Shown here piece by piece: positions 1-63,660 of a stretch of 63,660 nucleotides of DNA. The stretch is from Clostridia bacterium (lineage in GTDB: Bacteria; Bacillota; DSM-521; Neomoorellales; SLTJ01): contig SLTJ01000019.1 in NCBI GenBank assembly GCA_004347685.1, positions 1-63,660 of the forward strand. The letters run 5' to 3'. The position numbers and the translations under genes were made by a program. A model generated the notes under the pieces. The model was given only the letters and a program-made list of their open reading frames with translations. It searched no databases and had not been told where the DNA came from. Position 1 is the first letter of the stretch. Each line of letters opens with the position of its first letter.

Positions 1-79
1 GTCGGATATACGACGTACATCAGGATGGTGCTCCGAAAGGCAGTGGGACGCTAATGCTAACGGCTGCAATCGCTTTGGC

Positions 80-568
80 CTATCCCACGGGCGACCCATT
101 GCCGGCCCCCCACCTCGGCAGGCTCCTAGGCAGGTCCCGGGGCCGTGCGCCGGTCCCGACATAGACGTATCGCCGGCAGGACTGTGCAAACTGGTACTCC
201 TGTGCGTTCCAGGCGACCAGGCTCTCCCTGGAGCACGTGAGCTTCCTGAACGCCCGCGGTTTCCTGACCGGCTTCGGCCGGTACGGTTTCAGGTTCGGGC
301 CCCGGGGTTTCCTCCCGGCACCGGGCCGGGCTCCACCCTTGGGGTAGGCTGCTATACCCAGCTTCTTGCGCATGAGCCGAACAGTTTCGGCGCAAATGCT
401 TACGCCCAGCTGCCCAGACGCTGCTTCCGCAACTACCGCGTCTGGCGCGGTCGCACGGTTGGTGACCGACCCGGCGTAACGACGGACGATTGCCTCGAGC
501 GCCTGGGGGTCAACTTTGTGTGGCCAGCCACCTTTCAGGTTTTTTGGAACAGAAAAAGATACGCACAT
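80..568 (-). CDS. Hypothetical basic protein, element-borne
   Basis: Not recognised by name. The reading frame is open upstream to 832, but the ATG at 568 is preceded by a strong G-rich ribosome site (GGAGGGGGGG about ten bases upstream), giving about 162 residues. The middle has a helix-turn-helix-like stretch (around SICAETVRLMRKKLGI), followed by GGARPGAGRKPRG, a Gly/Arg/Pro motif common in small phage and mobile-element DNA-binding proteins; the C-terminal half is very basic. It lies on the same strand as the broken primase-like gene and inside the presumed integrative element. A nucleic-acid-binding role is inference only. Confidence 0.45.
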   Translation of the reverse strand: MCVSFSVPKNLKGGWPHKVDPQALEAIVRRYAGSVTNRATAPDAVVAEAASGQLGVSICAETVRLMRKKLGIAAYPKGGARPGAGRKPRGPNLKPYRPKPVRKPRAFRKLTCSRESLVAWNAQEYQFAQSCRRYVYVGTGARPRDLPRSLPRWGAGNGSPVG

Positions 569-1448
569 AGCTATACTACCCCCCCCTCCAGGCCGGGTTA
601 AAATTGGAGCTAAATTGTCGGTGGGGACATTGGGGACATTTAGATACCCCTCCCCTGGGGCGACTTGGAAAAACAAGAATTTCGTGGAGAACCAGGAAGA
701 AACTTGCGGGAAATAAAAAAACCTGGACTGGCATCCAGATTTTTCTTGTAGCATAGCAAAATGACGCAGATTCACCCTGCGTTTTTTTAAACGCTCAAAA
801 CCCCCGCTGTTAAACAAAACACTGTCAAACAAAACAGCGGAAGCACTTTCTCAGTTCAGTCCGGCCGCCTAGCCGAACCGAACCTTCAACACATCTTTTT
901 CCGGCACGCCCTGCGGGTCTCCGGCCTGTCATTTTTTCGCGGTCATGCGCTTGTGCGCTGCCGCTTAGTCTTATCGCATTTTAACACTGCCGCGTCCCAC
1001 TTGTCAACCCCCTTTCCGATATTTCCTTCGCCCATTTTCGCCCACTTCCTCCCTCTCCCTCTTAATACGATAATCTTCCAAGCTCACCACCTTCCTGCCG
1101 TCCACCGCAACCACAAGCCGCAAGTCGTTATCATCTTCATCATCAAGAAAATAACCAAGACGCTACAGCTGCGCCATCACTTCCTTCTTCACCATTTAAC
1201 CCACCTTCCCCTTTTTTTTTCTAACCACTACCTACCTACCTACCTAATCGCTGCATCTATCCAATACCCCAATATGTGAATTCTACCTCGGCCCGCTGGC
1301 CCCCACCCGCCGCCCACTCATCATACCCCTGATGAAAAGATTCATCATGCGTTTCGAATCCCAAATGCCTTGTGCCGCAACGACTTCAGAGATCGCCGCT
1401 TGTCTGGATTCCCGACAAGATCAGTCTGGAATCCAGACAAGCATCACG
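569..1448. other. Long non-coding stretch in the mobile element
   Basis: I see no convincing gene here. The stretch 950-1270 is pyrimidine-rich low-complexity sequence, including a CTAC repeat of about four units near 1227-1247. A small TGATGAA/TTCATCA hairpin lies at 1330-1347 and a long perfect inverted repeat at 1399-1441. Open frames across it have no ribosome sites and unnatural composition. Confidence 0.5.
1399..1441. repeat. Perfect 14-bp inverted repeat
   Basis: CTTGTCTGGATTCC at 1399-1412 is perfectly repeated inverted at 1428-1441 with a 15-base loop. It begins 8 bases beyond the stop of the minus-strand primase remnant, so it may be its transcript end. No T-run follows on either side, so an operator or replication-associated palindrome is equally possible. 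Confidence 0.6.
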
Positions 1449-2196
1449 TCAACGAAATGACGGCGAAGGCACAGGAATCAACCGTCTGACCTCCGTCGCC
1501 CGCAGGCCGAACGCCATGCCGATTTCATATTCTACCAATTTGCGACTGCCCAGAGCCTCCAGGCATGATTTGACCGAGTCTTTGCCCAGCCCCCCTGCGC
1601 TGGCGAGCTGCCGGTAATTCGCATAGACCGCGCCGCCTACCCCCACCCCTCTGACCTTCTCAAGATCACAGACGCCGTGGTAAAAGCATATCATAGTTGC
1701 GCTAAGATGCCCTTTCCACAACCGCCAAAACAGCTCAAAGTTCTGCCGCCTCAATGCCTGCGGCGGAAGCGATGCCGCATGTCTTACCAATTTTTGGTAA
1801 AAAAGACAATCATCCTTACCGAGGCAAAGTCCCTGGTTAGCGCCAACTGTTGCATGCTGGTTGACGGCCTGGATTCCGGCGTAGATACCTGACCTTACCC
1901 GAGATGTCGCTTAACCGCATGACCTTCTTCGAATACCCCTGGCAGGCAAGCTTATTATTCCATGTCTGTACCGCATTGACGATTTCGTCGTCTTCATACC
2001 CCAGCCGGCCTAGCTCTTGGACGATTAAGTATGCCGCGTCATCGACGGAATAACCGCCTGCCGATCCGGTAAGAAGTGCCGCCACGCAAGGTTTAAGAAA
2101 TTCGGGCAGGGCAGCCTGCTTTGTTACAGGGTCACGTTGCAGCTTGCCAATTGCTTCAAGCGATTCGACCTGCTTAATTGCCGTGCCTGTGCTCAT
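1449..2196 (-). pseudogene. Frameshifted primase-C-terminal-like gene
   Basis: Two adjacent frames appear to be one broken gene. The upstream part (2196 to 1837, 119 residues) has a helical region resembling the PriCT domain of element-encoded primases (a PEFLKPCVAALLTG-like motif, then AYLIVQELGRLGY and a WNN motif). The downstream part (1449 to about 1860) continues in another frame with CLGKDDCLFY and a winged-helix-like segment (YANYRQLASAGGLGKDSVKSCLEAL). Reading back in the second frame past its first Met remains sensible to about 1860, so one frameshift near 1850 explains both. The family assignment comes from remembered motifs and is moderate; it suggests a former replication gene of the integrated element. 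Confidence 0.45.
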
Positions 2197-2229
2197 CGTC
2201 CATCACCTCTCCGGTAGAAATAAAGAAAC

Positions 2230-2301
2230 CGGCGTGTGAACGCCGGTAACAGGACTGATAGCCTTCTGGGGTTTTTGACATCAACCCTGACATCAACCCG
2301 G
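2230..2301. repeat. Hairpin and tandem 12-mer upstream of primase remnant
   Basis: ACCGGCG/CGCCGGT forms a 7-bp hairpin near 2230-2249. TGACATCAACCC then occurs twice in tandem at about 2277-2300. This lies between the broken primase gene start and the tRNA-Pro fragment, where element control or excision sites are often found. The function is unknown. Confidence 0.35.
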
Positions 2302-2408
2302 GCGAAAAACCCCAAAACTAGCAGGTATGAAATGGGAAACAGAAACCCCGAAAGTGTTGAAAAATAAGGCTTGACGGGATAGGTGAGGATATGATAAGAT
2401 TAGTTGCA

Positions 2409-2458
2409 TGTGGTTTGGGACCAAGAGGCCGGGGGTTCGAATCCCCCCGCCCCGACCA
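2409..2458 (+). other. 3' fragment of tRNA-Pro (probable attachment site)
   Basis: The 3' part of a tRNA is present: a loop with anticodon TGG (TTTGGGA), variable region, perfect T arm (GGGGG-TTCGAAT-CCCCC), acceptor strand CGCCCCG, A and CCA. The 5' half (acceptor CGGGGCG strand, D arm) is absent, and the anticodon stem is already imperfect. This pattern is the usual scar left when an element integrates into the 3' end of a tRNA gene. The intact tRNA-Pro would lie at the other end of the element, left of the window. Intact tRNA genes follow immediately on the right. Confidence 0.7.
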
Positions 2459-2579
2459 TTTACGGCATATGTGAGGGTTTGCACGGCCCCGGCATGATAT
2501 GCCACCCGGCAGCGCGATACGCCGGCCAATTCGGTTCGATAGGTGCGGGGCGCGCCACCTTTGCGGAAAAACAACGTCT

Positions 2580-2654
2580 GCCGACGTAGCTCAGGGGTAG
2601 AGCAGTCGACTTGTAATCGGCAGGTCGTGGGTTCAAATCCCACCGTCGGCTCCA
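2580..2654 (+). tRNA. tRNA-Thr (TGT)
   Basis: Full cloverleaf of 75 bases. The acceptor GCCGACG pairs with CGTCGGC, the anticodon loop CTTGTAA reads TGT, the T arm is GTGGG-TTCAAAT-CCCAC, the discriminator is T and CCA is encoded. An open frame on the opposite strand over this tRNA is an artefact. Confidence 0.95.
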
Positions 2655-2701
2655 GGAAAGCAAGAAATGGCCGCCGCGCAAGCCAAGCCCTGTAAGAAAT
2701 T

Positions 2702-2739
2702 AAAGGTTAGAAGTTGGCGGTTGGAGCTCTTGGAAGTGG
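2702..2739 (+). repeat. Heptameric purine-rich repeat tract
   Basis: Degenerate heptads of the form AGNTNGG (AAGTTGG, CGGTTGG, AGCTCTTGG) lie between two tRNA genes. Similar tracts occur near 17893, 46394 and 47886. Non-coding. Confidence 0.4.
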
Positions 2740-2764
2740 CTGCGCCACTTTCGATCTTTTGGTC

Positions 2765-2793
2765 TTGACTCCAGTCACGGAATTTGCTAATAT
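2765..2793 (+). promoter_or_regulatory. Sigma-A promoter of tRNA-Gln
   Basis: TTGACT at 2765-2770, a 17-base spacer and TAATAT at 2788-2793. The predicted start lies a few bases before the tRNA. Confidence 0.65.
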
Positions 2794-2804
2794 AACAACG
2801 GCGT

Positions 2805-2878
2805 TGCGGGATGGTGTAGCGGTAGCACACATGACTCTGGATCATGTTGCCTAGGTTCGAATCCTAGTCCCGCAGCCA
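2805..2878 (+). tRNA. tRNA-Gln (CTG)
   Basis: Full cloverleaf. Acceptor TGCGGGA/TCCCGCA, anticodon stem CATGA/TCATG around loop CTCTGGA (anticodon CTG), T arm CTAGG-TTCGAAT-CCTAG, discriminator G, encoded CCA. Confidence 0.92.
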
Positions 2879-2927
2879 GTTCCTTTAGGTATGCCGCGGG
2901 GCCGCAAAATCAAGGGGTGTTTGCTTT

Positions 2928-3953
2928 ATTCGCGTCGGTATCCTAGGACCCATAGCCTGGCGTACTCCGCCGAAACACTATGGTCCATGGGAGCAGGTGG
3001 TCTGGACCCTGGCCGAGGGCCTGGTCAAAAGGGGGGCGGACGTGACCCTTTTCGCCACCGGAGACTCCATTACCAGCGCCCGCCTCCGGTGGGTGTGCCC
3101 ACGGCCAACGAACGAGGATCCTTCCCTGGACGCCAAAGTATATGAGTTCCTGCACCTGGGGGCCTGCCTGGAAGAAGCGGCTTCCTTTGACCTCATCCAC
3201 AACCACTTCAACTGCTACCCTCTATGCTTTTCATCGCTGGTGCAACGGCCTATCCTCACCACCCTCCACGGCTCCGCCCTGTTGGAGCCAAATACCCGTA
3301 TTGTTTACAGCCGGTTCAAACACCTGCCCTACGTCTCCATAAGCCATGCGGAGCGGGCCGGCTTGCCGGAACTAAACTACACGGCCACCGTATACAATGG
3401 CTTGAACATGGACCAGTTCGCCTTTAACCCGAACCCGAAGGACTATCTATTGTTCCTAGGTCGCATTTCTCCCAAAAAGGGGACCCACCTGGCCATCAGG
3501 CTGGCCCGGGATACTGGGCACAGGCTGGTCATCGCTGGCTACGTGCCGCCGGACGAGGAAGGCTACTTCGAGGAAAAAATCCGCCCGGAAATCGGGGGAG
3601 CCATAGAGTATATCGGTCCGGTGGGCCCGAAGGAACGCAACGAGGTTCTGGGTAAAGCCAAAGCTTTGCTTCACCTGATTACGGTGCCGGAGCCCTTCGG
3701 CTTGGTAATGGCCGAGGCTCAGGCCTGCGGGACCCCGGTCGTCGGCCTGAATCTCGGGTCGGTGGCCGAAGTGGTGGAGAACGGGGTGACGGGTTTCGTG
3801 GTGGGCAGTCTCCAGGAAGCGGCAGAGGCCCTGGAGGAACTGGACCGGATTGACCGCCCCGCCTGCCGGAAACGCGCCGAAACATATTTCAGCGCCGAGG
3901 CCATGGTGGAAGGGTACCTGGAGGTGTACCGGCGAGTGCTGGCAAACAATTAG
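2928..3953 (+). CDS. Glycosyltransferase family 4 protein
   Basis: About 341 residues. The N-terminal Rossmann half begins RVGILGPIAWRTPP and continues HYGPWEQVVWTLAEGLVKRG. The C-terminal nucleotide-sugar domain has LFLGRISPKKG and the E-x7-E signature PEPFGLVMAEAQACGTPVV typical of GT4 (GT-B fold). Such enzymes transfer sugars from nucleotide donors in the cytoplasm; acceptor unknown. The conventional first start would be GTG at 2997, but conserved family sequence continues upstream in frame. The only candidate with a ribosome site (AAGGGGTG, 8 bases upstream) is ATT at 2928. A sequencing error at the true start is the alternative. No operon partner is visible. Confidence 0.8.
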   Translation: MRVGILGPIAWRTPPKHYGPWEQVVWTLAEGLVKRGADVTLFATGDSITSARLRWVCPRPTNEDPSLDAKVYEFLHLGACLEEAASFDLIHNHFNCYPLCFSSLVQRPILTTLHGSALLEPNTRIVYSRFKHLPYVSISHAERAGLPELNYTATVYNGLNMDQFAFNPNPKDYLLFLGRISPKKGTHLAIRLARDTGHRLVIAGYVPPDEEGYFEEKIRPEIGGAIEYIGPVGPKERNEVLGKAKALLHLITVPEPFGLVMAEAQACGTPVVGLNLGSVAEVVENGVTGFVVGSLQEAAEALEELDRIDRPACRKRAETYFSAEAMVEGYLEVYRRVLANN

Positions 3954-4025
3954 GGACAGCGATAGAATGGAGCGGCAGGATTCCGGCCGGTAAGTGAAGA
4001 ACATATTTACTGATCAGCCCGGTAG

Positions 4026-4610
4026 CGGCGATCTACGCCGTACGGAACCTCAAGCCGGAAGCATCCCATTGGCGTATCATGCGCCCTGGTAGGCCTCCTG
4101 GACCAGGAGGGCAGGCTCACCAGCGTCTCACTTCACAATCTGCCCCCGGAGGTTACCGGGTACTGGGAATTTCGCCGGGGCGAACCGCTGGAGGGGGGGG
4201 GTTGTGACCTCCGGCCAGCCGGCCATGATCTACGACCTCACCACGGACCTGCGCAGCAAATACCCGGAGGCGGCCCAGCGCCTGGGGCTATGCTCTATGG
4301 CCTGCGTGCCTGTGATCAGTAACGTCCAGATTGTCGGGGTCCTCGACGTATTCACCCACCAACCCCACGAATTCGAAACCGACGAACTGCAATTCTTGCA
4401 GGAACTGGCCGCCCACGCCGGGGTAGCCATCCACAATAGCCGGCAGATGGAAGCCCTGTGCCAGGCCAATACCAAGCTGGAAGAAATGGGCCGTACCGAT
4501 TGTCTCACCGGCCTGTACAACCGCCAGCACTTCGATACCTTGCTGGAACACCACATTTCCCAGGCCAGGAGACATGGGTACCAGCTTTCGGTGCTGACCA
4601 GTCCATTCAA
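4026..4610 (+). pseudogene. Remnant GAF-GGDEF signalling gene
   Basis: A GAF domain is recognisable in two frames. The first runs to about 4195 (CALVGLLDQEGRLTSVSLHNL) and the second from about 4204 (SGQPAMIYDL, then ACVPVISNVQIVGVLDVF). The frames switch at a run of nine G at about 4193-4201. A diguanylate-cyclase start follows (TDCLTGLYNRQHFDTLLEHH) but stops after about 35 residues, before the GGDEF motif. The 5' end is also missing, with a stop at 4023. It was once probably a cytoplasmic c-di-GMP synthase with a GAF sensor; it is not functional as read. Confidence 0.65.
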
Positions 4611-4682
4611 CCGGGGGATTTGCTGATCGTCTTCGGGCAAAGAGATAACCTGGCCCGGCTGGAGGCATATGTCAATGCCTGA
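4602..4682 (+). pseudogene. C-terminal TrkA-C-like fragment
   Basis: About 26 codons ending at the stop 4680-4682 (IQPGDLLIVFGQRDNLARLE...) resemble the end of an RCK/TrkA-C regulatory domain of potassium channels or transporters. It is spliced directly onto the truncated GGDEF sequence in another frame, so a deletion probably joined two genes. The fragment is short, so the family call is tentative. Confidence 0.4.
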
Positions 4683-4688
4683 TCTCTT

Positions 4689-5546
4689 CTAAGTCGTCCT
4701 GGGAGAGAAGGCATCGGCCTGGTAGGAACTACGGACAAAGGGCCCGCTGGCCACATGGACGAAACCCATGTCCCGCCCCAGCCTTTCATAGTGGCTGAAA
4801 ACGTCAGGATGAACGAACTCCTGCACCGGCAGGTGCCCGGCCGTGGGCTGGAGGTACTGCCCTATGGTGAGGATGTCACACCCGGCCGCGCGCAGATCCT
4901 GCATGACTAGTTCTACCTCGGCGACTTTCTCCCCGAGCCCCACCATCAGGCCGGACTTGGTGTACACCGCGGCCTCCGTTTCCTTGGCCAGCCGCAGGAC
5001 CTCCAGGCTGCGGCGGTAATCGGCCCCGGGCCGCACCTGGCGGTAGAGCCGGGGCACAGTCTCCAGGTTGTGGTTGAAGATGTGGGGCCCGGCGGCCACT
5101 ACCGTGCCCACGGCACCGGCGCTACCCTGAAAATCAGGCGTCAGCACCTCCACCACGGCTTCCGGCAGTCTGGACCGCAGGGCCGCAATAGTGAACGCAA
5201 ACTGGCCGGCCCCACCGTCTACCAGGTCGTCCCGGGTAACTGAAGTGACCACCACGTGGCGCAGGCCCAACCTGGCCGCCGCCTCGGACACGCGCTGCGG
5301 CTCGTCCGGGTCCGGCGGGCCGGGTTGTCCGCCTTTGACAGCGCAGAAGCGGCAGTTGCGGGTACAGATATCTCCCAGGATCATGAAGGTGGCGGTACGG
5401 CGGGCAAAGCACTCTCCCAGGTTGGGGCAGTGGGCGCTGGAGCAGACGGTGTGCAGTCCCAGCCCGGCCACCATTTCCCGGACCGCGTCTATCTCGGGGG
5501 ACACAGGCAAACGCTTTTTTAACCACGCGGGAAAACCGGCAGGCAA
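4689..5546 (-). CDS. lipA: Lipoyl synthase
   Basis: 285 residues. Radical-SAM enzyme inserting two sulfurs into octanoyl groups on lipoyl domains (GcvH or dehydrogenase E2). Both clusters' ligands are visible: the auxiliary [12 protein letters not shown] and the SAM-cluster CTRNCRFC. The later conserved stretches [13 protein letters not shown] and [11 protein letters not shown] also fit LipA. The TTG start has a good ribosome site (AAGGAGG, 7 bases upstream) and overlaps the end of lipB, so the two are co-translated. Length is normal for the family. Confidence 0.95.
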
Positions 5547-6322
5547 TCCTCATCCTCCTTGCCACATGGCGACCCGGGACCAGGAGCGCCAAACAAGGCG
5601 TCTTGCCTGCTACAGGGCTGCCACCCCGATCCGGCGGGTGTTCGGCCTTGCGGGCTGACCGGCCCGGTGTTCTCCAGCAGAGTTAAAGAAAAAATCCAGG
5701 CGAAATGCTGCGCCACCCTGGGCTTGACCTCGGCCGGGGTAACCGGCCGGCCCAGAACCGCAGCCAGGGAGGTGACGGGTTTATCAGTGATACCGCACGG
5801 AACAATCATTTGAAAAAAACGCAGGTCTGGATTGATGTTAAAGGCAAAGCCGTGGAAGGTAACCCAACGGCGGATGCCGATACCGATGGCGGCAATTTTC
5901 GCCCCGTCCACCCAGACGCCGGGATAGCGGGGGTCGCGTTCCCCGACCACGCCGAACTCGGCCAGCACTCCGATTAGGGCCTCCTCGTACATGTGGATGG
6001 CCCGATGGACATCCTTGCCGTGCTCCTTCAGGTCCAGGAGCGGGTAACCCACGATTTGACCGGGGCCGTGGTAGGTAATATCCCCGCCTCGGTCAATTTC
6101 GTAAACCTCTATCCCCTCCGCCGCCAGCGTCTCCTGGGAAACCAGGAGGTGCTCCCGGCTGCCGCCCCGGCCGATGGTAAAGACGTGAGGGTGTTCCACC
6201 AGGAGCAGGGTGTCCGGGATCTCGCCCGCTATCCGCCTTGAAACCAGCTCTTTCTGCCGGGCATAGGCCTCCGCGTAGCCCTGCCGGCCCAGGTTGGTCA
6301 CCTGTAGAACCCTTTCCGGCAA
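5519..6322 (-). CDS. lipB: Octanoyl-ACP:protein octanoyltransferase
   Basis: 267 residues. Transfers octanoate from acyl-carrier protein to lipoyl domains, the step before LipA. Typical motifs are [32 protein letters not shown], the [14 protein letters not shown] segment and the catalytic-Cys region [15 protein letters not shown]. The last 45 or so residues (Pro/Gly-rich) exceed the usual length and overlap lipA, so they may be non-essential read-through. The TTG start at 6322 has only a weak, distant ribosome site. With lipA it forms a complete endogenous lipoylation pathway. Confidence 0.92.
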
Positions 6323-6464
6323 CGTCAGTCACTTCGCCTCCGTTAGCAAAGCTAAGAAAGACCAAAATACGGCCGTAGCCCTGGCGGCTGGTATAGGGTG
6401 TGGGATCCAGGGTAAAAACGCCCTTTATGACCCTCTCCAGGCTGTTAAATCGGTCTTGCTTTGC

Positions 6465-6986
6465 TTAATCTACCTTCCACCGCGGCACGTCCACCAGGGG
6501 TATTTCTTCCTCCTGGGGCGGCCGGGCTCCAGGCGACAGGTAATTGATGACGGCGATTTCGTCGCAGTCATGGAACTTGTCGCAGTAGACGCATTCCTTC
6601 CAGACCTTCTGGGGCAAGATTTCCTTTTTGACCACTGCGAACCCGCATTTAGCAAAGAAACCCGGCTTATAAGTAAAGGCAAAAACCCTGGGTACGGCCA
6701 GGCCCTGCGCTTCGGCCAGCATGAACTCCACTAGGCCCCGGCCGATCCCCTGCCCCACCCTGTCCGGGTGCACCGACAGGGAGCGTATCTCCGCCAGGTC
6801 GTGCCACAACATGTGTAGGCCCCCGGTGCCCATAATGGCCCCGCCATCCTCGGCCACGGCAAAATCCCGCACACTCTCGTACAACCGCATCAACGGCCGG
6901 CGCAGCATCAACCCCTGCTGGGCATAATGGTTTATCAGCCGGTGGATATGGGGCACGTCGGCCATGGTAGCTTTACGGAAGATCAT
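6465..6986 (-). CDS. GNAT N-acetyltransferase, ArgA-like
   Basis: About 173 residues if it starts at the ATG 6986 (IFRKATMADVPHIHRL, the usual N-terminus of this group). The frame is open to a GTG at 7046, but that ribosome site is too close. The acetyl-CoA-binding motif is RSLSVHPDRVGQGIGRGLVE. The C-terminus carries CVYCDKFHDCDE, a Cys pattern typical of short clostridial amino-acid N-acetyltransferases thought to act as N-acetylglutamate synthases in arginine synthesis. The arginine role is family inference; no arg genes are nearby. Confidence 0.75.
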   Translation of the reverse strand: MIFRKATMADVPHIHRLINHYAQQGLMLRRPLMRLYESVRDFAVAEDGGAIMGTGGLHMLWHDLAEIRSLSVHPDRVGQGIGRGLVEFMLAEAQGLAVPRVFAFTYKPGFFAKCGFAVVKKEILPQKVWKECVYCDKFHDCDEIAVINYLSPGARPPQEEEIPLVDVPRWKVD

Positions 6987-7214
6987 GGATGTCGCTGGCG
7001 CCGGTATGAATGCTGGAAACGGGTACAACCGGCCCCCGGCACACACTCCTCTCCAGGATAACTGTTAGACTCTCGACAGACGCGCTGAAAAGACGACCTG
7101 CTTGAGATATAATCAAGAATTCACAGCGGTGTCTGGCCTCACCAGGCAATTGCGCCCTGCCGGCGGCCCGGCCTTGTTCACGGCCACGGGAGTAGACGCG
7201 GGTGATTTTCCGCG

Positions 7215-7859
7215 CTAACCGCTCGTCCCGATCTCCCGGGCGAAAAACTCGCCCACTTTGACGGCAGCCTCCATCTCCCGCCCCCACCAGAAGTGGTCGG
7301 CTCCCGGGATCACAACCACTTCCCTGGGTGCAGGCATGGCCTGGGCTTGGGCCACGGCCTCGGCCACGGGTATCACCTGGTCGTTCTGGCCGAAGACAAA
7401 CAGTTTTGGCTTAAGACACTGAGAAAGGGGGTGATCCGGGAGCAAGGGCGATATACCGGCTATGGCGGCCACCCGTTCCTCTTGCGGCCCCACGCTGAAG
7501 GCCACCAGGCCACCGAAAGAATAGCCGCACAGGCCCAGGCGCGCACCGGCCACCTCGTCCCAGGAGGCCAGGTACTCCAGCGCCGCCCTTGCATCTTCCT
7601 GCTCCCCGAGGCCACCGGCGTATACTCCCCCGCTAAGCCCAACTCCCCGGAAGTTAAACCGCAGCACGGCCAGGCCGCGGCTGGCCAGATCACCAGCAAC
7701 CATCCGGACCACGTAGTTCTCCATGTCCCCTCCGTGCAAGGGATGCGGGTGACAAATCACCACCCCGGAAGATGGCCCGACCGGAGGTAACCAGAGCCGG
7801 CCTTCCAGCCTGAGGTTGCCGGAGGTAAAGGTAATATGTTTTTCTGGTACTGCTATCAC
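7215..7859 (-). CDS. Alpha/beta hydrolase (dienelactone-hydrolase-like)
   Basis: 214 residues. Alpha/beta-hydrolase fold with nucleophile elbow GYSFGG, oxyanion region ICHPHPLHGG, acid FGQNDQVIP and catalytic His in GADHFWWG. The HPHPLHGG and FNFRGVGLSGG motifs place it with small cytoplasmic bacterial hydrolases often annotated as alpha/beta superfamily esterases; substrate unknown. Its start overlaps the end of the cca gene by 4 bases, so it is translationally coupled to it. Confidence 0.85.
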   Translation of the reverse strand: MIAVPEKHITFTSGNLRLEGRLWLPPVGPSSGVVICHPHPLHGGDMENYVVRMVAGDLASRGLAVLRFNFRGVGLSGGVYAGGLGEQEDARAALEYLASWDEVAGARLGLCGYSFGGLVAFSVGPQEERVAAIAGISPLLPDHPLSQCLKPKLFVFGQNDQVIPVAEAVAQAQAMPAPREVVVIPGADHFWWGREMEAAVKVGEFFAREIGTSG

Positions 7860-9346
7860 CCCCGCACGCGTGTCTTCATTCGGTTTAAGTCCGGGGAAAC
7901 GCGTTCACGTGGACCATGGTGACCTTGGCGCCGGTTTTCTCCCCCGGCTTCCCCGCCCGCCTGTGCGCCCAGGTCGGCGATCCGCTCCAGCAGGTACTCC
8001 CTTGTGTTTTTCTCTGGGTCCTCCCATACTTCCTCCAGGAGCAGGTACAAAATTTTTCCCACCGGCGGACCTGGCGGCCAGCCCAGGACAGCCATTACCT
8101 CCCGGCCGCCTACGGCCAAATCCTTCAGGGTGATTGCCTGACCGGCCCCCATAATTCCAGCCACCTGCTCCTGCAGGCACCGCAACTGCTCCAGGCGCGC
8201 GGCCAGAACCCCGGGCCCCGTGGCCACGAGGTCAGCCTGCTTCAGGGCGAGTAGGTCCAGGATATTTTCGGTGCCCACCCGGCTCATGAGCCGGCGCAGG
8301 CCTCTGGGACCCAGGCCCAATGGAAACATGTGCCAGGAGACCAGGGCGGCCACCCGCTCCGCCGTGGTCCGGGGGGCGCGCAGGCGCCGCGATATGCGGA
8401 CCGCCATCTTGGCTCCTTCCCGGTCGTGACCGTAGAAATGTGCCCGGCCATCCTCTCCCCGGGAATAGCATATCGGCTTGGCCACGTCGTGTAGCAGGGC
8501 CGCCAGGCGCAGCTCGGGATCCGCCGGAACATACCGTACCGTCTCCAGTTGGTGCTCCAGTACAGTGTATATGTGGGGCGAGCCCGTCTGGGGAAACCCA
8601 AAGCCAGCCCACAGTTCAGGAAAGATTACGAACAGAAGGCCGGTATCCACCAGTACCCTCAGGCCGGCCATGGCCTCCCGGCCCCCGAGGAGCTTCTCTA
8701 TTTCATTCCAGATCCTCTCGGCCGCCACCAGGGAAAGGAGGTGGCCGCAAGAGGCCATTTGCCGTTCGGTCTCCGCCTCGACGGTGAAAGCGAGTTGGCC
8801 GACCAGCCGGGCCGCCCGCAACATGCGGAGGGGGTCCTCGGCAAACCTTTCCCCGGCACGGCCTACGGCCCGAATCCGGCCTTGCCTCAGGTCGCGGACC
8901 CCGGCCACGGGATCCACCAGTTGACCTGTACGCAGATCAAGGGCTATGGCATTGATGGTGAAGTCACGCCGCGCCAGGTCCAAGGCTACGTCAGGGACAA
9001 AGTTCACCCGGTCCGGGTGCCGGGCGTCGCTGTAACCGTCCTCCGTCCGGAGGGTGGTTATTTCTATGGGCAAGCTGCCGATCACCACGGTTATCGTGCC
9101 AAACCTAAGGCCAGTAGGGTGAACCTGGTAGCCGGCCTGGCGGAAAACCGCCATGGTCGTCTCGGGCAGAGAGCTGGTGGCGATGTCCCAGTCTTGGGGC
9201 CGCCGCCCCAACATGATGTCTCGCAAGGCCCCGCCGACCAGAAAGGCCTGCTTCCTCTGCTGGAGTAAAAGCAGGCCGGCCCGCCTCACTTGCCAGGGAA
9301 CGAGTTGCGCCAGGCCCGGACAGCTCCGTTGTACCAACAGCAGCAC
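7856..9346 (-). CDS. cca: CCA tRNA nucleotidyltransferase with HD domain
   Basis: 496 residues. Class II poly(A) polymerase/CCA-adding head (FLVGGALRDIMLGRRPQDWDIATS, with the metal-binding D-x-D) adds or repairs tRNA 3' CCA. Next comes the RNA-binding domain (RFAEDPLRMLRAARLVGQL), then an HD phosphohydrolase domain (ALLHDVAKP) that in relatives has 2',3'-cyclic phosphatase or phosphodiesterase activity. The four intact tRNAs here already encode CCA, so repair is the likelier role. The start codon is uncertain because the ribosome site is weak. Confidence 0.93.
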   Translation of the reverse strand: MLLLVQRSCPGLAQLVPWQVRRAGLLLLQQRKQAFLVGGALRDIMLGRRPQDWDIATSSLPETTMAVFRQAGYQVHPTGLRFGTITVVIGSLPIEITTLRTEDGYSDARHPDRVNFVPDVALDLARRDFTINAIALDLRTGQLVDPVAGVRDLRQGRIRAVGRAGERFAEDPLRMLRAARLVGQLAFTVEAETERQMASCGHLLSLVAAERIWNEIEKLLGGREAMAGLRVLVDTGLLFVIFPELWAGFGFPQTGSPHIYTVLEHQLETVRYVPADPELRLAALLHDVAKPICYSRGEDGRAHFYGHDREGAKMAVRISRRLRAPRTTAERVAALVSWHMFPLGLGPRGLRRLMSRVGTENILDLLALKQADLVATGPGVLAARLEQLRCLQEQVAGIMGAGQAITLKDLAVGGREVMAVLGWPPGPPVGKILYLLLEEVWEDPEKNTREYLLERIADLGAQAGGEAGGENRRQGHHGPRERVSPDLNRMKTRVRG

Positions 9347-9410
9347 CTGCCCCGAAAATAGAACTGCTTTGAGCGCCTAGGCCCATATGCAGGCTGGGTG
9401 GCACACTCCA

Positions 9411-10853
9411 TCACTCGGCTGCGTTCCTTATCCAGACAGCGGCCCGGGAAAGCCGTTCCAGGCACTTCTCCCTACCCAACACCGCCATGATGCCGAAAAG
9501 GCCGGGCCCCATAGTGCGGCCAGTAAGGGCCAGGCGGGTGGGGTGGAACAGGACCGGAGTCTTTACGCCCAGTTCTTCGGCCAGTTGCCGGTAGGCGGCT
9601 TCCGCGGCTTCGGCGGTAAAGGGCTCCACCCCCGCCAGCCTTTCCCCGGCCTGGGCCAACAGTTCAGCCGCTTCAGAAGTAAAATACTTGCCCGCCCCTT
9701 TTTCCTCATAATCCCAGTCATCGGTGAAAAAGTAAGTGGCCGCGTCCACCACTTCCACCAGGGTTTTTACCCGGTCCCGGACCAGGCCCACCACCTGCCG
9801 CAGGTAATCCACTTCCTTCGGGCTCGGGTTCTGGGAAACCAGCCCTTGCCGCTGGAAAAAGGGCAGGGCTCTGGACGTTATTTCCTCCAGATCCACGGTC
9901 ACCAGGTAATGGCCATTCATCCAGGTAAGCTTGCCCAGGTCGTATATGGAAGGGTTGAGGGAAACCCGCTCCAGGGAAAAGCGTTTTACAAGTTCTTCCT
10001 GGGGAATTATTTCTTCTTCGGTCCCAGGCGACCAACCAAGTAAGGCCAGGTAGTTCGTTAGGGCCTGCGGGAGATAGCCCTGGTCGCGATATTCCTCCAC
10101 CGAGGTCGCGCCGTGCCGCTTGCTCAGCTTTGACCTGTCCGGCGCCAGGATCATGGGCACATGGGCAAAATATGGTTCGGCATAGCCCAGAGCCCGGTAA
10201 AGGGCAAGCTGCCGGGGAGTGTTGGAAAGGTGCTCCTCGGCCCGGATGACGTGGGTGATGCCCATGAGGGCGTCATCCACCACGCAGGCAAAGTTATAGG
10301 CCGGCATGCCGTTGGACTTAACGATAATGAAGTCATCGAGCACCTCGTTATTGAACACGACTCCCCCGCGGATCAAGTCCCGGACCACCGTTTCCCCGGC
10401 CCGGGATACCTTCAGACGCACCACCGGCTGCCGCCCCCCGGCTTCCAGCCGCTCCCGGTCCTGCCGGGTGAGGTCACGACAGCGGCCGTCGTAGACTGCC
10501 GGCCGCCCTGCCTTCAAGGCCGCCTCCCGCTGCCTAGCCAGCTCCTCCGGCAGGCAATAACAGAGATAAGCCTTGTCTTCGGCCAGCAGTCGCTCAGCGT
10601 CGCGGCGATAAAGCTCTGCCCGCTGGGACTGGAAATACGGACCTTCATCCCAATCGAGGCCAAGCCATTTCATGGCCGCGAGGATGGACTCCAGGAACTC
10701 CTGAGAGGACCTCTCCCGGTCGGTATCATCAATGCGCAGGATGAACTGGCCCCCGGACTGCCGGGCCACCAGCCAGTTGAACAAAGCCGTACGTGCCCCC
10801 CCCACATGCAAGTTACCGGTGGGGCTGGGCGCAAAGCGAACCCTTAAGGACAA
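9411..10853 (-). CDS. gltX: Glutamyl-tRNA synthetase
   Basis: 480 residues. Class I synthetase charging tRNA-Glu. HIGH-equivalent motif SPTGNLHVGGARTALFNW near the N-terminus, KMSKS-equivalent KLSKRHGATSVEEY near residue 245, and normal length. Whether it also charges tRNA-Gln (with GatCAB) cannot be judged here; no gat genes are in the window. It sits between cca and a hydrolase with about 64- and 87-base gaps, so it may have its own promoter. Confidence 0.95.
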   Translation of the reverse strand: MSLRVRFAPSPTGNLHVGGARTALFNWLVARQSGGQFILRIDDTDRERSSQEFLESILAAMKWLGLDWDEGPYFQSQRAELYRRDAERLLAEDKAYLCYCLPEELARQREAALKAGRPAVYDGRCRDLTRQDRERLEAGGRQPVVRLKVSRAGETVVRDLIRGGVVFNNEVLDDFIIVKSNGMPAYNFACVVDDALMGITHVIRAEEHLSNTPRQLALYRALGYAEPYFAHVPMILAPDRSKLSKRHGATSVEEYRDQGYLPQALTNYLALLGWSPGTEEEIIPQEELVKRFSLERVSLNPSIYDLGKLTWMNGHYLVTVDLEEITSRALPFFQRQGLVSQNPSPKEVDYLRQVVGLVRDRVKTLVEVVDAATYFFTDDWDYEEKGAGKYFTSEAAELLAQAGERLAGVEPFTAEAAEAAYRQLAEELGVKTPVLFHPTRLALTGRTMGPGLFGIMAVLGREKCLERLSRAAVWIRNAAE

Positions 10854-10940
10854 GAAAACAGCACCTCATTCCCTTGGCTCCAAGATGTTACCAGTATAGC
10901 ATAAGCACAGCGCGACGTCCACGCCCCGGTGTGGGGCTTC

Positions 10941-11705
10941 CTAGAATAAGCCGGCCAGGAAATCATCCATAGCCATATTCGTCTCCTCAGGCTTTTCCAG
11001 CATCACCATGTGGCCAGCCCCGGGGATCACCGTCAGCCTGGCCTCCGCCAGGTTCTCGGCCAGATAGGAGGAATATTTCACCGGGGTCATCCTATCCTCG
11101 CTCCCAACTATGATCAGGGAGGGTACGACTATCCGTTCCAATTCTTGGCGGCAGTCAAACCCGTCGCCGGCGGAGAAATCCGCCAGGTATAGCGCCGGGT
11201 CAGTGGTTTGTAGCTCTGAAGCGGCCGCCTGTAGCAGGTCGTCACCGGCCCGAGGGCCGTACAACCAGTCCAGGAAAGCCTCAGGGTAGGCACCGGCAGC
11301 CAGGCTGGTGAGGAACCATGGCCCTACCTTCAACCGGGCCCCGGTAGCCACCAGCATCAGGCCGGCCAGACCCGGCCACCCTCGCAGGGCCAGCGCCAGG
11401 GCCACGGCTCCGCCCATGGAATGGCCACCGACCACGGCCTGTTCCAGGCCCGCATCCTTGAGAAAACCTGCCAGCCACTCCGCGCCGGCGGCGATATCCC
11501 GGCAGGGCTGGCCGCCGGAACGCCCGTGTCCCGGGAGGTCCGGGACAACTACCGGGTACCGCCGGCTGAGAAAATTGAATTGCGGCAGCCAGCGCTGGCA
11601 ACTGCCCCCGGCCCCGTGCACCAGAACCACGGCTTTCCCGGATGCCGGTACGGCCGGGCTGGCCAGGTAAAAGACCTTTTCTCCCCCCACTTCAACGTAC
11701 GGCAC
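10941..11705 (-). CDS. Alpha/beta hydrolase
   Basis: 254 residues. Alpha/beta-hydrolase-1 family: LVHGAGGSCQRW oxyanion loop, VVPDLPGHGRSGG, nucleophile elbow GGHSMGGA, acid in VGSEDRMTPV and His in GAGHMVMLEKP. All triad residues are present, so it should be an active cytoplasmic esterase or lactonase-type enzyme; substrate unknown. It follows nrdJ by 15 bases on the same strand and may be co-transcribed with it. Confidence 0.85.
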   Translation of the reverse strand: MPYVEVGGEKVFYLASPAVPASGKAVVLVHGAGGSCQRWLPQFNFLSRRYPVVVPDLPGHGRSGGQPCRDIAAGAEWLAGFLKDAGLEQAVVGGHSMGGAVALALALRGWPGLAGLMLVATGARLKVGPWFLTSLAAGAYPEAFLDWLYGPRAGDDLLQAAASELQTTDPALYLADFSAGDGFDCRQELERIVVPSLIIVGSEDRMTPVKYSSYLAENLAEARLTVIPGAGHMVMLEKPEETNMAMDDFLAGLF

Positions 11706-11720
11706 GTCTTTCCCCGCCCT

Positions 11721-14700
11721 TCACCCGCATTTGCTGTAACCGCAAGTACAGACCAGACAACCCTCCTGGAAGCGCAGGGGCGCGTGGCAGTCCGGGCAAA
11801 TTCCCCGCCGCAGCAATTCTCCCTCCTCCAGCCCGTCCAGGTCCTGGTCTTCCCGCCCGTCCACGTCTGGATCCGCCGCCGCACTGCAGGCTTCCACGGC
11901 GGCCTGCAGCTCGTCGGCCACCGCCGCCAGGGCCGCCCGCGCATCCTTCCCTTCCTCTTTCAACTCGCGGGCCAGTACCCGCCCGATGATGTCCGGGCAG
12001 GACTTGCCCACAATGGACGGGTCAGTGGCCTTGCGGCGCAGGTAGTTGGAACAGCTAACCGAGGTTAACTGGTCAATAATGGCCTCAGGCGCGATATTAG
12101 CCCGCAGGGCCAAGGAGATCAACCGGCTGACGCCCTCGGTGAATCCCTGGCACCCGCCGGTGGACCCGGTGGTAATAAAGGTCTCAATAATCCCCTCCTG
12201 GTCCGAGTTTACGGTGATATACATTTTGCCGCACCCGGTCTTTACCTGCTCGGTCACCCCTATGGTGCGCTTGGGCCGCGGCCGGGGATACGTCTTTTTC
12301 CGCCTGGCCGCCTGCTCCTTTTCTTGGCCACTTCCCTTGCCCACGGTCATAACTTCCTCTTCCCGGCTGCCGGAGCGATAAACAGTGACGCCCTTGCACC
12401 CCAACCGGTAGGCCAGCAGGTAGACTTCCTCCACCTCCTGCTTGGTGGCTGTGGCTGGGAAATTAACCGTCTTGGAAACAGCATTATCGGTAAACTCCTG
12501 GAAGGCGGCTTGCATGCGGATATGCCACACCGGGCTGATCTCCAGGGCGGTGACGAAAACCTTACGCATGGCCATGGGGATTTCTTCCACGTCCTGGACA
12601 CTGCCGGTGGTCGCCACCCGCGCAAAGATCTCCTTAGCCTGTTCCGGGCTGAAATTTTCCCGCACGTATTCTTCAAAGGCCGGGTTTATCTCCAGCAGAT
12701 GTTCCCCTTCCAGCACGTTCTTGGTGAAAACCAAAGAAAACACCGGCTCAATTCCGGAGGTGGTACCGGCGATCATGCTGATGGTGCCGGTAGGGGCAAT
12801 GGTGGTGCAGGTGGCGTTACGCATCTGCTGACCACGGTAAACGCTCTGCTCAATATTGACGAAACTCCCACGCTCGGCGGCCAGTTCCCGGCTGGTACGG
12901 TGCGCCGCCTCCTGGATTGTCCCCATGACCTTGCGAGCCAGGTCAATGGCCTGCTCGCTGTCATAGGCGATGCGCATCTTGAACAGCATGTCGGCCCAAC
13001 CCATGACTCCCAGGCCGATCTTACGGTTGCCCCGGGTCACCGCGGCGATTTTCTCCAGGGGGAACTGGTTGACTTCAATGACGTTGTCCAGGAAACGCAC
13101 GGCCAGGCTGGTAATCTCCTCCAGCTTGTCCCAGCGGACATGACCATCCTCAACCATATGGGCGAGGTTGATGGATCCCAGGTTACAGGCCTCGTAGGCC
13201 AGGAGCGGCTGTTCGCCACAGTTATGGGCGTAGATGCCGTTGGCGTCAAAGGCGCCTGCGCCGGGAACCCGGACATCATACACGTCCTCAGCCCCTTCGC
13301 CTTCGACGGAAAGAACCGTGGCCACAAACCGCTCACGGTTCATGTCGCGGCGGTAGGCTTTCAGCAGCAGTTCAAGCTTTTGCTCCTTCTCGACGTCTCC
13401 AAAACTGATCTGCCCGGCGAAACGGGCCAGGTTATCGCCGGTAATGACCAGCTCGTGCTGCGCCTTCACCTGGTACTCCCTGGTACCCCCTTTTCCGTCT
13501 GGCATTGGTCTCCCACCTGCCGGCCGCCGGTCCTCGTATATGGTGCTGGCAATGCCCAGCCTAAGCAGCATGCGCTGGACCGCGCGTAGGAGTCTCAGAT
13601 CACTCTGGGCCAGGCGGATGCTAACACCCTTTTTCTGGCTACCCTGGACCGATCCATCACAGTCAAAAAGACCGCGCAGGAAGCCACGGTAACCGTCTGA
13701 CGAAGCGCGTTCGATCTCGGGGGTCACTGTCTTCATCCCCGGCCGCATTCCCATGCGCCTAGCCAGGCGCATGAGGCCGGCCGACTTGAGGCGGAATTCG
13801 TTTCGCCCCCTGACCCAGACCCACCCCGTAAAGTCAGAACGATGGGGCAGCGCCATAACGTGCTTCAAGGCGAGCTGCATAACAGAAGTCGCCCCGGCTC
13901 CTGCGGCCAGGCCGCAGGCCACCTCTTCCCTGGTCCACACCGACAGTACAGCCGTGTCTTCCTTTAGCACTCCGTCTCCTACAAGAAGGCCAAGCAGGTA
14001 GCCTTCACCCTCACCCAGCTCTCCAGGCCAGCCGGTCAGTGCCCTATGGTTATGCAACAAAATCTTATCGCCCGGCTTTAGCTCGTTGACCGGGACCCAT
14101 TCGGAGGTGAGGCGGTAACGCGTCTGATCAACTACTAGGAGGATATGGTGGTCTGGAGTGAGCCGCACCTGGTATCCTTCCCGCGTCGTCAGCCGGACAA
14201 CTGTCTTGGTCCCAGTTTTGAAAAAACCTTCCCGGCCCGTTACGCAGGGCCGCCCGTTGATAATTACCTCAAAGGGCCGACCGACCAGCTCGTATGCTTG
14301 GCGAGGGCCTTCACTGGTAGCCACCCATGTATCCCCGGTAACACAGGGGTTGGTGGCTTCAATTTCGCCCAGGGCCGGGGTGGGATTCCCGGCGTTGAGA
14401 CGGTCCAGAAACACTATCCCCGGCTCACCGTTGGCCCAGGCGTGCTCCACAATCAGGTCAAAGATTTCCCTGGCCTTGAAGCGGTCGTATATCTTGCCCC
14501 CGAACTCCAGGTCATAGTAACCATCGTTCTCCAAGGCCTCCATGAACTCCCGTGTCAAGCCCACGGAGATATTGAAATTAGTTAGATCATGGTTGCCCTC
14601 TTTGGCGCGGATGAACCCCAAGATATCCGGGTGGTCCACCCGCAGGATGCCCATGTTGGCCCCGCGCCTGGTCCCGCCCTGCTTGATGGCCTCGGTGGCG

Positions 14701-15155
14701 GCATTGAAGACCTTCATGAAGGAGACCGGGCCGCTGGCAATGCCGCCGGTACTGCGCACCGGGCTGTTTTTGGGCCGCAGCCGGGAAAAGCTAAAGCCAG
14801 ACCCTCCCCCTGACTTGTGAATAAGCGCCGCATCCTTCACCGCTGTGAAGATTTCCTCCATGCTATCCCCCACGGGGAGCACGAAGCAGGCTGAAAGCTG
14901 CCCCAGGTCCCGCCCAGCGTTCATCAGAGTAGGGCTGTTAGGAAGGAAATCCAAGTCCGTCATCATTTGGTAAAATCTCGCGGCCATCTCTTGTACGCGT
15001 TCAGCGGGAATGTCTGGATTAAACTCCTTTTCCGCCCCGGCCACAGTTTCGGCCACCCGGCGAAACATATCTTCCGGGGCTTCCACTACGTTATTCCCTT
15101 CTCTTTTCAGGTAACGCTTGACTAAGATTGTCCTGGCATTTGGGGTAAGCTCCAT
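11721..15155 (-). CDS. nrdJ: Adenosylcobalamin-dependent ribonucleotide reductase, intein-containing
   Basis: 1144 residues as encoded, about 769 after protein splicing. Class II reductase making deoxyribonucleotides without oxygen, using a B12-derived thiyl radical. Visible are the N-terminal ATP-cone-like start, SPTLMNAG, LSACFVLPVGDSM, KSGGGSGFSFSRLRP, ASGPVSFMKVFN, the catalytic loop NPC-GEQPLL and ATCTTIAPTGTIS. The C-terminus CPDCHAPLRF...CTCGYSKCG supplies the redox cysteines plus a Zn-ribbon-like end. An intein interrupts the catalytic loop (separate entry). ATG 15155 follows a GGGGGGAAAGGA ribosome site. Confidence 0.96.
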   Translation of the reverse strand: MELTPNARTILVKRYLKREGNNVVEAPEDMFRRVAETVAGAEKEFNPDIPAERVQEMAARFYQMMTDLDFLPNSPTLMNAGRDLGQLSACFVLPVGDSMEEIFTAVKDAALIHKSGGGSGFSFSRLRPKNSPVRSTGGIASGPVSFMKVFNAATEAIKQGGTRRGANMGILRVDHPDILGFIRAKEGNHDLTNFNISVGLTREFMEALENDGYYDLEFGGKIYDRFKAREIFDLIVEHAWANGEPGIVFLDRLNAGNPTPALGEIEATNPCVTGDTWVATSEGPRQAYELVGRPFEVIINGRPCVTGREGFFKTGTKTVVRLTTREGYQVRLTPDHHILLVVDQTRYRLTSEWVPVNELKPGDKILLHNHRALTGWPGELGEGEGYLLGLLVGDGVLKEDTAVLSVWTREEVACGLAAGAGATSVMQLALKHVMALPHRSDFTGWVWVRGRNEFRLKSAGLMRLARRMGMRPGMKTVTPEIERASSDGYRGFLRGLFDCDGSVQGSQKKGVSIRLAQSDLRLLRAVQRMLLRLGIASTIYEDRRPAGGRPMPDGKGGTREYQVKAQHELVITGDNLARFAGQISFGDVEKEQKLELLLKAYRRDMNRERFVATVLSVEGEGAEDVYDVRVPGAGAFDANGIYAHNCGEQPLLAYEACNLGSINLAHMVEDGHVRWDKLEEITSLAVRFLDNVIEVNQFPLEKIAAVTRGNRKIGLGVMGWADMLFKMRIAYDSEQAIDLARKVMGTIQEAAHRTSRELAAERGSFVNIEQSVYRGQQMRNATCTTIAPTGTISMIAGTTSGIEPVFSLVFTKNVLEGEHLLEINPAFEEYVRENFSPEQAKEIFARVATTGSVQDVEEIPMAMRKVFVTALEISPVWHIRMQAAFQEFTDNAVSKTVNFPATATKQEVEEVYLLAYRLGCKGVTVYRSGSREEEVMTVGKGSGQEKEQAARRKKTYPRPRPKRTIGVTEQVKTGCGKMYITVNSDQEGIIETFITTGSTGGCQGFTEGVSRLISLALRANIAPEAIIDQLTSVSCSNYLRRKATDPSIVGKSCPDIIGRVLARELKEEGKDARAALAAVADELQAAVEACSAAADPDVDGREDQDLDGLEEGELLRRGICPDCHAPLRFQEGCLVCTCGYSKCG
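13221..14345 (-). other. Intein within nrdJ (375 residues, LAGLIDADG type)
   Basis: In-frame insertion at residues 271-645. It starts with Cys (CVTGDTWVAT, splicing block A) and ends GIYAHN, with Cys of the extein next (CGEQPLL). Block B is present (TPDHHILLV). Two homing-endonuclease motifs, YLLGLLVGDGVL and GFLRGLFDCDGSV, mark a LAGLIDADG (DOD) endonuclease. All splicing residues (Cys1, block B His, penultimate His, terminal Asn, Cys+1) are visible, so it should splice. The +1 Cys is the reductase's own thiyl-radical cysteine. Confidence 0.93.
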
Positions 15156-15271
15156 GTCCTTTCCCCCCTGTTTCTAGGAGACTGCCCGCAAACTTCGCCC
15201 GGCTTTGTCGGGCTCGCCGGCAGATGCTCATGTACCGCAAAGATACGCTCCGCCGGCGCCGGCGCCGCTTT

Positions 15272-15757
15272 TCACGCCATGCTCTTTTTGCCCAGCCTCC
15301 GGGAATTCGGTGAAACACGCCGATACTGGTTCAGACCTCCCCGGCCGGTCGCCAGCCTCTGCCAGACGCGGTGAGCCAGCAAAGAGGCCACCCATGCCAG
15401 CCCCAGCCGGAGCAAAATCACCGGCCACCGGAACTCACCGGTCCAAACAACACTTACCGCCGCAAACACGGCCCACAGGCCAAAGGCCACCCTCTCCCCC
15501 GCATAGCCCGTCCGGCGTTGCGCGGTCACATTGGCGGCCAGGGCACCGCAAAACAGGCTAATCCACCATCCGGCCAGGCCCCATCCCCCGGCCGCTTTAG
15601 CCGCAAAGAACCCTGATGCGGCCAGGCCCGCGAAAATGAGCGCTAGGGCCGCAGCCGTGGCCAGCACTGCCACCAGGCCGGCCCCGTAGATCGCCCATGA
15701 TCTCGACATGTTCCTCGACACCTGGGCAGGAAGCCTATTTCGCCGTACCAACGTCAC
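15272..15757 (-). CDS. Small polytopic membrane protein (TIGR04086-like)
   Basis: 161 residues, or about 145 from an internal Met (MSRSWAIYG). Four hydrophobic segments (about residues 23-48, 60-78, 90-107 and 112-130) separated by short Arg-rich turns, with a basic C-terminal tail. The pattern resembles the TIGR04086/YrzE family of four-helix membrane proteins of unknown function; a clearer member lies at 36081-36437. Weak similarity only. Confidence 0.5.
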   Translation of the reverse strand: MTLVRRNRLPAQVSRNMSRSWAIYGAGLVAVLATAAALALIFAGLAASGFFAAKAAGGWGLAGWWISLFCGALAANVTAQRRTGYAGERVAFGLWAVFAAVSVVWTGEFRWPVILLRLGLAWVASLLAHRVWQRLATGRGGLNQYRRVSPNSRRLGKKSMA

Positions 15758-15860
15758 TTCCCCTTATGACGATATTTTCCCCCATACTGAGTCTAAATCC
15801 TGCCTTTGCAGCATCCGACATCACATCCCATGAATCTACCTTTTCGGCCTTGACCCGTGA

Positions 15861-15889
15861 TTATCCACATGTTTTTCCACTTGTCCACA
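15861..15889 (+). promoter_or_regulatory. Pair of DnaA-box-like sites
   Basis: TTATCCACA at 15861-15869 is a perfect DnaA box, and TTGTCCACA at 15881-15889 differs at one position; both have the same orientation, 20 bases apart. They lie in the divergent gap between the membrane protein and the DUF523 gene. This may be chance or a DnaA-controlled promoter; there is no dnaA/dnaN context for an origin. Confidence 0.4.
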
Positions 15890-15920
15890 GCCAGATACAC
15901 TTTTTCTCCCCGGTACGCCT

Positions 15921-15929
15921 TGATATAAT
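15921..15929 (+). promoter_or_regulatory. Extended -10 promoter for DUF523 gene
   Basis: TGATATAAT is a full extended -10 element (TGn-TATAAT), 31 bases before the ATG. No good -35 is visible, as expected for extended -10 promoters. A GGAGGGAGG ribosome site follows. Confidence 0.5.
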
Positions 15930-15959
15930 AAAAACAAACCCTGGAGGGAGGACAAAGAT

Positions 15960-16409
15960 ATGTATCTCATCAGCGCCTGTCTGGCCGGCCTCAATTGCCG
16001 CCACGACGCCCAAATCAAACCAGTGGCGCCTGAGATAGCCCGGGATCTGGCCAGGGGGGGGCTCTGGCCCGTATGCCCGGAACAGCTCGGTGGGCTGACC
16101 ACCCCACGGCCGCCGGCGGAAATAGTCGGAGGTACCGGCGCGGATGTCTGGCGAGGCCAGGCCAAAGTCGTTACTGCGGACGGCCGGGACGTGACGCCGG
16201 CCTTCCTGGCCGGGGCCAGGCAGGTATTGGAACTAGCCCGCTCTCTGCCGGTCCAGGGGGCGATTCTCAAGGAAAAAAGCCCCTCCTGCGGAGTCAAGTG
16301 CATTTATGACGGCACCTTCAGTCGCCTCCTGCGGCCCGGCCCGGGAGTGACGGCCGCCCTCCTCGCCGCCTCCGGCATCCCCTGCCTGACCGACGACCAC
16401 GCACGATAG
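15960..16409 (+). CDS. DUF523 family protein
   Basis: 149 residues, normal for DUF523. Conserved features are the N-terminal ISACLAGLNCRHD, GLWPVCPEQLGGLTTPR, VTPAFLAGA and KEKSPSCGVKCIYDGTF. The four or five conserved Cys (SACL, NCR, VCPEQ, SCGV-KC) suggest a metal or Fe-S site. No biochemical role is firmly established. It is a monocistronic gene, convergent with the flavoprotein gene downstream. Confidence 0.88.
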   Translation: MYLISACLAGLNCRHDAQIKPVAPEIARDLARGGLWPVCPEQLGGLTTPRPPAEIVGGTGADVWRGQAKVVTADGRDVTPAFLAGARQVLELARSLPVQGAILKEKSPSCGVKCIYDGTFSRLLRPGPGVTAALLAASGIPCLTDDHAR

Positions 16410-16441
16410 ACAGTTCCTCCCGGGCAAAAAAGTATCGCCTC

Positions 16442-17857
16442 TTACCCGGCGCCGACCCTATCCTCCCCGCGCCCGGCGGCCAAATCCCACGGGTGGAGGG
16501 CGGCATGGCCGAGCAGGCCGGCCACGAACAGGGTTGCCGTCAGCCGGTAAGATAGCTCACCTGTAGCCAGGGAGCGAAAGGCGGCGTGAAGGCTGCTCCC
16601 GTATGGCCGCCGTCGGGCCTCCGCCCGGGCGGCCTTGACCAGGAAATGGCGGAACCAGGGGTACTGCTGCAGGCGGTTGTCCCAGTTAAACAGGGTCATC
16701 CCTACCCGGTTATCTCCGGCGAAGAAGCGTAGGGGAGCGTGGTAGTAGCGGTTAAAATCGCTCCGGCTCGTTCCGTGGTAGACTATGGTTTCGGCCGCGA
16801 GCCGGGTGCCCAGAAAAGAAGCGAAATAGCCATCCTTCAGCACCCGGCCGTAACCCGTGAGGTCCCCGACAGCCGCCCACCCGTCGCCGTAGAAACCGGG
16901 GGAGGCGCCGGTGTAAACGCTGGCCGGGCAAATGGTATGACAGCGCAGGTGCGCGCTGGCCTGCGGAAAGTAGATAAACTCCCTCAGGCTGGGATGGGTA
17001 AAAAGATAGTCAATATCCTCTTTGCTCATCCGGTGCCCCAGGGAGGTTACCGTAAGCCAGTTTTCTCCCTTAGGGATGAAGGCCAGCATGGCCCCGGGGA
17101 CGAGGTTGTCCAGGATAAACATCCGCGACCCGATATAGTTGAATTCAGCCTGGCTGGTATCTACCTCCGTAACGCTGGCCTCCATGGTAGGCGGAGGCAC
17201 GTACCCTCCCGCCGCCTGGAACCCGGTCATCATCGGCCGGTTCAAGGCGCGGAAGCCGCTGGCCATAATCAGGACATCGCCCTCTATCTCCATGAAACTC
17301 TTATCCGGGTTCCTCTTGCTGAGGACAACCCGCCAGCCGCTGCCTTCCCGCAAAACCTGCTTGACAATGGTCGGCTCGATGCTGGTTAGTTGCTCTGCGT
17401 ACTCGCCAGGAAGACCTTCTAAAATACGGTCCTTCAGCGAATCGTCAAAGCCCTCGACGCCAAAACGGCTGGTGCGCAGGGTAGCCGTGAGGGGCTGGTT
17501 CAACTGCACCGGAACGTATCCCTTCTGGTTGACGTAAATACAGCTCTTCACCTGCTTCAACACCAGGTGGGCCGGCACGTCCAGGGCCAGCAGCTCCTGC
17601 ATGGTCTGGAGGGCCAGGTCCGTAATCAAACCGCCGCAATAGTTGCAGTTGGTGCTGTTGATAAGATATACCCGCACCGGCAGGTTTTCACGGTTGGTGA
17701 GCAGGAGTAACTGGCGGGCGAAGGAACTCCCGGCTATGCCCCCGCCGACCACAATCACCCTCGTCCCCGGCCGCAGGGTTGGAGGGGTAGACACCCGGGA
17801 AACCGGCGGTGGCCGACGGCCAAACCTCTGTTCAAGGGCTTCTATCCATGATGCCAA
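16442..17857 (-). CDS. FAD-dependent oxidoreductase, geranylgeranyl-reductase-like
   Basis: 471 residues. N-terminal FAD-binding Rossmann motif VIVVGGGIAGSSFARQL, then NCNYCGG, a Cys pair near the flavin reminiscent of geranylgeranyl-reductase-family flavoproteins. A second FAD motif is GWAAVGDLTGYGRVLKDGYFAS (about residues 325-347). The last 50 residues include a hydrophobic stretch (LTATLFVAGLLGHAALHPWDLA) that may contact the membrane. Substrate unknown; a lipid or quinone-type substrate is inference from the family. A terminator and a long gap separate it from the cytochrome genes upstream. Confidence 0.75.
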   Translation of the reverse strand: MASWIEALEQRFGRRPPPVSRVSTPPTLRPGTRVIVVGGGIAGSSFARQLLLLTNRENLPVRVYLINSTNCNYCGGLITDLALQTMQELLALDVPAHLVLKQVKSCIYVNQKGYVPVQLNQPLTATLRTSRFGVEGFDDSLKDRILEGLPGEYAEQLTSIEPTIVKQVLREGSGWRVVLSKRNPDKSFMEIEGDVLIMASGFRALNRPMMTGFQAAGGYVPPPTMEASVTEVDTSQAEFNYIGSRMFILDNLVPGAMLAFIPKGENWLTVTSLGHRMSKEDIDYLFTHPSLREFIYFPQASAHLRCHTICPASVYTGASPGFYGDGWAAVGDLTGYGRVLKDGYFASFLGTRLAAETIVYHGTSRSDFNRYYHAPLRFFAGDNRVGMTLFNWDNRLQQYPWFRHFLVKAARAEARRRPYGSSLHAAFRSLATGELSYRLTATLFVAGLLGHAALHPWDLAAGRGEDRVGAG

Positions 17858-18203
17858 GGAAATTCTCCTTTTCTGGCCGGACCGTTAGCCTGAAGAAGCG
17901 GAAGTCAGAGATTAGAAGTCGGCAGAAACCGCTCGCGAAACCGGGCTAAACCGATAACTCCAAAGGCAGCCGTACTGGATTCTAGCGGCTGCCGGCCCCA
18001 GAATAGGCCCTGTATCCTCGGCCGTCAGTGGCCTCCAGTTTGCAATCTGGGTCTTCGCCAGTAAGCGTGGACTCGCCTCTGGATAATTATTGTTCTGCTT
18101 ACTAGGCCAATATCCTCCCCTGTTCCAGAATAAACTTGCCGGCCGGTTTGGTCGCGAAACGGTCCGCCCCGACTGGCCGGGGCCGCCGTAAAAGCCCGGC
18201 CGG
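17858..18203. other. Non-coding gap with heptad repeats
   Basis: No gene is supported. The segment 17893-17925 holds degenerate purine-rich heptads (AAGTCAG, AGATTAG, AAGTCGG). Open frames on the minus strand have no ribosome site. Confidence 0.45.
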
Positions 18204-18241
18204 CAAAACAAAATCGAAAGGAGCCGGCGGGTACCGGCTCC
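18204..18241 (-). terminator. Intrinsic terminator after cytochrome b gene A
   Basis: Perfect 8-bp stem GGAGCCGG/CCGGCTCC at 18220-18241, followed on the minus strand by a T-rich stretch (TTTCGATTTTGTTTTG). It ends the cassette A transcript. Confidence 0.75.
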
Positions 18242-18289
18242 TCAAGATAGGAACTGCGGGGGCTGGGCTGGTGAACCCCGGCGTGGACA

Positions 18290-19201
18290 CTACACCAGGA
18301 GCATGGGGATAAAGGTCCAGAGCAACAAGATGAAGATGGCCACATAGATGATCAACTCTACCACCATCAGGGGCAAACTCTGGCTGAACGGGGAATGCCC
18401 TTCCCCGTCAGGTACCAACATCCCCTTGGCCTTATATTCCTGCACCAGCCGGTCGTACTCCAATGGGTGTTCTTCCTTCAGGTGCTCCCGGTTGATGGTG
18501 CCGTCCCACCAAACCCGGCTGGTGGGAAAAACCTTCGGGCTGAAATGGGCGGCGAAGAAGTGGCCCACCACCAGGGCCAGCATGGCGACAAAGGCTTCAT
18601 TGGTGTGCACTACCCGGCCCACGTCCAAGGCCCACCGCGGCCAGAAGACAAACAACTGCGGGAACCAGAGCATGATGCCGGAGAAGCCCATGACGATGAC
18701 ACCCCAGATGACGGCGAAGTACTCGAATTTTTCCAACCAGGTGTAGCGATCAAACTGGGGCGGGTCCGGCCGCAATCCCAGCAGGTACTGGATATGCTGG
18801 ATAGCGTCCCGGACATCCTTGTAACTCGGCATCATCGCGATGTCCGGGCCGCGATTGTATTCGTGGCTGATCTTGGTAAACGCGTCGGTGGGGCTGTAGG
18901 TGACCGGCTTGCGCTCCTTGTTCCTAGAGGTAACGAAGCTATAGGCCAGCCAGATTACGTGGTAGAGGGCGCACAGGATCATGATTACCCCAAAGGCCAG
19001 GTGCACATGGAACATATTCTCAAACCCGCCGAAGAGGTTGACTGCATATTGGGCCCAGTCCTGGGCCGCGTACTTGATGGGAAAGCCAGTTATAATCAAC
19101 ATCAAAACGCTTATAGCCATGCCCGCGTGCTGGAAACGCTGCTGCAGGTTGAAGCGCTGTATCTTGACCGGCAGTTCCAGAGCCTTTTGGTTGGCTGCCA
19201 T
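18290..19201 (-). CDS. Membrane cytochrome b (cassette A)
   Basis: 303 residues. Four-helix cytochrome b561/dihaem cytochrome b core (about residues 25-235), with His in the membrane segments (RFQHAGMAISVLML, MFHVHLAFGVIM, LYHVIWLAYSF, VHTNEAFVAMLALVVGHFFAAHFSP). A fifth C-terminal helix follows (LPLMVVELIIYVAIFILLL). This fold usually passes electrons between the menaquinone pool and periplasmic-side cytochromes. It is directly downstream of a heptahaem cytochrome c, so the pair is probably a quinol:cytochrome c module. The paralogue at 21599 lacks the fifth helix, which is encoded there as a separate 38-residue gene. Confidence 0.87.
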   Translation of the reverse strand: MAANQKALELPVKIQRFNLQQRFQHAGMAISVLMLIITGFPIKYAAQDWAQYAVNLFGGFENMFHVHLAFGVIMILCALYHVIWLAYSFVTSRNKERKPVTYSPTDAFTKISHEYNRGPDIAMMPSYKDVRDAIQHIQYLLGLRPDPPQFDRYTWLEKFEYFAVIWGVIVMGFSGIMLWFPQLFVFWPRWALDVGRVVHTNEAFVAMLALVVGHFFAAHFSPKVFPTSRVWWDGTINREHLKEEHPLEYDRLVQEYKAKGMLVPDGEGHSPFSQSLPLMVVELIIYVAIFILLLWTFIPMLLV

Positions 19202-19218
19202 GTTAACTCTCCTCCTTT

Positions 19219-20148
19219 CTATCGGGTCCGCCCGGCCTGGATCCCGTGGCCTTTCCGCCGCCCCCTGATCTGTTTGATCAGATCCAGGATGATAATGGGC
19301 AGGTCTTTAATAATGTCCACCATGATCAGCAGCAGGAAGATCTTCCAGGTGATCCAGAGAGGGAAACCCTTTTCCCGATCTCTTATGGTGGTATGCTCAA
19401 TACCAGCCGCCCAGTTGGCCACCGGCTCCCCGCCATGGCACGCGACGCAGCGGGCCGGCAGGTTATCCGGGTGGGTGCTGGAGGCCGGGTCGCTAGCTGG
19501 AAGTATCTGGTGGGCCGTGTGGCAGTCGGCACAGTTGGCCGCCCGCTCATAGCCCAGCTTATTGGCTGACCCATGGAAGCTCCATTGGTAGGCTTCCATG
19601 ACCCCTCCCTGGTGGCAGCGGCTGCAGTTGGCCACCACGTTGGCCCGGTTGTGCAGGGCTTGCGGGTTATCCTGCGGCTGGATGTCGTGGGTACCGTGAC
19701 AGTCGCTGCAATAGGCGGTACCTGCTGTCCCGGCTGCGGCCAGTTTCCCGTGGATGCTGGCCTGGTAGTCCTGCCCCGCCTGGGCGTGACACTGGCTGCA
19801 ATTGGCAGTAACTTCCCGGGCCAGTTCCGCGCCGTAGACCGGCTTTTGGTGCGGAAAAGCCTGGGTACCAGTGTGGCATGATGTACATGCTATTTGGGCG
19901 TGGACCGAGTTCTCCATAACCTGGGGGTCAACATAAAGAGAGATCTCCCGCTCGCCCCGGGTTGTCTTCAGGTTGGGCTGGCTGTGGCAGGAAAGGCAGG
20001 CCTCGTCACCGGCAGGCTGGGCCGCGGCCGCCTGGCCGGCCAGGTACAGGAGGAAAAATAAACCGGAAAAGGTGAAGGCCACAAAAACCAGTACAAACAG
20101 GCCGGTTATCAGATAGGCGGTAAGGTGCCCGGCATTTTTGGTCCACAT
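19219..20148 (-). CDS. Membrane-anchored heptahaem cytochrome c (cassette A)
   Basis: 309 residues with seven CxxCH haem-binding motifs (near residues 51, 88, 117, 147, 175, 206 and 234). Anchored by an N-terminal helix (10-38) and a C-terminal helix (263-289), with the haem domain outside the cell membrane. Extra His residues follow the motifs (SIHGK, SFHGS, GIEHT) and are probable distal ligands. It is the likely redox partner of the cytochrome b 17 bases downstream; terminal acceptor unknown (extracellular metal, thiosulfate- or nitrite-type reductases are all possible). Confidence 0.9.
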   Translation of the reverse strand: MWTKNAGHLTAYLITGLFVLVFVAFTFSGLFFLLYLAGQAAAAQPAGDEACLSCHSQPNLKTTRGEREISLYVDPQVMENSVHAQIACTSCHTGTQAFPHQKPVYGAELAREVTANCSQCHAQAGQDYQASIHGKLAAAGTAGTAYCSDCHGTHDIQPQDNPQALHNRANVVANCSRCHQGGVMEAYQWSFHGSANKLGYERAANCADCHTAHQILPASDPASSTHPDNLPARCVACHGGEPVANWAAGIEHTTIRDREKGFPLWITWKIFLLLIMVDIIKDLPIIILDLIKQIRGRRKGHGIQAGRTR

Positions 20149-20254
20149 GCAAACTCACTCCTTTCATAGGTGAGTCTGCCGCAAGACTTGCTCTCAAGGC
20201 TTGCAGCCTTAACGGAGTGAGTCTGTCGGGCATGCTGACTCTGCGGCCGGAAGG

Positions 20255-20383
20255 CTAGAAAACAAGGTAGTACAGCAGCGTCCCCAAGAAGCCGATACCA
20301 GCCGCGGCGATCAGAACAAATACGGCTACAAACCAAGCGGTGAATACATAGGTTAGAGCGTTACCCAGGGTCAGACGCAGCAT
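20255..20383 (-). CDS. 42-residue single-helix membrane protein
   Basis: A short frame starting MLRLTLGNALTYVF, one transmembrane helix with a small charged N-terminus, ending YYLVF. A good ribosome site (GAGGTG, 7 bases upstream) supports translation. It precedes the cassette A cytochromes by about 105 bases, so it is probably a small subunit of the cytochrome complex. It is not related by eye to the 38-residue protein of cassette B. Confidence 0.6.
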   Translation of the reverse strand: MLRLTLGNALTYVFTAWFVAVFVLIAAAGIGFLGTLLYYLVF

Positions 20384-20483
20384 CAGGGCTCACCTCTTTT
20401 CTTGAAAGAATTCGGTGGCCTCTTGACTTGGAGCCTATTGACCTGGACGCTATAGCCTCCCCTGAGGGCAATAGCCGACAAGC

Positions 20484-20675
20484 TTATCTCTGACCACGCA
20501 GGTCGGCCACGACCTGCCTTTCACCCTCCTCCTCCGGTCCGAGCCTGTACTCGATGTTAACCAGTCCTTTGGTGTGGATGTAAATATACCGTTTACAATG
20601 GCGGCACTTGATAATCACCGTATCCCCTTCTAGCTGGCAGACTATCTTCTTGCACTGGCAGCGGAAGTTCTCCAT
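20484..20675 (-). CDS. Com-like zinc-ribbon microprotein 1
   Basis: 63 residues. CQC-KKIVCQLEGDTVIIKCRHCKRY supplies paired cysteines (CxC/C ... CRHC) as in the phage Mu Com zinc ribbon, a translational activator. It is one of four related copies in 3 kb interleaved with cytochrome genes. It sits upstream of the 42-residue gene and the cassette A cytochromes. An RNA- or DNA-binding regulator of the cassette is the likeliest role; a metallochaperone or small cytochrome-assembly factor is also possible. Family resemblance seen, function inferred. Confidence 0.65.
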   Translation of the reverse strand: MENFRCQCKKIVCQLEGDTVIIKCRHCKRYIYIHTKGLVNIEYRLGPEEEGERQVVADLRGQR

Positions 20676-20710
20676 GTTCAGCCCCCCTGATAAATTGTGT
20701 CGAGAGACAA

Positions 20711-20744
20711 AAAGGCTAGCACCTGGAAATGGGTGCTAGCCTTT
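20711..20744. terminator. Bidirectional 13-bp hairpin terminator
   Basis: AAAGGCTAGCACC at 20711-20723 pairs perfectly with 20732-20744. It is followed by T-runs on both strands. It lies between the degenerate and intact zinc-ribbon copies, so upstream transcription would stop or be attenuated here. Confidence 0.8.
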
Positions 20745-20794
20745 TGGCTTCCGGCCTAATGGCTGCTGACCTCAAGCTGTCTTATGTTATTTAC

Positions 20795-20956
20795 TTAAGT
20801 CTGGGCACCAGGATAAGCTATATCATCCTTCAGCTTATATTCTAACTCAACTACCCCCCTGGTGTAAATACAAATGTAGCGTTTGCAGTGGCGACATTTT
20901 ATGATTACGGTATCACCTTCTACCTGGCAGACAATTTTTTTACAGGCACAGCGAAC
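20795..20956 (-). pseudogene. Com-like zinc-ribbon copy 2, start codon lost
   Basis: The frame reads VRCACKKIVCQVEGDTVIIK then CRHCKRYICIYTRGVVELEYK and stops at 20795. All zinc cysteines are intact. In place of the expected Met-Glu-Asx start there is TAA immediately before the Val codon. Either the start was lost recently or a non-standard initiation is used. It is closest to copies 1 and 3. Confidence 0.6.
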
Positions 20957-20995
20957 TTATTGCACCGGGGTTCACTCCATCCTCCAGCCCGCTAG

Positions 20996-21178
20996 CTAGA
21001 GGGCTACCAGGTGTCGATTCTGCCGGCTGTCGCTATCCTCCAGCCGGGTTTCCATGGCCACCGGGGGACCGCCCATACGGATGACAACGTACCTTTTGCA
21101 GTGACGACATTTGATAATGATTTCATTGCCCTCTACTTGACAGATGATTTTGTGGCAGGTGCAGCGAACGTCCTCCAT
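20996..21178 (-). CDS. Com-like zinc-ribbon microprotein 3
   Basis: 60 residues beginning MEDVRCTCHKIICQVEG with CRHCKRYVVI. Four Cys are arranged as in the other copies, with a variable C-terminal tail. A G-rich ribosome site (GGAGGGGGGGAG) lies upstream of ATG 21178. It is the first gene after a predicted sigma-H promoter (21383-21409), with a terminator-like hairpin in the leader (21214-21235), so its expression may be attenuated. Confidence 0.65.
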   Translation of the reverse strand: MEDVRCTCHKIICQVEGNEIIIKCRHCKRYVVIRMGGPPVAMETRLEDSDSRQNRHLVAL

Positions 21179-21213
21179 GGTCTCCCCCCCTCCTTTGGCG
21201 TCGGTGTCAATAG

Positions 21214-21235
21214 AAAAGGCCAGCTCAGGCTGGCC
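21214..21235 (-). terminator. Leader hairpin before zinc-ribbon gene (attenuator candidate)
   Basis: GGCCAGC/GCTGGCC stem with a 4-base loop at 21218-21235, followed on the minus strand by TTTTCTATT. It lies between the sigma-H-like promoter and the gene start at 21178, so it could act as an attenuator rather than a final terminator. Confidence 0.6.
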
Positions 21236-21382
21236 AGATACCTGCTCTCTATCGCCTCCGACTCAGCCTTGCAAATCAGGTCTGGGCTATTCTGTTGACT
21301 GTTTACACAACGATACTCATTTCTTTTACCATTTACTCCTTGCAGCTCAAGCTTAGTTCTTGATATCTTTTTCACTTAGTGT

Positions 21383-21409
21383 ATTCTACGTGAGCTTCGA
21401 GATTCCTGC
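21383..21409 (-). promoter_or_regulatory. Sigma-H (Spo0H)-type promoter
   Basis: GCAGGAATC, a 13-base spacer and AGAAT match the sigma-H consensus (RWAGGAWWT, about 13-14 bases, HGAAT). It faces the zinc-ribbon microprotein gene and cassette A. Confidence 0.6.
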
Positions 21410-21420
21410 CATCCTCCCAA

Positions 21421-21468
21421 AAAAATTTTGGCCGGCCGGAGCCCCAAATCCAGAGCCCCGACCGGCCG
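21421..21468 (-). terminator. Terminator after cassette B
   Basis: CGGCCGG/CCGGCCG stem with a 22-base loop, directly followed on the minus strand by AAAATTTTTTT. It is placed after the stop of the 38-residue membrane protein and overlaps the approach to the sigma-H-type promoter. Confidence 0.6.
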
Positions 21469-21492
21469 CATTGCTTATCTGACTCAAGCCGG

Positions 21493-21609
21493 CTACCGCA
21501 GTCCAAAAGGCAAGAAATAGTACAGGAATACACCCAGAATCACAGCGTAGATAACCATTTCAGCGATTATCAAGCCCCGGCTCCTGGAATACTTGCTATC
21601 AGCGGCCAT
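21493..21609 (-). CDS. 38-residue single-helix membrane protein
   Basis: The short frame begins MAADSKYSRSRG, then a single helix (LIIAEMVIYAVILGVFLYYF) and ends FGLR. Its ATG overlaps the last codons of the cytochrome b gene, so translation is coupled. The helix resembles the extra C-terminal helix of the cassette A cytochrome b (LPLMVVELIIYVAIF...), so this is a split-off version of the same subunit element. Confidence 0.65.
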   Translation of the reverse strand: MAADSKYSRSRGLIIAEMVIYAVILGVFLYYFLPFGLR

Positions 21610-22423
21610 AATTCTTCACCCCTACCGGCCTTACTTGTGACTTGCCGCGCCCGGTTGCTACCGGCATCCTCTCTTCCAGTTCGCGCAGTTCGTCCGGATG
21701 TTCTTCCTCCATCAACTCCCGGTTCATCTTCCCGTGGAACCAGACGAAGTTCATGGGGAAGAAGGTCGGGTTAAAGTGGACGTTAAAGAAGTGCCAGACA
21801 AAGATGGCCAGAATGGCCAGCATGGCTTCGTCGCTGTGAGCGTAACGGGCAGCATCAATGATCCAGCGCGGAAAGTACTCGGCAGCCAGGTGCGGAAACC
21901 ACATCATCAGCCCCGAGCCACCCATAATGGCCATGCCCCAAAACACTGCCCAGTAGTCAAACTTCTCTTTGTAGGAGTAACGCCCGAACTTCGCCTTTTC
22001 CGGGCTTAGCCCCAGAAAATACCTCATGTTCTGCAGCAGGTCCAGCACGTCCTTCGGCGTAGGCAGCATGGCCAGCCCGGGGTAAGAAGCCAGGCCCCGG
22101 GAGATCTTCCGGTATGCCTCGGCCGGCGGATACTTCCTGGTGGTGGCTGGTTTCCGAACCACCAGCGGGTAAATGACTAGATATACCAGGTGGTAGGCCG
22201 AGCAGGCAAGCATGACCACCGCTCCTACCAGGTGGATCGCAAACATGGTGTCAAATCCGCCGAAAAAGGATGTCACAGCCGGCGCCCAGAAGCTTCCATT
22301 GTACTTTATCGGCAAGCCGGTAATAGTACATAGGATGAAGCTGGAGAACATCATGATGTGCTGTATCCGGTGGTGGATATTAAAGCGCTGGAATTCGCCG
22401 GCCTTGGCTGTTTCTCGGGCCAT
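21599..22423 (-). CDS. Membrane cytochrome b (cassette B)
   Basis: 274 residues, a clear paralogue of the cassette A protein: RFNIHHRIQHIMMFSSFIL, MFAIHLVGAVVMLACSAYHLVYLV, AHSDEAMLAILAIFVWHFFNVHFNPTFFP. Haem-ligand His residues are in the same places. It lacks the fifth helix, supplied by the overlapping 38-residue gene. It lies 19 bases downstream of the cassette B heptahaem cytochrome and is probably its menaquinol-side partner. Confidence 0.87.
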   Translation of the reverse strand: MARETAKAGEFQRFNIHHRIQHIMMFSSFILCTITGLPIKYNGSFWAPAVTSFFGGFDTMFAIHLVGAVVMLACSAYHLVYLVIYPLVVRKPATTRKYPPAEAYRKISRGLASYPGLAMLPTPKDVLDLLQNMRYFLGLSPEKAKFGRYSYKEKFDYWAVFWGMAIMGGSGLMMWFPHLAAEYFPRWIIDAARYAHSDEAMLAILAIFVWHFFNVHFNPTFFPMNFVWFHGKMNRELMEEEHPDELRELEERMPVATGRGKSQVRPVGVKNYGR

Positions 22424-22442
22424 CAGATCACCCTCCTTCGCC

Positions 22443-23309
22443 CTACCGGCTGCGGCCTGTGTCCTTCAGGCGCCGGTACAGCTCGAGTTCCATATGAATG
22501 ATAAGCAAGGTCATGGCCAGGATGGTCAACCAGGTAAAGAATTTGAAGGTATAGTACATGGGCATCCCCGGCCCCTCGGGTGCCAGTTCAAAGTGCTCTA
22601 TCCCGGCGGCAAAGTTGGTCTGCGGCGTTTGGTGGCACTGGGCGCATGTCTGGGGTATATTCGCCCTGGCCACCCGAGATGCCGGGTCGTCCTGGGGCAG
22701 GATGTCGTGGCTGCCGTGGCAGCTCACACAGGAAGCCGCCTGGGTGCTGCCGAGAGAAATGGCCTTGCCGTGAAAACTCTCTTCATAGCTTTCAATGATC
22801 TGCTTTTCATGGCAACTGCCACATGTCTCCGGCAGATTCTTGGCGTATGCTTTCGAAGCCGGGTCGCTCACCGGCAGGATGTCGTGACTGCCGTGGCAAC
22901 TGCTGCAGGTGGCCACACCGGTCTGAGCATGAATACTTTTCTTATAGTCCTCGGCTATCCCGGCGTGGCAGGTCTGGCAGGCAGCCTGCACTTCCCGGGC
23001 TAGAGCCAGGTCGTACTTCACGTCTGCATGCGGCAATTTATCTTTGCCCTGGTGGCAACTAGCACAATCCAGGCCAGCATGGACCGTCTGCTGCAGTTGC
23101 TTCTGATCCACGTAGAGTGAAACCTTCTGGCCGTCAACCTCGGCGCTCAACTGGGGCTGCCCGTGACACTGCAAGCACTGCGCGTTTTTCTGGCTCTGGC
23201 TTCCTTCCTCGGCGAAGGCAACCGCGGGCGTAAAGGCCAGGAAGATGGCGAGGACTATTACGCTGCCCAGGAGGATAATTAGCCCGCGGTTGCATTCATA
23301 GGGATACAT
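22443..23309 (-). CDS. Membrane-anchored heptahaem cytochrome c (cassette B)
   Basis: 288 residues with seven CxxCH motifs (near residues 45, 82, 111, 135, 163, 194 and 222). N-terminal signal or anchor helix (9-32) and C-terminal helix (about 252-276). Repeated CHGSHDILP blocks suggest internal duplication of a haem-pair unit. Motif spacing parallels the cassette A protein, so the two cassettes are paralogous. Cytochrome maturation genes are not in the window. Confidence 0.9.
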   Translation of the reverse strand: MYPYECNRGLIILLGSVIVLAIFLAFTPAVAFAEEGSQSQKNAQCLQCHGQPQLSAEVDGQKVSLYVDQKQLQQTVHAGLDCASCHQGKDKLPHADVKYDLALAREVQAACQTCHAGIAEDYKKSIHAQTGVATCSSCHGSHDILPVSDPASKAYAKNLPETCGSCHEKQIIESYEESFHGKAISLGSTQAASCVSCHGSHDILPQDDPASRVARANIPQTCAQCHQTPQTNFAAGIEHFELAPEGPGMPMYYTFKFFTWLTILAMTLLIIHMELELYRRLKDTGRSR

Positions 23310-23341
23310 AGCCGTAAGCTCACCCCTTTCCCTTCAGCCCG

Positions 23342-23497
23342 CTAGCGATACTCAACGGCTACCTTGCCTTCCTGCTCGTTGATTATGCCTTTGGTGTTGA
23401 CAATGACCAATCTCTTGCAGTGGCGGCACTTGATGATCACCAGGTTGCCCTTGATCTGGCAGACTATTTTCCCGCACTTGCAACGCAGGTCTTCCAT
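23342..23497 (-). CDS. Com-like zinc-ribbon microprotein 4
   Basis: 51 residues: MEDLRCKCGKIVCQIKGN, IIKCRHCKRLVIVNTKG, ending VEYR. Same Cys pattern as copies 1-3, directly upstream of the cassette B cytochrome c (32-base gap). With copies 1 and 3, this gives each cytochrome cassette its own zinc-ribbon gene in the 5' position. Confidence 0.65.
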   Translation of the reverse strand: MEDLRCKCGKIVCQIKGNLVIIKCRHCKRLVIVNTKGIINEQEGKVAVEYR

Positions 23498-23528
23498 TTT
23501 AGCACCCCTTAGCCAACTACTCTACAAC

Positions 23529-23729
23529 CTACAGCGGCCAGAACGGAGGCCACACCACGAAAACAGCCAGAACGGTAACCACGGCAAAGGTGGCCACGGC
23601 CAGCCCGGCGAAGGCCAGAGCCCGGCCTACCAGATTCTTGACGGCGAACTTGTAACCGGTCAGGTACCACGCGACCAGGACGCTGAACAGGGCGAGCAAA
23701 ACCACTCCAGCCAAATAAATAACTGCCAT
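23529..23729 (-). CDS. Small two-helix membrane protein
   Basis: 66 residues with two transmembrane segments (about 4-23 and 37-60) and a short basic loop (GYKFAVKNLVGRAL). A ribosome site (GGAAGGAGG) supports ATG 23729. It is the first gene of cassette B, 31 bases before the zinc-ribbon gene. Probably a small cytochrome-complex subunit; no known family recognised. Confidence 0.6.
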   Translation of the reverse strand: MAVIYLAGVVLLALFSVLVAWYLTGYKFAVKNLVGRALAFAGLAVATFAVVTVLAVFVVWPPFWPL

Positions 23730-23853
23730 TTTAATTCCTCCTTCCTGGATTTGTTAAGAATGCACCGGTACGTCTGCTGACCCCTGTGCCGTCACTGCCT
23801 GCCGCCTGCTTCAGCCTTACTTCCCCTTGCGCCTTTCACCCCCTTAAAGCAGT

Positions 23854-23882
23854 AAAGGCCAGCGGTATGAAACCGCTGGCCT
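23854..23882 (-). terminator. Intrinsic terminator 2 upstream of cassette B
   Basis: Perfect 10-bp stem AGGCCAGCGG/CCGCTGGCCT with a 7-base loop, followed on the minus strand by TTTACTGCTTT. Confidence 0.65.
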
Positions 23883-23956
23883 CCGGGCTTGGTGCCTCTG
23901 GGCTCGCCTTTTACGGCTATGTATTCTTTAATTAAAAATGCCGGCTTTATGGAGAC

Positions 23957-23982
23957 AAAAAGCCAGCATTCAAGATGCTGGC
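23957..23982 (-). terminator. Intrinsic terminator 1 upstream of cassette B
   Basis: GCCAGCAT/ATGCTGGC stem with a 5-base loop, followed by TTTTTG on the minus strand. Likely the end of transcripts from ddl or from the sigma-H promoter at 24353. Confidence 0.75.
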
Positions 23983-24352
23983 CTCCGGACTTACAGTCTC
24001 AGGACTTTGTCTTTATCGCCGCCCCGGAATCCCCTGGCCGGACTAGAACGTCTCAGGGAATTACCCTGCCGCCCGCCGGACCTTCCGCCTTTTCCGAAGC
24101 GCTGTTTATTCTCTTGTCAGAACAGCTCACTCGAGCCTTGTAAGAACTAGTACTACTTTAGCCGTAACTACTCCGCCTCACCGGCTATCGGACGGCCATG
24201 CTCACCGTTGCCGCTCGCCCTGACCCTTGTGGACCAGATTGACTTTCGGTGGAGACCACCTGCCGGCCAGGCAGGCTGTGCAGTTACTGGCACGCTTTAA
24301 CGACCCTCTCCCCCTCTCCAACCATCCTCTTTCTCTTTGTCTTAGTACTATA

Positions 24353-24379
24353 GTTCTATGCACATCGCGAGATTCCTGC
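24353..24379 (-). promoter_or_regulatory. Sigma-H-type promoter overlapping ddl stop
   Basis: GCAGGAATC, 13 bases, AGAAC. The -35 overlaps the last base of the ddl stop codon. The next gene on this strand is 620 bases away behind two terminators, so it may drive a short untranslated RNA. Confidence 0.5.
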
Positions 24380-25332
24380 TACCCTGGAAAAAATTTTTTT
24401 GCCTTGGCCAGCCGGATAATTTCTTCCACCAGGTCTCCGAAAGAAATCCCGGCAGCCCGGGCTGCATCGGGTACCAGGCTCGTTTCGGTGAGGCCGGGGA
24501 TGGTGTTTACCTCCAGGACCATGGGCCGGTCATCGCCGGCCAGCCTGAGGTCCACCCGGGCAAAGCCGGAGCACCCCAGGAGCCGGTAGGTACGGGCGGC
24601 CAGGTCGCGGATTTTTCCCTGGACCTCCTCCGGCAGCCGGGGCGGGATAATATGCTCGCTCCCGCCAGGAGCGTATTTGGAGCGGTAGTCATAGAACTCG
24701 CCAGCTAGAGGCACTATTTCAATTAAGGGGAGGACCCTGGGGTTCTCATTGCCAACCAGGGCCGCGTGTACCTCCATGCCAGGAAGGAATTCCTCAACCA
24801 GGGCCCGCGGTGACATCTCCAACACACGGTCCAAAGAGGCCGCTAGTTCGTTCCGGTCGTGGGCCATAAAGGTGCCGAGGCTAGACCCCTCGTCAGGCAC
24901 TTTTACCACCAACCTGTCCCCCAGGGCCTTCCCAATGGTCTCCAACACGCGGTCACGCTCGCCCGGCCACTCCCCCCTCTCCACCACGGCAAAGGCGGCC
25001 GTAGGCAGCCCCTGGCTCTGCAGCAGTCTCTTAGTTGCGATTTTGTCCATGGCCAGGGCGCTGGCCAGGACGCCCGAGCCGGTATAGGGGATATCCATAA
25101 CCTCCAGGAAGCCCTGAACACATCCGTCTTCACCAAACTTCCCGTGCAGGGCGACAAAAACTACGTCCGGCGCTGCCTCCTTCAGCCTTTCCGCCAGATC
25201 AGCACCGGCATCTATCTCCACCACCTCATAGCCCCGCTCCCGCAGGGCCAGAGCTACCGCCCAGCCGCTGCGCAGCGAAACTTCCCTCTCGGCCGACCGG
25301 CCGCCAGCCAGCACCACCACTCTCTCGGTCAA
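24379..25332 (-). CDS. ddl: D-alanine--D-alanine ligase
   Basis: 317 residues. ATP-grasp enzyme making D-Ala-D-Ala for peptidoglycan. N-terminal VVVLAGGRSAEREVSLRSG, ALHGKFGEDGCVQGFLEVMDIPYTGSGVLASALAMDK, VKVPDEGSSLGT, and the C-terminal metal-binding region GFARVDLRLAGDDRPMVLEVNTIPGLTETSLVP. Normal length with all landmark motifs intact. It stands alone on the minus strand. Confidence 0.95.
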   Translation of the reverse strand: MTERVVVLAGGRSAEREVSLRSGWAVALALRERGYEVVEIDAGADLAERLKEAAPDVVFVALHGKFGEDGCVQGFLEVMDIPYTGSGVLASALAMDKIATKRLLQSQGLPTAAFAVVERGEWPGERDRVLETIGKALGDRLVVKVPDEGSSLGTFMAHDRNELAASLDRVLEMSPRALVEEFLPGMEVHAALVGNENPRVLPLIEIVPLAGEFYDYRSKYAPGGSEHIIPPRLPEEVQGKIRDLAARTYRLLGCSGFARVDLRLAGDDRPMVLEVNTIPGLTETSLVPDAARAAGISFGDLVEEIIRLAKAKKFFPG

Positions 25333-25594
25333 CCCCTTACCTCCCGCGAAACGGAAGGCGATGGTAAAAGCTAAGAATCTGGATAATCGTAGCCGCTATT
25401 GCCGCCAGTTTCAGATTCAAGCCGTTACCTCGCCGCCGCTTTCGTTTTTCACCCGGTACCTGGACGCAATCTCGGGATACGGGCTTTGGTAAAAGTTCCT
25501 CGTTGCCGGTTCCTTCCGGTTCCTTATTGTGTAGATTATGCGCCGGTACCCCCGGCAATGCTCTTGCGGAATGTAATTTCGCGTGGCCACCCGG

Positions 25595-25623
25595 TTGACA
25601 GTAACCAGCGCCCGTATTATAAT
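25595..25623 (+). promoter_or_regulatory. Consensus sigma-A promoter of tRNA-Trp
   Basis: TTGACA at 25595-25600, a 17-base spacer and TATAAT at 25618-25623: perfect consensus, 15 bases before the tRNA. The rest of the 25333-25594 gap shows no gene. Confidence 0.85.
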
Positions 25624-25637
25624 TAACTTGGTTTTGC

Positions 25638-25713
25638 AGGGGTGTAGCTCAAGTGGTAGAGTAGCGGTCTCCAAAACCGTTGGTTGCGGGTTCGAGTCCT
25701 GCCACCCCTGCCA
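25638..25713 (+). tRNA. tRNA-Trp (CCA)
   Basis: 76-base cloverleaf: acceptor AGGGGTG/CACCCCT, anticodon stem GCGGT/ACCGT around CTCCAAA (anticodon CCA), T arm GCGGG-TTCGAGT-CCTGC, discriminator G, encoded CCA. Confidence 0.95.
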
Positions 25714-25733
25714 GCATTCATTCACGTGGGTAC

Positions 25734-25764
25734 AAAAATGGCCGGGATGAACCCGGCCATTTTT
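25734..25764. terminator. Bidirectional terminator between tRNA-Trp and EF-G paralogue
   Basis: AAAAATGGCCGGG/CCCGGCCATTTTT stem with a 5-base loop, ending in TTTTTT on the plus strand and TTTTT on the minus strand. It reaches the last base of the minus-strand stop codon. Confidence 0.85.
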
Positions 25765-27812
25765 TATTCAGCCTTGGCCTCCCTGGCCGCCCGCGCCTCC
25801 TGGATTATATGTTCGGCCAGGTTGGCCGGCACCTCTTCGTAGTGACTGAACTCCATCTTGAAGCTGCCCCGGCCCTGAGTAATGGATTTCAGGTCAATAG
25901 CGTAACGGTACATTTCGGCCAGGGGCACCTGACCCTTGATTACCTGCGTTTTCCCCTGCGGCTCCATGCCCAGGATGCGGCCGCGCTTGCTGTTCAGGTC
26001 GCCGATAATGTCGCCCATGAAGGCTTCCGGCACCCGGACCTCCACGTTCATGACGGGCTCCAGGAGCACTGGTTTGGCCTGCTCCATGGCCTTGCGAAAG
26101 GCCATGCCGGCAGCTATCTTAAAGGCCATTTCCGAGGAATCTACCGGGTGGTAAGAGCCATCTACCAGGGTGACTTTCACATTGGTTACCGGATAGCCCG
26201 CCAGGGCCCCTTCCTGAATGGCCTCCCTTATCCCTTTCTCTACGGCCGGGATGTACTGTTTGGGTACCGCACCGCCGAAAATAGACTCGGAGAAATTAAA
26301 GGATTCATCGGCCAGGGGGGACATGTCCAGGAATACGTGTCCATATTGGCCGTGACCCCCAGTCTGCTTCTTGTACTTGCCTTCTACCCGGCTCACCGGC
26401 ACACGAATGGTTTCCCGATAAGGCACCCTGAGTTCGCCGGTTTCCACTTCAACACCGAACTTGCGCTGCAGCCTTTCCAGGGTAATGTCAACGTGAAGCT
26501 CGCCCATACCCTTCAGGATGGTCTGCTTTGTTTCCGTATTCTTTTCCAGCCGGATGGTGGTATCTTCTTCCAATAAACGGCTCAAGGCACTGCTCAACTT
26601 TTCCTCATCGCCCCGGCTCTTGGGTGAGATGGCCACCGGCAGGGTCGGCTCAGGGAAGGAGATCCCCGGTAATACCTGGGGGCTGCTCTTTACCGTCAAG
26701 GTGGTTCCGGTAACCGAGGCCTGGAGCTTGGCTACGGCGGCGATATCGCCGGGCTCTACCCTATCTACCGGCTGTTGGTTCTTGCCCATGACCTGCAGCA
26801 AGGAACCGACTTTTTCCTCGATTTCCTGGTTCGCGTTATAAACTATACTGTCCTTCTGCAAAACACCCTGGTAAACCCGCAGGTAACTCATGCGCCCGAT
26901 ATAGGGGTCGGCCAGGGTCTTGAAGATCAAGGCCGCCAGCGGTGCCTGCGTGAGGGCCTCCGCGGTAGCTCCCTGCCGGTCCAGGGGCGAAGGCATGAAG
27001 TCCACGAGGAAATCCAAAAGCTGCCTGATACCCATATTGTTCGTCGCTGAACCGCAGAGGATGGGCACGATCTCGCCCTTCAAGATGCCCTGCCGCAATC
27101 CTAGCCGGATATCCTCGAGCGAAAGTTCTTCTCCGTCCAGGTAACGCATGAGCAGTTCGTCATCGGCCTCCGCCGCGGCCTCAATCAGGGAGTCCCGGAA
27201 TCTGGCCACGTTTTCGGACATGTCCTCGGGCACGGCAGTTTCTTGCGCCTCACCCGTCCCCCTGACCAAGATATAGGCCTTTTCGGCCAGGAGGTCAACC
27301 ATACCGCGAAAGTTTTCCGCCGCTCCCACGGGCAACTGACAGACGACCATTTTCTTACTGGCAAAGCTGGCCTGCATCCTTTCTAGTGCCTTGTAGAAAT
27401 CAGCGTTTTCCCGGTCCATTTTATTGACAAAGGCAACTCGTGGCAGGCCGGCCTCCTCGGCATAATCCCAGACCACCTCTGTCTGCACCTCAACCCCGGC
27501 CACGGCGTCCAAAAGCACCATGGCCCCGTCTGCCACCCGGAGGGCGCTTTTGACTTCACCGATGAAATCCCCGTATCCAGGGGTATCCAGCAGGTTGATC
27601 TTATGGTCCCGCCACGAGCAAGGAGCCACGGCCAGGGTTGTGGTCACCCGCCTCTTGATTTCTTCCGGCTGGAAATCAGTGGTGGTGTTGCCGTCCTCCA
27701 CCCGGCCCATCCGCTTGATGGCCCCGCTGTCAAAGAGCATGGCTTCCGTTAACGAGGTCTTGCCGGCACCGCCGTGGGCTACCACGGCCACATTGCGAAT
27801 CCTCTCAATCAT
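25764..27812 (-). CDS. Elongation factor G-like GTPase (paralogue)
   Basis: 682 residues. Full EF-G domain order: GTPase domain, beta-barrel, and domains III-V with the GMGELHVDITLERL motif. The P-loop is AHGGAGKTSL instead of the AHIDAGKTT of the main EF-G, as in the stand-alone EF-G-2/EF-G-like group of unknown specialised role (relatives include ribosome-associated and resistance-type GTPases). G2-G4 elements are visible (LLDTPGYGDF, VNKMDRENADF). It lies outside a str operon, so it is an extra paralogue rather than the housekeeping fusA. Cytoplasmic, ribosome-binding by family. Confidence 0.88.
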   Translation of the reverse strand: MIERIRNVAVVAHGGAGKTSLTEAMLFDSGAIKRMGRVEDGNTTTDFQPEEIKRRVTTTLAVAPCSWRDHKINLLDTPGYGDFIGEVKSALRVADGAMVLLDAVAGVEVQTEVVWDYAEEAGLPRVAFVNKMDRENADFYKALERMQASFASKKMVVCQLPVGAAENFRGMVDLLAEKAYILVRGTGEAQETAVPEDMSENVARFRDSLIEAAAEADDELLMRYLDGEELSLEDIRLGLRQGILKGEIVPILCGSATNNMGIRQLLDFLVDFMPSPLDRQGATAEALTQAPLAALIFKTLADPYIGRMSYLRVYQGVLQKDSIVYNANQEIEEKVGSLLQVMGKNQQPVDRVEPGDIAAVAKLQASVTGTTLTVKSSPQVLPGISFPEPTLPVAISPKSRGDEEKLSSALSRLLEEDTTIRLEKNTETKQTILKGMGELHVDITLERLQRKFGVEVETGELRVPYRETIRVPVSRVEGKYKKQTGGHGQYGHVFLDMSPLADESFNFSESIFGGAVPKQYIPAVEKGIREAIQEGALAGYPVTNVKVTLVDGSYHPVDSSEMAFKIAAGMAFRKAMEQAKPVLLEPVMNVEVRVPEAFMGDIIGDLNSKRGRILGMEPQGKTQVIKGQVPLAEMYRYAIDLKSITQGRGSFKMEFSHYEEVPANLAEHIIQEARAAREAKAE

Positions 27813-27969
27813 TTCTTTCCTCCTTTGCGCCAGCCTTCCTTGCTAATATATTTAGGTAAACCCTACGTTAAATCCTTTCGCCCGGGCAAATTTATTTACC
27901 CATATTCTTTCCAGGATTTGATAATTTTACTGTTCCCCCGGGCATAACATTTAACCTGGGGGAGCAGGG

Positions 27970-29523
27970 ATGAATAGGCAATCTGTTATCTACGGCACGC
28001 TGGTGTTGGCCGCTACCGGACTCTTGAACAGAATCCTCGGCTTTGCCTACCGGATCCTGGTGGTGCGGCTGGTAGGAGCCGAAGGTATCGGCCTTTACGA
28101 AATGGTGTTTCCGGCCTATGTGCTGATGCTGGTCATAACCACGGCCGGCATCCCCGTCGCCATTGCCAGGATCGTGGCCGCCCAGGTAGCGTTGGGCAAG
28201 TCCGCTCGAGCGCAGCGGTTCTTCCGCTTTACCTTCTGGCTCCTGTGCTTGCTGGGACTTACCGTAACGGTGGCGCTAAACTACCTGGCTCCGGTCTTTG
28301 TCCCTTTCTTCTTTGCCGATCCGCGGGCTTACCAACCCTTCAGAGCCCTCACCCCCGCCATCCTGATTGTTTCCCTCTGCTCGGCCCTACGCGGCCTGTT
28401 CCAGGGACGGCAACAAATGACACCGCCGGCCTTGGCTCAACTGGCGGAGCAGGTGGTGCGCATAGTGGTCGGGCTCTCGATGGCGAGCCTCTGGCTCACC
28501 CGAGGCGTGGAGTACGCCGCCACCGGGCTGGCCGTGGGGATGGTGGCCGGGGAGGGTGCTGGTTTCCTCTTTCTGGCCGGGTGGTATCTGGTGGCCCGCC
28601 CTGGACGGGGAACTGCGGACTCCAGCCGCCGCGAATCTCTGCTACCGTTGGTGAAGGAAATGTACGCCCTGGCCCTGCCGGTAAGCCTCTCCCGAATTGT
28701 GGGCAGCGTAACCCTGACCCTGGAAGCAATGCTCATTCCCCAGCGTCTGCAGGCGGCTGGCTACGCCCTGCGCCAGGCCACGGAAATCTACGGGTATTAC
28801 GCCGGCATGGCCATGACGCTGGTGCACTTGCCAAATATCCTCACCTCCAGCCTGGCCGTCAGCATGGTACCGGCCATTGCCGCGGCCATGGCTGTGGGCA
28901 ATACGCCGGCTGTACACCGCCGCTGCCAGGAAGCCGTCCGCGTCACCGTGGTCACGTCCCTTCCCTTTGCCGCCATCTTTTATCTCTTGCCCTACCAGCT
29001 CACCAGCCTCATCTTTGCCGCTCCAGAGGCCGGGTTGCCCCTGCGGGTTCTGGCGATGGGCAGCTTTTTCTTTTACCTGCAACAGACCACCGCCGGTATC
29101 CTGCAGGGGCTGGGGCGGGTAAATACTGTCCTGCGCCATTCCCTGGTCAGCAACGCTATCACCCTGGCCGGCATCTACTTCCTCACCGGCCTGCCGGCAT
29201 ACGGCATCGCCGGCACGGCCCTAGCCGTCAATGTCGGAGCCGCCGTCTTTTGTTGGCTGAACATATCCGCCATCAAAGAAGAAGCCGGGCTCAGCCTCCC
29301 GCTGGTGTCAGTGCTGTTCAGCCCGCTGGCCGCTACTGTCCTGATGGCCGGTACCCTTCTCTACACCTATGCCCGCCTGGCCCCAGCGGCCGGCCCCCTT
29401 ATCGGTACCGGCACCAGCCTGGGGGTGGGCCTGACGGTCTACCTCGGGGCTTTACTCCTTACCGGCGGTCTGACCCGCCGTGACCTGCAACGCCTACCCT
29501 GGATCGGACACCTGTTCGGATAA
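27970..29523 (+). CDS. spoVB: Stage V sporulation protein B-like flippase
   Basis: 517 residues, about 14 transmembrane helices, MATE/MOP superfamily. It starts ILGFAYRILVVRLVGAEGIGLYEMVFPAYVLMLVITTAGIPVAIARIVA, the hallmark N-terminus of SpoVB and other polysaccharide/lipid II flippases, with FQGRQQMTPPALAQLAEQVVRI after helix 4. In spore formers it supports cortex peptidoglycan synthesis, but paralogues exist, so the exact role is inferred. A GGGGGAGCAGGG ribosome site precedes ATG 27970. It converges with surE, overlapping by about 30 bases. Confidence 0.85.
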   Translation: MNRQSVIYGTLVLAATGLLNRILGFAYRILVVRLVGAEGIGLYEMVFPAYVLMLVITTAGIPVAIARIVAAQVALGKSARAQRFFRFTFWLLCLLGLTVTVALNYLAPVFVPFFFADPRAYQPFRALTPAILIVSLCSALRGLFQGRQQMTPPALAQLAEQVVRIVVGLSMASLWLTRGVEYAATGLAVGMVAGEGAGFLFLAGWYLVARPGRGTADSSRRESLLPLVKEMYALALPVSLSRIVGSVTLTLEAMLIPQRLQAAGYALRQATEIYGYYAGMAMTLVHLPNILTSSLAVSMVPAIAAAMAVGNTPAVHRRCQEAVRVTVVTSLPFAAIFYLLPYQLTSLIFAAPEAGLPLRVLAMGSFFFYLQQTTAGILQGLGRVNTVLRHSLVSNAITLAGIYFLTGLPAYGIAGTALAVNVGAAVFCWLNISAIKEEAGLSLPLVSVLFSPLAATVLMAGTLLYTYARLAPAAGPLIGTGTSLGVGLTVYLGALLLTGGLTRRDLQRLPWIGHLFG

Positions 29524-30255
29524 CCTCCAGGTCATAATTTCACCGATGGCGGTCGTGTTGGTGAGGTCAAAGTGAATAGGGGTGATAGATATTTTCCCGG
29601 CGCGGATGCAGTCCAGGTCACTGCCCGGCCGGGGTTCTACCTCGACACATTCGCCGGCCAGCCAAAAATAGTCCCTTCCCCGTGGGTCCTGCTGCCGGTG
29701 CACCGAATTTACGTAGCGGCGCCAGCTCAGACGGGTCACTTCGACGCCGGCAATTTCTTCGGCCGGAACGTCTGGAACATTGACGTTCAGAGCGGTTCCC
29801 CGGGGTAGACCCTTCTGGACCACCTGCCGGCACAGGTGACGGGCAAATTCGGCTGCATAGGTGAAATCCCGCACCTTCACAGATGCAACCGAAACGGCCA
29901 GGGAAGGAATGCCGGCGATGGCTCCCTCCAGGGCGGCTGCCACGGTACCCGAGTATATGACATCCGTACCCAGGTTAGCCCCTTCATTGATGCCGGATAC
30001 TACTACGTCGGGCGGGCCCGGCAAGAGGGCATCCAGCCCCATCTTGATGCAGTCGGCGGGGGTACCGGTAACAGCCCAGCCGTAATCCAGCTTTTCCACC
30101 CGCAAAATGTCATGCACGGTAATGTTGTGGCTACAAGCACTGCGCTCTCGGTCAGGAGCAATGACATAAACTTCGCCCAGGGGTTGCAGGGCCTGGCAGA
30201 GGGCCAGCAAGCCGCGGGCGCCGATGCCGTCGTCGTTCGTTACCATTACGCGCAT
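29494..30255 (-). CDS. surE: 5'/3'-nucleotidase SurE
   Basis: 253 residues. Metal-dependent phosphatase acting on nucleoside monophosphates. N-terminal VTNDDGIGARGLLAL (metal-binding DD), APDRERSACSHNIT, and VVSGINEGANLGTDVIYSGTVAAALEGAIAGIPSLAVS are all intact. It follows folE by 7 bases, so it belongs at the end of the queuosine-precursor operon transcriptionally. Confidence 0.95.
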   Translation of the reverse strand: MRVMVTNDDGIGARGLLALCQALQPLGEVYVIAPDRERSACSHNITVHDILRVEKLDYGWAVTGTPADCIKMGLDALLPGPPDVVVSGINEGANLGTDVIYSGTVAAALEGAIAGIPSLAVSVASVKVRDFTYAAEFARHLCRQVVQKGLPRGTALNVNVPDVPAEEIAGVEVTRLSWRRYVNSVHRQQDPRGRDYFWLAGECVEVEPRPGSDLDCIRAGKISITPIHFDLTNTTAIGEIMTWRLSEQVSDPG

Positions 30256-30262
30256 GTCCCGG

Positions 30263-30832
30263 CTACTGCCCCCGGCTGTTTATCAAGGCAAAGGCTTCGG
30301 CCCTGGTAGCATCGTTGGTGGCAAAATACCCGCGCACCGCCGAAGTGACGGTCATGGATCCGGGCTTGCGCACTCCACGCATGGTCATGCACATATGCTC
30401 GGCTTCCACCACCACCAACACCCCGCGGGGCTGCAACCCCTGCATAATGGTATCGGCGATCTGCGACGTGAGGCGCTCCTGCATCTGCGGTCTCTTGGCC
30501 AGCACTTCCACCACCCGCGCTAGCTTGCTCAGGCCGGTCAGGCGCCCCCGTTTGGGAATGTAGGCCACGTGGCTCTTACCATAAAAAGGAAGGAGGTGGT
30601 GCTCGCAAACAGAGTACAGGGGGATGTCCTTTACCAGAATAATCTCCTCGTGCTGTTCCTCGGTAAACACGACCTGGAGCAATTCTCGGGGGTCCTGCTC
30701 CAGGCCGCAGAATATCTCCTCACACATGCTGGCAATGCGGTTCGGGGTATCCCTCAGACCTTCGCGCTGCAAATCCTCACCAATACCCTCCAGGAGCAGA
30801 CGAACTCCCTGGATAACCTTTTCCCTGTCCAT
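30263..30832 (-). CDS. folE: GTP cyclohydrolase I
   Basis: 189 residues. Makes 7,8-dihydroneopterin triphosphate, the first step shared by folate and queuosine. Zn ligands and catalytic region: [40 protein letters not shown], and [15 protein letters not shown]. Its placement behind queE, DUF366, queC and queD points to a role in preQ0 synthesis, though it may also feed folate. Confidence 0.96.
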
Positions 30833-30849
30833 GCGATGTTTCGCTCTCC

Positions 30850-31584
30850 TTACAGTTCTCGTAGTATGGGATGCACTTGGGGTATGACGCGGACATCCTC
30901 CAGGGCGGACAAGGCCCTTTCCTGCCAGGCACGCAGCCTGGCCGCCGCCGGGGGTTGCGCCCGGCTCCCAGGTGTCACCGGCTGCAACACTACCGGGATC
31001 CTCCCATCCTCCCCGGCCACCAGGGCCATGGCCTGCTCAATTTCTTCGTCCAGGGTATCCGAGGTGACCACTATCTTGACGAAAAGCCGTTTCTTTCCGG
31101 CCAGGCGCAGAAACTCCCGGTGCTCTTCCCATAGTTCCCGCCCGCAGGCACCCGGGAGCTTTATGTCCATACTGATAATGTCTACCATGGGCAGAAGCTT
31201 CCCCAGCCTGTCCGGGAGGGTACCATTGGTTTCCAGATAAACGGGGATCTTTCTAGAAACGTAGGCCAGAAGTTCGGCTAAGAAATCGGCCTGCAGCAGC
31301 GGTTCACCCCCGGTGACGGCCAGGGCGCGGTGGGGTGAACCTAGGAGGGCCAAGAGAATAGTGGCCAAGTCTTCGCCACCGACCGGATTGGCCATGGAGA
31401 CAAACTCCCTCCGCCCCGGCATCTTCTCCAGCCTCCAGTCCGGCGACGGCCGCAACGCAGCCGGGGTATCACAATAGCCGCAGGAGAGGTTACACCCGGA
31501 TAAGCGAAGAAACAAGTGACGCGCACCCACCCACAAACCCTCTCCCTGGACGGAAGAAAACACCTCGGCCAGGTAACCGGCCAA
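30850..31584 (-). CDS. queE: 7-carboxy-7-deazaguanine synthase
   Basis: 244 residues. Radical-SAM ring-contracting enzyme. N-terminal [31 protein letters not shown] gives the CxxxCxxC cluster ligands; TGGEPLLQ and LETNGTLP follow, as in QueE. An internal segment after the cluster (residues about 45-70) is longer than in minimal QueE, as in many clostridial forms. It abuts the DUF366 gene with no gap. Confidence 0.93.
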
Positions 31585-32142
31585 CTATTCCACACCTCTT
31601 ACCTTGCATCTGGCCAGATAAATACCCTCTGTCTCCGCCGCATAGGCCGCGAGGACAGCCTGAGCAAAACCGGGGATGTTCTTCAGACCCATCTCCACCA
31701 GCCCGGCGGCCGGCACCGGTGTCCCTTCCGGGACGATGTTCAGCCCCGCATGAATGAGGGTGGAAACCGGAGACAGGGTGGCAATAGAAACGGATAGCTT
31801 GCGGCCTTGGTAATAAAGATCGTCACCACTGCGTACAAGCCGCACCCCCACTGTTTGCTCCAGCAGTTCCTTAATTATAACCATCAGCAACCGCTGGCGC
31901 AAAACAGTTTTCTCCAAATCCAGGGAAAAGTGCTCGGCAATAAAATGGAGCATGTCCTGGCTGTAGATGGGCGCCCGAGCTAAGGCATCGGCCACGTCTA
32001 CCAGGGCCTCTACCCCCACCTGGCACGGGCCGGCAAAACTCACCAGACTGTCGCCCTGCAGACCGAAGGCCCGGAAAGCCCACAGCGAACGCAACTGGCA
32101 GCCATCGTAACTAATTCTCTCCGGGTGCCAGTAAGTCTTCAT
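31585..32142 (-). CDS. DUF366 family protein
   Basis: 185 residues. Resembles DUF366 (GCQLRSLWAFRAFGLQGDSLVSFAGPC and the DMLHFIAEHF segment), a family with no established biochemical role as far as I know. It is sandwiched between queE and queC, overlapping queC by 4 bases, which strongly suggests a part in 7-deazaguanine metabolism (for example an accessory or alternative step). The family call comes from remembered conserved motifs. Confidence 0.7.
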   Translation of the reverse strand: MKTYWHPERISYDGCQLRSLWAFRAFGLQGDSLVSFAGPCQVGVEALVDVADALARAPIYSQDMLHFIAEHFSLDLEKTVLRQRLLMVIIKELLEQTVGVRLVRSGDDLYYQGRKLSVSIATLSPVSTLIHAGLNIVPEGTPVPAAGLVEMGLKNIPGFAQAVLAAYAAETEGIYLARCKVRGVE

Positions 32143-32789
32143 CCTGCCACCATCTCCCAGGCCCGTTTAACCCGGCGACAGCTCTCGCACCGGCCACATG
32201 GTACCTCGCCCCCGTAGTAACAGCTCCAGGTCAGAGTTAGCGGTACCCCGAGTTCCCGGCCCAGACGGACGATATCCGCCTTGTCCATTTCCTGGGTAAA
32301 ACACTTCACCCGGACCCGGCTGAGGGTAGAGTAGCCAAGGGCCACGTTGGCAGCCGCTACGAAGTCAGGACTGTTGTCCGGAAAAGCCGCCCCTTCTTCT
32401 CGGTTAAACCCGGCTACTACCGTATCGCCTTCCAGGGCTTCGGCAAAACTGGCGGCAATGTTTATGAACAGGCCGTTGCGGTTCGGCACCCAGACCCTGG
32501 CCGTGCTGGCCAGCCGGTCCTGCTCCAGTTCCTCCAGGCCGGCCTCCGGGATGTTTGCCTCGACGTTGACCAGCGAAGTTCTGGTAATATCACCCAGAAA
32601 CGGCAACGCAATTACCCGGTGGGGCACACCGAAATGAGCTGCCAGTTGTGCAGACGCGTTAGCTTCCCGCGCTGCAGCCCGCTGGCCATAGGCAAAGGTA
32701 AGGCCCAGGATTACCTGCCCGCTACTCACGGCCTTACCCAGGTTGACCGCAGAATCCAAACCGCCGGAAAGCAGAACTACTGCCCGCAC
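32139..32789 (-). CDS. queC: 7-cyano-7-deazaguanine synthase
   Basis: About 216 residues from the GTG at 32789, which follows a GGGGGGAAG ribosome site; an upstream extension in frame would be unnatural sequence overlapping queD. PP-loop ATPase motif LLSGGLDSAVN, and C-terminal Zn site CYYGGEVPCGRCESCRRVKRAWE. Converts 7-carboxy-7-deazaguanine and ammonia to preQ0. Overlaps queD by 13 bases. Confidence 0.95.
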   Translation of the reverse strand: MRAVVLLSGGLDSAVNLGKAVSSGQVILGLTFAYGQRAAAREANASAQLAAHFGVPHRVIALPFLGDITRTSLVNVEANIPEAGLEELEQDRLASTARVWVPNRNGLFINIAASFAEALEGDTVVAGFNREEGAAFPDNSPDFVAAANVALGYSTLSRVRVKCFTQEMDKADIVRLGRELGVPLTLTWSCYYGGEVPCGRCESCRRVKRAWEMVAG

Positions 32790-33160
32790 CCATCTTCCCC
32801 CCGGTAACCGGCTCCGGCATGATCCGACTCCCACACCTGGACCTCTTCTACCAGCACCTGAGCCGGCATCTCGGCCTGCAGGCAGTCGTAAAGGTAACGA
32901 CATAGATTCTCTGCCGTGGGAAGTTTTCCCTGCAATTCCGGCACCTCGTTGAGGTAAGAATGGTCCAAGGGAGTCAGAGCCTGGCTCACAACTTGTTTCA
33001 GTTCGCCCAGGTCCATGAGCATCCCCCCGGCCCCTAGGTCATTTCCTGCCACGCAAATCTCCACCTGGTAGGTATGCCCGTGCAGGCGGGAACACTTGCC
33101 CGGGTGGTCAGGCAACTGATGCGCCGCCTGAAAATGATCCTTCACCCGCAATCTGTACAT
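32777..33160 (-). CDS. queD: 6-carboxytetrahydropterin synthase
   Basis: 127 residues. FQAAHQLPDHPGKCSRLHGHTYQVEI carries the Zn-binding His residues and catalytic Cys; DHSYLNE and PTAENLCRYLYD match the family. First gene of the preQ0 operon, 34 bases downstream of a predicted sigma-H promoter. Later queuosine genes (queF, tgt, queA, queG) are not in the window. Confidence 0.95.
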   Translation of the reverse strand: MYRLRVKDHFQAAHQLPDHPGKCSRLHGHTYQVEICVAGNDLGAGGMLMDLGELKQVVSQALTPLDHSYLNEVPELQGKLPTAENLCRYLYDCLQAEMPAQVLVEEVQVWESDHAGAGYRGEDGCGQ

Positions 33161-33193
33161 ACGCAGCTAACCCCTTCGACTAGTTATTACGTT

Positions 33194-33220
33194 CTTCGCC
33201 CTGGTTCCCGACTTTCCTGC
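33194..33220 (-). promoter_or_regulatory. Sigma-H-type promoter of the queD operon
   Basis: GCAGGAAAG, 13 bases, CGAAG, ending 34 bases before queD. It sits directly after the TPR gene stop. I looked for a preQ1 riboswitch here and did not find one. Confidence 0.6.
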
Positions 33221-33234
33221 CGGCCCGCAAAAAA

Positions 33235-33981
33235 TCATGTCAGGCCCAAGGCGCGGTTATAAGCCTGCATGGCTGCCTCCTGTCCGCCCATGGCCTCGTG
33301 GACGACGGCCTTCAACTGCCAGAGTTCAGGCGAGGGACGAACCAGGAGGAGCTTTTCCAGGAGCAGCAGAGCCTCAAAATAGTATTCTGCCTGAGCCAGG
33401 CTGCGAATACGCCCGATTTCCAGCTCCGGGACACCAGGTGCCAGCTCCATGGCGCGGGCAAAAAGCCTTCCAGCCTCCAGTGGCCGGCCGATTTTCTCCA
33501 GGCACCCCGCGGCCTGTTCCAGTACCTGAGGATCGGATCCGGCCAGCCGCAGGGCCCTGTCCAGGCACTCCAGGCCGCGTACCGTCTCACCCGTCTCAAC
33601 CCAGGCCACTCCCAGGTTCGCCCAAATGGTTGCCTCCTGAGATCCCCGCTCAGCGGCCCGGAGAAGGTACGGTAAGGCTTCCTTGGCCTTTCCCAACCGG
33701 GCCAGATATGCGCCGACGCAGTTCAGGAGCCAGCAGTTATCGGGGTCTGCAGCCAGCCTGGATTTGGCGGCCCCCAGGCTACGATCAAGATGGCGGTTGT
33801 TGTCGTCAATTCCGACTACGTAGTGAAAGACAACCCGGCCCCGCAAGCATCCCCAAGCCATCTCCCCTCGCCACCGGCATGGATTGACCGGCTGTGCCGC
33901 AGCCGCCCGGGCTGCATGCAGGTGACGCAGGCCTTCCCATGAAACGCCCAGGCAGGAAAAGGCATGGACCCAAGTATTCAC
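33235..33981 (-). CDS. TPR-repeat protein
   Basis: 248 residues. At least four tetratricopeptide repeats from about residue 75 (NCVGAYLARLGKAKEALPYLLRAAERG; NLGVAWVETGETVRGLECLDRALRLAG; QAAGCLEKIGRPLEAGRLFARAMELAP; a last one ending AMGGQEAAMQAYNRALGL). No signal peptide is obvious, so it is cytoplasmic and likely a protein-protein adaptor; partner unknown. It has its own predicted sigma-H promoter immediately upstream. Confidence 0.8.
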   Translation of the reverse strand: MNTWVHAFSCLGVSWEGLRHLHAARAAAAQPVNPCRWRGEMAWGCLRGRVVFHYVVGIDDNNRHLDRSLGAAKSRLAADPDNCWLLNCVGAYLARLGKAKEALPYLLRAAERGSQEATIWANLGVAWVETGETVRGLECLDRALRLAGSDPQVLEQAAGCLEKIGRPLEAGRLFARAMELAPGVPELEIGRIRSLAQAEYYFEALLLLEKLLLVRPSPELWQLKAVVHEAMGGQEAAMQAYNRALGLT

Positions 33982-34007
33982 GCCTACCCCTCCTTTTTAG
34001 GCTGGAT

Positions 34008-34034
34008 ATTCGCTACATATCTGCCGTTTCCTGC
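34008..34034 (-). promoter_or_regulatory. Sigma-H-type promoter of the TPR gene
   Basis: GCAGGAAAC, 13 bases, CGAAT: the closest match to the sigma-H consensus in the window, 27 bases before the start codon. Confidence 0.7.
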
Positions 34035-34045
34035 CATAAGACATA

Positions 34046-34190
34046 TTAACCCATAAATTGATATGGGTGATGGCAAGACCGCGCTCAAAGGCTGTGAGAG
34101 GCGGTGGCCTGAGTAGACCCTCATGGCGCCCAGGCGCCACCAGCGAAGTGGATGAAAATGGAGGCCAACTAGCTACTTTCAGGCTAGTTA
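34046..34190. ncRNA. Candidate structured RNA with six hairpins
   Basis: Serial perfect stems fill this gap: ACCCATA/TATGGGT (34049-34068), ACCGC/GCGGT enclosing CTCA/TGAG (34078-34105), TGAG/CTCA (34110-34123), GGCGCC/GGCGCC (34125-34138), CCAC/GTGG (34137-34151) and AACTAGC/GCTAGTT (34167-34189). Some overlap, so alternative folds are possible. It lies between the fur stop and the sigma-H promoter of the TPR gene. No known riboswitch was recognised and the strand is not determined. Confidence 0.35.
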
Positions 34191-34269
34191 CATGACAAAC
34201 CTGCCTGAATTGAGAATGTTAGCAGGGGTGGCTGGAGAAGACGGGTGGAGACAAGCAGAGGAAATGGTC

Positions 34270-34722
34270 CTAGTTGGCAGCACGACTTCGACCGCACTGA
34301 GGACAGAAGCCGTAAAACTTGACCTGGTGGTCTACTATCGAAAACCCGGTCTTTTTGGCTACCATAGCTTCCAGGGATTCCAGCAGATCATCCTCAAACT
34401 CCATGACTTTGCCACACTCAAGGCAAATCAAGTGATGGTGATGATGCTCCTCCTCACCGGCAAACTCGTACCGGCTGCGACCGTCATCAAAATTCATCTT
34501 TTCCAGGATTTCCAGGTCAGCCAGTAAATCCAGAGTCCGGTAGACGGTGGCCAGCCCAATTTCCGGATCGCTTTCCTTGACAATATTATATACTTCCTCG
34601 GCACTGAGGTGCTCCTGGGCATGATCCAGAAAGGCCTTTAGGATCACCTGACGCTGAGGCGTAACCTTATAGGCCTTATCGTGGAGTTTCTGGCAGATGG
34701 CTTCCATGGTGTGGGGACCCAT
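34270..34722 (-). CDS. Fur-family transcriptional regulator
   Basis: 150 residues. Winged-helix DNA-binding half (KVTPQRQVILKAFLDHAQEHLSAEEVYNIV... GLATVYRTLDLLADLEIL), a metal-sensing HHHHHLICLECGKVMEF segment, and structural Zn cysteines CLEC and CPQC. Fur, PerR and Zur cannot be separated with confidence by eye. ATG 34722 has an AGAGGT ribosome site. A consensus promoter with an overlapping inverted repeat upstream suggests autoregulation. Confidence 0.9.
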   Translation of the reverse strand: MGPHTMEAICQKLHDKAYKVTPQRQVILKAFLDHAQEHLSAEEVYNIVKESDPEIGLATVYRTLDLLADLEILEKMNFDDGRSRYEFAGEEEHHHHHLICLECGKVMEFEDDLLESLEAMVAKKTGFSIVDHQVKFYGFCPQCGRSRAAN

Positions 34723-34736
34723 AGTACTACCTCTTT

Positions 34737-34753
34737 GTTAAGTTCAGCTTAAC
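34737..34753 (-). promoter_or_regulatory. Palindromic operator upstream of the Fur-family gene
   Basis: GTTAAG-CTGAA-CTTAAC, a 6-bp inverted repeat just downstream of the -10 and upstream of the ribosome site; likely an autoregulatory Fur-type box. Confidence 0.5.
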
Positions 34754-34761
34754 CCATGGCC

Positions 34762-34790
34762 ATTATATGCCGCTGCCGCCGGTTTGTCAA
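34762..34790 (-). promoter_or_regulatory. Consensus sigma-A promoter of the Fur-family gene
   Basis: TTGACA (34790-34785), a 17-base spacer and TATAAT (34767-34762) on the minus strand: perfect consensus. Confidence 0.85.
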
Positions 34791-34817
34791 TGATTGCACA
34801 ATATGCTCACAGTTAAC

Positions 34818-35777
34818 CTAGCCGGCGAGCGTCTCCCACTTACCGCACCGGTCACCCCACCTGGCGATTACCTTTTTGCCAACCTTGATGTTGATTACCT
34901 CGCACAGGTTCGGACACCCTTTGCACTCAAAACTCGAGGCTTGGAAATCCTCTTCGCTGGCCGTAAAACCACGGAACCTGGTCCTGCCGGTTTTCCTCAC
35001 TTCCTGCGCAGCCAGCATGGCCGCACCGATGGCTCCCATCACGTTGAAGTGCGGGGGCACGGTAATCTCCATTCCTAAAGCTTGAGCAAAGGCGGCACGG
35101 ATACCGAGATTGGCGGCCACCCCGCCTTGAAATACGACCGGCGGCAGGATCTCCTTACCCTTCCCCACATTGCTCAAGTAATTCCGTACCAGGGCCTCAC
35201 ACAGCCCGGCCACAATGTCGGACGGCTCATAGCCCATCTGCTGCTTGTGAATCATGTCGCTTTCGGCAAATACAGTACAGCGGCCGGCTATCCTAACCGC
35301 AGATTTGGCTTTGAGCGCCAGCCCGCCAAATTCCTCAATGGGCACGTTCAAACGGAACGCCTGCTGGTCGAGAAACGAACCCGTTCCAGCGGCACAGACG
35401 GTATTCATGGCAAAGTCTACCACGACACCATCCCGCAGGATAATGATCTTAGAATCCTGCCCGCCTATTTCCAAAATGGTCTGAACCCCAGGGACCTCCT
35501 TCGAGGCAGCCACGGCATGGGCCGTTATTTCATTCTTAACAATGTCCGCGCCCGCAATGACCCCAGCCAGGGTACGGCCGCTGCCGGTAGTGCCCACACC
35601 CCGGACCTTTATCTCCGATCCCATTTGCGCGGCAATTGTGGCCAGGCCTTCTTTGATAGCCTTGATCGGCTGCCCCTGGGTACGCAGGTACAGGCTGGCC
35701 AGGACCTCTCCCGCCGGATCAATTACCACTACGTTAGTGCTCACCGACCCCACATCAATCCCGAGATAGCCATCCAT
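34818..35777 (-). CDS. Acyl-CoA dehydratase activase (HgdC/BcrA-D type)
   Basis: 319 residues. ASKHA-fold ATPase of the BadF/BadG/BcrA/BcrD family: DGYLGIDVGSVSTNVVVID, GVGTTGSGRTLAGVIAGADIV, ILEIGGQDSKII, AAGTGSFLDQQAFRL, and VFQGGVAANLGIRAAF. In relatives a homodimer with a bridging Fe-S cluster drives ATP-dependent electron injection into 2-hydroxyacyl-CoA dehydratases or benzoyl-CoA reductases. An extra C-terminal Cys-rich tail (CKGCPNLCEV ... RCGKWE) is longer than in minimal HgdC. No dehydratase subunits are in the window, so the partner is unknown. Its 5' leader contains a 133-base inverted-repeat element. Confidence 0.82.
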   Translation of the reverse strand: MDGYLGIDVGSVSTNVVVIDPAGEVLASLYLRTQGQPIKAIKEGLATIAAQMGSEIKVRGVGTTGSGRTLAGVIAGADIVKNEITAHAVAASKEVPGVQTILEIGGQDSKIIILRDGVVVDFAMNTVCAAGTGSFLDQQAFRLNVPIEEFGGLALKAKSAVRIAGRCTVFAESDMIHKQQMGYEPSDIVAGLCEALVRNYLSNVGKGKEILPPVVFQGGVAANLGIRAAFAQALGMEITVPPHFNVMGAIGAAMLAAQEVRKTGRTRFRGFTASEEDFQASSFECKGCPNLCEVINIKVGKKVIARWGDRCGKWETLAG

Positions 35778-35803
35778 GCAACCACACCTTCTCGCAAGAA
35801 ATC

Positions 35804-35936
35804 GTAACTACTCAGACCGCCGCCCACAGCCGCTGTCACCGGCCTCGCCGTCACTTTCGCCTAGCCTGATAACCCGGCTTACCTCTTCAGTCGTTCGCCA
35901 CCCGACCCCCGACCGGCCTGGAGGCTGAGTAGTTAC
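35804..35936. repeat. 133-bp element bounded by 12-bp inverted repeats
   Basis: GTAACTACTCAG at 35804-35815 and its exact inverse at 35925-35936. The interior is GC-rich with degenerate GTCGG/GCCGG heptads and no frame. It lies in the leader of the activase gene and could be a small MITE-like element or a transcribed stem. A half-copy-like GTAACTACTC occurs near 24163. Confidence 0.5.
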
Positions 35937-36080
35937 AAAAAATCAAAGTGGACAGGAACCACCTAGCTATTTTTCCCAAGCTGACCAAACTTGTATTCGA
36001 CATGGTAGCGGTAAATCCTGCCCGCCGGTAATACGATCATGAAAAAGCGCATAGGTTTTAGCATAAGGAGGGATCAAACC

Positions 36081-36437
36081 ATGGTCTGGCCTTTTCTCAC
36101 CGGTCTAGGCGTGTCCTTGGCAGTTTCTCTGGGAGCCGGAGCCCTGGGAGGGGTGATTTTGTACTTTACCCCGGTACCTGAACATTATCTCGGAACAATG
36201 GCCCTGCTGGCAGCCATCCTGGGCGTCTTCGTCGGGGGGTTTGTCTACGCCCGCCAGGTCGGTACCCGTGGCCTCTGGCATGGGGCCCAGGTGGGGCTGG
36301 GGTATGTAGTTGTCGCGATAATCATCACCCTGCTGGTCGCCAATCACCCCTGGCAGACAGGTACTTTCTTTGGCTTTCTGGCCTACAGCGTCATTGCCGG
36401 AGGTCTGGGGGGACTGGTGGGGGTATCCTCTGGCTGA
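36081..36437 (+). CDS. TIGR04086-family membrane protein
   Basis: 118 residues from ATG 36081, chosen for its strong ribosome site (AAGGAGGG, 8 bases upstream); the frame is open further upstream. Four transmembrane helices with a GGFVYARQVGTRGLWHGAQVGLGYVVV loop typical of TIGR04086/YrzE-like proteins of Firmicutes. Function unknown. It converges tail-to-tail with the next gene without a gap. Confidence 0.75.
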   Translation: MVWPFLTGLGVSLAVSLGAGALGGVILYFTPVPEHYLGTMALLAAILGVFVGGFVYARQVGTRGLWHGAQVGLGYVVVAIIITLLVANHPWQTGTFFGFLAYSVIAGGLGGLVGVSSG

Positions 36438-37247
36438 CTATTTGGCTGCCTCCCAATGCCCAACTATCCTATCTACCAACCAGCGGCCGTCCCTGCGGAC
36501 CAGGTGCACTGTGACCGGGGTTTCTTTCTCGTAGGCGGTTAAGGGTCGCCAGATAGCGTCGCCGGCCACCCAGGCTTCATTACCAGCCTCGGCAAAATCA
36601 ATGACGTGGAAAACCACGTAGACCCCGGTGCGGGAAGCGGCCCTTTCCTCCTGCAGGGACCGCAGCACCCCGGACAACTCCAGACGGCGCCAGTAACCCG
36701 GATCGGTCATGGCCCGCATCTGATCCCACTGCGCATAGTTGATGGCTTGATAAAAGGAATCGGCCACCTGCACTGCGGCATGGTGGTCGATCTTTATTAT
36801 CCGCCAGGCATCAGGAAAACGCTGTAAATAGACGGTTTGAACCGTGTTCGGTAAGCCCGCACCCGTGGCGGCCCACCTGGTCTGACCCATGGCCCATGCG
36901 CGGCCCTTTTCCTGATCCAGCCCGTATTCGATTACCAAAAAGAAAACAAAATGTACGGAAGGGTCCAGCCGCTTCCGCTTTTCCCAATCAGTCACAAAGC
37001 CACTACGCTGCAGGTACTGCCACATGGCTGGGGAAGTCAGGGCTGCCACTTTATCCCATTCATTCTCCCCCACGGCGTGATAGAACTCGTAAACCGTATT
37101 AAAAGGGACCTCTGTGCTCTGGTCGAAAACGCCGGCCAGAGCCGGAAGGGCCGTATTCACCGCAGGCTGAACCTCCGGCCGGCTCCACCAGCCCCAGCCA
37201 ACGATCAGCAAGATAATAATAGCGACAATGGCCAGCCGGCGCGACAC
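36438..37247 (-). CDS. Membrane-anchored protein with two NTF2-like repeats
   Basis: 269 residues. An N-terminal signal-anchor helix (5-22), then two homologous halves: VYEFYHAVGENEWDKVAALTSPAMWQYLQRSG... and SFYQAINYAQWDQMRAMTDPGYWRRLELSG..., each ending in a strand with A/VWAMGQ/AVAGDA patterns. This looks like a duplicated NTF2/DUF4878-like domain outside the membrane. No catalytic residues are obvious. It follows the thiolase gene by 53 bases and may be the last gene of that operon. Confidence 0.65.
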   Translation of the reverse strand: MSRRLAIVAIIILLIVGWGWWSRPEVQPAVNTALPALAGVFDQSTEVPFNTVYEFYHAVGENEWDKVAALTSPAMWQYLQRSGFVTDWEKRKRLDPSVHFVFFLVIEYGLDQEKGRAWAMGQTRWAATGAGLPNTVQTVYLQRFPDAWRIIKIDHHAAVQVADSFYQAINYAQWDQMRAMTDPGYWRRLELSGVLRSLQEERAASRTGVYVVFHVIDFAEAGNEAWVAGDAIWRPLTAYEKETPVTVHLVRRDGRWLVDRIVGHWEAAK

Positions 37248-37300
37248 AGCAGTCTCCCCTTGTCAACCCCTCCCCATATATTATGCCCGAAACGAACGAT

Positions 37301-38503
37301 CTATTTCTGCAGAATAGCCACGGCACACTGAATCCCAGCCCCCATGTTGTGAGCCAAGCCGACTTTGGGCTGGATTTTGCTTACCTGCCGTGGTCCGGCT
37401 TCGCCACGCAATTGGGTAACTATCTCCGCCACCTGAGCCGCGCCGGTGGCGCCAATACAATTGCCCCGAGACATGTAACCACCGTCCATATTCACCGGAA
37501 AGTCGCCGTCCGGCCAGGTAATACCCCTTTCGGCCAAAGTCCCGCCCTCCCCAAGGGCGCATAGGCCAAGATCTTCCAGCCCTTCAATCTCGCCAATGGG
37601 CATCCCATCCTGGACCTGGGCAATGTCAACATCCTCCGGCCCCACCCCGGCCTGCTCGTAAACCTTCATGGCGGCAATACGAAGCAGGTCCGGCGGGTAG
37701 AAGAGTTCATCCCACTCATAGATATGGGAAACGTGCACGCACCCGGCCACTAAAATGGGCTGGCGGCAGCCGTACTTCCGCACCGCTCTCTCGTTCCCGA
37801 GGACAATAGCACCGGCACCCTCACTGGTGGGAGCGATCATGTAAATAGTAAAGGGGTCTACCACCATGCGTCCGTTAAGAACTTCTTCTACCGTAAGGTT
37901 GGGGAGGTTGCCGTAGTGGGCATAAGGGTTAAGGGCCGCGTTCTTATGGCTCTTGACCGAAATCCAGGCCAGTTGCTCGCGGGTAGTGCCGTACTCATGC
38001 ATATATCTTTGCATCAACTGAGCGTAATAGATGGGGTAGGCACCGGCCCCGATCATACGCTTCCAGACCGGCATGTCCAGGGCCGGGATGAAACCCCGGG
38101 GCTGCTTTTCGCCTCCCACGCACAGTACCACGTCGTAGGCGCCGGAAGCAATGGCATAGACCGCTTGGGCCATGGCCGCCACAGTACTGCAACAAGCGGC
38201 CTCCATGTTCACCACTGGAATACCCCTGGCGCCCAAAGCATTGGTGATTTTGGTTCCCCAGGCCGCCCCTTGTTGCATGGAGGTAGAATATACGATCGGG
38301 ATATCCTCATACGGCACCCCGGCGTCTTCCAGAGCCCGCAGGGCCGCGATCCGGCCCAGTTCGCCGAAATCCTTGTCAGGAAAACGCCCGAACTTATGCA
38401 GGCCGACACCCATCACATATACCGGGGTATCCGTTTTGGGAGCAGGGACAATGGGGAGATCAGGCTTGGTGAGTTTAGGTACCCCAGGTGCGCCTTTAGG
38501 CAT
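37301..38503 (-). CDS. Thiolase-fold protein (SCP-X/acetyl-CoA acetyltransferase type)
   Basis: 400 residues. Thiolase superfamily, the kind that pairs with DUF35 proteins. The nucleophile region is NMEAACCSTVAAMAQAVYAI (Cys104/105). The C-terminal MSRGNCIGATGAAQVAEIV has Asn-Cys where classical thiolases have His-Pro (GHPIGATG), and it ends GLAHNMGAGIQCAVAILQ. The His substitution suggests altered chemistry, or a non-classical retro-aldol/thiolase as in steroid side-chain degradation complexes. It overlaps the DUF35 gene by 8 bases, so the two probably form a complex. Confidence 0.82.
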   Translation of the reverse strand: MPKGAPGVPKLTKPDLPIVPAPKTDTPVYVMGVGLHKFGRFPDKDFGELGRIAALRALEDAGVPYEDIPIVYSTSMQQGAAWGTKITNALGARGIPVVNMEAACCSTVAAMAQAVYAIASGAYDVVLCVGGEKQPRGFIPALDMPVWKRMIGAGAYPIYYAQLMQRYMHEYGTTREQLAWISVKSHKNAALNPYAHYGNLPNLTVEEVLNGRMVVDPFTIYMIAPTSEGAGAIVLGNERAVRKYGCRQPILVAGCVHVSHIYEWDELFYPPDLLRIAAMKVYEQAGVGPEDVDIAQVQDGMPIGEIEGLEDLGLCALGEGGTLAERGITWPDGDFPVNMDGGYMSRGNCIGATGAAQVAEIVTQLRGEAGPRQVSKIQPKVGLAHNMGAGIQCAVAILQK

Positions 38504-38912
38504 TTTTATCGCTCCCTTCCACCGGCTTGAACATATAAACTATCAACGGGTTGCCCTCGTCATCTGACCCCATTTCTTCCAGCACCAGTTCCACCTCAGT
38601 GCCGATAGGGAGAATCTCCAGGGTGTCGCTGAAGTGGGCTGGAACCAAAACCCTTTCCGGTAATTCCACGGTCCCTATGGCGTAGGGAACAGGCCCATTA
38701 TACATGGCCGGGGCCAGGTAAGAAACGGTAGCACTGTAAACCCGGCCCCTAGGGCTCAACTCCATTGGCTGCATGGTTTCTTTATAACACTTCGGGCACT
38801 GGGGCCGTTGAGGAAAAACAACCTCGCCGCATTTACTACATTTAGAACCGATGAGCCGAGGGTTGTCACTGGGCCAGGTAAAAAGCGCCTGGCCGTTGTC
38901 GTCAGTCAACAT
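38496..38912 (-). CDS. Zn-ribbon/OB-fold acyl-CoA-associated protein (DUF35)
   Basis: 138 residues. N-terminal rubredoxin-like zinc ribbon CSKCGEVVFPQRPQCPKCYKE, then an OB fold (GRVYSATVSYLAPAMYNGPVPYAIGTVELPE...). DUF35 proteins are non-catalytic or hydratase partners of thiolases and acyl-CoA dehydratases. Overlap with the thiolase gene and an 8-base gap to the dehydrogenase make this a tight three-gene unit. Confidence 0.88.
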   Translation of the reverse strand: MLTDDNGQALFTWPSDNPRLIGSKCSKCGEVVFPQRPQCPKCYKETMQPMELSPRGRVYSATVSYLAPAMYNGPVPYAIGTVELPERVLVPAHFSDTLEILPIGTEVELVLEEMGSDDEGNPLIVYMFKPVEGSDKNA

Positions 38913-38920
38913 TAGACCAT

Positions 38921-40084
38921 TTACCTCCTTTGCTCTTTGGGTACAAGCTGCATCTGTCCGGCAATGATCTCCCGCATGATCTCATCCGTGCCGCCGCCGA
39001 TGCGCCACAACCGCAGATCCCGCCACAGCCTTTGTATCGGGTACTCCATCATATAACCATAACCGCCGTGGAGTTGCAACGCATAATCGGCGGCCATAAA
39101 AGCCGTATTAGTGCAGTATAACTTGGCCATACTCACTTCCTTAACCGGGTAAAGATCATGCTTGTATTTCCAGGCCGCACCGTAAACTAGTTGTTTTCCA
39201 GCTTCCAGAGCGGTGGCCAGGTCCACTATCCGGTGCTGCAGGGCCTGAAACCCGGCCAGGGGACGGCCGAATTGCTGCCGTTGCTGACAGTAGGCGATGG
39301 CCATTTCCAGAGCGTATTCGCCGGCGGCCGTAGCCGCGGCCCCCACTACCAGCCGCTCCAGTTGCAGTTCCCACATAATCTGGTTGAAACCCTTGCCTTC
39401 TTCACCCACCAGGCGATCCAAGGGTACGGCACAATCCTCAAAAACGAGTTCGGCCGTGTCCGAGGCATGGTTACCTACCTTTTGCAGCTTCCTGGAGACG
39501 GAAAAGCCTGGGGCATCCCGATTCACCAAGATCACGCTTATTCCCCGGGAACCCTGACCGGGCTCGGTCCGGGCCGCCAATACCACGAAATCCGCCTGAG
39601 TCCCATTGGTAATAAAGATCTTGGTTCCATTTATGATCCAGCGGTCACCGTCCTTGTGCGCTACGGTCTTCAGCAAACTGACATCAGATCCGGCTCCCGG
39701 CTCGGTGATGCCCAAGGAAGCGATCTTCTGCCCTTTGATGGCCGGCTCAAAATAATCATGCTTTTGTTCCTCGGTGCCGTAGCGCAGGATGATAGGCACG
39801 GCCATATAGGCATGCACCAGGACGGTATTGGCTACTCCCAGAGAGCCACTCCGCCCCAGTTCCTCGGCCAGGATAATGGCGCTGAAGACATCACCTCCCT
39901 GGCCACCGTATTCTTCCGGGTACATGAGGCCCAGGTACCCCAGTTCGCCCATTTGCTGCACCAATGACCGCGGTGTCAGGCCCAGTTCATCCCACTCTTC
40001 CACATGAGGCGTGATTTCATTGGCCACGAACTTGTGGATGCTGTCTCGCAAGATTTTGTGTTCCTCTTCAAACCAGAACTCCAT
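38921..40084 (-). CDS. Acyl-CoA dehydrogenase
   Basis: 387 residues from ATG 40084 (AAGGAGG seven bases upstream). FAD enzyme oxidising acyl-CoA at alpha/beta; motifs ITEPGAGSD, KIFITNG, GVAN, RQQFGRPLAGFQALQHRI, DLRLWRIGGGTDEIM. The MCAD-type catalytic Glu (in YEGT) is Gly here. Glu243 in LQLERLVV matches the base position used by long-chain/isovaleryl-CoA dehydrogenases, so the enzyme is probably active. It starts 20 bases after a strong terminator that separates it from the nitrogenase-like operon. No ETF genes are nearby. Confidence 0.9.
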   Translation of the reverse strand: MEFWFEEEHKILRDSIHKFVANEITPHVEEWDELGLTPRSLVQQMGELGYLGLMYPEEYGGQGGDVFSAIILAEELGRSGSLGVANTVLVHAYMAVPIILRYGTEEQKHDYFEPAIKGQKIASLGITEPGAGSDVSLLKTVAHKDGDRWIINGTKIFITNGTQADFVVLAARTEPGQGSRGISVILVNRDAPGFSVSRKLQKVGNHASDTAELVFEDCAVPLDRLVGEEGKGFNQIMWELQLERLVVGAAATAAGEYALEMAIAYCQQRQQFGRPLAGFQALQHRIVDLATALEAGKQLVYGAAWKYKHDLYPVKEVSMAKLYCTNTAFMAADYALQLHGGYGYMMEYPIQRLWRDLRLWRIGGGTDEIMREIIAGQMQLVPKEQRR

Positions 40085-40103
40085 GGCCGTCCTCCTTATT
40101 GAC

Positions 40104-40139
40104 AAAAAACGGCCAGGCAGACTTGCCCTTGCCTGGCCG
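40104..40139 (-). terminator. Strong terminator between nitrogenase-like and acyl-CoA genes
   Basis: 10-bp perfect stem CGGCCAGGCA/TGCCTGGCCG with a 10-base loop, followed by TTTTTT on the minus strand. It sits 20 bases before the acyl-CoA dehydrogenase start, so downstream genes depend on read-through, antitermination or a hidden promoter. Confidence 0.85.
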
Positions 40140-40151
40140 CATAAATGGGTT

Positions 40152-40982
40152 TCAGGCCGATTTCTTGTCCAACTTGGCGACTAGTTCTTTCAAATGGGCC
40201 ATGTCAGTGGGAGTCGGGATGTACACCTTGTCATTGGCCAAAATCTTCCTGGCTAGGGAGCGATATACTTCCGCCTGATCAGAATCGGGGAAAGTCTGAA
40301 TGACCGTTTGCCCCTTGAACTCGGCCTGCTGTACCAACTTGGATCTCGGGATATGTTGGATCACAGGCACCCCCAACACCTCGGCAAAGGCCTCAACTAT
40401 ATCTTCCTCATGAGCCACACCACGCATGTTGTTTATCAGCCCGGCCACGCCTACATCTACTCCCAGACTGTTAACCTTGACCACAGCCTTAGCTATGTTG
40501 TTGGTCTGGTAGATGCTTAATAATTCCCCACAGGTGACCAGGTAGATCTCCCGAGCGAAGCCGGCACGCATAGGCTGGGCAAACCCACCGCAAACCACAT
40601 CCCCGAGCACATCGAACAGGGCGAAGGTTATGCCATACCTTTCCAGGACCTTGAACTTATCCAGCAGCTGCAGGGCGAGGTTAACACCCTTGCCGGCACA
40701 CCCGGTTCCGGGCTTGGGGCCACCGCTCTCGCAGCCCAGAATGCCGTTATACCCCTCAAAAATAACTTCGCTAAGTATTTTTTCGTCCACCACGTCAAAC
40801 TTGCGGACCTGATCCATGATGGTCGGCATTAGCCTGCCGCACAAGGTGGCAATAGAATCACGCTTAGGGTCACAGCCGATCTGCATTACCTTCTCACCCA
40901 TGTGGGAAAGGGCCGCACTCAGGTTTGAGGAGGTGGTTGACTTACCTATTCCGGCTTTGCCATATACAGCTATCTTCTTCAC
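40152..40982 (-). CDS. Nitrogenase-like Fe protein 2 (NifH/BchL family)
   Basis: 276 residues. P-loop [21 protein letters not shown], cluster cysteines Cys95 (GTGCAGKGV) and Cys131 ([15 protein letters not shown]). These are all hallmarks of ATP-driven homodimeric [4Fe-4S] electron donors. The Arg of the canonical GCAGRG motif (ADP-ribosylation site in NifH) is Lys here, and the P-loop has Ala for Gly. It is the last gene of the D-K-H-H operon, 33 bases after Fe protein 1, followed by a terminator. Specificity unknown. Confidence 0.9.
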
Positions 40983-41015
40983 CTTTCTCCCTCCTGTTCT
41001 ATGAAAAAAAGTATC

Positions 41016-41867
41016 CTAGGATAGAGCGCCTTCGTACTTCTGCATCAGGCCCATTATATCTTCCAGTTCTACAGGCCTGGGTATTTTCGTTGGTTGCCCG
41101 GCCCGGTTCAGGATATTTTGGGCCATTTCCTCGTATACCTTGGCCTGTTCAGATTCCGGGAAGAACTCCATGACTGTGCCTCCTTGGGCCTCGGCCTCCT
41201 GTACCTTGGGCGACCTAGGCACATAAGCCATAACCGGAATGCCTATCCTCTCCGCAAACTCTTCAACCAGATCCCGCTCGAAGTCCATATTACGCATGTT
41301 GCAGATTAGGCCGGCCACGCCTACGTTAGCCCCGGTTCTGGCCAGCTCGGAGATGGCGATACAGATGTTGTTGGCCGAATAAAGAGCCATAAGCTCACCA
41401 CTGAGGACAATGTAAACCTCATTAGCGTAACCGCGCCGCATAGGCTGGGAAAAACCACCACACACCACGTCAGCGATAACATCATAAACCAAAAAGTCTA
41501 CGCCCAATTTATTGGGAATATCATACTGTTTAAGGAGATCCAGAGCCAGGGCACTTCCCCGTCCCGCACAGCCCTCGGCCGGTTCAGGCCCTCCGGCTTC
41601 AGCACAATAAATGTCGCGGTACCCCTTCTTGACGGCCTGCATGACTGTGTCCTCATCCTGCCCCTTAATCCGGGAAAGCTCCAGGATGTTTTCCGTCGGC
41701 GGCTCACCTCCCAGCAGGGAGGCGGTAGAATCAACCTTGGGTGAACATCCAACTACCATTACCTTCCGCCCCCTGTTCTGCAGCGCCACCGCAACATTGG
41801 TCCCAACGGTGCTCTTGCCAATGCCGCCCTTACCGTACAGGGCTATTTGTCTGATATCATTAGCCAT
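41016..41867 (-). CDS. Nitrogenase-like Fe protein 1 (NifH/BchL family)
   Basis: 283 residues. P-loop YGKGGIGKSTVGTN, cluster cysteines Cys100 (EGCAGRGSA) and Cys136 (DVIADVVCGGFSQPM). CSPKVDST has Ser for the Asp39-equivalent of CDPKADST. It keeps the Arg in GCAGRG, unlike Fe protein 2. Clearly diverged from its neighbour, so the two are old paralogues rather than a recent duplicate. Presumed to deliver electrons to the D/K-like component 51 bases upstream. Confidence 0.9.
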   Translation of the reverse strand: MANDIRQIALYGKGGIGKSTVGTNVAVALQNRGRKVMVVGCSPKVDSTASLLGGEPPTENILELSRIKGQDEDTVMQAVKKGYRDIYCAEAGGPEPAEGCAGRGSALALDLLKQYDIPNKLGVDFLVYDVIADVVCGGFSQPMRRGYANEVYIVLSGELMALYSANNICIAISELARTGANVGVAGLICNMRNMDFERDLVEEFAERIGIPVMAYVPRSPKVQEAEAQGGTVMEFFPESEQAKVYEEMAQNILNRAGQPTKIPRPVELEDIMGLMQKYEGALS

Positions 41868-41918
41868 ATCACTCGCCCCCTGATTTTTGGCTTGTTGCTC
41901 CCTCGCTAGTACGTTGCT

Positions 41919-43340
41919 CTACAAAGTCGGGTTGCACCCGCGGAAGCCTGCTTGCACGATTTCGTCATAAGGAGTATCCCTCTTGATATACGACCTGGCT
42001 ATCCAACCACCCTTTTCAGACTTGACTTCATCAGTTACCCGGGCCATCTCAGTTAATAGGTGCAGGGTTCCCAGCACCCCGGCATAGGGCCAGGGAATAA
42101 AGGTAAAGTGATTAAAATAGTAAAATCCCCCCAAGCCAAGGTGCGGGATCTTTAACCCTTCTACTAAGGTCCGGTCGTTCTTCTGGCCGATGGCAAAATC
42201 TACGTTTTCCTCAACCAGCATCCGGCCATACTGGTAATAGGACGGGTCATCCAGCACCTTCATGTCCACGTACGGCGCTATTTCTTCCAGTTGTTTCTTG
42301 GCTACCTCCATGGCCCGGTCCGTCTCAGCCCAGAGACCAACCACCGCCGGCCTGGCATTCAAATCAAAGAACAGGTATCTGGCCATGGCGGCGGCAAAAG
42401 TTGAGTAACCCAACACGCCTACCCGCTTACCCGCCACATCGTGCATGACCCAACTGGCATTGTAGTCGTTGGCGATACGTCTCCTCACTCGATTCATGTC
42501 TGTCTTGAGCTGCTTCTTTGCCTTCTCGACATCGCCAAAGCGCTCCGCTATTTTGAGGTACCATTCTTCTGTATTGGCCAGTCCATAGGGGAGGACGACA
42601 TCAGTACCCCAGTTCTCCATCCCCAGTTCTGCGGTTACTGCCTCAAAATCTGGCAATACTTCTGGTGTCAATACGTAGTTGGCCTCAGCCTCACAGAAAC
42701 GCTCGAGATCGGAAATCCTGGTGTTAAAAGTAAGATGGACGTTAACCTGCACATCGGCAGCTTCGAGGAGCCTGACAATCTCGTAGGTATCATCAATCAT
42801 GTTGCGACTGCCCATCATGTGGTGGCCGATAATATTTATCTTCCCTTTTTGCGGCTTGCGGCTCTTATCGGCAAACCGGTCAATCAAAGCCCGGTAGACC
42901 ATCTGAGCTCCCAGGCGGTAGCCTCCCTGAAAACCAGGGGTATCCAGGGGAATAATGGGCACCCCGGTTTCCCCTTCCACCTGCCGGGCAACTCCCACTA
43001 AGTCGTCCTGGACCATACTGGTGGCGCAAGCGGATAGTAGCCAGATGGCATCCGCCCGACCCTTGTACCTGTTGGCGACTTCCCGCACCCTGTCGCGCAT
43101 TTTAGGCGTGCCACCGTAAATAAGATCGGCCTGCTGTACGGCGGTGTGGAAGATGGGCACGTTGGTGCCGTCAGGCACATTGTTGCTGCGAAAGTGAGTG
43201 TTGCTTATGGAGCAACCTGAAGGGCCGTGATTTACGACCACCGTCCCGTCAACCATCGAGGCGGCCATCACTGCGCCCATTTCCATACAGGGTTGAAACT
43301 TATCTACAATCTTATCCTGGGCCTTGACTGTTTCTATCAC
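41919..43340 (-). CDS. Nitrogenase-like component 1 beta subunit (NifK-like)
   Basis: 473 residues from GTG 43340, chosen because a G11-AAAG ribosome site precedes it; the longer frame runs into the upstream gene. Three cysteines match P-cluster ligands of NifK-type subunits: Cys18 (FQPCMEMGA), Cys43 (NHGPSGCSIS), Cys105 (LLSACATSMVQDDL). Later Rossmann-like segments (KINIIGHHMMGSRNMIDD, KRVGVLGYSTFAAAMARYLF) fit the family. Shorter than NifK. It pairs with the D-like subunit 19 bases upstream. Confidence 0.85.
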   Translation of the reverse strand: MIETVKAQDKIVDKFQPCMEMGAVMAASMVDGTVVVNHGPSGCSISNTHFRSNNVPDGTNVPIFHTAVQQADLIYGGTPKMRDRVREVANRYKGRADAIWLLSACATSMVQDDLVGVARQVEGETGVPIIPLDTPGFQGGYRLGAQMVYRALIDRFADKSRKPQKGKINIIGHHMMGSRNMIDDTYEIVRLLEAADVQVNVHLTFNTRISDLERFCEAEANYVLTPEVLPDFEAVTAELGMENWGTDVVLPYGLANTEEWYLKIAERFGDVEKAKKQLKTDMNRVRRRIANDYNASWVMHDVAGKRVGVLGYSTFAAAMARYLFFDLNARPAVVGLWAETDRAMEVAKKQLEEIAPYVDMKVLDDPSYYQYGRMLVEENVDFAIGQKNDRTLVEGLKIPHLGLGGFYYFNHFTFIPWPYAGVLGTLHLLTEMARVTDEVKSEKGGWIARSYIKRDTPYDEIVQAGFRGCNPTL

Positions 43341-43359
43341 TGCTTTCCCCCCCCCCCGG

Positions 43360-44880
43360 TTAGCCCTGAAGCTCAAAATCAAAGGACTTGCTGCCCCGCA
43401 ACCTGCCATATAGCGTTGGCCGCCGTCTAGGATCATCCTTCCGTTCGGCTGCCATGACAGCGGCGATTACGTCGCGGGCCATCCCTTCCGTGCCGCGAAA
43501 GCCGACATCCCGGGGCCGACATTTCGTCCGCCTGAATGGTTGACCGATATTATCTACGATTGGAACATTGGCTGCATCCCAGGCGTCGGCCCGCGCATAG
43601 GCAAAGACATCATTATGCATGTAAACCACGTCGTGGGGATCAACGTTTATCAGCTCCGCCATCTGGATGGCGGAAAGGGGCTTTTGCTCGGCATAGGGAC
43701 CGAATAGTATCAGGGGATCCACTCCATCGGAAATGAAATAACGCATGGTTTCTTCTTTAGCTTTTACGGCCAGGGGGTGCATCTCAAAGATATATGGGGT
43801 CATGCCGAGTTCCATGGCAAAACGGGCCTGGGCCAGGGGTCTGGTGGCGGCAGCCTGCACCATGCGCACCCCGTCAATGAGGGCCACTTTCCCTTTGGCC
43901 ATTTGCCTGGCCTTTTCCCAGGTCTCCTTTATAACATCATATTCCCGATTAATGAACCTGGCGGCTTCGTCTCTCACTCCCATGAACTCGGCCAGTTCGT
44001 TGATCCACCTTATCGTAGTCTCGACGCCAATGGGTTTACCGTGCTTCATATATGGAGTACCAAAACGCTTCTGCATCTCTTTGGCCAGCGGATACCCCCA
44101 GCAGGTGCAATCAATGGCATTGACCGCCGCTTCAGGAGCAGTACGGAAGTATTCATAATCACCGCCGAACAGGGCGCGATGCATCTTCAAACCTATTCCT
44201 TCAACGGTTCGGGCCAGTTCATGGGCATTGGTCGGATAGACGGGATCCCACCGTTTGCGTTCTGGCATTCCCGGGCCGCTGAACATGTCCTTGTACAGGC
44301 CAATAATATTAACTGCTTTAGGGTCAACTTTTTTGGGCGGATCCATGATCTGTGTATAGAGAGGCACATTTAGCTCAGCGACATCTCCGGTCCAGGTGCA
44401 GGAGAAACCTTCGCTGGGAATAAATACAATTTTTGCCTTAACTTCGTCCTTGACAGCATCGATGGCCTGTGGGATATCGTCCATATTGAGACCAGCACAG
44501 CAGTTGGAATGGACTATGATTAAGGGTGGGTGATACTCCCGGTCAGCCCGGCGCAGCGTTTCCTGCAATTCATCTTCCCCGCCCAGGATGACCTGCTTGT
44601 TGCCCATGTTACTGGTAGGGATATGTAGAAACGGGAGGCCAAAATGTTCTTCAAAATGAATGCCGTGGAATACCCTGCCCGAGGCCTCACACCCCAGCGG
44701 ACCGTGTACAACCACAACGATGTCGTCCAGCATACCGGTAAGGGTGACCATCCACTGCCAACGGCACCAAATACCCCAGGCAGCCGGAAACTTCTCTTCA
44801 ATTTGTTTTTGCGCCTTGACAGGAGGAGTTTCTTCCAGAACCTCGCTCAGGCGCCGTAATTCGTAGCCTTCCAGTGCCAT
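43360..44880 (-). CDS. Nitrogenase-like component 1 alpha subunit (NifD-like)
   Basis: 506 residues from ATG 44880 (AAGGGGGC, 7 bases upstream). P-cluster-type cysteines Cys39 (GIWCRW), Cys64 (VHGPLGCEASG) and Cys127/128 (SNCCAGLNMDDI). Cys258 (AVNAIDCTCWGYPL) lies where NifD has the cofactor ligand Cys275. No clear counterpart of the homocitrate/FeMo-co His442 is visible: the PFRRTKCRPRDVGFRG region lacks His. So it can probably hold a P-type cluster and perhaps another cofactor or substrate, but not a standard FeMo-co. First gene of the operon. Confidence 0.85.
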   Translation of the reverse strand: MALEGYELRRLSEVLEETPPVKAQKQIEEKFPAAWGIWCRWQWMVTLTGMLDDIVVVVHGPLGCEASGRVFHGIHFEEHFGLPFLHIPTSNMGNKQVILGGEDELQETLRRADREYHPPLIIVHSNCCAGLNMDDIPQAIDAVKDEVKAKIVFIPSEGFSCTWTGDVAELNVPLYTQIMDPPKKVDPKAVNIIGLYKDMFSGPGMPERKRWDPVYPTNAHELARTVEGIGLKMHRALFGGDYEYFRTAPEAAVNAIDCTCWGYPLAKEMQKRFGTPYMKHGKPIGVETTIRWINELAEFMGVRDEAARFINREYDVIKETWEKARQMAKGKVALIDGVRMVQAAATRPLAQARFAMELGMTPYIFEMHPLAVKAKEETMRYFISDGVDPLILFGPYAEQKPLSAIQMAELINVDPHDVVYMHNDVFAYARADAWDAANVPIVDNIGQPFRRTKCRPRDVGFRGTEGMARDVIAAVMAAERKDDPRRRPTLYGRLRGSKSFDFELQG

Positions 44881-44985
44881 TAAATCAGCCCCCTTTCCGA
44901 ACATTTTTCCTCAAAAAGAAGATGCGGCAACTACTATTCTTCCTTTTCAACCTCCTTGCAGACAAAAGTATATCTCTATATGCCC

Positions 44986-45014
44986 AATATACACCGGAAC
45001 AAATAATATGTCAA
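44986..45014 (-). promoter_or_regulatory. Near-consensus sigma-A promoter of the nitrogenase-like operon
   Basis: TTGACA (45014-45009), a 17-base spacer and TATATT (44991-44986) on the minus strand. The leader of about 100 bases contains an AAGGAGG followed by a short frame from a TTG ending just before the D-like ATG, a possible but weak leader peptide. No Fur, NifA or CooA site was recognised. Confidence 0.75.
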
Positions 45015-45106
45015 TGTTTTTTTTGACCCAGAAAAGAATGAATAACTACGGGTTAACCCTGACGATATTTGCTCGCAATGCATGGGAGATATTCAGCGCC
45101 TGTCCA

Positions 45107-45133
45107 GCAGGAATCTTCGCCGGCGCGCCGAAA
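45107..45133 (+). promoter_or_regulatory. Sigma-H-type promoter of the pfkA cluster
   Basis: GCAGGAATC, 13 bases, CGAAA; 72 bases before the DUF2007-like start. Confidence 0.55.
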
Positions 45134-45205
45134 GCATTAGCCTGGAAAGAAGTATTTGCGTTGACTTCGGGGCAAAATAGCATCAGGGCAGAGGGAGGCG
45201 GCCCC

Positions 45206-45406
45206 ATGTGGACTGTCATTTATCTGGCTTCTGATAGGCGAAAGGCTGAGGAGGTACAGCAGCACCTGCAGAAGGAGGGCTTTTTGGTGATGTTGCGGAG
45301 CGCCAACGCTGACGAGCCGTTCACGATGGAAGTGCTGGTTCCGGAAACCGAGGCCCAGGAAGCGCAGGATTTTCTCACCGATTTGTGGATAAGCTTCGGA
45401 AGGTAG
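45206..45406 (+). CDS. Small DUF2007-like protein
   Basis: 66 residues from ATG 45206, supported by GAGGGAGG eight bases upstream; the frame is open further back but that part is not protein-like. WTVIYLASDRRKAEEVQQHLQKEGF...MEVLVPETEAQEAQDFL has the beta-alpha-beta pattern of DUF2007 small putative signalling/ACT-like proteins. Located 9 bases before pfkA, so probably co-translated and possibly linked to glycolysis control (inference). Confidence 0.6.
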   Translation: MWTVIYLASDRRKAEEVQQHLQKEGFLVMLRSANADEPFTMEVLVPETEAQEAQDFLTDLWISFGR

Positions 45407-45415
45407 GCAACCTCG

Positions 45416-46372
45416 ATGCAGAGGTTAGGGGTCTTGACCAGCGGTGGGGACGCCCCCGGGATGAACGCGGCCATTCGGGCTGTGGTCCGGACGGCGGTGG
45501 CGCGCGGCCTGAAGGTAACCGGCATTGCCCACGGTTTTGCCGGCCTGATTGCCGGGGAGTTTCAGGAAATGGACAGTGGCTCGGTGGCCGGGATTATCCA
45601 CCGGGGCGGGACAATCTTACGGACCGCTAGATCTGCGGAATTTATGCGGCCTGAGGGTCAGGCCAAAGCTGTAGTCAGGTTGCAGGAAGCCGGGATTGAC
45701 GCCCTGATAGCCATCGGCGGTGACGGTACCTTTCGCGGCACGGCCAGCCTGGCAGCTATGGGCATACCGGCGGCCGCGGTTCCGGCCACTATTGACAACG
45801 ATATTGCCGGCACGGATTACAGTATCGGCTTTGATACCGCGGTCAATACGGCGGTAGAGGCCATCAATAAGATCCGGGATACGGCCACCTCCCACGAGCG
45901 GGTTTTCCTGATAGAAGTCATGGGCCGGGAGAGCGGACACATTGCCCTCATGGCCGGCCTGGCCGGCGGGGCCGAGTCCATCCTGGTGCCAGAGATACCC
46001 TTTGACCTGCAGGTGGTGATGGAGCGGGTAATAAAGGCGCGGCAGGCGAACAGGCTCCACAGCATCATTGTGGTGGCCGAAGGGGCTGCCGGTGCCCCGG
46101 GCCTGGGCGAGGAAATCGCCAGGCTCACCAATATGGAGACCAGGGTCACCATCCTGGGGCATATCCAGCGGGGCGGCACGCCCACGGCCTACGACCGGAT
46201 TCTGGCCAGCCGCATGGGCGCGGCTGCCGTGGAACTCCTCCTGGCCGGGCGGCGCGGCTTCATGGCCGGCCTCGTGGGTGAGGGCATCGTGGCCCGGGAC
46301 CTCGACCAGGTGGTCGGCCGGCGTAAGGAGATCAGCCGTGAGCTCTACGAGCTCGCGGCCGTTCTGGCGTAG
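45416..46372 (+). CDS. pfkA: ATP-dependent 6-phosphofructokinase
   Basis: 318 residues, typical bacterial size. GVLTSGGDAPGMNAAIRAVVR, IGGDGTFRG (Gly pattern of ATP-using enzymes), ATIDNDIAGTDYSIGFDTAVNTA (catalytic Asp), MGRESGHIAL, and HIQRGGTPTAYDR. Commits fructose 6-phosphate to glycolysis. Followed by pyk in the same direction. Confidence 0.95.
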   Translation: MQRLGVLTSGGDAPGMNAAIRAVVRTAVARGLKVTGIAHGFAGLIAGEFQEMDSGSVAGIIHRGGTILRTARSAEFMRPEGQAKAVVRLQEAGIDALIAIGGDGTFRGTASLAAMGIPAAAVPATIDNDIAGTDYSIGFDTAVNTAVEAINKIRDTATSHERVFLIEVMGRESGHIALMAGLAGGAESILVPEIPFDLQVVMERVIKARQANRLHSIIVVAEGAAGAPGLGEEIARLTNMETRVTILGHIQRGGTPTAYDRILASRMGAAAVELLLAGRRGFMAGLVGEGIVARDLDQVVGRRKEISRELYELAAVLA

Positions 46373-46393
46373 GCGATTTCTTCTGGTTTGCCC

Positions 46394-46422
46394 CTGCTTC
46401 CGACCTCTGACTTCTGGACTCG
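46394..46422 (-). repeat. Heptameric purine-rich repeat tract
   Basis: On the minus strand the tract reads as AGTCCAG, AAGTCAG, AGGTCGG, AAGCAGG. It sits between pfkA and pyk and is the same class as the tracts at 2702, 17893 and 47886. Confidence 0.4.
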
Positions 46423-46466
46423 AGCGGCGATGCTATAAGGCTACCGAGGGGGGGTTGTTTTTAGCC

Positions 46467-47975
46467 ATGCGCCATGTGAAAATTGTCTGCACCATCGGTC
46501 CAGCCAGCGACCAGGAGGTCACCCTCAAGGAAATGCTTCAAGCCGGCATGGATCTTGCCCGGCTTAATTTTTCCCACGGTACCCGCGCGGAACACGGAGC
46601 TCGCATAGCCACCCTGCGCCAGGTAGCGGAGCAGGTCGGACAGCCGTTGGGGATCCTCCTGGATACCCAGGGACCGGAACTCAGGGTCGGCCAGTTGCCC
46701 GGAGGAAGCATCGTCCTGGAGACTGGCAGCCGCATCACCCTTGGCCCGGAGGGAACCGCCGGCGGACCGGGGCCGTATCTCCCGATTAATTACCCAGCCC
46801 TGGCCGGGGATGTCAGGCCCGGGGACCAGATTCTCCTGGATGACGGCCTAATAGGACTGGAAGTAGAGGAAATCAGGGCCGGAGAGGGCCGGATTACCTG
46901 CCGGGTGCAGAATAACGGCCTCCTGACCAGCCGCAAAGGGATCAATGTCCCTGGCCGGGAGATAGGTCTTCCTGCGCTCACAGAAAAAGATAAGGAGGAT
47001 ATAGCCTTTGGCCTGGACCGGGGGATTGATTTCATCGCCGCCTCCTTTGTCCGGCGCGCGGCCGACATCACCGAACTGAAGTCTTTCCTTGCCAGCCGTG
47101 GCGCCGGTGTCTGGGTGATAGCCAAGATTGAGAACCGGGCCGCAGTGGAAAACCTGGAGGAAATCCTCGCGGTGGCCGACGGAGTAATGGTGGCCCGGGG
47201 GGACCTGGGGGTGGAAATACCGGCTGAGGAAGTACCCCTGGTGCAAAAAAGGATCATCCGCCTGGCCAACAACCTGGGTAAGCCAGTGATCACCGCCACC
47301 CAGATGCTGGAGAGCATGATCGAACACCCGCGGCCTACCCGGGCCGAGGCCAGCGACGTGGCCAATGCCGTCCTGGATGGCACCGATGCGGTAATGCTCT
47401 CCGGGGAAACAGCGGCCGGCAAATACCCGGTGGAGGCGGTCGGCACCATGGTTCGTATTGTGGTCCAGGCTGAGGCGGCCCTGCCTTACCGGCGACTCCT
47501 CGCCCGGCGCTCTCGGACAACGGCCCCCACCGTCCCGGATGCCATCAGCTACGCCAGTTGCACAATAGCCCAGGCCATAAACGCCGTGGCCATCATTACT
47601 CCCACGGCTTCAGGCTCCACCCCACGCATGGTGGCCAAATACCGGCCCCGGCAGCCCATAATCGCCGCCACCCCTGATCTGAGCGTTCAGCACCGCCTGA
47701 CCTTGATCTGGGGGGTGATACCCCGGCTGGTGCGGCCCCACAGCGGTACCGACGCGATGATCGCCGAAGCCATGCGCGCCAGCTTGGAAAGCGGCTTGGT
47801 GCGGGAAGGTGACGTCACCGTGGTAACGGCTGGCGTGCCGGCCGGCATTCCCGGGAGCACCAACCTCTTAAAGGTGCAGGTCGCAAGACTGGAGGTTGGA
47901 GGTTGGAGCTTGGGATCGCCGGCAGGAACCGGGTCACGGCGGTTTCATAATCTCCGAGCAGGATTTCAAGGCTAA
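46467..47975 (+). CDS. pyk: Pyruvate kinase
   Basis: 502 residues from ATG 46467 (an in-frame TTG at 46455 is too close to the GAGGGGGG ribosome site; the much longer open frame is spurious). VKIVCTIGPASDQEVTLKEML, TQGPELRVG, LTEKDKEDIAFGLDRGIDFIAASFVR, MVARGDLGVEIP, ITATQMLESMIEHPRPTRAEASDVANAVLDGTDAVMLSGETAAGKYP. It lacks the PEP-utiliser-like extra C-terminal domain of many Firmicutes. The final 30 or so residues are translated from a heptad repeat tract and look non-native. Confidence 0.93.
   Translation: MRHVKIVCTIGPASDQEVTLKEMLQAGMDLARLNFSHGTRAEHGARIATLRQVAEQVGQPLGILLDTQGPELRVGQLPGGSIVLETGSRITLGPEGTAGGPGPYLPINYPALAGDVRPGDQILLDDGLIGLEVEEIRAGEGRITCRVQNNGLLTSRKGINVPGREIGLPALTEKDKEDIAFGLDRGIDFIAASFVRRAADITELKSFLASRGAGVWVIAKIENRAAVENLEEILAVADGVMVARGDLGVEIPAEEVPLVQKRIIRLANNLGKPVITATQMLESMIEHPRPTRAEASDVANAVLDGTDAVMLSGETAAGKYPVEAVGTMVRIVVQAEAALPYRRLLARRSRTTAPTVPDAISYASCTIAQAINAVAIITPTASGSTPRMVAKYRPRQPIIAATPDLSVQHRLTLIWGVIPRLVRPHSGTDAMIAEAMRASLESGLVREGDVTVVTAGVPAGIPGSTNLLKVQVARLEVGGWSLGSPAGTGSRRFHNLRAGFQG
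47886..47914 (+). repeat. Heptad repeat tract inside the pyk 3' end
   Basis: AGGTTGG, AGGTTGG, AGCTTGG in tandem within the last codons of pyk; the same repeat class is otherwise intergenic here. Confidence 0.45.
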
Positions 47976-48057
47976 ATATAGAAGCTAGTTTGAAGACCGT
48001 TTACGCTGGTCCGCTATCTAGCAACAACCAACCTTCTTACCTGGAGGTCATTCATTT

Positions 48058-49458
48058 ATGGGCCTGGCTATTACCGATACCACTCTACGGGATGCGCATC
48101 AGTCCTTGCTGGCCACACGCATGCGTACTGAGGACATGTTGCCCATTGCCGAGAAAATGGACGCCGCCGGTTTTCATTCCCTAGAGGTCTGGGGCGGAGC
48201 CACCTTTGACACCTGCATGCGCTTCCTAAACGAAGACCCGTGGGAGAGGCTGCGCACCCTGCGCCGGCATTTCCGCCAAACCAAACTACAGATGCTTCTC
48301 CGTGGCCAGAACCTGGTGGGATATAAGCATTACGCGGACGACGTAGTGGAGGCCTTCGTTACCAGGGCCAGAGAAAACGGCATTGACATTTTCCGTATCT
48401 TCGATGCCCTTAACGACGAGAGGAATATGGCCAAGCCCATGGAGGTCGCAAAAAAGGTGGGCGGCCGCGTGCAGGCCACCCTCTCTTACACCATCAGCCC
48501 GGTACATAACATCGCCCATTACGTGACCAAGGCCAAGACCCTGGTGGATATGGGGGCGGATTCCATCTGTATTAAGGATATGGCCGGCATAATTACCCCC
48601 ACGGCGGCCTACGAGCTGGTGAAACGGATAAAAGACGATCTCCATATTATGGTCCAGTTGCACTGCCACTATACTAGCGGCATGGCCTCCATGGCCTACC
48701 TCAAGGCAATCGAGGCCGGTGTTGACGTGGTGGACACCGCCATCTCCTCCATGGCCATGTCCACCTCCCAGCCGCCTACCGAAAGCCTGGTGGCGGCCTT
48801 GCAGGGCACGCCTTACGACACCGGCCTGGATCTCGAGTTGCTCTCCGAGATCGCCCAATACTTCCAGCAGGTACGCAAGAAATACGCTCAGTTTGACCTG
48901 GCGGCAGGCACGGTGGATGTCAACGTCCTGCGCTACCAGATACCGGGGGGCATGATCTCCAACTTCATCTCCCAGTTGTCCCAACAAAACGCCCTGGACA
49001 AACTCCCCGAGGTGTTGGAAGAAGTGCCGCGGGTGCGGGAAGACCTGGGTTATCCGCCCCTGGTCACCCCGACCAGCCAGATAGTCGGCTCCCAGGCGGT
49101 CCTCAACGTGCTGGCTGGTGAGCGATATAAGATGGTGAGCAATGAGGTCAAAGCCTATGTCCGGGGTTTGTACGGCCAGCCCCCGGCGCCGGTGAAAGAA
49201 GATGTGCGCCGAAAAATAATCGGCGACGAGGAGCCGATTACCTGCCGTCCGGCCGGCCTCCTGGAGCCGCAGTTGCCGGAGGCCAAAAAGGCCATCGCCG
49301 CCTACCTGGAGAGCGAAGAGGATGTCCTCTCCTACGCCCTCTTCCCGGCCGTGGCCGAAAAATTTCTGGAGGAACGCATGGCCGGCAAATACAAGGTGGA
49401 TTTCAGCATTGCCCGGGAGGGGCTGGCCAACAGCGGCCTGGCCTACCACCCGGTATAG
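48058..49458 (+). CDS. Carboxyltransferase subunit (oxaloacetate decarboxylase alpha / pyruvate carboxylase subunit B)
   Basis: 466 residues. ITDTTLRDAHQSLLATRMRTEDML, HSLEVWGGATFDTCMRFLNEDPWERLR, SICIKDMAGIITP, VQLHCHYTSGMA (metal-binding His pair), and the conserved C-terminal carboxyltransferase helices. The biotin-carrier domain is absent, so it must use a separate BCCP. Oxaloacetate decarboxylase (sodium pump) needs beta/gamma subunits and pyruvate carboxylase needs a biotin carboxylase; none is in the window, so the direction of the reaction is open. Confidence 0.88.
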   Translation: MGLAITDTTLRDAHQSLLATRMRTEDMLPIAEKMDAAGFHSLEVWGGATFDTCMRFLNEDPWERLRTLRRHFRQTKLQMLLRGQNLVGYKHYADDVVEAFVTRARENGIDIFRIFDALNDERNMAKPMEVAKKVGGRVQATLSYTISPVHNIAHYVTKAKTLVDMGADSICIKDMAGIITPTAAYELVKRIKDDLHIMVQLHCHYTSGMASMAYLKAIEAGVDVVDTAISSMAMSTSQPPTESLVAALQGTPYDTGLDLELLSEIAQYFQQVRKKYAQFDLAAGTVDVNVLRYQIPGGMISNFISQLSQQNALDKLPEVLEEVPRVREDLGYPPLVTPTSQIVGSQAVLNVLAGERYKMVSNEVKAYVRGLYGQPPAPVKEDVRRKIIGDEEPITCRPAGLLEPQLPEAKKAIAAYLESEEDVLSYALFPAVAEKFLEERMAGKYKVDFSIAREGLANSGLAYHPV

Positions 49459-49461
49459 GGT

Positions 49462-49812
49462 GTGAGGAAATTGTATGAGCCGGAACTGCTCGAGGACCTG
49501 CCGGCCGGCATGGAAAAATCCCTGCGAAACGAAATGGCCCTGACCGAATTGACCAGGCTCAAGGTAATGACCTCGGAAAAGGAAGCCCTGGTCCTGACCA
49601 ACCTGGCCGTATATCTGTGGCGCCCCGGTATGTTCCGGCGCTACAAGTGGCACAGGATCCCGCTCGGTCAGATCCGGCAGGTCAGGGTGGATGCCGGTAC
49701 GCTGCTGCTAGGGCTAAGCCACGTGCAGGAAAAAGTGCCTTTTGCTCCGCGCAAGATAGGCCTGGCGGCCAAAGTCGCCCGCCAGTTCACCCGGGCAGTT
49801 TCGCCCGGGTGA
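49462..49812 (+). CDS. Hypothetical protein, PH-like fold suspected
   Basis: 116 residues, starting at GTG 4 bases after the carboxyltransferase stop, hence co-transcribed. The central part (VMTSEKEALVLTNLAVYLWRPGMFRRYKWHRIPLGQIRQVRVDAGTLL) has alternating strands like bacterial PH-domain proteins. No transmembrane segment. Function not known. Confidence 0.5.
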   Translation: MRKLYEPELLEDLPAGMEKSLRNEMALTELTRLKVMTSEKEALVLTNLAVYLWRPGMFRRYKWHRIPLGQIRQVRVDAGTLLLGLSHVQEKVPFAPRKIGLAAKVARQFTRAVSPG

Positions 49813-49859
49813 CGATTTCACCGCTGTCGGGGAAAACCGTCCCATGCCCGCCGGCCGGC

Positions 49860-50543
49860 TCAGGCCGTGCTGGCCTCGGAGTCGCTCGCGGCGGTACGGT
49901 AACATTCACTCAGGGGGGCTACCCTGAGGCCCCCGGCATCTACAAAAGCCGCCACCGGCCCCGCGTACCGGACCTCAGGCAGCGGCAAGGTCGCCTGCAC
50001 GCCGGCGACAACGAGGGCGGTCGGTCGGAGGAAAAAGGCCACCACCCGGCCGTGCGGGTTCCCGCCGCAGCCGGCAAAAACCTCGCCCCTCACTGTCCCG
50101 ATCACAATCACGTCTCCCCCGGCCACCACCCGGGCCCCCGGGTTGACATCACCCATGACCACGATATGTCCAGGCCGCTCCAGTTCCTGGCCGCTGCGCA
50201 AAGTGGCAGGATAAAAGAGGGCCGCGTCATGGTCGCACCTCCCCCCCGAAGGGAAGGCCAGCAACGTCGCCGTGGACGCCGCCGCAGCCTCGGCCCTGCT
50301 ACCAGACCATTTTTCGACTGGTACCATGCCGTATTGCCGGCATATCCCTTCCAGTTCTCTCTCCCGCCCGAGATCACCACCGTCGCCCTCCCAGTGAAAG
50401 CTGAAATGGGCGCCATGAAAAAAGCCGCAGCCTTGCTGCATGAGCCGGAGCAGACCGGACTTGACTTCGTCAAAACTGGCGTCAGGCCTCACCCTGATAA
50501 CAAGGCCGTTCCTGGTCCCCTTGATACTAACCGCTTCAGCCAA
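49860..50543 (-). CDS. minC: Septum site-determining protein MinC
   Basis: About 227 residues from TTG 50543, preceded by AAAGGAGG at 9 bases. The longer frame from ATG 50630 begins inside a predicted sigma-H promoter and is unlikely. N-terminal FtsZ-interacting domain (VSIKGTRNGLVIRVRPDASFDEVKSGL), C-terminal beta-helix RSGQELERPGHIVVMGDVNPGARVVAGGDVIVIGTVRGEVFAG that binds MinD. minD/minE are not adjacent, so minC is an orphan here. Inhibits FtsZ ring assembly at the inner membrane. Confidence 0.88.
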   Translation of the reverse strand: MAEAVSIKGTRNGLVIRVRPDASFDEVKSGLLRLMQQGCGFFHGAHFSFHWEGDGGDLGRERELEGICRQYGMVPVEKWSGSRAEAAAASTATLLAFPSGGRCDHDAALFYPATLRSGQELERPGHIVVMGDVNPGARVVAGGDVIVIGTVRGEVFAGCGGNPHGRVVAFFLRPTALVVAGVQATLPLPEVRYAGPVAAFVDAGGLRVAPLSECYRTAASDSEASTA

Positions 50544-50618
50544 CCAGAACTGCCTCCTTTCCCCAATATTCACCCGCGAATAGGGAATTTTTGTATGGCT
50601 AATCGTTGCTGGTTTATA

Positions 50619-50646
50619 CTTCGACGGCATGGGAAGAAATTCCTGC
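50619..50646 (-). promoter_or_regulatory. Sigma-H-type promoter of minC
   Basis: GCAGGAATT, 14 bases, CGAAG on the minus strand; one base longer spacing than the other six matches. It supports the downstream TTG start of minC. Confidence 0.55.
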
Positions 50647-50698
50647 CTGATGCCGATTTATTTCGGTGATTATTGTCGGTTTGTGCTGCATGTGGCTA

Positions 50699-50729
50699 TT
50701 GACTCCCTTACCCGCCCTGGGGTTATAAT
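50699..50729 (+). promoter_or_regulatory. Possible sigma-A promoter of dacF
   Basis: TTGACT, a 19-base spacer (longer than ideal) and TATAAT, 57 bases before the TTG start. Confidence 0.5.
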
Positions 50730-50785
50730 ACTTACGGTGAAAGTTTTGTCCGTAAAGCCAAATCTAACTCGCGGGAGGACAGGCC

Positions 50786-51958
50786 TTGAACCCGAAAAAG
50801 CTGGTTTCACTCTTTCTTGCCACCCTTATCCTTATTCTTGCCGGCAACGCCCCGGCCCAGGCCGCCCCGGAAACCAATCCCCTGAATCTGGCGGCCAAGA
50901 GTGCCTTTCTCATGGACGTCCGCACCGGTAGAGTAATGTACGCCTATAATGAAGAAGAACGGATACAGCCGGCCAGCCTGGCCAAGATCCTCACCTTCGA
51001 CATGGCCCTGGAGGCCCTGGAGAAGAAACAGATAAGCCTGGAGGATGAGGTGCCGGTGAGCGAGAAGGCCTGGCGCCTTTCCATGGACCAGGGCGTCTCC
51101 CGCATGTTCATAGAGGTGGGAGATAAGGTAAAGCTAGAAGACCTGCTCTACGGCCTGATGGTTTCTTCCGGCAACGACGCCGCTGTGGCCCTGGCCGAAT
51201 TTCTAGCCGGTACGGAGGATGATTTCGTCCGGCAAATGAACGCCCGGGTCGCCCAGCTCGGGCTCACGGATACCAGGTTCAGTAATGCCCACGGCTTGGA
51301 GGCGCCCGACCAGTATACCACGGCCAAGGATATGGCCCGCCTGGCCCAGCACTTGATCCTTAACCACCCGGAGGGGCTGAAATACACGTCATCCAAGCAG
51401 TTTGTCTTTAACGGCATTCCGCAGAACAACTGGAACAAATTGCTCTTCCAGGACCCGCGGGTAAATGGCTTAAAGACGGGACACCTGGCTTCGGCAGGCT
51501 ACCACCTGGTGGCTACTGCCAAAGAAAAGGAAGGAGAAACCTATCTTATCGGTGTGGTGATGGGGACGGCCAGCGAGGACCTGCGGGCCAGGGAGGCGGA
51601 GCGCCTGCTGGACTGGGGTTTTAAGAACTTCAGCACCGTGGAGGTCCCGCCGCCGGCTCTGCCTGCGACCTTGCCGGTATATAAGGGAGAGCAAGGGACG
51701 GTGCCGGTCAAGCTGCAGGGGGATACGCTGGCTACCGTGCCTCGGGAAGACACCGGAAAGCTCAAGGCTGCGGTCGAGTTGGAGGAGCTGGTGGTCGCGC
51801 CCCTTCCTGCTGGCAGCCAGGTAGGACAGGTCACCATCACCAGTTCCCAGGGCGAGCCCCTTAAATCAGTCGCCGTAGTGACAGCCGGGGAGGTAAAACG
51901 GGGTGGCTTTTTCCGCGTCCTGTGGGACAGCCTGCGCCTGCTTTTCCGGCGGCTCTAG
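50786..51958 (+). CDS. dacF: D-alanyl-D-alanine carboxypeptidase (DacF-like PBP)
   Basis: 390 residues. Signal peptide (KKLVSLFLATLILILAGNAPAQA), then the S11 peptidase active-site motifs SLAK (in ASLAKILTFDMAL), SGN (VSSGNDAAVALA) and KTG (GLKTGHLASAGYH), and a C-terminal PBP5-type beta domain ending with a basic membrane-associating tail (GGFFRVLWDSLRLLFRRL). Trims peptidoglycan stem peptides outside the membrane; the DacF name assumes a sporulation-type homologue. Start TTG 50786 with GGGAGGA upstream. Confidence 0.92.
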   Translation: MNPKKLVSLFLATLILILAGNAPAQAAPETNPLNLAAKSAFLMDVRTGRVMYAYNEEERIQPASLAKILTFDMALEALEKKQISLEDEVPVSEKAWRLSMDQGVSRMFIEVGDKVKLEDLLYGLMVSSGNDAAVALAEFLAGTEDDFVRQMNARVAQLGLTDTRFSNAHGLEAPDQYTTAKDMARLAQHLILNHPEGLKYTSSKQFVFNGIPQNNWNKLLFQDPRVNGLKTGHLASAGYHLVATAKEKEGETYLIGVVMGTASEDLRAREAERLLDWGFKNFSTVEVPPPALPATLPVYKGEQGTVPVKLQGDTLATVPREDTGKLKAAVELEELVVAPLPAGSQVGQVTITSSQGEPLKSVAVVTAGEVKRGGFFRVLWDSLRLLFRRL

Positions 51959-52080
51959 ACCTGCTGGAGAAGGGCAAGGCCATTGCCGTGTTCGAGAATC
52001 TCGATACCGAAGAACAGCAGGAACTACTGCAGAGCCTCTGTAGCGAAGAGATACTCCACATCCTGGAAAATATGTCTCCC
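51945..52080 (+). pseudogene. Short remnant resembling an MgtE N-domain
   Basis: In frame with the desulfurase but upstream of its start: ALDLLEKGKAIAVFENLDTEEQQELLQSLCSEEILHILENM resembles the superhelical N-domain repeats of MgtE magnesium channels. Only about 45 codons remain, overlapping the dacF stop. Probably a gene relic. Confidence 0.35.
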
Positions 52081-52170
52081 TTTGTCGGTTTCTGCCACTC
52101 TAATCGGAACGATAAAGTCTACTTGAAGGAGGTAAAACCTGGACAGCGTTTGGTGCTGCCAGGAATAGAC

Positions 52171-53325
52171 GTGGCCATTTACCTCGATAACGCCGCTACC
52201 AGTTTTCCCAAACCGGAATCCGTCTACCGCGCGGTAGATCACTACCTGCGGGAAGTAGGGGCCAGCGCCGGCCGGGGAGCTTACCGTCGGGGTTTACAGG
52301 CGGACCGGCTGGTCTATGCCGCCCGGACCGCTCTGGCCCGCCTCTTTAACGTTCCCGATGCTTCTCGCATCGTCTTCACTGCCAATGCCACGGAGGCCAT
52401 TAACCTAGCCCTCAAAGGTTTGCTGGCCCCGGGAGACGAGGTAGTGACTTCCAGCATGGAGCACAACGCCGTCTGGCGGCCCCTCAAGCGCTTAGAACGC
52501 GAGCGCGGGGTAAGAATCAGGAGCATCAAATGTGCCAGAGACGGGAGCCTTGACCTGAAGCAAGTGGAAGAAGCCGTCGGCAAAGGGACAAAGATGGTGG
52601 TGACAACCCATGCCTCCAACCTTACCGGTACCCTTATGCCAGTGGCGGAGATAGCCCAGATCGCCCACCGCCATGGCGTCATCATGATGGTGGACGCGGC
52701 CCAGACCGCCGGCGCCTATCCTATTGACATTCAGGCCTTAGACATTGACCTCCTGGCCTTTACCGGGCATAAGGCCCTCTTTGGCCCTCCCGGGACCGGC
52801 GGCCTGTATATCGCTCCCCACCTGCTGCCGGAGCCCCTCAAGGAAGGCGGAACCGGGGCTGAATCCTTGCTGGAAGAACAGCCCCCTACCCTCCCGGAGC
52901 GATACGAGGCCGGTACCCCAAATACGGCCGGCCTGGCCGGGCTGGGGGCCGGGGTAGAGTTTATCCTCCAAGAAGGGGTGGAAAAAATCCAGCGGCGGGA
53001 AAAGGAACTGCTGCGCTCTGCCCTGGAGGAACTAGCCGCAGTTCCGCATATTACCATCTACGGGCCCAGGGACCCGGAAAAACAGATGGGTGTCATCTCC
53101 TTCAATCTAGAGCAAATCCCGGCAGATGAGGTTGCTTACCTGTTGGACAGCGTTTACGGCATCATGGTGCGCACGGGGATGCACTGTGCCCCCCAGGCTC
53201 ACTCTACTGTCGGCACCCTGGAAACAGGCGCCGTAAGAATGGGCCTCGGTTATTTCAACACCGAAAACGACCTGGCATCCCTCGCCAACGCCCTCAAGGA
53301 AATCTCCCGGGAGATGGCCCGGTAA
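52171..53325 (+). CDS. Cysteine desulfurase family protein (class V aminotransferase fold)
   Basis: 384 residues from GTG 52171 (AGGA seven bases upstream). YLDNAATSFPKPESVYRAVDHYLR, ATEAINLALKG, HNAVWRPL, VDAAQTAG, PLP lysine in FTGHKALFGPPGTGGLYI, and the persulfide Cys in RTGMHCAPQAHSTVGT. Group II (SufS/CsdA-like) desulfurase that mobilises sulfur from cysteine. No scaffold (sufB/U, iscU) is adjacent, so the acceptor is unknown. Confidence 0.88.
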   Translation: MAIYLDNAATSFPKPESVYRAVDHYLREVGASAGRGAYRRGLQADRLVYAARTALARLFNVPDASRIVFTANATEAINLALKGLLAPGDEVVTSSMEHNAVWRPLKRLERERGVRIRSIKCARDGSLDLKQVEEAVGKGTKMVVTTHASNLTGTLMPVAEIAQIAHRHGVIMMVDAAQTAGAYPIDIQALDIDLLAFTGHKALFGPPGTGGLYIAPHLLPEPLKEGGTGAESLLEEQPPTLPERYEAGTPNTAGLAGLGAGVEFILQEGVEKIQRREKELLRSALEELAAVPHITIYGPRDPEKQMGVISFNLEQIPADEVAYLLDSVYGIMVRTGMHCAPQAHSTVGTLETGAVRMGLGYFNTENDLASLANALKEISREMAR

Positions 53326-53486
53326 CACCTCCACGCATACCCAATCTCCCGGCCATGGCCTTCTCGTATCAAGATTCGTCTATCCGCTATTATCCCTGTC
53401 TTTTGTGCTAATTTCTTACATATATTCTTGTTAACCCCAAGTGCTACCCTTCCTGTGATAATTTGTGTAGGAAATGGCAACTCCTT

Positions 53487-53513
53487 GCAGGATTTTTAGG
53501 ACAAGCGTCGAAA
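53487..53513 (+). promoter_or_regulatory. Sigma-H-type promoter of the M23 peptidase
   Basis: GCAGGATTT, 13 bases, CGAAA; 34 bases before the TTG start. Confidence 0.6.
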
Positions 53514-53546
53514 CAATAACCAGCATCCTGTGGGGAGGGTCAAGGT

Positions 53547-54686
53547 TTGCGCCGTTTCTTCTCTTTTCTTGCCGTTCTCCTGACAGCTTTCATTTTCGCC
53601 AATGTGCTCATGCCCATGTACGGCTCAGAGCTTGACGATCTACGCCGGCAACAACAGGAAACCAGCCGGCGGATACAGATACAAAAGAATGTCATCGCCG
53701 AAAAGACCATGGAGGCCAAGAGCCTTAACCAACAACTGCAGGATCTGGATAATTCGATTACCGAAAGCGAGGACAAACTGGCTGCCATCCGGCAGCAATT
53801 GACCGACGCCGAAGCTGATGTCAAGGAGGCCGAGGCGCAATTGGCTCAGGCGCAAAGGGATCTCGAGGAGCGGACACAGATTTTTACCGAGCGCCTGCGT
53901 TCCATCTACCAAAACGGTTCGGTTAGTTATCTGGAGGTCTTGCTGCAGTCAACCAGCATTACCGATTTCCTCGTGCGCCAGGGACTGTTGCAGAAAATCG
54001 CCGAGCAGGATATGAAATTGCTGAACGAAATTGAGGCCCGACGCCAGGATATCGAGGCGCGCAAGGCAGCCCTAGAGCGAAAGCGGGACCACATTGCCAG
54101 TCTGGAAGCGGAGAACACCCGCGAACTGGCAAACCTGGCAGGCCAAAAGGAAAAGAAGCAAGGGCTGCTGGAGCAGGCCTTGGCCTCCAAGGAGGCAGCC
54201 GAACGGGCCCTGGCCGAGGAAGAAGAAGCCTCCAGGCAACTGGCCGCCAAGATTAAAGAACTTGAGGCTCGCCTGGCAAAGGAGCCCTTCGTCGGCGGCC
54301 GGTTCGCCTGGCCGCTACCGGGCCACAGTCGCATAACCTCGGACTTTGGCTGGCGTATCCATCCCATTCTGGGGGGCAGGCGGTTCCACGATGGCATTGA
54401 TATTGACGCTCCCCAGGGTACCCGGGTCATAGCTGCTGCCGACGGCACCGTCCTCCTGGCCGGCTGGTATGGCGGATACGGCAATGCGGTCGTGATCAGT
54501 CACGGCGGGAGTATTACCACCCTGTACGGCCACATGTCCCGGATTGGAGTCAGCGAGGGACAAAGAGTTACCCGGGGGCAGGAAATAGGGCGGGTGGGAA
54601 CAACCGGCCTCAGCACCGGCTACCACCTGCACTTTGGCGTACGCAAGAACGGCGAGCCAATCAACCCGTGGAGTTACCTGAAGTAG
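53547..54686 (+). CDS. M23 (LytM) murein peptidase with coiled coil
   Basis: 379 residues. N-terminal signal or anchor helix (4-25), a long coiled coil (about 28-250, Gln/Glu/Arg-rich heptads), then an M23 domain with Zn/catalytic motifs SDFGWRIHPILGGRRFHDGIDIDAPQGT, SHGGSITTLYGHM and the HLHFGV ligand pair. This architecture matches EnvC-like or PcsB-like regulators/endopeptidases acting at division or sporulation septa. All ligands are present, so it is likely active. TTG start with GGGGAGGG upstream. Confidence 0.9.
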   Translation: MRRFFSFLAVLLTAFIFANVLMPMYGSELDDLRRQQQETSRRIQIQKNVIAEKTMEAKSLNQQLQDLDNSITESEDKLAAIRQQLTDAEADVKEAEAQLAQAQRDLEERTQIFTERLRSIYQNGSVSYLEVLLQSTSITDFLVRQGLLQKIAEQDMKLLNEIEARRQDIEARKAALERKRDHIASLEAENTRELANLAGQKEKKQGLLEQALASKEAAERALAEEEEASRQLAAKIKELEARLAKEPFVGGRFAWPLPGHSRITSDFGWRIHPILGGRRFHDGIDIDAPQGTRVIAAADGTVLLAGWYGGYGNAVVISHGGSITTLYGHMSRIGVSEGQRVTRGQEIGRVGTTGLSTGYHLHFGVRKNGEPINPWSYLK

Positions 54687-54942
54687 GTTGGGAAAAATTA
54701 ACAATGAGGTGAGCATGGTGAGCAGAAAACTGTTATTGGCAACGGACGTTCAGTGCGAATTCGGCCGTCCATGCACATCTTTCCAGTCCCGGCAAGTCCC
54801 ATGCGGTAAGGCTTTGCGGCTTCTGTCATCCCAGCCTGTCCTCTGCAAAACTGCCTCATGCTAACCACTTGGTTTGCAAAATGTTTGCAAGCCCTAACCC
54901 GGCCACTCGCCACTGAGGAAACTCCCCGGCGTGCCTGGCTGG
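54687..54942. other. Gap without a supported gene
   Basis: No gene, tRNA or clear terminator seen between the M23 peptidase and the HEPN gene. Confidence 0.4.
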
Positions 54943-55293
54943 TTAGCCTACCAGACGGGCCACTTCGTCAATGAGCGACCTCACCCCGACCCGGACGGCT
55001 TCGGCCTCGTCATGGCTGATGGTAACGAAATCGTCGTAGTCGGCCTCGGAACGTTTGGCGAAGCATGCCGTCAGGGTTTTTGAAGCCTCTTTGCTCACTA
55101 TCCCGGGTTTCACGAATTCCCGGTTGAAAAGGGAAATGACGCCTTTATGCTTTGCCGCGTCCAGCCCCCTGGTGGCGAGGAGGGCCCGGGCGGCGTGAAA
55201 GGCGGCGTAATAGTAGCGGTTTACCGCTCCTTCGTAGGACCCCGCATCCTGCAAGCGTTTCCCGTCGGCGTACGCCCTTTCCGCCTTCTCCAT
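54943..55293 (-). CDS. HEPN-domain protein (putative toxin)
   Basis: 116 residues. HEPN fold (PF05168-type): AERAYADGKRLQDAGSYEGAVNRYYYAAFHAARALLATRG ... KHKGVISLFNREFV ... RSEADYDDFVTISHDEAEA. In such modules HEPN is an RNase or a substrate of its partner nucleotidyltransferase. The RxxxxH motif is not clearly present, so nuclease activity is uncertain. It follows the MNT gene by 23 bases. Confidence 0.85.
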   Translation of the reverse strand: MEKAERAYADGKRLQDAGSYEGAVNRYYYAAFHAARALLATRGLDAAKHKGVISLFNREFVKPGIVSKEASKTLTACFAKRSEADYDDFVTISHDEAEAVRVGVRSLIDEVARLVG

Positions 55294-55316
55294 GCGCTAC
55301 CTGGCCAAATCCGTAC

Positions 55317-55670
55317 TCATAAGGAGACGCCCTCTTCTTGGGTGGTCTTAAACAGGAGGGTCTCCCGGTAGAGGGGACTGTAATAGCGGCTTTCGGGTAT
55401 GACCAGGGGAGCAATGAACACGTCGTGCTCCAGGTTAACCTCTACCGCCGCCTCGATGACGATCTCCTCCAGGGACCGGTCCTTGCCCGCCGTAATAAGG
55501 AGCACGTCAATATCCGATTCCGGTCCCGAAGTGCCGCGCGCCTTGGAGCCAAAGAGGCGCACCTCTTTGAGGTCCGAGCCGAGTTTTTCCCGGACCAGCC
55601 GGCAGAATTCTTTTATCGCCTGACTCTCGCGCTCGCTCAACCCACGGGACACAGCCTTACGGGAAGCCAC
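55317..55670 (-). CDS. MNT-type nucleotidyltransferase (antitoxin)
   Basis: 117 residues. Minimal nucleotidyltransferase with VRLFGSKARGTSGPESDIDVLLI (GSxxRG and the SDxD metal site). Such proteins neutralise HEPN partners by AMPylation in type VII toxin-antitoxin pairs. Gene order MNT then HEPN is typical. Adjacent to the BREX operon, on the opposite strand. Confidence 0.87.
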   Translation of the reverse strand: MASRKAVSRGLSERESQAIKEFCRLVREKLGSDLKEVRLFGSKARGTSGPESDIDVLLITAGKDRSLEEIVIEAAVEVNLEHDVFIAPLVIPESRYYSPLYRETLLFKTTQEEGVSL

Positions 55671-55922
55671 GCTCTTACCCCCTTGCTTTCGCGGGAGGCC
55701 TTGCTCAATAGTGTCTTCTCTAGACCAACCAAAGCCACAGTATCATCCTGTTGCCAGTTTATCACAAGCCAGCCGCGTTGAAAAGCGGCATCCGTGTTTC
55801 ACGTATGTTTGACACTGCCAGACCGCAAGTCGGCAGCCCCGGATTGAGTCCGCTGGCCGGCCATATTGAGCCACCTGCTGGCTGTAGGCGGTGCATGGCA
55901 AATTCGACAGCCAAGGTTTTTG
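55671..55922. other. Intergenic region between MNT and the BREX promoter
   Basis: No supported gene. Frames on both strands lack ribosome sites. Confidence 0.4.
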
Positions 55923-55951
55923 TTGAATCACAGAACCTTTTATGGTATAAT
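55923..55951 (+). promoter_or_regulatory. Sigma-A promoter of the BREX operon
   Basis: TTGAAT, a 17-base spacer and a perfect TATAAT. It leaves a leader of about 155 bases to the brxA-like ATG. Confidence 0.65.
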
Positions 55952-56111
55952 CTGACATGACCATTGCCGGCAGCTTTGCCGGCCAAAGGAATGAGTTGTT
56001 GGATTGATACCTTTTAGCCCCTCAGGCTGGACCCGGATAGGGCCGTGTGAAACGGCCATCCGGGCCGGGCTCCGATTTGGTGATAAAGGGACGCACACGA
56101 GCCGGACTATT

Positions 56112-56804
56112 ATGCTCAGTGAACTCAGCGACCTGCTGGCTGCCCTACCGGGGTTTGCTACTCGCGAGGACTACGCGTCTGCCATCATCAGCGACAACGT
56201 ACTCGGTAAGCAGACGGCATCGACTCGCCGGCTTACCAATCAACGTCTGGGCGAACTCTACGGCCTCGACCCTCAGATTCCCATCTTTCGTGTACTTCGT
56301 CGCCTTTGGGAAATTGATTGGACGGGGCGGCCGCTTTTGGCGCTGCTTTGCGCGTTGGGGCGCGATCCGTTACTGCGAGCAACTGCACCGACCGTTCTTT
56401 CGCTCGAGGTGGGAGAGGAGCTTGTGCGATCAACCTTCGTGGAAGCAGTCAAGCAGTCTGCCGGGGATCGCCTCAATGATTCGATTCTGGACAAAGTAGC
56501 CCGCAATGCTGGAAGCTCCTGGACCCAGTCCGGCCACCTCGAGGGACGTGTAAGAAAGATCAGGAAGCGCGTAGAACCAACACCGGGTGCAGTGGTATTC
56601 GCGTTGTGGTTCGGATCACTTTATTCACTTTCTGGTGAAGAGCTACTGGCAACGCCTTGGACGAGCGTGCTTGATCGCACCCCGCCAGAATTGTTCGACT
56701 TGGTACTTCGGGCCAAGCAATTGCGGCTTCTTCACGCCCGAATCGGAGGCGGAGTTATTGAGATTGATCCAACTACTTTGGATCCGGAGGCGGAGGTACG
56801 CTGA
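56112..56804 (+). CDS. brxA: BrxA-like BREX protein
   Basis: About 230 residues from ATG 56112; the frame is open to a TTG at 56004. Helical protein with a conserved ASTRRLTNQRLGELYGLDPQ segment and NAGSSWTQSGHLEGRVRK, which I associate with the small DNA-binding first gene (BrxA/DUF1819-type) of BREX loci. No catalytic motif. Identification rests mainly on position directly before brxB. In type 1 BREX it is a regulator or core component. Confidence 0.6.
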   Translation: MLSELSDLLAALPGFATREDYASAIISDNVLGKQTASTRRLTNQRLGELYGLDPQIPIFRVLRRLWEIDWTGRPLLALLCALGRDPLLRATAPTVLSLEVGEELVRSTFVEAVKQSAGDRLNDSILDKVARNAGSSWTQSGHLEGRVRKIRKRVEPTPGAVVFALWFGSLYSLSGEELLATPWTSVLDRTPPELFDLVLRAKQLRLLHARIGGGVIEIDPTTLDPEAEVR

Positions 56805-56806
56805 TT

Positions 56807-57364
56807 ATGAGCAAAATCGAAGAGCTAGCGTCACTCTACGAGCGACATATCAGTTTACCGTGGCAACGCACCGTTGCGGGCGCCCAGCGCGTGGTGATGG
56901 TGGTTTACGATAAAGAACTCGAGAGAGCCTTTCGAGCCCGAAAAGGCGAGTTTGAGCAGCGAACGCGCGCGGCCGGGCATACGTGGGTGGAGTATGACTG
57001 CACGCGCTGCTTCGCGGAGTGGATGGCTCAAGACGAGTACCGGGAAGCGTATTTTGAGCATCCTGGCGATCTGGTAATGAAGCTGGAAAGCGAGTTCACC
57101 GAGTACGTCGCCGGTTCTCTTCGCGAACTACTTCGGGCCTGTGATGACAATACGGTTGTGGCCGTGACGGGGGTGGGAAGTCTCTACGGTTTTATGCGGG
57201 TGTCCGATCTTGTTCGTGCCGTAGAGCCGGACATCAAGGGTAGGCTTGTCGTCTTCTTTCCCGGAACGAAGGATGGCAACAACTACAGACTCCTCGATGC
57301 CCGCGACGGTTGGAACTACCTTGCTCATAGCATCACGTTAAACGGCCCTGGAGGTGCCTTATGA
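56807..57364 (+). CDS. brxB: BREX protein BrxB (DUF1788)
   Basis: 185 residues. DUF1788 features: a VVMVVYDKELERAF strand, LAEW-type aromatic segment, and the C-terminal GVGSLYGFMRVSDLVRAVEPDIKGRLVVFFPGTKDGNNYRLLD. Small core BREX protein of unclear biochemical role. 2 bases after brxA, and its stop overlaps the brxC start (ATGA), so it is translationally coupled. Confidence 0.85.
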   Translation: MSKIEELASLYERHISLPWQRTVAGAQRVVMVVYDKELERAFRARKGEFEQRTRAAGHTWVEYDCTRCFAEWMAQDEYREAYFEHPGDLVMKLESEFTEYVAGSLRELLRACDDNTVVAVTGVGSLYGFMRVSDLVRAVEPDIKGRLVVFFPGTKDGNNYRLLDARDGWNYLAHSITLNGPGGAL

Positions 57365-60300
57365 AAATTTTTGAGGTGTTGGATCGCGACCCGCGGACGA
57401 GTTCACTGGTGAACGAGGGCCAAGCACGCATTAGGGCGGAGCAAGATGACCGCGCGATCCGTGAGCTTCGGGCCGAACTCGAGACGTTCGTCTGCGATGG
57501 CCAGTACGGGGACGCCATCGAGCGCATCCTGCGCAGCTACCTCACCCAACTTGACCGGCCCCGCCAGCTTGCGGCCTGGGTGAGCGGGTTCTTCGGCAGC
57601 GGAAAATCCCACCTGCTGAAGATGCTGGGCCACCTGTGGGTCAATACGGCTTTTGCCGATGGCTCCACGGCACGTTCCCTTGTTCCCAAGCTTCCCGATG
57701 AAATTGTGGCCTTGCTCCGCGAGTTGGACACTCGGGTCGCTCGTAGTGGAAAGCCGGCCGTTGCTGCAGCCGGGACGCTACCCTCCGGGAGTGGGGACCA
57801 CGTTCGGCTCACGGTCCTCTCGATCATTCTGCGTGCCTGCGGACTACCCGAGCAATACCCGCAGGCCCAGTTCTGTTTCTGGCTACGAGACCGGGGCTAT
57901 TTGGAACAGGTGCGTGCTGCCGTCGAAGCAGCCGGTAAGAACTGGCTGCGCGAACTAAACAACATGTTCGTTAGCGGCCCGATCGCACAGGCTGTTTTGG
58001 CTTGCGAGCGAAACTTTGCTATTGACGAGCGCCAGGCGCGCCAGGTCATCCGGGAGCAATTCCCGGTCCGCGCGGCCGACATCTCCACTGCCGAGTTCAT
58101 CGAACCAGCACGTAAGGCCCTGGCCTTCGACGGGGAACTCCCGCTGACCATTCTCATCCTCGACGAGGCCCAGCAGTACATTGGGGACTCTACGGATCGC
58201 GCGGTGACGTTCACTGAGATTGCCGAGGCCATCCAGACGCAGATGGATAGCCGCGTCATGCTCGTCGCGTCGGGGCAGTCAGCACTCTCGGGAATGCCCT
58301 TGCTTCAGAAACTCCGCGATCGTTTCCGCATTAACATCCAACTATCAGATACGGACGTCGAAACTGTGACCCGCCAGGTCCTGCTCCGCAAGAAGCCTAG
58401 CGCGGTCGAAAGTGTTCGCCACGCCCTTGACCGGAACGCCGGCGAAATCTCGAAACACCTGCAAGGAACCCGCCTGGCGGAAAGGTCGGAGGACCAGAAG
58501 ATCATTGTTGAGGACTATCCTCTGCTGCCGACACGACGCCGGTTCTGGGAAGAGTGCTTCCGGGTGGTGGATGCCGCTGGCACCCACAGCCAGTTGCGGT
58601 CACAACTGCGGATTCTGGACGATGCGTTGAAGGATATTGCCCCGCGCGATCTCGGCGCCGTTATTCCCGCCGACTCCATGTTTGAGGCAATCGCCCCCGA
58701 CCTTGTGAATACTGGAGTTCTTCTCAACGAGATCGACTTGAGAATCCGGGCGCTCGACGATGGCAGCGGCGAGGGTCGGCTGAAAAAGCGCCTTTGTGGG
58801 CTCGTTTTCCTCATCAACAAATTGCCGCGCGAAGCGGGTGTTGATGCCGGCGTGCGGGCGACAGCTAAGATGCTCGCCGATCTGCTGGTCGAAGACCTGG
58901 ATACTGACTCCGGCCCGTTTCGCAAGACAGTGGAGACGGCTCTGGAATCCCTGGTCAACGACGGCACGCTGATGAAGGTCGGTGACGAGTACCGGCTGCA
59001 GACCACAGAGGGTGCGGAGTGGGACCGTGCTTTCCGGGAGAAGGTGGCGGCGTTGCGGCAGAAGGAAGCCGAGATTGCCTCAAAGCGTGACCAGCTTCTG
59101 GCGAGCGCCGTGCAGAAGGTCGTGAGCGAGATTCGCCTTGTTCATGGCGAATCAAAGCTTCGTCGTTCCTTGGTGTTACATGCCCGCTTAGATGAGCCTT
59201 CCGCCGCCGGCGATCAGATTGTTGTCTGGATGCGCGACGGTTGGTCCACAGGCCAAAAGGACGTAGAGAACGAAGCGCGTCGCCGTGGACAGGACGACCC
59301 CGTCATCCACGTCTTCGTGCCTCGCGCGGCTGCTGACGACCTCCGGGCGCGCATTATTGAAGTGGAGGCCGCGCGACAGGTGCTCGACTCCAAGGGCGTT
59401 CCCAGCACGCGGGAGGGCCAGGAGGCCCGCGAAAGCATGAACAGCCGGCTCCGGACTGCTGAATTGGCCCGTGACGATCTGATCCGCGAGGTGATTGCTT
59501 CTGCCAGGGTGTTCCGGGGTGGGGGCAACGAAGTCTTCGGTGATTCGCTCAAGTCCAAGATCGAAACGGCTGCGGAAGCTTCCCTGGCGCGCCTCTTCCC
59601 GCGTTTTGCCGAGGGTGACCACCGGGCCTGGGAGGTAGCACTGCGGCGGGCACGCGAGGGCTCCGACCAGCCCTTCGCTGCGGTGGGCTGGGATAAGTCC
59701 ACGGAAGACCACCCGGTGGCCCGAGAAGTTATGGCTACTGTCGGAAATGGCGCCAAGGGCGGTGATGTGCGCAAGACCCTGAAAGCGGCTCCTTACGGCT
59801 GGCCACAGGACGCCATTGATGCCGCCTTGGTGGCGTTGCACCGCGCCGGCTCGCTCCGCGCCACACTGAACGGCCAGCCGGTGCCACCTGGTCAACTGGA
59901 CCAGAACCGCATTCAGAGCGCCGAGTTCCGCCCGGAGAAGGTTCGTCTCGGGACCGCGGACAAGATCGCCTTGCGCGGTCTCTACCAAAAGGCCGGCGTG
60001 CCAGTGAAATCAGGAGAGGAAGAGCTTAAGGCTACCCAGTTCCTTGACGCGCTCCTGGAACTCGCCCGAGCGGCCGGGGGTGATCCGCCTCTGCCTCCTC
60101 GACCGGATACGACGAAGGTCGAGGAACTGAAACGCCTCACCGGAACGGAGCAACTCGGAGCGATCCTCCAGGTCAAGACCGAGATTGAGAAATGGATTGA
60201 CGAGTGGACTTCCTTGAAGCAGCGGGCGGAAAAGCGTTTGCCCAACTGGAAGGTGCTGGAGCGCCTGCTTGCCCACGCCGAAACACTCCCGGTTGCTGCG

Positions 60301-60810
60301 GAGGTAAAGCCCGAAGCAGAAGCCATCCGCGCCGGTCGTTCCCTTCTGGAGGATACGGACCATGTCGCGCCCATTCGGGCCCAGGTCGCCGCCGCCCTCC
60401 GCGCCGCGGTGACCGACCAATCCACCGCCATGCGCAAGGCCTGGGAGGAAGCCATGCAGACGCTCCAGGCCGATGCGTCGTGGGCCGCCCTCGATGATGC
60501 TACCCGCAACCAGATCCTTGACCAGGTTCGGCTCCGTGCGCCAGTTGAGCCGTCGATGCAGAGCGATGACGACCTGCTGCGTGAGCTGGATCGCCAGTCG
60601 CTTGTCGCCCGCGCCGATGCCGTGGCCGCAGTGCCGGAGCGTGTTGCCCGGGCTCTCGAGGAGGCCGCCCGCAGGCTGAAGCCGCGGGCTCAGCGCATCT
60701 CACTGCGGCCGGCCACGCTAGAAACGGAAGAAGAAGTGAAGGCCTGGCTAGCCGAACACGAGCGGAAGCTGCTTGACGCCGTCCGGCGCGGCCCGGTGAT
60801 CATTGGTTAA
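57361..60810 (+). CDS. brxC: BREX P-loop ATPase BrxC (PglY-like)
   Basis: 1149 residues, typical for BrxC. An early Walker A, GFFGSGKSHLLKMLG (about 76-90), and Walker B TILILDEAQQYI (about 263-274) mark an AAA-type ATPase. C-terminal half is long and helical. The N-terminus IFEVLDRDPRTSSLVNEGQARI matches the family. Required for BREX phage restriction and site methylation in characterised systems. No frame damage. Confidence 0.92.
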   Translation: MKIFEVLDRDPRTSSLVNEGQARIRAEQDDRAIRELRAELETFVCDGQYGDAIERILRSYLTQLDRPRQLAAWVSGFFGSGKSHLLKMLGHLWVNTAFADGSTARSLVPKLPDEIVALLRELDTRVARSGKPAVAAAGTLPSGSGDHVRLTVLSIILRACGLPEQYPQAQFCFWLRDRGYLEQVRAAVEAAGKNWLRELNNMFVSGPIAQAVLACERNFAIDERQARQVIREQFPVRAADISTAEFIEPARKALAFDGELPLTILILDEAQQYIGDSTDRAVTFTEIAEAIQTQMDSRVMLVASGQSALSGMPLLQKLRDRFRINIQLSDTDVETVTRQVLLRKKPSAVESVRHALDRNAGEISKHLQGTRLAERSEDQKIIVEDYPLLPTRRRFWEECFRVVDAAGTHSQLRSQLRILDDALKDIAPRDLGAVIPADSMFEAIAPDLVNTGVLLNEIDLRIRALDDGSGEGRLKKRLCGLVFLINKLPREAGVDAGVRATAKMLADLLVEDLDTDSGPFRKTVETALESLVNDGTLMKVGDEYRLQTTEGAEWDRAFREKVAALRQKEAEIASKRDQLLASAVQKVVSEIRLVHGESKLRRSLVLHARLDEPSAAGDQIVVWMRDGWSTGQKDVENEARRRGQDDPVIHVFVPRAAADDLRARIIEVEAARQVLDSKGVPSTREGQEARESMNSRLRTAELARDDLIREVIASARVFRGGGNEVFGDSLKSKIETAAEASLARLFPRFAEGDHRAWEVALRRAREGSDQPFAAVGWDKSTEDHPVAREVMATVGNGAKGGDVRKTLKAAPYGWPQDAIDAALVALHRAGSLRATLNGQPVPPGQLDQNRIQSAEFRPEKVRLGTADKIALRGLYQKAGVPVKSGEEELKATQFLDALLELARAAGGDPPLPPRPDTTKVEELKRLTGTEQLGAILQVKTEIEKWIDEWTSLKQRAEKRLPNWKVLERLLAHAETLPVAAEVKPEAEAIRAGRSLLEDTDHVAPIRAQVAAALRAAVTDQSTAMRKAWEEAMQTLQADASWAALDDATRNQILDQVRLRAPVEPSMQSDDDLLRELDRQSLVARADAVAAVPERVARALEEAARRLKPRAQRISLRPATLETEEEVKAWLAEHERKLLDAVRRGPVIIG

Positions 60811-60822
60811 GGGGGGAAACCG

Positions 60823-63552
60823 GTGCCTGTACTATCGCCCGAACTTCGCAACCTTCTCGCCCGGGTGATGGTTGCCGCTCGCGAAGCGGCGGAGGCCGGC
60901 GCTCGCTCCACCCTTCGGGCCCTTGCCGTCCACCACCACGAGCCATATGGTTCCATGACGCCTGAGGAGCGCGCCCTGCGCAACCGCCTCCGCGCCCGCG
61001 GCCGCCAGCTTGGCGACCAGCGCGATGCTAGGCGCGGTACCCAGGACATCGAGCGCCTGGTCCACGAGTGCGCCTACCAGCACTGGCACCGCATGATCTT
61101 CGCCCGGTTTCTCGCCGAGAACAACCTGCTTGTCGAGCCGGACTCCGGCGTGGCCATCACCATGACCGAGTGCGAAGAACTGGCTCGCGAGCAGGGCGAG
61201 GACCCGTGGGTAATAGCCAGCCGCTTTGCCCAGCGGATGCTGCCACAAATTTTCCGGGTTGACGACCCCGTCCTGGAAGTTACGTTGCCGCCGGAGACCC
61301 GGCAGGCGTTAGAGCGGTTGCTGGCAGAACTCCCATCCGTAGTGTTCACGGCGGACGACTCCCTGGGCTGGACCTACCAGTTCTGGCAGGCGGCCGAGAA
61401 GGAACGCGTCAATAACCGCGTCAAGAGCGGGGAGAAGATCACCGGCCGGACGCTCCCGGCTGTCACCCAGTTGTTCACCGAGCACTACATGGTGCTTTTC
61501 CTCCTGCACAATTCCATCGGCGCCTGGCACGCCGGCAAAGTTCTCGCTAACCGGCCCGGGCTCGCAGACTTAGCGACCAGCGAGCAGGAGCTTCGCGAAG
61601 CCGTGACGCTGGATGGCTATGGCTTTGACTACCTTCGCTTTGTCCGGGAACCGGCTGGTGAGGATGGCGGCGAGGCGAAAGGCCCCTGGCGGCCTGCCGC
61701 GGGAACCTTTGAGGCCTGGCCGCGCCAAGCCAAGGACCTGAAGGTGCTCGACCCCTGCTGCGGCAGCGGGCACTTCCTTGTGGCCGCATTCGATCTACTC
61801 GTGCGCTTGCGGATGGTTGAGGAGGACCTGTCGCTCGAGGAAGCGGTCCTGGCAGTGCTGGCCGAAAACCTCTTCGGGCTAGAGCTGGACGCCCGCTGCA
61901 CGCAAATCGCGGCGTTCAACCTGGCGCTGGCCGCGTGGAAGACGGTGGGCCGCGTCATTGACCTGCCCGCCCTGAACATCGCCTGCTCGGGCCTGGCCGT
62001 AGGCGTACCCAAGAGCGAGTGGCTCAAGCTCGCCGGCGACGATATGCGCCTGCGGATCGGCATGGAGCGGTTGTACGACCTGTTCGAGCAAGCCCCGGAA
62101 CTGGGCTCGCTCATTGACCCGCGCCGGGCGGTCCCGGGTGGTCCTCTATTCTCCGCCGAGTTCCACGAGCTCCAGCCGCTGCTGGAGCAGGCGCTAAAGC
62201 GCGGGGACGTGGCACGCAACGACGAGCAACGAGAAATCGGTGTTGCGGCCCAGGGCATCGCCAAGGCCGCCGAACTCCTGGCCGGCAAGTACCACCTGAT
62301 TATCACCAATGTGCCTTACCTAGCCCGGGGCAAGCAGAGTGAGAAACTGAAAGGTTTCTGTGAAACGCACTACTCCGAGGCCAAGCATGACCTGGCGACG
62401 GTCTTTCTCGACCGTTGCCTGGGATATTGCTACGAGGGCGGAACCACCTCCATCGTTCTACCCCAGAACTGGCTTTTCCTGACCAGCTACAAAAAGTTCC
62501 GCGAAAAGCTCCTGAAGAGCGACACCTGGCACCTGGTTGCACGGTTGGGACCGGGGGCCTTTGAGACTGTAACCGGTGAGGTCGTTAAAGCCATTCTCAT
62601 CAGCATCAGCCGGGGGCAGAAAAGGAAGAATACCTGTGCGTCAGAGAACCTCATCTCGGGCATAGATGCCTCCGAACCCCGCCAGCCCGCCGAAAAGGCC
62701 GAGTTGCTGCGCACCGGCGAAATCAGGCAGGTAAAGCAGGCTAAGCAGCTTGAGAACCCAGATGCTCGGGTGGCGTTAGAGGATGGAGATTCTGGCAAGT
62801 TGTTATCTAAAGACGCCTACAGCTATCACGGACTCACATCAGGTGATATGCCTCGAATGAAAATGGCATTCTGGGAAATATCGGATAGAGGTAACATTTG
62901 GATTCCCTATCAAGGAACCGTAAGTCGCTCACTACTTTATGGCGGCAATGAATACTATTTACGCTGGCATAACGGTACCGGGGCTATCAATGAATTAGAT
63001 GGCGCTCGCAAAGATGGAACGGAAGCTTGGGGAAAGAGAGGGGTTCTCGTTAGTCAGATGCGCGAACTTCAGGTAACTATGTACACTTCGTATGCCTTTG
63101 ATAACAACACTGCTGTCATCGTTCCCCACGACCCAGCCCACCTCCCTGCTATCTGGTGCTTCTGCTCCTCATCGGAATATAACGAGGCGGTGCGGAGAAT
63201 CGACCAGAAGCTAAATGTTACGAACGCCACTCTGGTCAAAGTTCCGTTTGACCTCAATTACTGGCAAGAGGTCGCTGCCGAAAAGTACCCGAACGGCTTA
63301 CCCAAGCCTTACTCCGAAGACCCAACCCAGTGGATCTTCCACGGCCATCCGGCCAAAGGCGAACACCCGCTCCAGGTAGCGGTGGCGCGGCTCGTCGGCT
63401 ACCGCTGGCCCGCTGAACTGGATGCGGAAATGGAACTCTCCGATGAGGCGCGGGAGTGGGTGGCCAAGTGCAACGACCTGCTTCCTTACGCCGACTCGGA
63501 CGGCATCGTGTGCCTCTCACCCGTACGGGGAGAGGAATCGGCGATCGAGTAG
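60823..63552 (+). CDS. pglX: BREX adenine methyltransferase PglX, 3'-truncated
   Basis: 909 codons here, against roughly 1,200 residues in intact PglX. SAM-binding motif I VLDPCCGSGHFLV (about 306-318) and catalytic motif IV TNVPYLARGKQ (about 494-504, NVPY in place of NPPY). The sequence is conserved up to DGIVCLSPVRGE, then breaks off into AIE and a stop, exactly where the 3' end of an antisense group II intron begins. The missing C-terminal part likely contains specificity and contact domains, so methylation and defence are probably impaired unless the rest is supplied in trans. GTG start with AAGGGGGG upstream. pglZ and brxL are beyond the window. Confidence 0.88.
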   Translation: MPVLSPELRNLLARVMVAAREAAEAGARSTLRALAVHHHEPYGSMTPEERALRNRLRARGRQLGDQRDARRGTQDIERLVHECAYQHWHRMIFARFLAENNLLVEPDSGVAITMTECEELAREQGEDPWVIASRFAQRMLPQIFRVDDPVLEVTLPPETRQALERLLAELPSVVFTADDSLGWTYQFWQAAEKERVNNRVKSGEKITGRTLPAVTQLFTEHYMVLFLLHNSIGAWHAGKVLANRPGLADLATSEQELREAVTLDGYGFDYLRFVREPAGEDGGEAKGPWRPAAGTFEAWPRQAKDLKVLDPCCGSGHFLVAAFDLLVRLRMVEEDLSLEEAVLAVLAENLFGLELDARCTQIAAFNLALAAWKTVGRVIDLPALNIACSGLAVGVPKSEWLKLAGDDMRLRIGMERLYDLFEQAPELGSLIDPRRAVPGGPLFSAEFHELQPLLEQALKRGDVARNDEQREIGVAAQGIAKAAELLAGKYHLIITNVPYLARGKQSEKLKGFCETHYSEAKHDLATVFLDRCLGYCYEGGTTSIVLPQNWLFLTSYKKFREKLLKSDTWHLVARLGPGAFETVTGEVVKAILISISRGQKRKNTCASENLISGIDASEPRQPAEKAELLRTGEIRQVKQAKQLENPDARVALEDGDSGKLLSKDAYSYHGLTSGDMPRMKMAFWEISDRGNIWIPYQGTVSRSLLYGGNEYYLRWHNGTGAINELDGARKDGTEAWGKRGVLVSQMRELQVTMYTSYAFDNNTAVIVPHDPAHLPAIWCFCSSSEYNEAVRRIDQKLNVTNATLVKVPFDLNYWQEVAAEKYPNGLPKPYSEDPTQWIFHGHPAKGEHPLQVAVARLVGYRWPAELDAEMELSDEAREWVAKCNDLLPYADSDGIVCLSPVRGEESAIE

Positions 63553-63660
63553 GAGGGGGCGGCTAGCCCCCGTCCTCTCACACCACCGTACGTACCGGTC
63601 GGTATACGGCGGTTCACCAAGCTTGACGGACGTTTAAGTAACTCCCGGCTAAGCTCATTA
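63545..63660 (-). mobile_element. Group II intron, 3' end (domains V-VI), antisense in pglX
   Basis: On the minus strand 63613-63582 folds as domain V: ACCGCCGTA pairs with TACGGTGGT, with a 2-base CG bulge and a TACC-GACC-GGTA tip. Domain VI follows with a GGGGG/CCCCC stem and ends TCCTACTCGAT near 63545. This matches the 3' end of common bacterial group II introns. The body and any reverse transcriptase lie right of the window. Inserted antisense to pglX, it cannot be spliced from the pglX mRNA. Confidence 0.8.

Follow-up and report, generated by a model that had tools for sequence, protein, structure and literature searches.

Phage Mu Com, a zinc-ribbon protein of the sort described below, activates translation and, to our knowledge and as far as the literature we found shows, acts as a regulator in phage, on one target. 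Its SELEX target, CC(N)2-3GAG, is a bipartite motif with an invariable C-G closing pair and GA in the loop (PMC6483171). In antitermination, ANTAR proteins of the EutV/NasR type act on RNA targets, present in many copies across operons, with two tandem mini-hairpins of which the second is mutually exclusive with an intrinsic terminator; their target loops are hexanucleotides with A1 and G4. The BglG/SacY RAT and TRAP attenuation systems likewise involve a protein-dependent choice between terminator and antiterminator, although by their descriptions (PMC3369931 and general knowledge) both protein and RNA motif are unrelated to those found here. The locus analyzed in this study lies in a 63,660-nucleotide stretch of contig SLTJ01000019.1 of a Clostridia bacterium (hereafter the window) and encodes a family of small ribbons which, with a probability of about 0.72, would be chromosomal Com-type RNA-binding regulators in an antitermination system acting on tandem-hairpin leaders.

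Three intact ribbon genes were identified by ORF analysis, alignment, and genome profile search, all on the reverse strand like every other feature given here: a 63-aa FRCxCKK type (20484..20675), a 60-aa CHK type (20996..21178), and a 51-aa CGK type (23342..23497). A degenerate fourth copy, detected by alignment and profile search at about 20798..20959, retains the conserved body VRCACKKIVCQVEGDTVIIKCRHCKRY... but has lost its start codon, the ATG being replaced and an in-frame TAA preceding the conserved body. The copies are 57 to 64% identical to the 63-aa first copy in the alignment, and a four-copy profile found no fifth member in the 3.1-Mb genome (next match, E 0.7). These analyses bear out the four-copy family, three intact and one start-less, that had been proposed in a sequence-only reading of this DNA. 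In an alignment of 35 relatives, four cysteines (C6, C8, C24, and C27) never vary, nor do R25, H26, and K28. C13 is replaced by S, A, or F in some members, leaving four zinc-type ligands in a putative CxC/CxxC zinc site. More distant proteins with an RCICNRLIC..KCKR pattern (L132 to L140) were set apart from the family; no prophage genes were recognized by eye, among unprofiled neighbors, near L132, L133, L135, L137, or L140.

Comparison by hhalign (95.9%) matched the ribbons to Mu Com across the zinc-ribbon core, with 36% identity in 33 columns. The phage gpCom profile (PHROG 13819) matched 29 of the 35 members (best E 1.3e-5), and the Pfam Com family (Zn_ribbon_Com, PF10122) matched five at E ≤ 0.1 (best E 0.0048), the best window ribbon scoring 15 bits against a curated cut-off of 22.9. 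Judged by these profiles, the ribbons are remote homologues of the RNA-binding protein Com. No Pfam or NCBIfam name was assigned above cut-off, and a sequence search of solved structures returned nothing beyond short matches to PHD fingers of the CRHC type (E 0.005). An AlphaFold2 model (pLDDT 67) has three strands consistent with a ribbon; Foldseek gave no significant match for it in the PDB. The ribbons share with Com the small size (50 to 65 aa), the N-terminal four-cysteine zinc-finger motif, and a gene immediately upstream of the supposed target, but the first knuckle is CxC instead of CxxC, so that the spacing is CxC/CxxC versus CxxC/CxxC, and several paralogues occur per genome, all below the Pfam Com cut-off. 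Com is phage-borne and encoded upstream of mom in Mu-like phages, whereas these ribbons lie on the chromosome in Bacillota respiratory operons. Searches of viral contigs, phages, and plasmids returned no homologues, on which ground an origin from such sequences was rejected; the outcome named beforehand as fatal to the idea, a family found mostly in prophages with no cytochrome linkage, did not materialize.

The ribbons accompany two cytochrome cassettes. Operon 1 starts with a 66-aa hydrophobic, probably membrane, protein (23529..23729; ORF) and includes a heptahaem c-type cytochrome with seven CxxCH motifs and hydrophobic stretches at both ends (22443..23309), a b-type cytochrome resembling Ni_hydr_CYTB and the formate dehydrogenase gamma subunit (21599..22423; PF01292), and, at its end, a 38-aa probable one-helix membrane protein (21493..21609; ORF). 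Operon 2 comprises a 42-aa probable one-helix membrane protein (20255..20383; ORF), a second heptahaem cytochrome (19219..20148), and a second b-type cytochrome (18290..19201; PF01292). In the window, as initially claimed, every ribbon lies 5' of cytochrome genes; the rule is not general among relatives, where some stand alone without a heptahaem cytochrome (L126 to L129, L141).

This distribution bears on the suggestion, made in the same reading as an alternative to RNA-binding regulation, that the ribbons serve the cassettes in haem/metal assembly; a redox function for the cytochromes is considered along with it. Their genes do neighbor those for multihaem cytochromes, and CRHCK has a resemblance to haem sites of the CxxCK type. 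However, attachment of c-type haem is extracytoplasmic and no export signal is visible in the ribbons, which disfavors an assembly role; ribbons also occur in genomes lacking the heptahaem cytochrome, and the RNA element described below would be left unexplained. We regard such a role as extremely unlikely. The regulator half of the proposal, in contrast, has good support from the remote homology to Com, the tight linkage to heptahaem genes, and a tandem-hairpin leader with a Com-type motif.

Both cassettes carry a leader element consisting of two tandem mini-hairpins, AGUC-CNGA-GACU followed by AGUC-CAGA-GGC. The 3' arm of hairpin 2 is shared with an intrinsic terminator, and the two folds are therefore mutually exclusive. 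Model R1 identified three strong matches in the host genome, all inside this cluster (E values for the whole genome): E1 (23954..24006; 63.3 bits, E 7.5e-13), with AGTC-CTGA-GACT and then AGTC-CGGA-GGC overlapping the terminator GGCCAGCAT..ATGCTGGCTTTTT; E2 (23851..23904; 54.8 bits, E 1.2e-10), with AGCC-CAGA-GGC, AGCC-CGGA-GGC, and the terminator GGCCAGCGG..CCGCTGGCCTTT; and E3 (20707..20764; 47.3 bits, E 9.4e-9), with the variant loops AGCC-ATTA-GGC and AGCC-AAAA-GGC and the terminator GGCTAGCACC..GGTGCTAGCCTTTTT. Upstream of the 60-aa ribbon there is no clear canonical tandem pair, only a terminator-like hairpin (21218..21235). Weak matches elsewhere in the host genome were discarded as plain terminators (L050, L051) or as lacking the tandem pair (L052). 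The element lies largely outside positions 20484-23497 and did not figure in the sequence-only reading. Similar small membrane ORFs to that heading operon 1 follow elements at two other loci (L123, L142).

Across genomes, the element pattern gave 75 tandem matches in 28 loci, compared to 0 to 2 per simulation, and 55 of 68 pattern matches overlapped a terminator versus 41 of 560 random positions. Compensatory changes affect seven of nine terminator pairs and, in hairpin 1, the middle pair. There is very little variation in the hairpin core, in part because it was fixed by the search pattern, and support by covariation therefore does not extend to hairpin 2. In oriented loci, 65 of 72 matches were on the ribbon-gene strand and seven on the opposite one. 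That strand bias argues against the repeats being DNA operators for a ribbon acting as a DNA-binding transcription factor, as does the overlap of repeat 2 with a terminator possessing a covarying stem and T-run, neither of which an operator requires. AGTC-N4-GACT is indeed an inverted repeat, and zinc ribbons in general can bind DNA, yet we consider this explanation very unlikely. Known riboswitch and leader families were rejected on Rfam 15 scans, which gave no match at E ≤ 1 to the element in the window region and none above gathering on the element in L035, L038, or L026, the last with one sub-threshold overlap (sok, 28.1 versus 59 bits). No earlier description of such a ribbon or RNA element was found in the literature, subscription journals lying outside the search. 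By its absence from Rfam and the literature found, the apparent tandem-hairpin on/off switch that travels with the ribbons is previously undescribed; they probably bind it to regulate the neighboring respiratory cytochrome genes of certain anaerobes, in the manner of Com with its own target.

The loops would suit a Com-type protein. CCNGAG is present in 49 of 55 first hairpins and 48 of 55 second hairpins, recalling the CC..GAG hairpin-loop motifs and bipartite site of the mom leader, with a spacer of 1 nt rather than the published 2 to 3 nt. Almost all elements thus have CC(N)1GAG, and CC(N)2GAG, a putative Com-type target by sequence match, is found in heptahaem-2 leaders. In that of the window (20149..20255), ACTCACTCC pairs with the Shine-Dalgarno sequence GGAGTGAGT, with CCTTGAG between them; the leaders in L019, L025, and L026 have the same layout, ACTCA(C/T)TCC pairing with the Shine-Dalgarno sequence and CC(N)2GAG in between. 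A weak candidate, E0 (20385..20442; GGTC-AATA-GGCT and AGTC-AAGA-GGCC; R1 10.9 bits, E 0.048 in 6.4 kb), which is not established as an element, overlaps a predicted hairpin in which the Shine-Dalgarno sequence of the 42-aa ORF would be occluded. These leaders would fit a purely translational mechanism like that of Com on mom mRNA, with the ribbon opening Shine-Dalgarno-covering hairpins and the terminators of lesser importance. Such pairing was seen in just four loci, without statistics, whereas the great majority of pattern matches coincide with terminators; we therefore judge translation-only control unlikely. The output would differ from that of Com, being mainly an intrinsic terminator instead of a translation-initiation hairpin.

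The element was present in 29 of 398 genomes, 27 of which also have a ribbon (Fisher p = 1.7e-28, no phylogeny correction); the two without are 61 to 63% complete. Ribbons were found in 28 of the 34 genomes with a heptahaem cytochrome, and among these 34 the element occurred in 26 of 28 ribbon-positive versus none of six ribbon-negative genomes (p 2e-5, no phylogeny correction). Sixteen ribbon genomes, with solo ribbons or distant members, had no R1 match, so ribbons can exist without the element; in one of them (L130/G087), a variant element was recognized on visual inspection.

Another RNA-binding factor, be it CsrA, a response regulator of the ANTAR type, or some other protein, might read the tandem-hairpin attenuator while the ribbons do other work in the same operons. 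The arrangement matches the dual hairpins of ANTAR targets (PMC3369931), with the second exclusive with a terminator, and ANTAR proteins and CsrA are encoded in 17 and 19, respectively, of 20 element genomes. However, three of the 20 lack ANTAR proteins (G059, G389, G102), and G059 and G389, 99% complete, have five to six elements; the element loops are 4-nt CNGA without the hexaloop A1/G4, and the ribbon genes, unlike those of EutV/NasR systems, are embedded within the regulated operons. As for CsrA/RsmA, GGA is present in CGGA loops, but the commonest second loop, CAGA, lacks it, and GGA in both loops is rare. Elements are also missing from ribbon-free genomes that do have the cytochrome. 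We consider another factor quite improbable.

Elements just upstream of FRCxCKK ribbons had variant loops in all six cases, and those upstream of other ribbons were canonical in 26 of 26 (p 1.1e-6). Paralogous ribbons thus appear to be matched to different loop sequences, a match that could also come from co-inheritance of linked DNA.

From the ribbons and element, their linkage and co-occurrence, and the element covariation, all evident in the sequences, we infer that the ribbons bind the element directly, that they antiterminate rather than terminate and so activate their own genes, and that they respond to a signal. In the default state, each operon's leader RNA would form the intrinsic terminator and transcription would stop. 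Ribbon protein, probably as two copies or a dimer, would bind both mini-hairpins (loop CNGA, C-G closed), the stems of which, with only 3 to 4 pairs, should need a protein for stability. With hairpin 2 held shut, the terminator 5' arm would be deprived of its first 3 nt (GGC/GAC), and RNA polymerase would continue past it into the ribbon's own gene and the operon for the heptahaem cytochrome and cytochrome b, which is putatively menaquinol-oxidizing. The signal may be zinc, iron, or redox state, sensed via the Cys4 site. In relatives, the element precedes NuoK, AtpI/AtpB, MFS, an AAA/VWA pair, and a hexahaem cytochrome, best read, jointly with the antitermination mechanism and at the same probability, as a trans-acting regulon; read-through would there extend to nuo, atp, and other genes.

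There is about an even chance that this represents a new class of protein-dependent antitermination. In this view, Bacillota would use paralogous chromosomal Com-type ribbons, every one suited to a particular loop variant of the tandem mini-hairpin RNA, as a self-contained circuit that acts on transcription through terminators and on translation through Shine-Dalgarno sites. The circuit would coordinate multihaem cytochromes, complex I, and ATP synthase in respiration that is extracellular or linked to menaquinol. If true, the RNA code would be a defined one and nature would supply orthogonal pairs of protein and RNA, and the 26-nt double hairpin with its 50-aa protein would be small, quickly tractable, and perhaps usable as a tool. 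Com-type proteins would then form a family of chromosomal regulators that also work by a second mechanism, antitermination, and the expression of multihaem cytochromes in Gram-positive metal-reducing and electroactive species, Thermincola and Carboxydocella among them, would have a point of control at the RNA level.

All four Com-like zinc-ribbon copies described in the sequence-only reading were found on the minus strand of the window. Three are intact (63 aa, 20484-20675; 60 aa, 20996-21178; 51 aa, 23342-23497), and the fourth (approximately 20798-20959) has kept the conserved body VRCACKKIVCQVEGDTVIIKCRHCKRY... and lost its start, a TAA directly preceding the body. A profile built from the four detected no further copy in the 3.1-Mb host genome. 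The cassette genes form two operon-like groups, read from right to left: a small membrane protein, the 51-aa ribbon, heptahaem cytochrome 1, cytochrome b 1, and a small membrane protein; then the 60-aa ribbon, the degenerate ribbon, the 63-aa ribbon, a small membrane protein, heptahaem cytochrome 2, and cytochrome b 2.

The proposed tie to cytochromes extends to other genomes: a scan with one genome per species recovered 27 ribbon loci, all in Bacillota-type records, and at most of them a seven-haem cytochrome lies just 3′ of the ribbon. Nor are the homologues mainly those of prophages without cytochromes, which would speak against the proposed cytochrome tie, as no ribbon matches were found in phages, plasmids, or viral contigs. 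Among 35 relatives, C6, C8, C24, and C27 are invariant, as are R25-H26-K28, while C13 varies; hence, the metal site is predicted to be CxC...CxxC. Profile comparison with Mu Com gave 95.9% across 33 columns and PHROG gpCom matched 29 of the 35 members, yet the window copies score under Pfam's Com cut-off. The ribbons are thus Com-like by descent, though outside the curated Com family.

Starting from repeats in the window, the same leader motif was found again at almost every ribbon locus: AG-Y-C, a 4-nt loop, and G-R-C, repeated after a short spacer, the second copy running straight into an intrinsic terminator. Matches to this core numbered 75 in 28 loci versus 0 to 2 in each of ten Markov simulations, with a strand bias of 65 versus 7, and 55 of 68 gene-strand matches overlapped a terminator versus 41 of 560 random positions. 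Read as DNA operators, the elements fit poorly. In a 37-sequence alignment, both sides changed in 7 of 9 terminator stem pairs and in the middle pair of hairpin 1; hairpin 2 is near-constant, its conservation fixed in part by the search pattern, and covariation is uninformative there. Because hairpin 2 ends in the same three bases with which the terminator stem begins, the two structures are mutually exclusive. A search of Rfam left the window's element unmatched and gave nothing above gathering at three related loci (one chance-level sub-threshold overlap, sok). The 60-aa ribbon gene has a 5′ terminator, where a clear tandem element was not found.

Although the search constrained the loops only to end in a purine, their sequence is C-N-G-A closed by C-G (CCNGAG in 49/55 first and 48/55 second hairpins). 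Published SELEX with a Com zinc finger selected CC(N)2-3GAG within hairpin loops; the closing pair was invariably C-G, the GA proved crucial, and 868 of 999 sequences contained the motif twice (PMC6483171). This likeness, which came to light once the motif had already been derived, lends a Com link strong though inexact support, since the spacer is 1 nt here and 2 to 3 nt in the Com target. All six elements directly 5′ of a ribbon of the FRCxCKK type (that of the 63-aa copy) have non-canonical loops (NNTA and A-rich) versus canonical loops in 26/26 elements 5′ of other ribbons; the window holds both kinds, in E1 (23954-24006)/E2 (23851-23904) and E3 (20707-20764), all on the minus strand. The pattern would fit cognate protein-RNA pairs, but could also reflect neighboring DNA inherited together.

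The covariance model of the element, R1, gave three strong matches in the host genome, all inside the ribbon/cytochrome cluster; the best elsewhere had an E value of 0.1 (reverse strand of the same hairpins aside). Across 398 genomes of the phylum, the ribbon was present in 43, the element in 29, and both in 27, shared ancestry uncorrected. The two element genomes without a ribbon are 61 to 63% complete, and their family's other sampled genomes have both. Among 34 genomes with heptahaem cytochromes, the element occurred in 26/28 with a ribbon versus 0/6 without (shared ancestry likewise uncorrected), and therefore tracks the ribbon, not the cytochrome. At L130, a variant element visible by eye was overlooked by R1. 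ANTAR proteins read tandem hairpins of this layout, but three genomes with the element encode none, including two at 99% completeness that have 5 to 6 elements each; nor do the loops bear the ANTAR signature. CsrA, another candidate reader, is too widespread for co-occurrence to tell against it, but the usual second loop has no GGA.

Thermanaeromonas-like genomes and one other genus carry ribbons without a heptahaem cytochrome or R1 match. These cassette-free ribbons sit between D-Ala ligase and ribonucleotide reductase, with neighbors as in the window; the solo FRCxCKK-type copies there (L126, 5872-6072; L129, 1023-1205) suggest that the cassette was gained or lost and that the ribbon has an additional target. 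The window's reductase (11721-15155, minus strand; 1144 aa) has an apparent intein, an insert not present in the 759-aa L126 homologue. Loci L132 to L140 represent a distant ribbon branch (RCICNRLIC..IEIKCxKCKR) without the RHCK signature; no prophage genes were recognized by eye near L132, L133, L135, L137, or L140. The window also encodes a nitrogenase-like cluster (40152-44904, minus strand; by eye, two NifH-like and two NifD/K-like proteins) and a BREX anti-phage system (56004-63552, plus strand; BrxA, BrxB, BrxC, and PglX by PADLOC).

Several genomes additionally have copies of the element distant from every ribbon; these precede nuoK, atpI/atpB, an MFS transporter, an AAA/VWA pair, a ferredoxin-MinD protein, B12-radical SAM proteins, and a hexahaem cytochrome, and imply that the factor acting on the element is diffusible. 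In Thermincola-like genomes (L110, L112, L114, L116, L118, L119, and L125), a doubled variant element precedes an MFS transporter operon, which includes two uncharacterized proteins. A haem-assembly role for the ribbons, also raised in the sequence-only reading, fits poorly. In heptahaem 2 leaders of four genomes, ACTCA(C/T)TCC pairs with the Shine-Dalgarno sequence, with CC(N)2GAG in between, and the weak candidate E0 (20385-20442) may cover the Shine-Dalgarno in like manner; such pairing may point to mom-like translational control as a second output. Overall, ribbon and element probably constitute a Com-type tandem-hairpin antitermination system for respiratory genes, with putative binding, direction, and signal.
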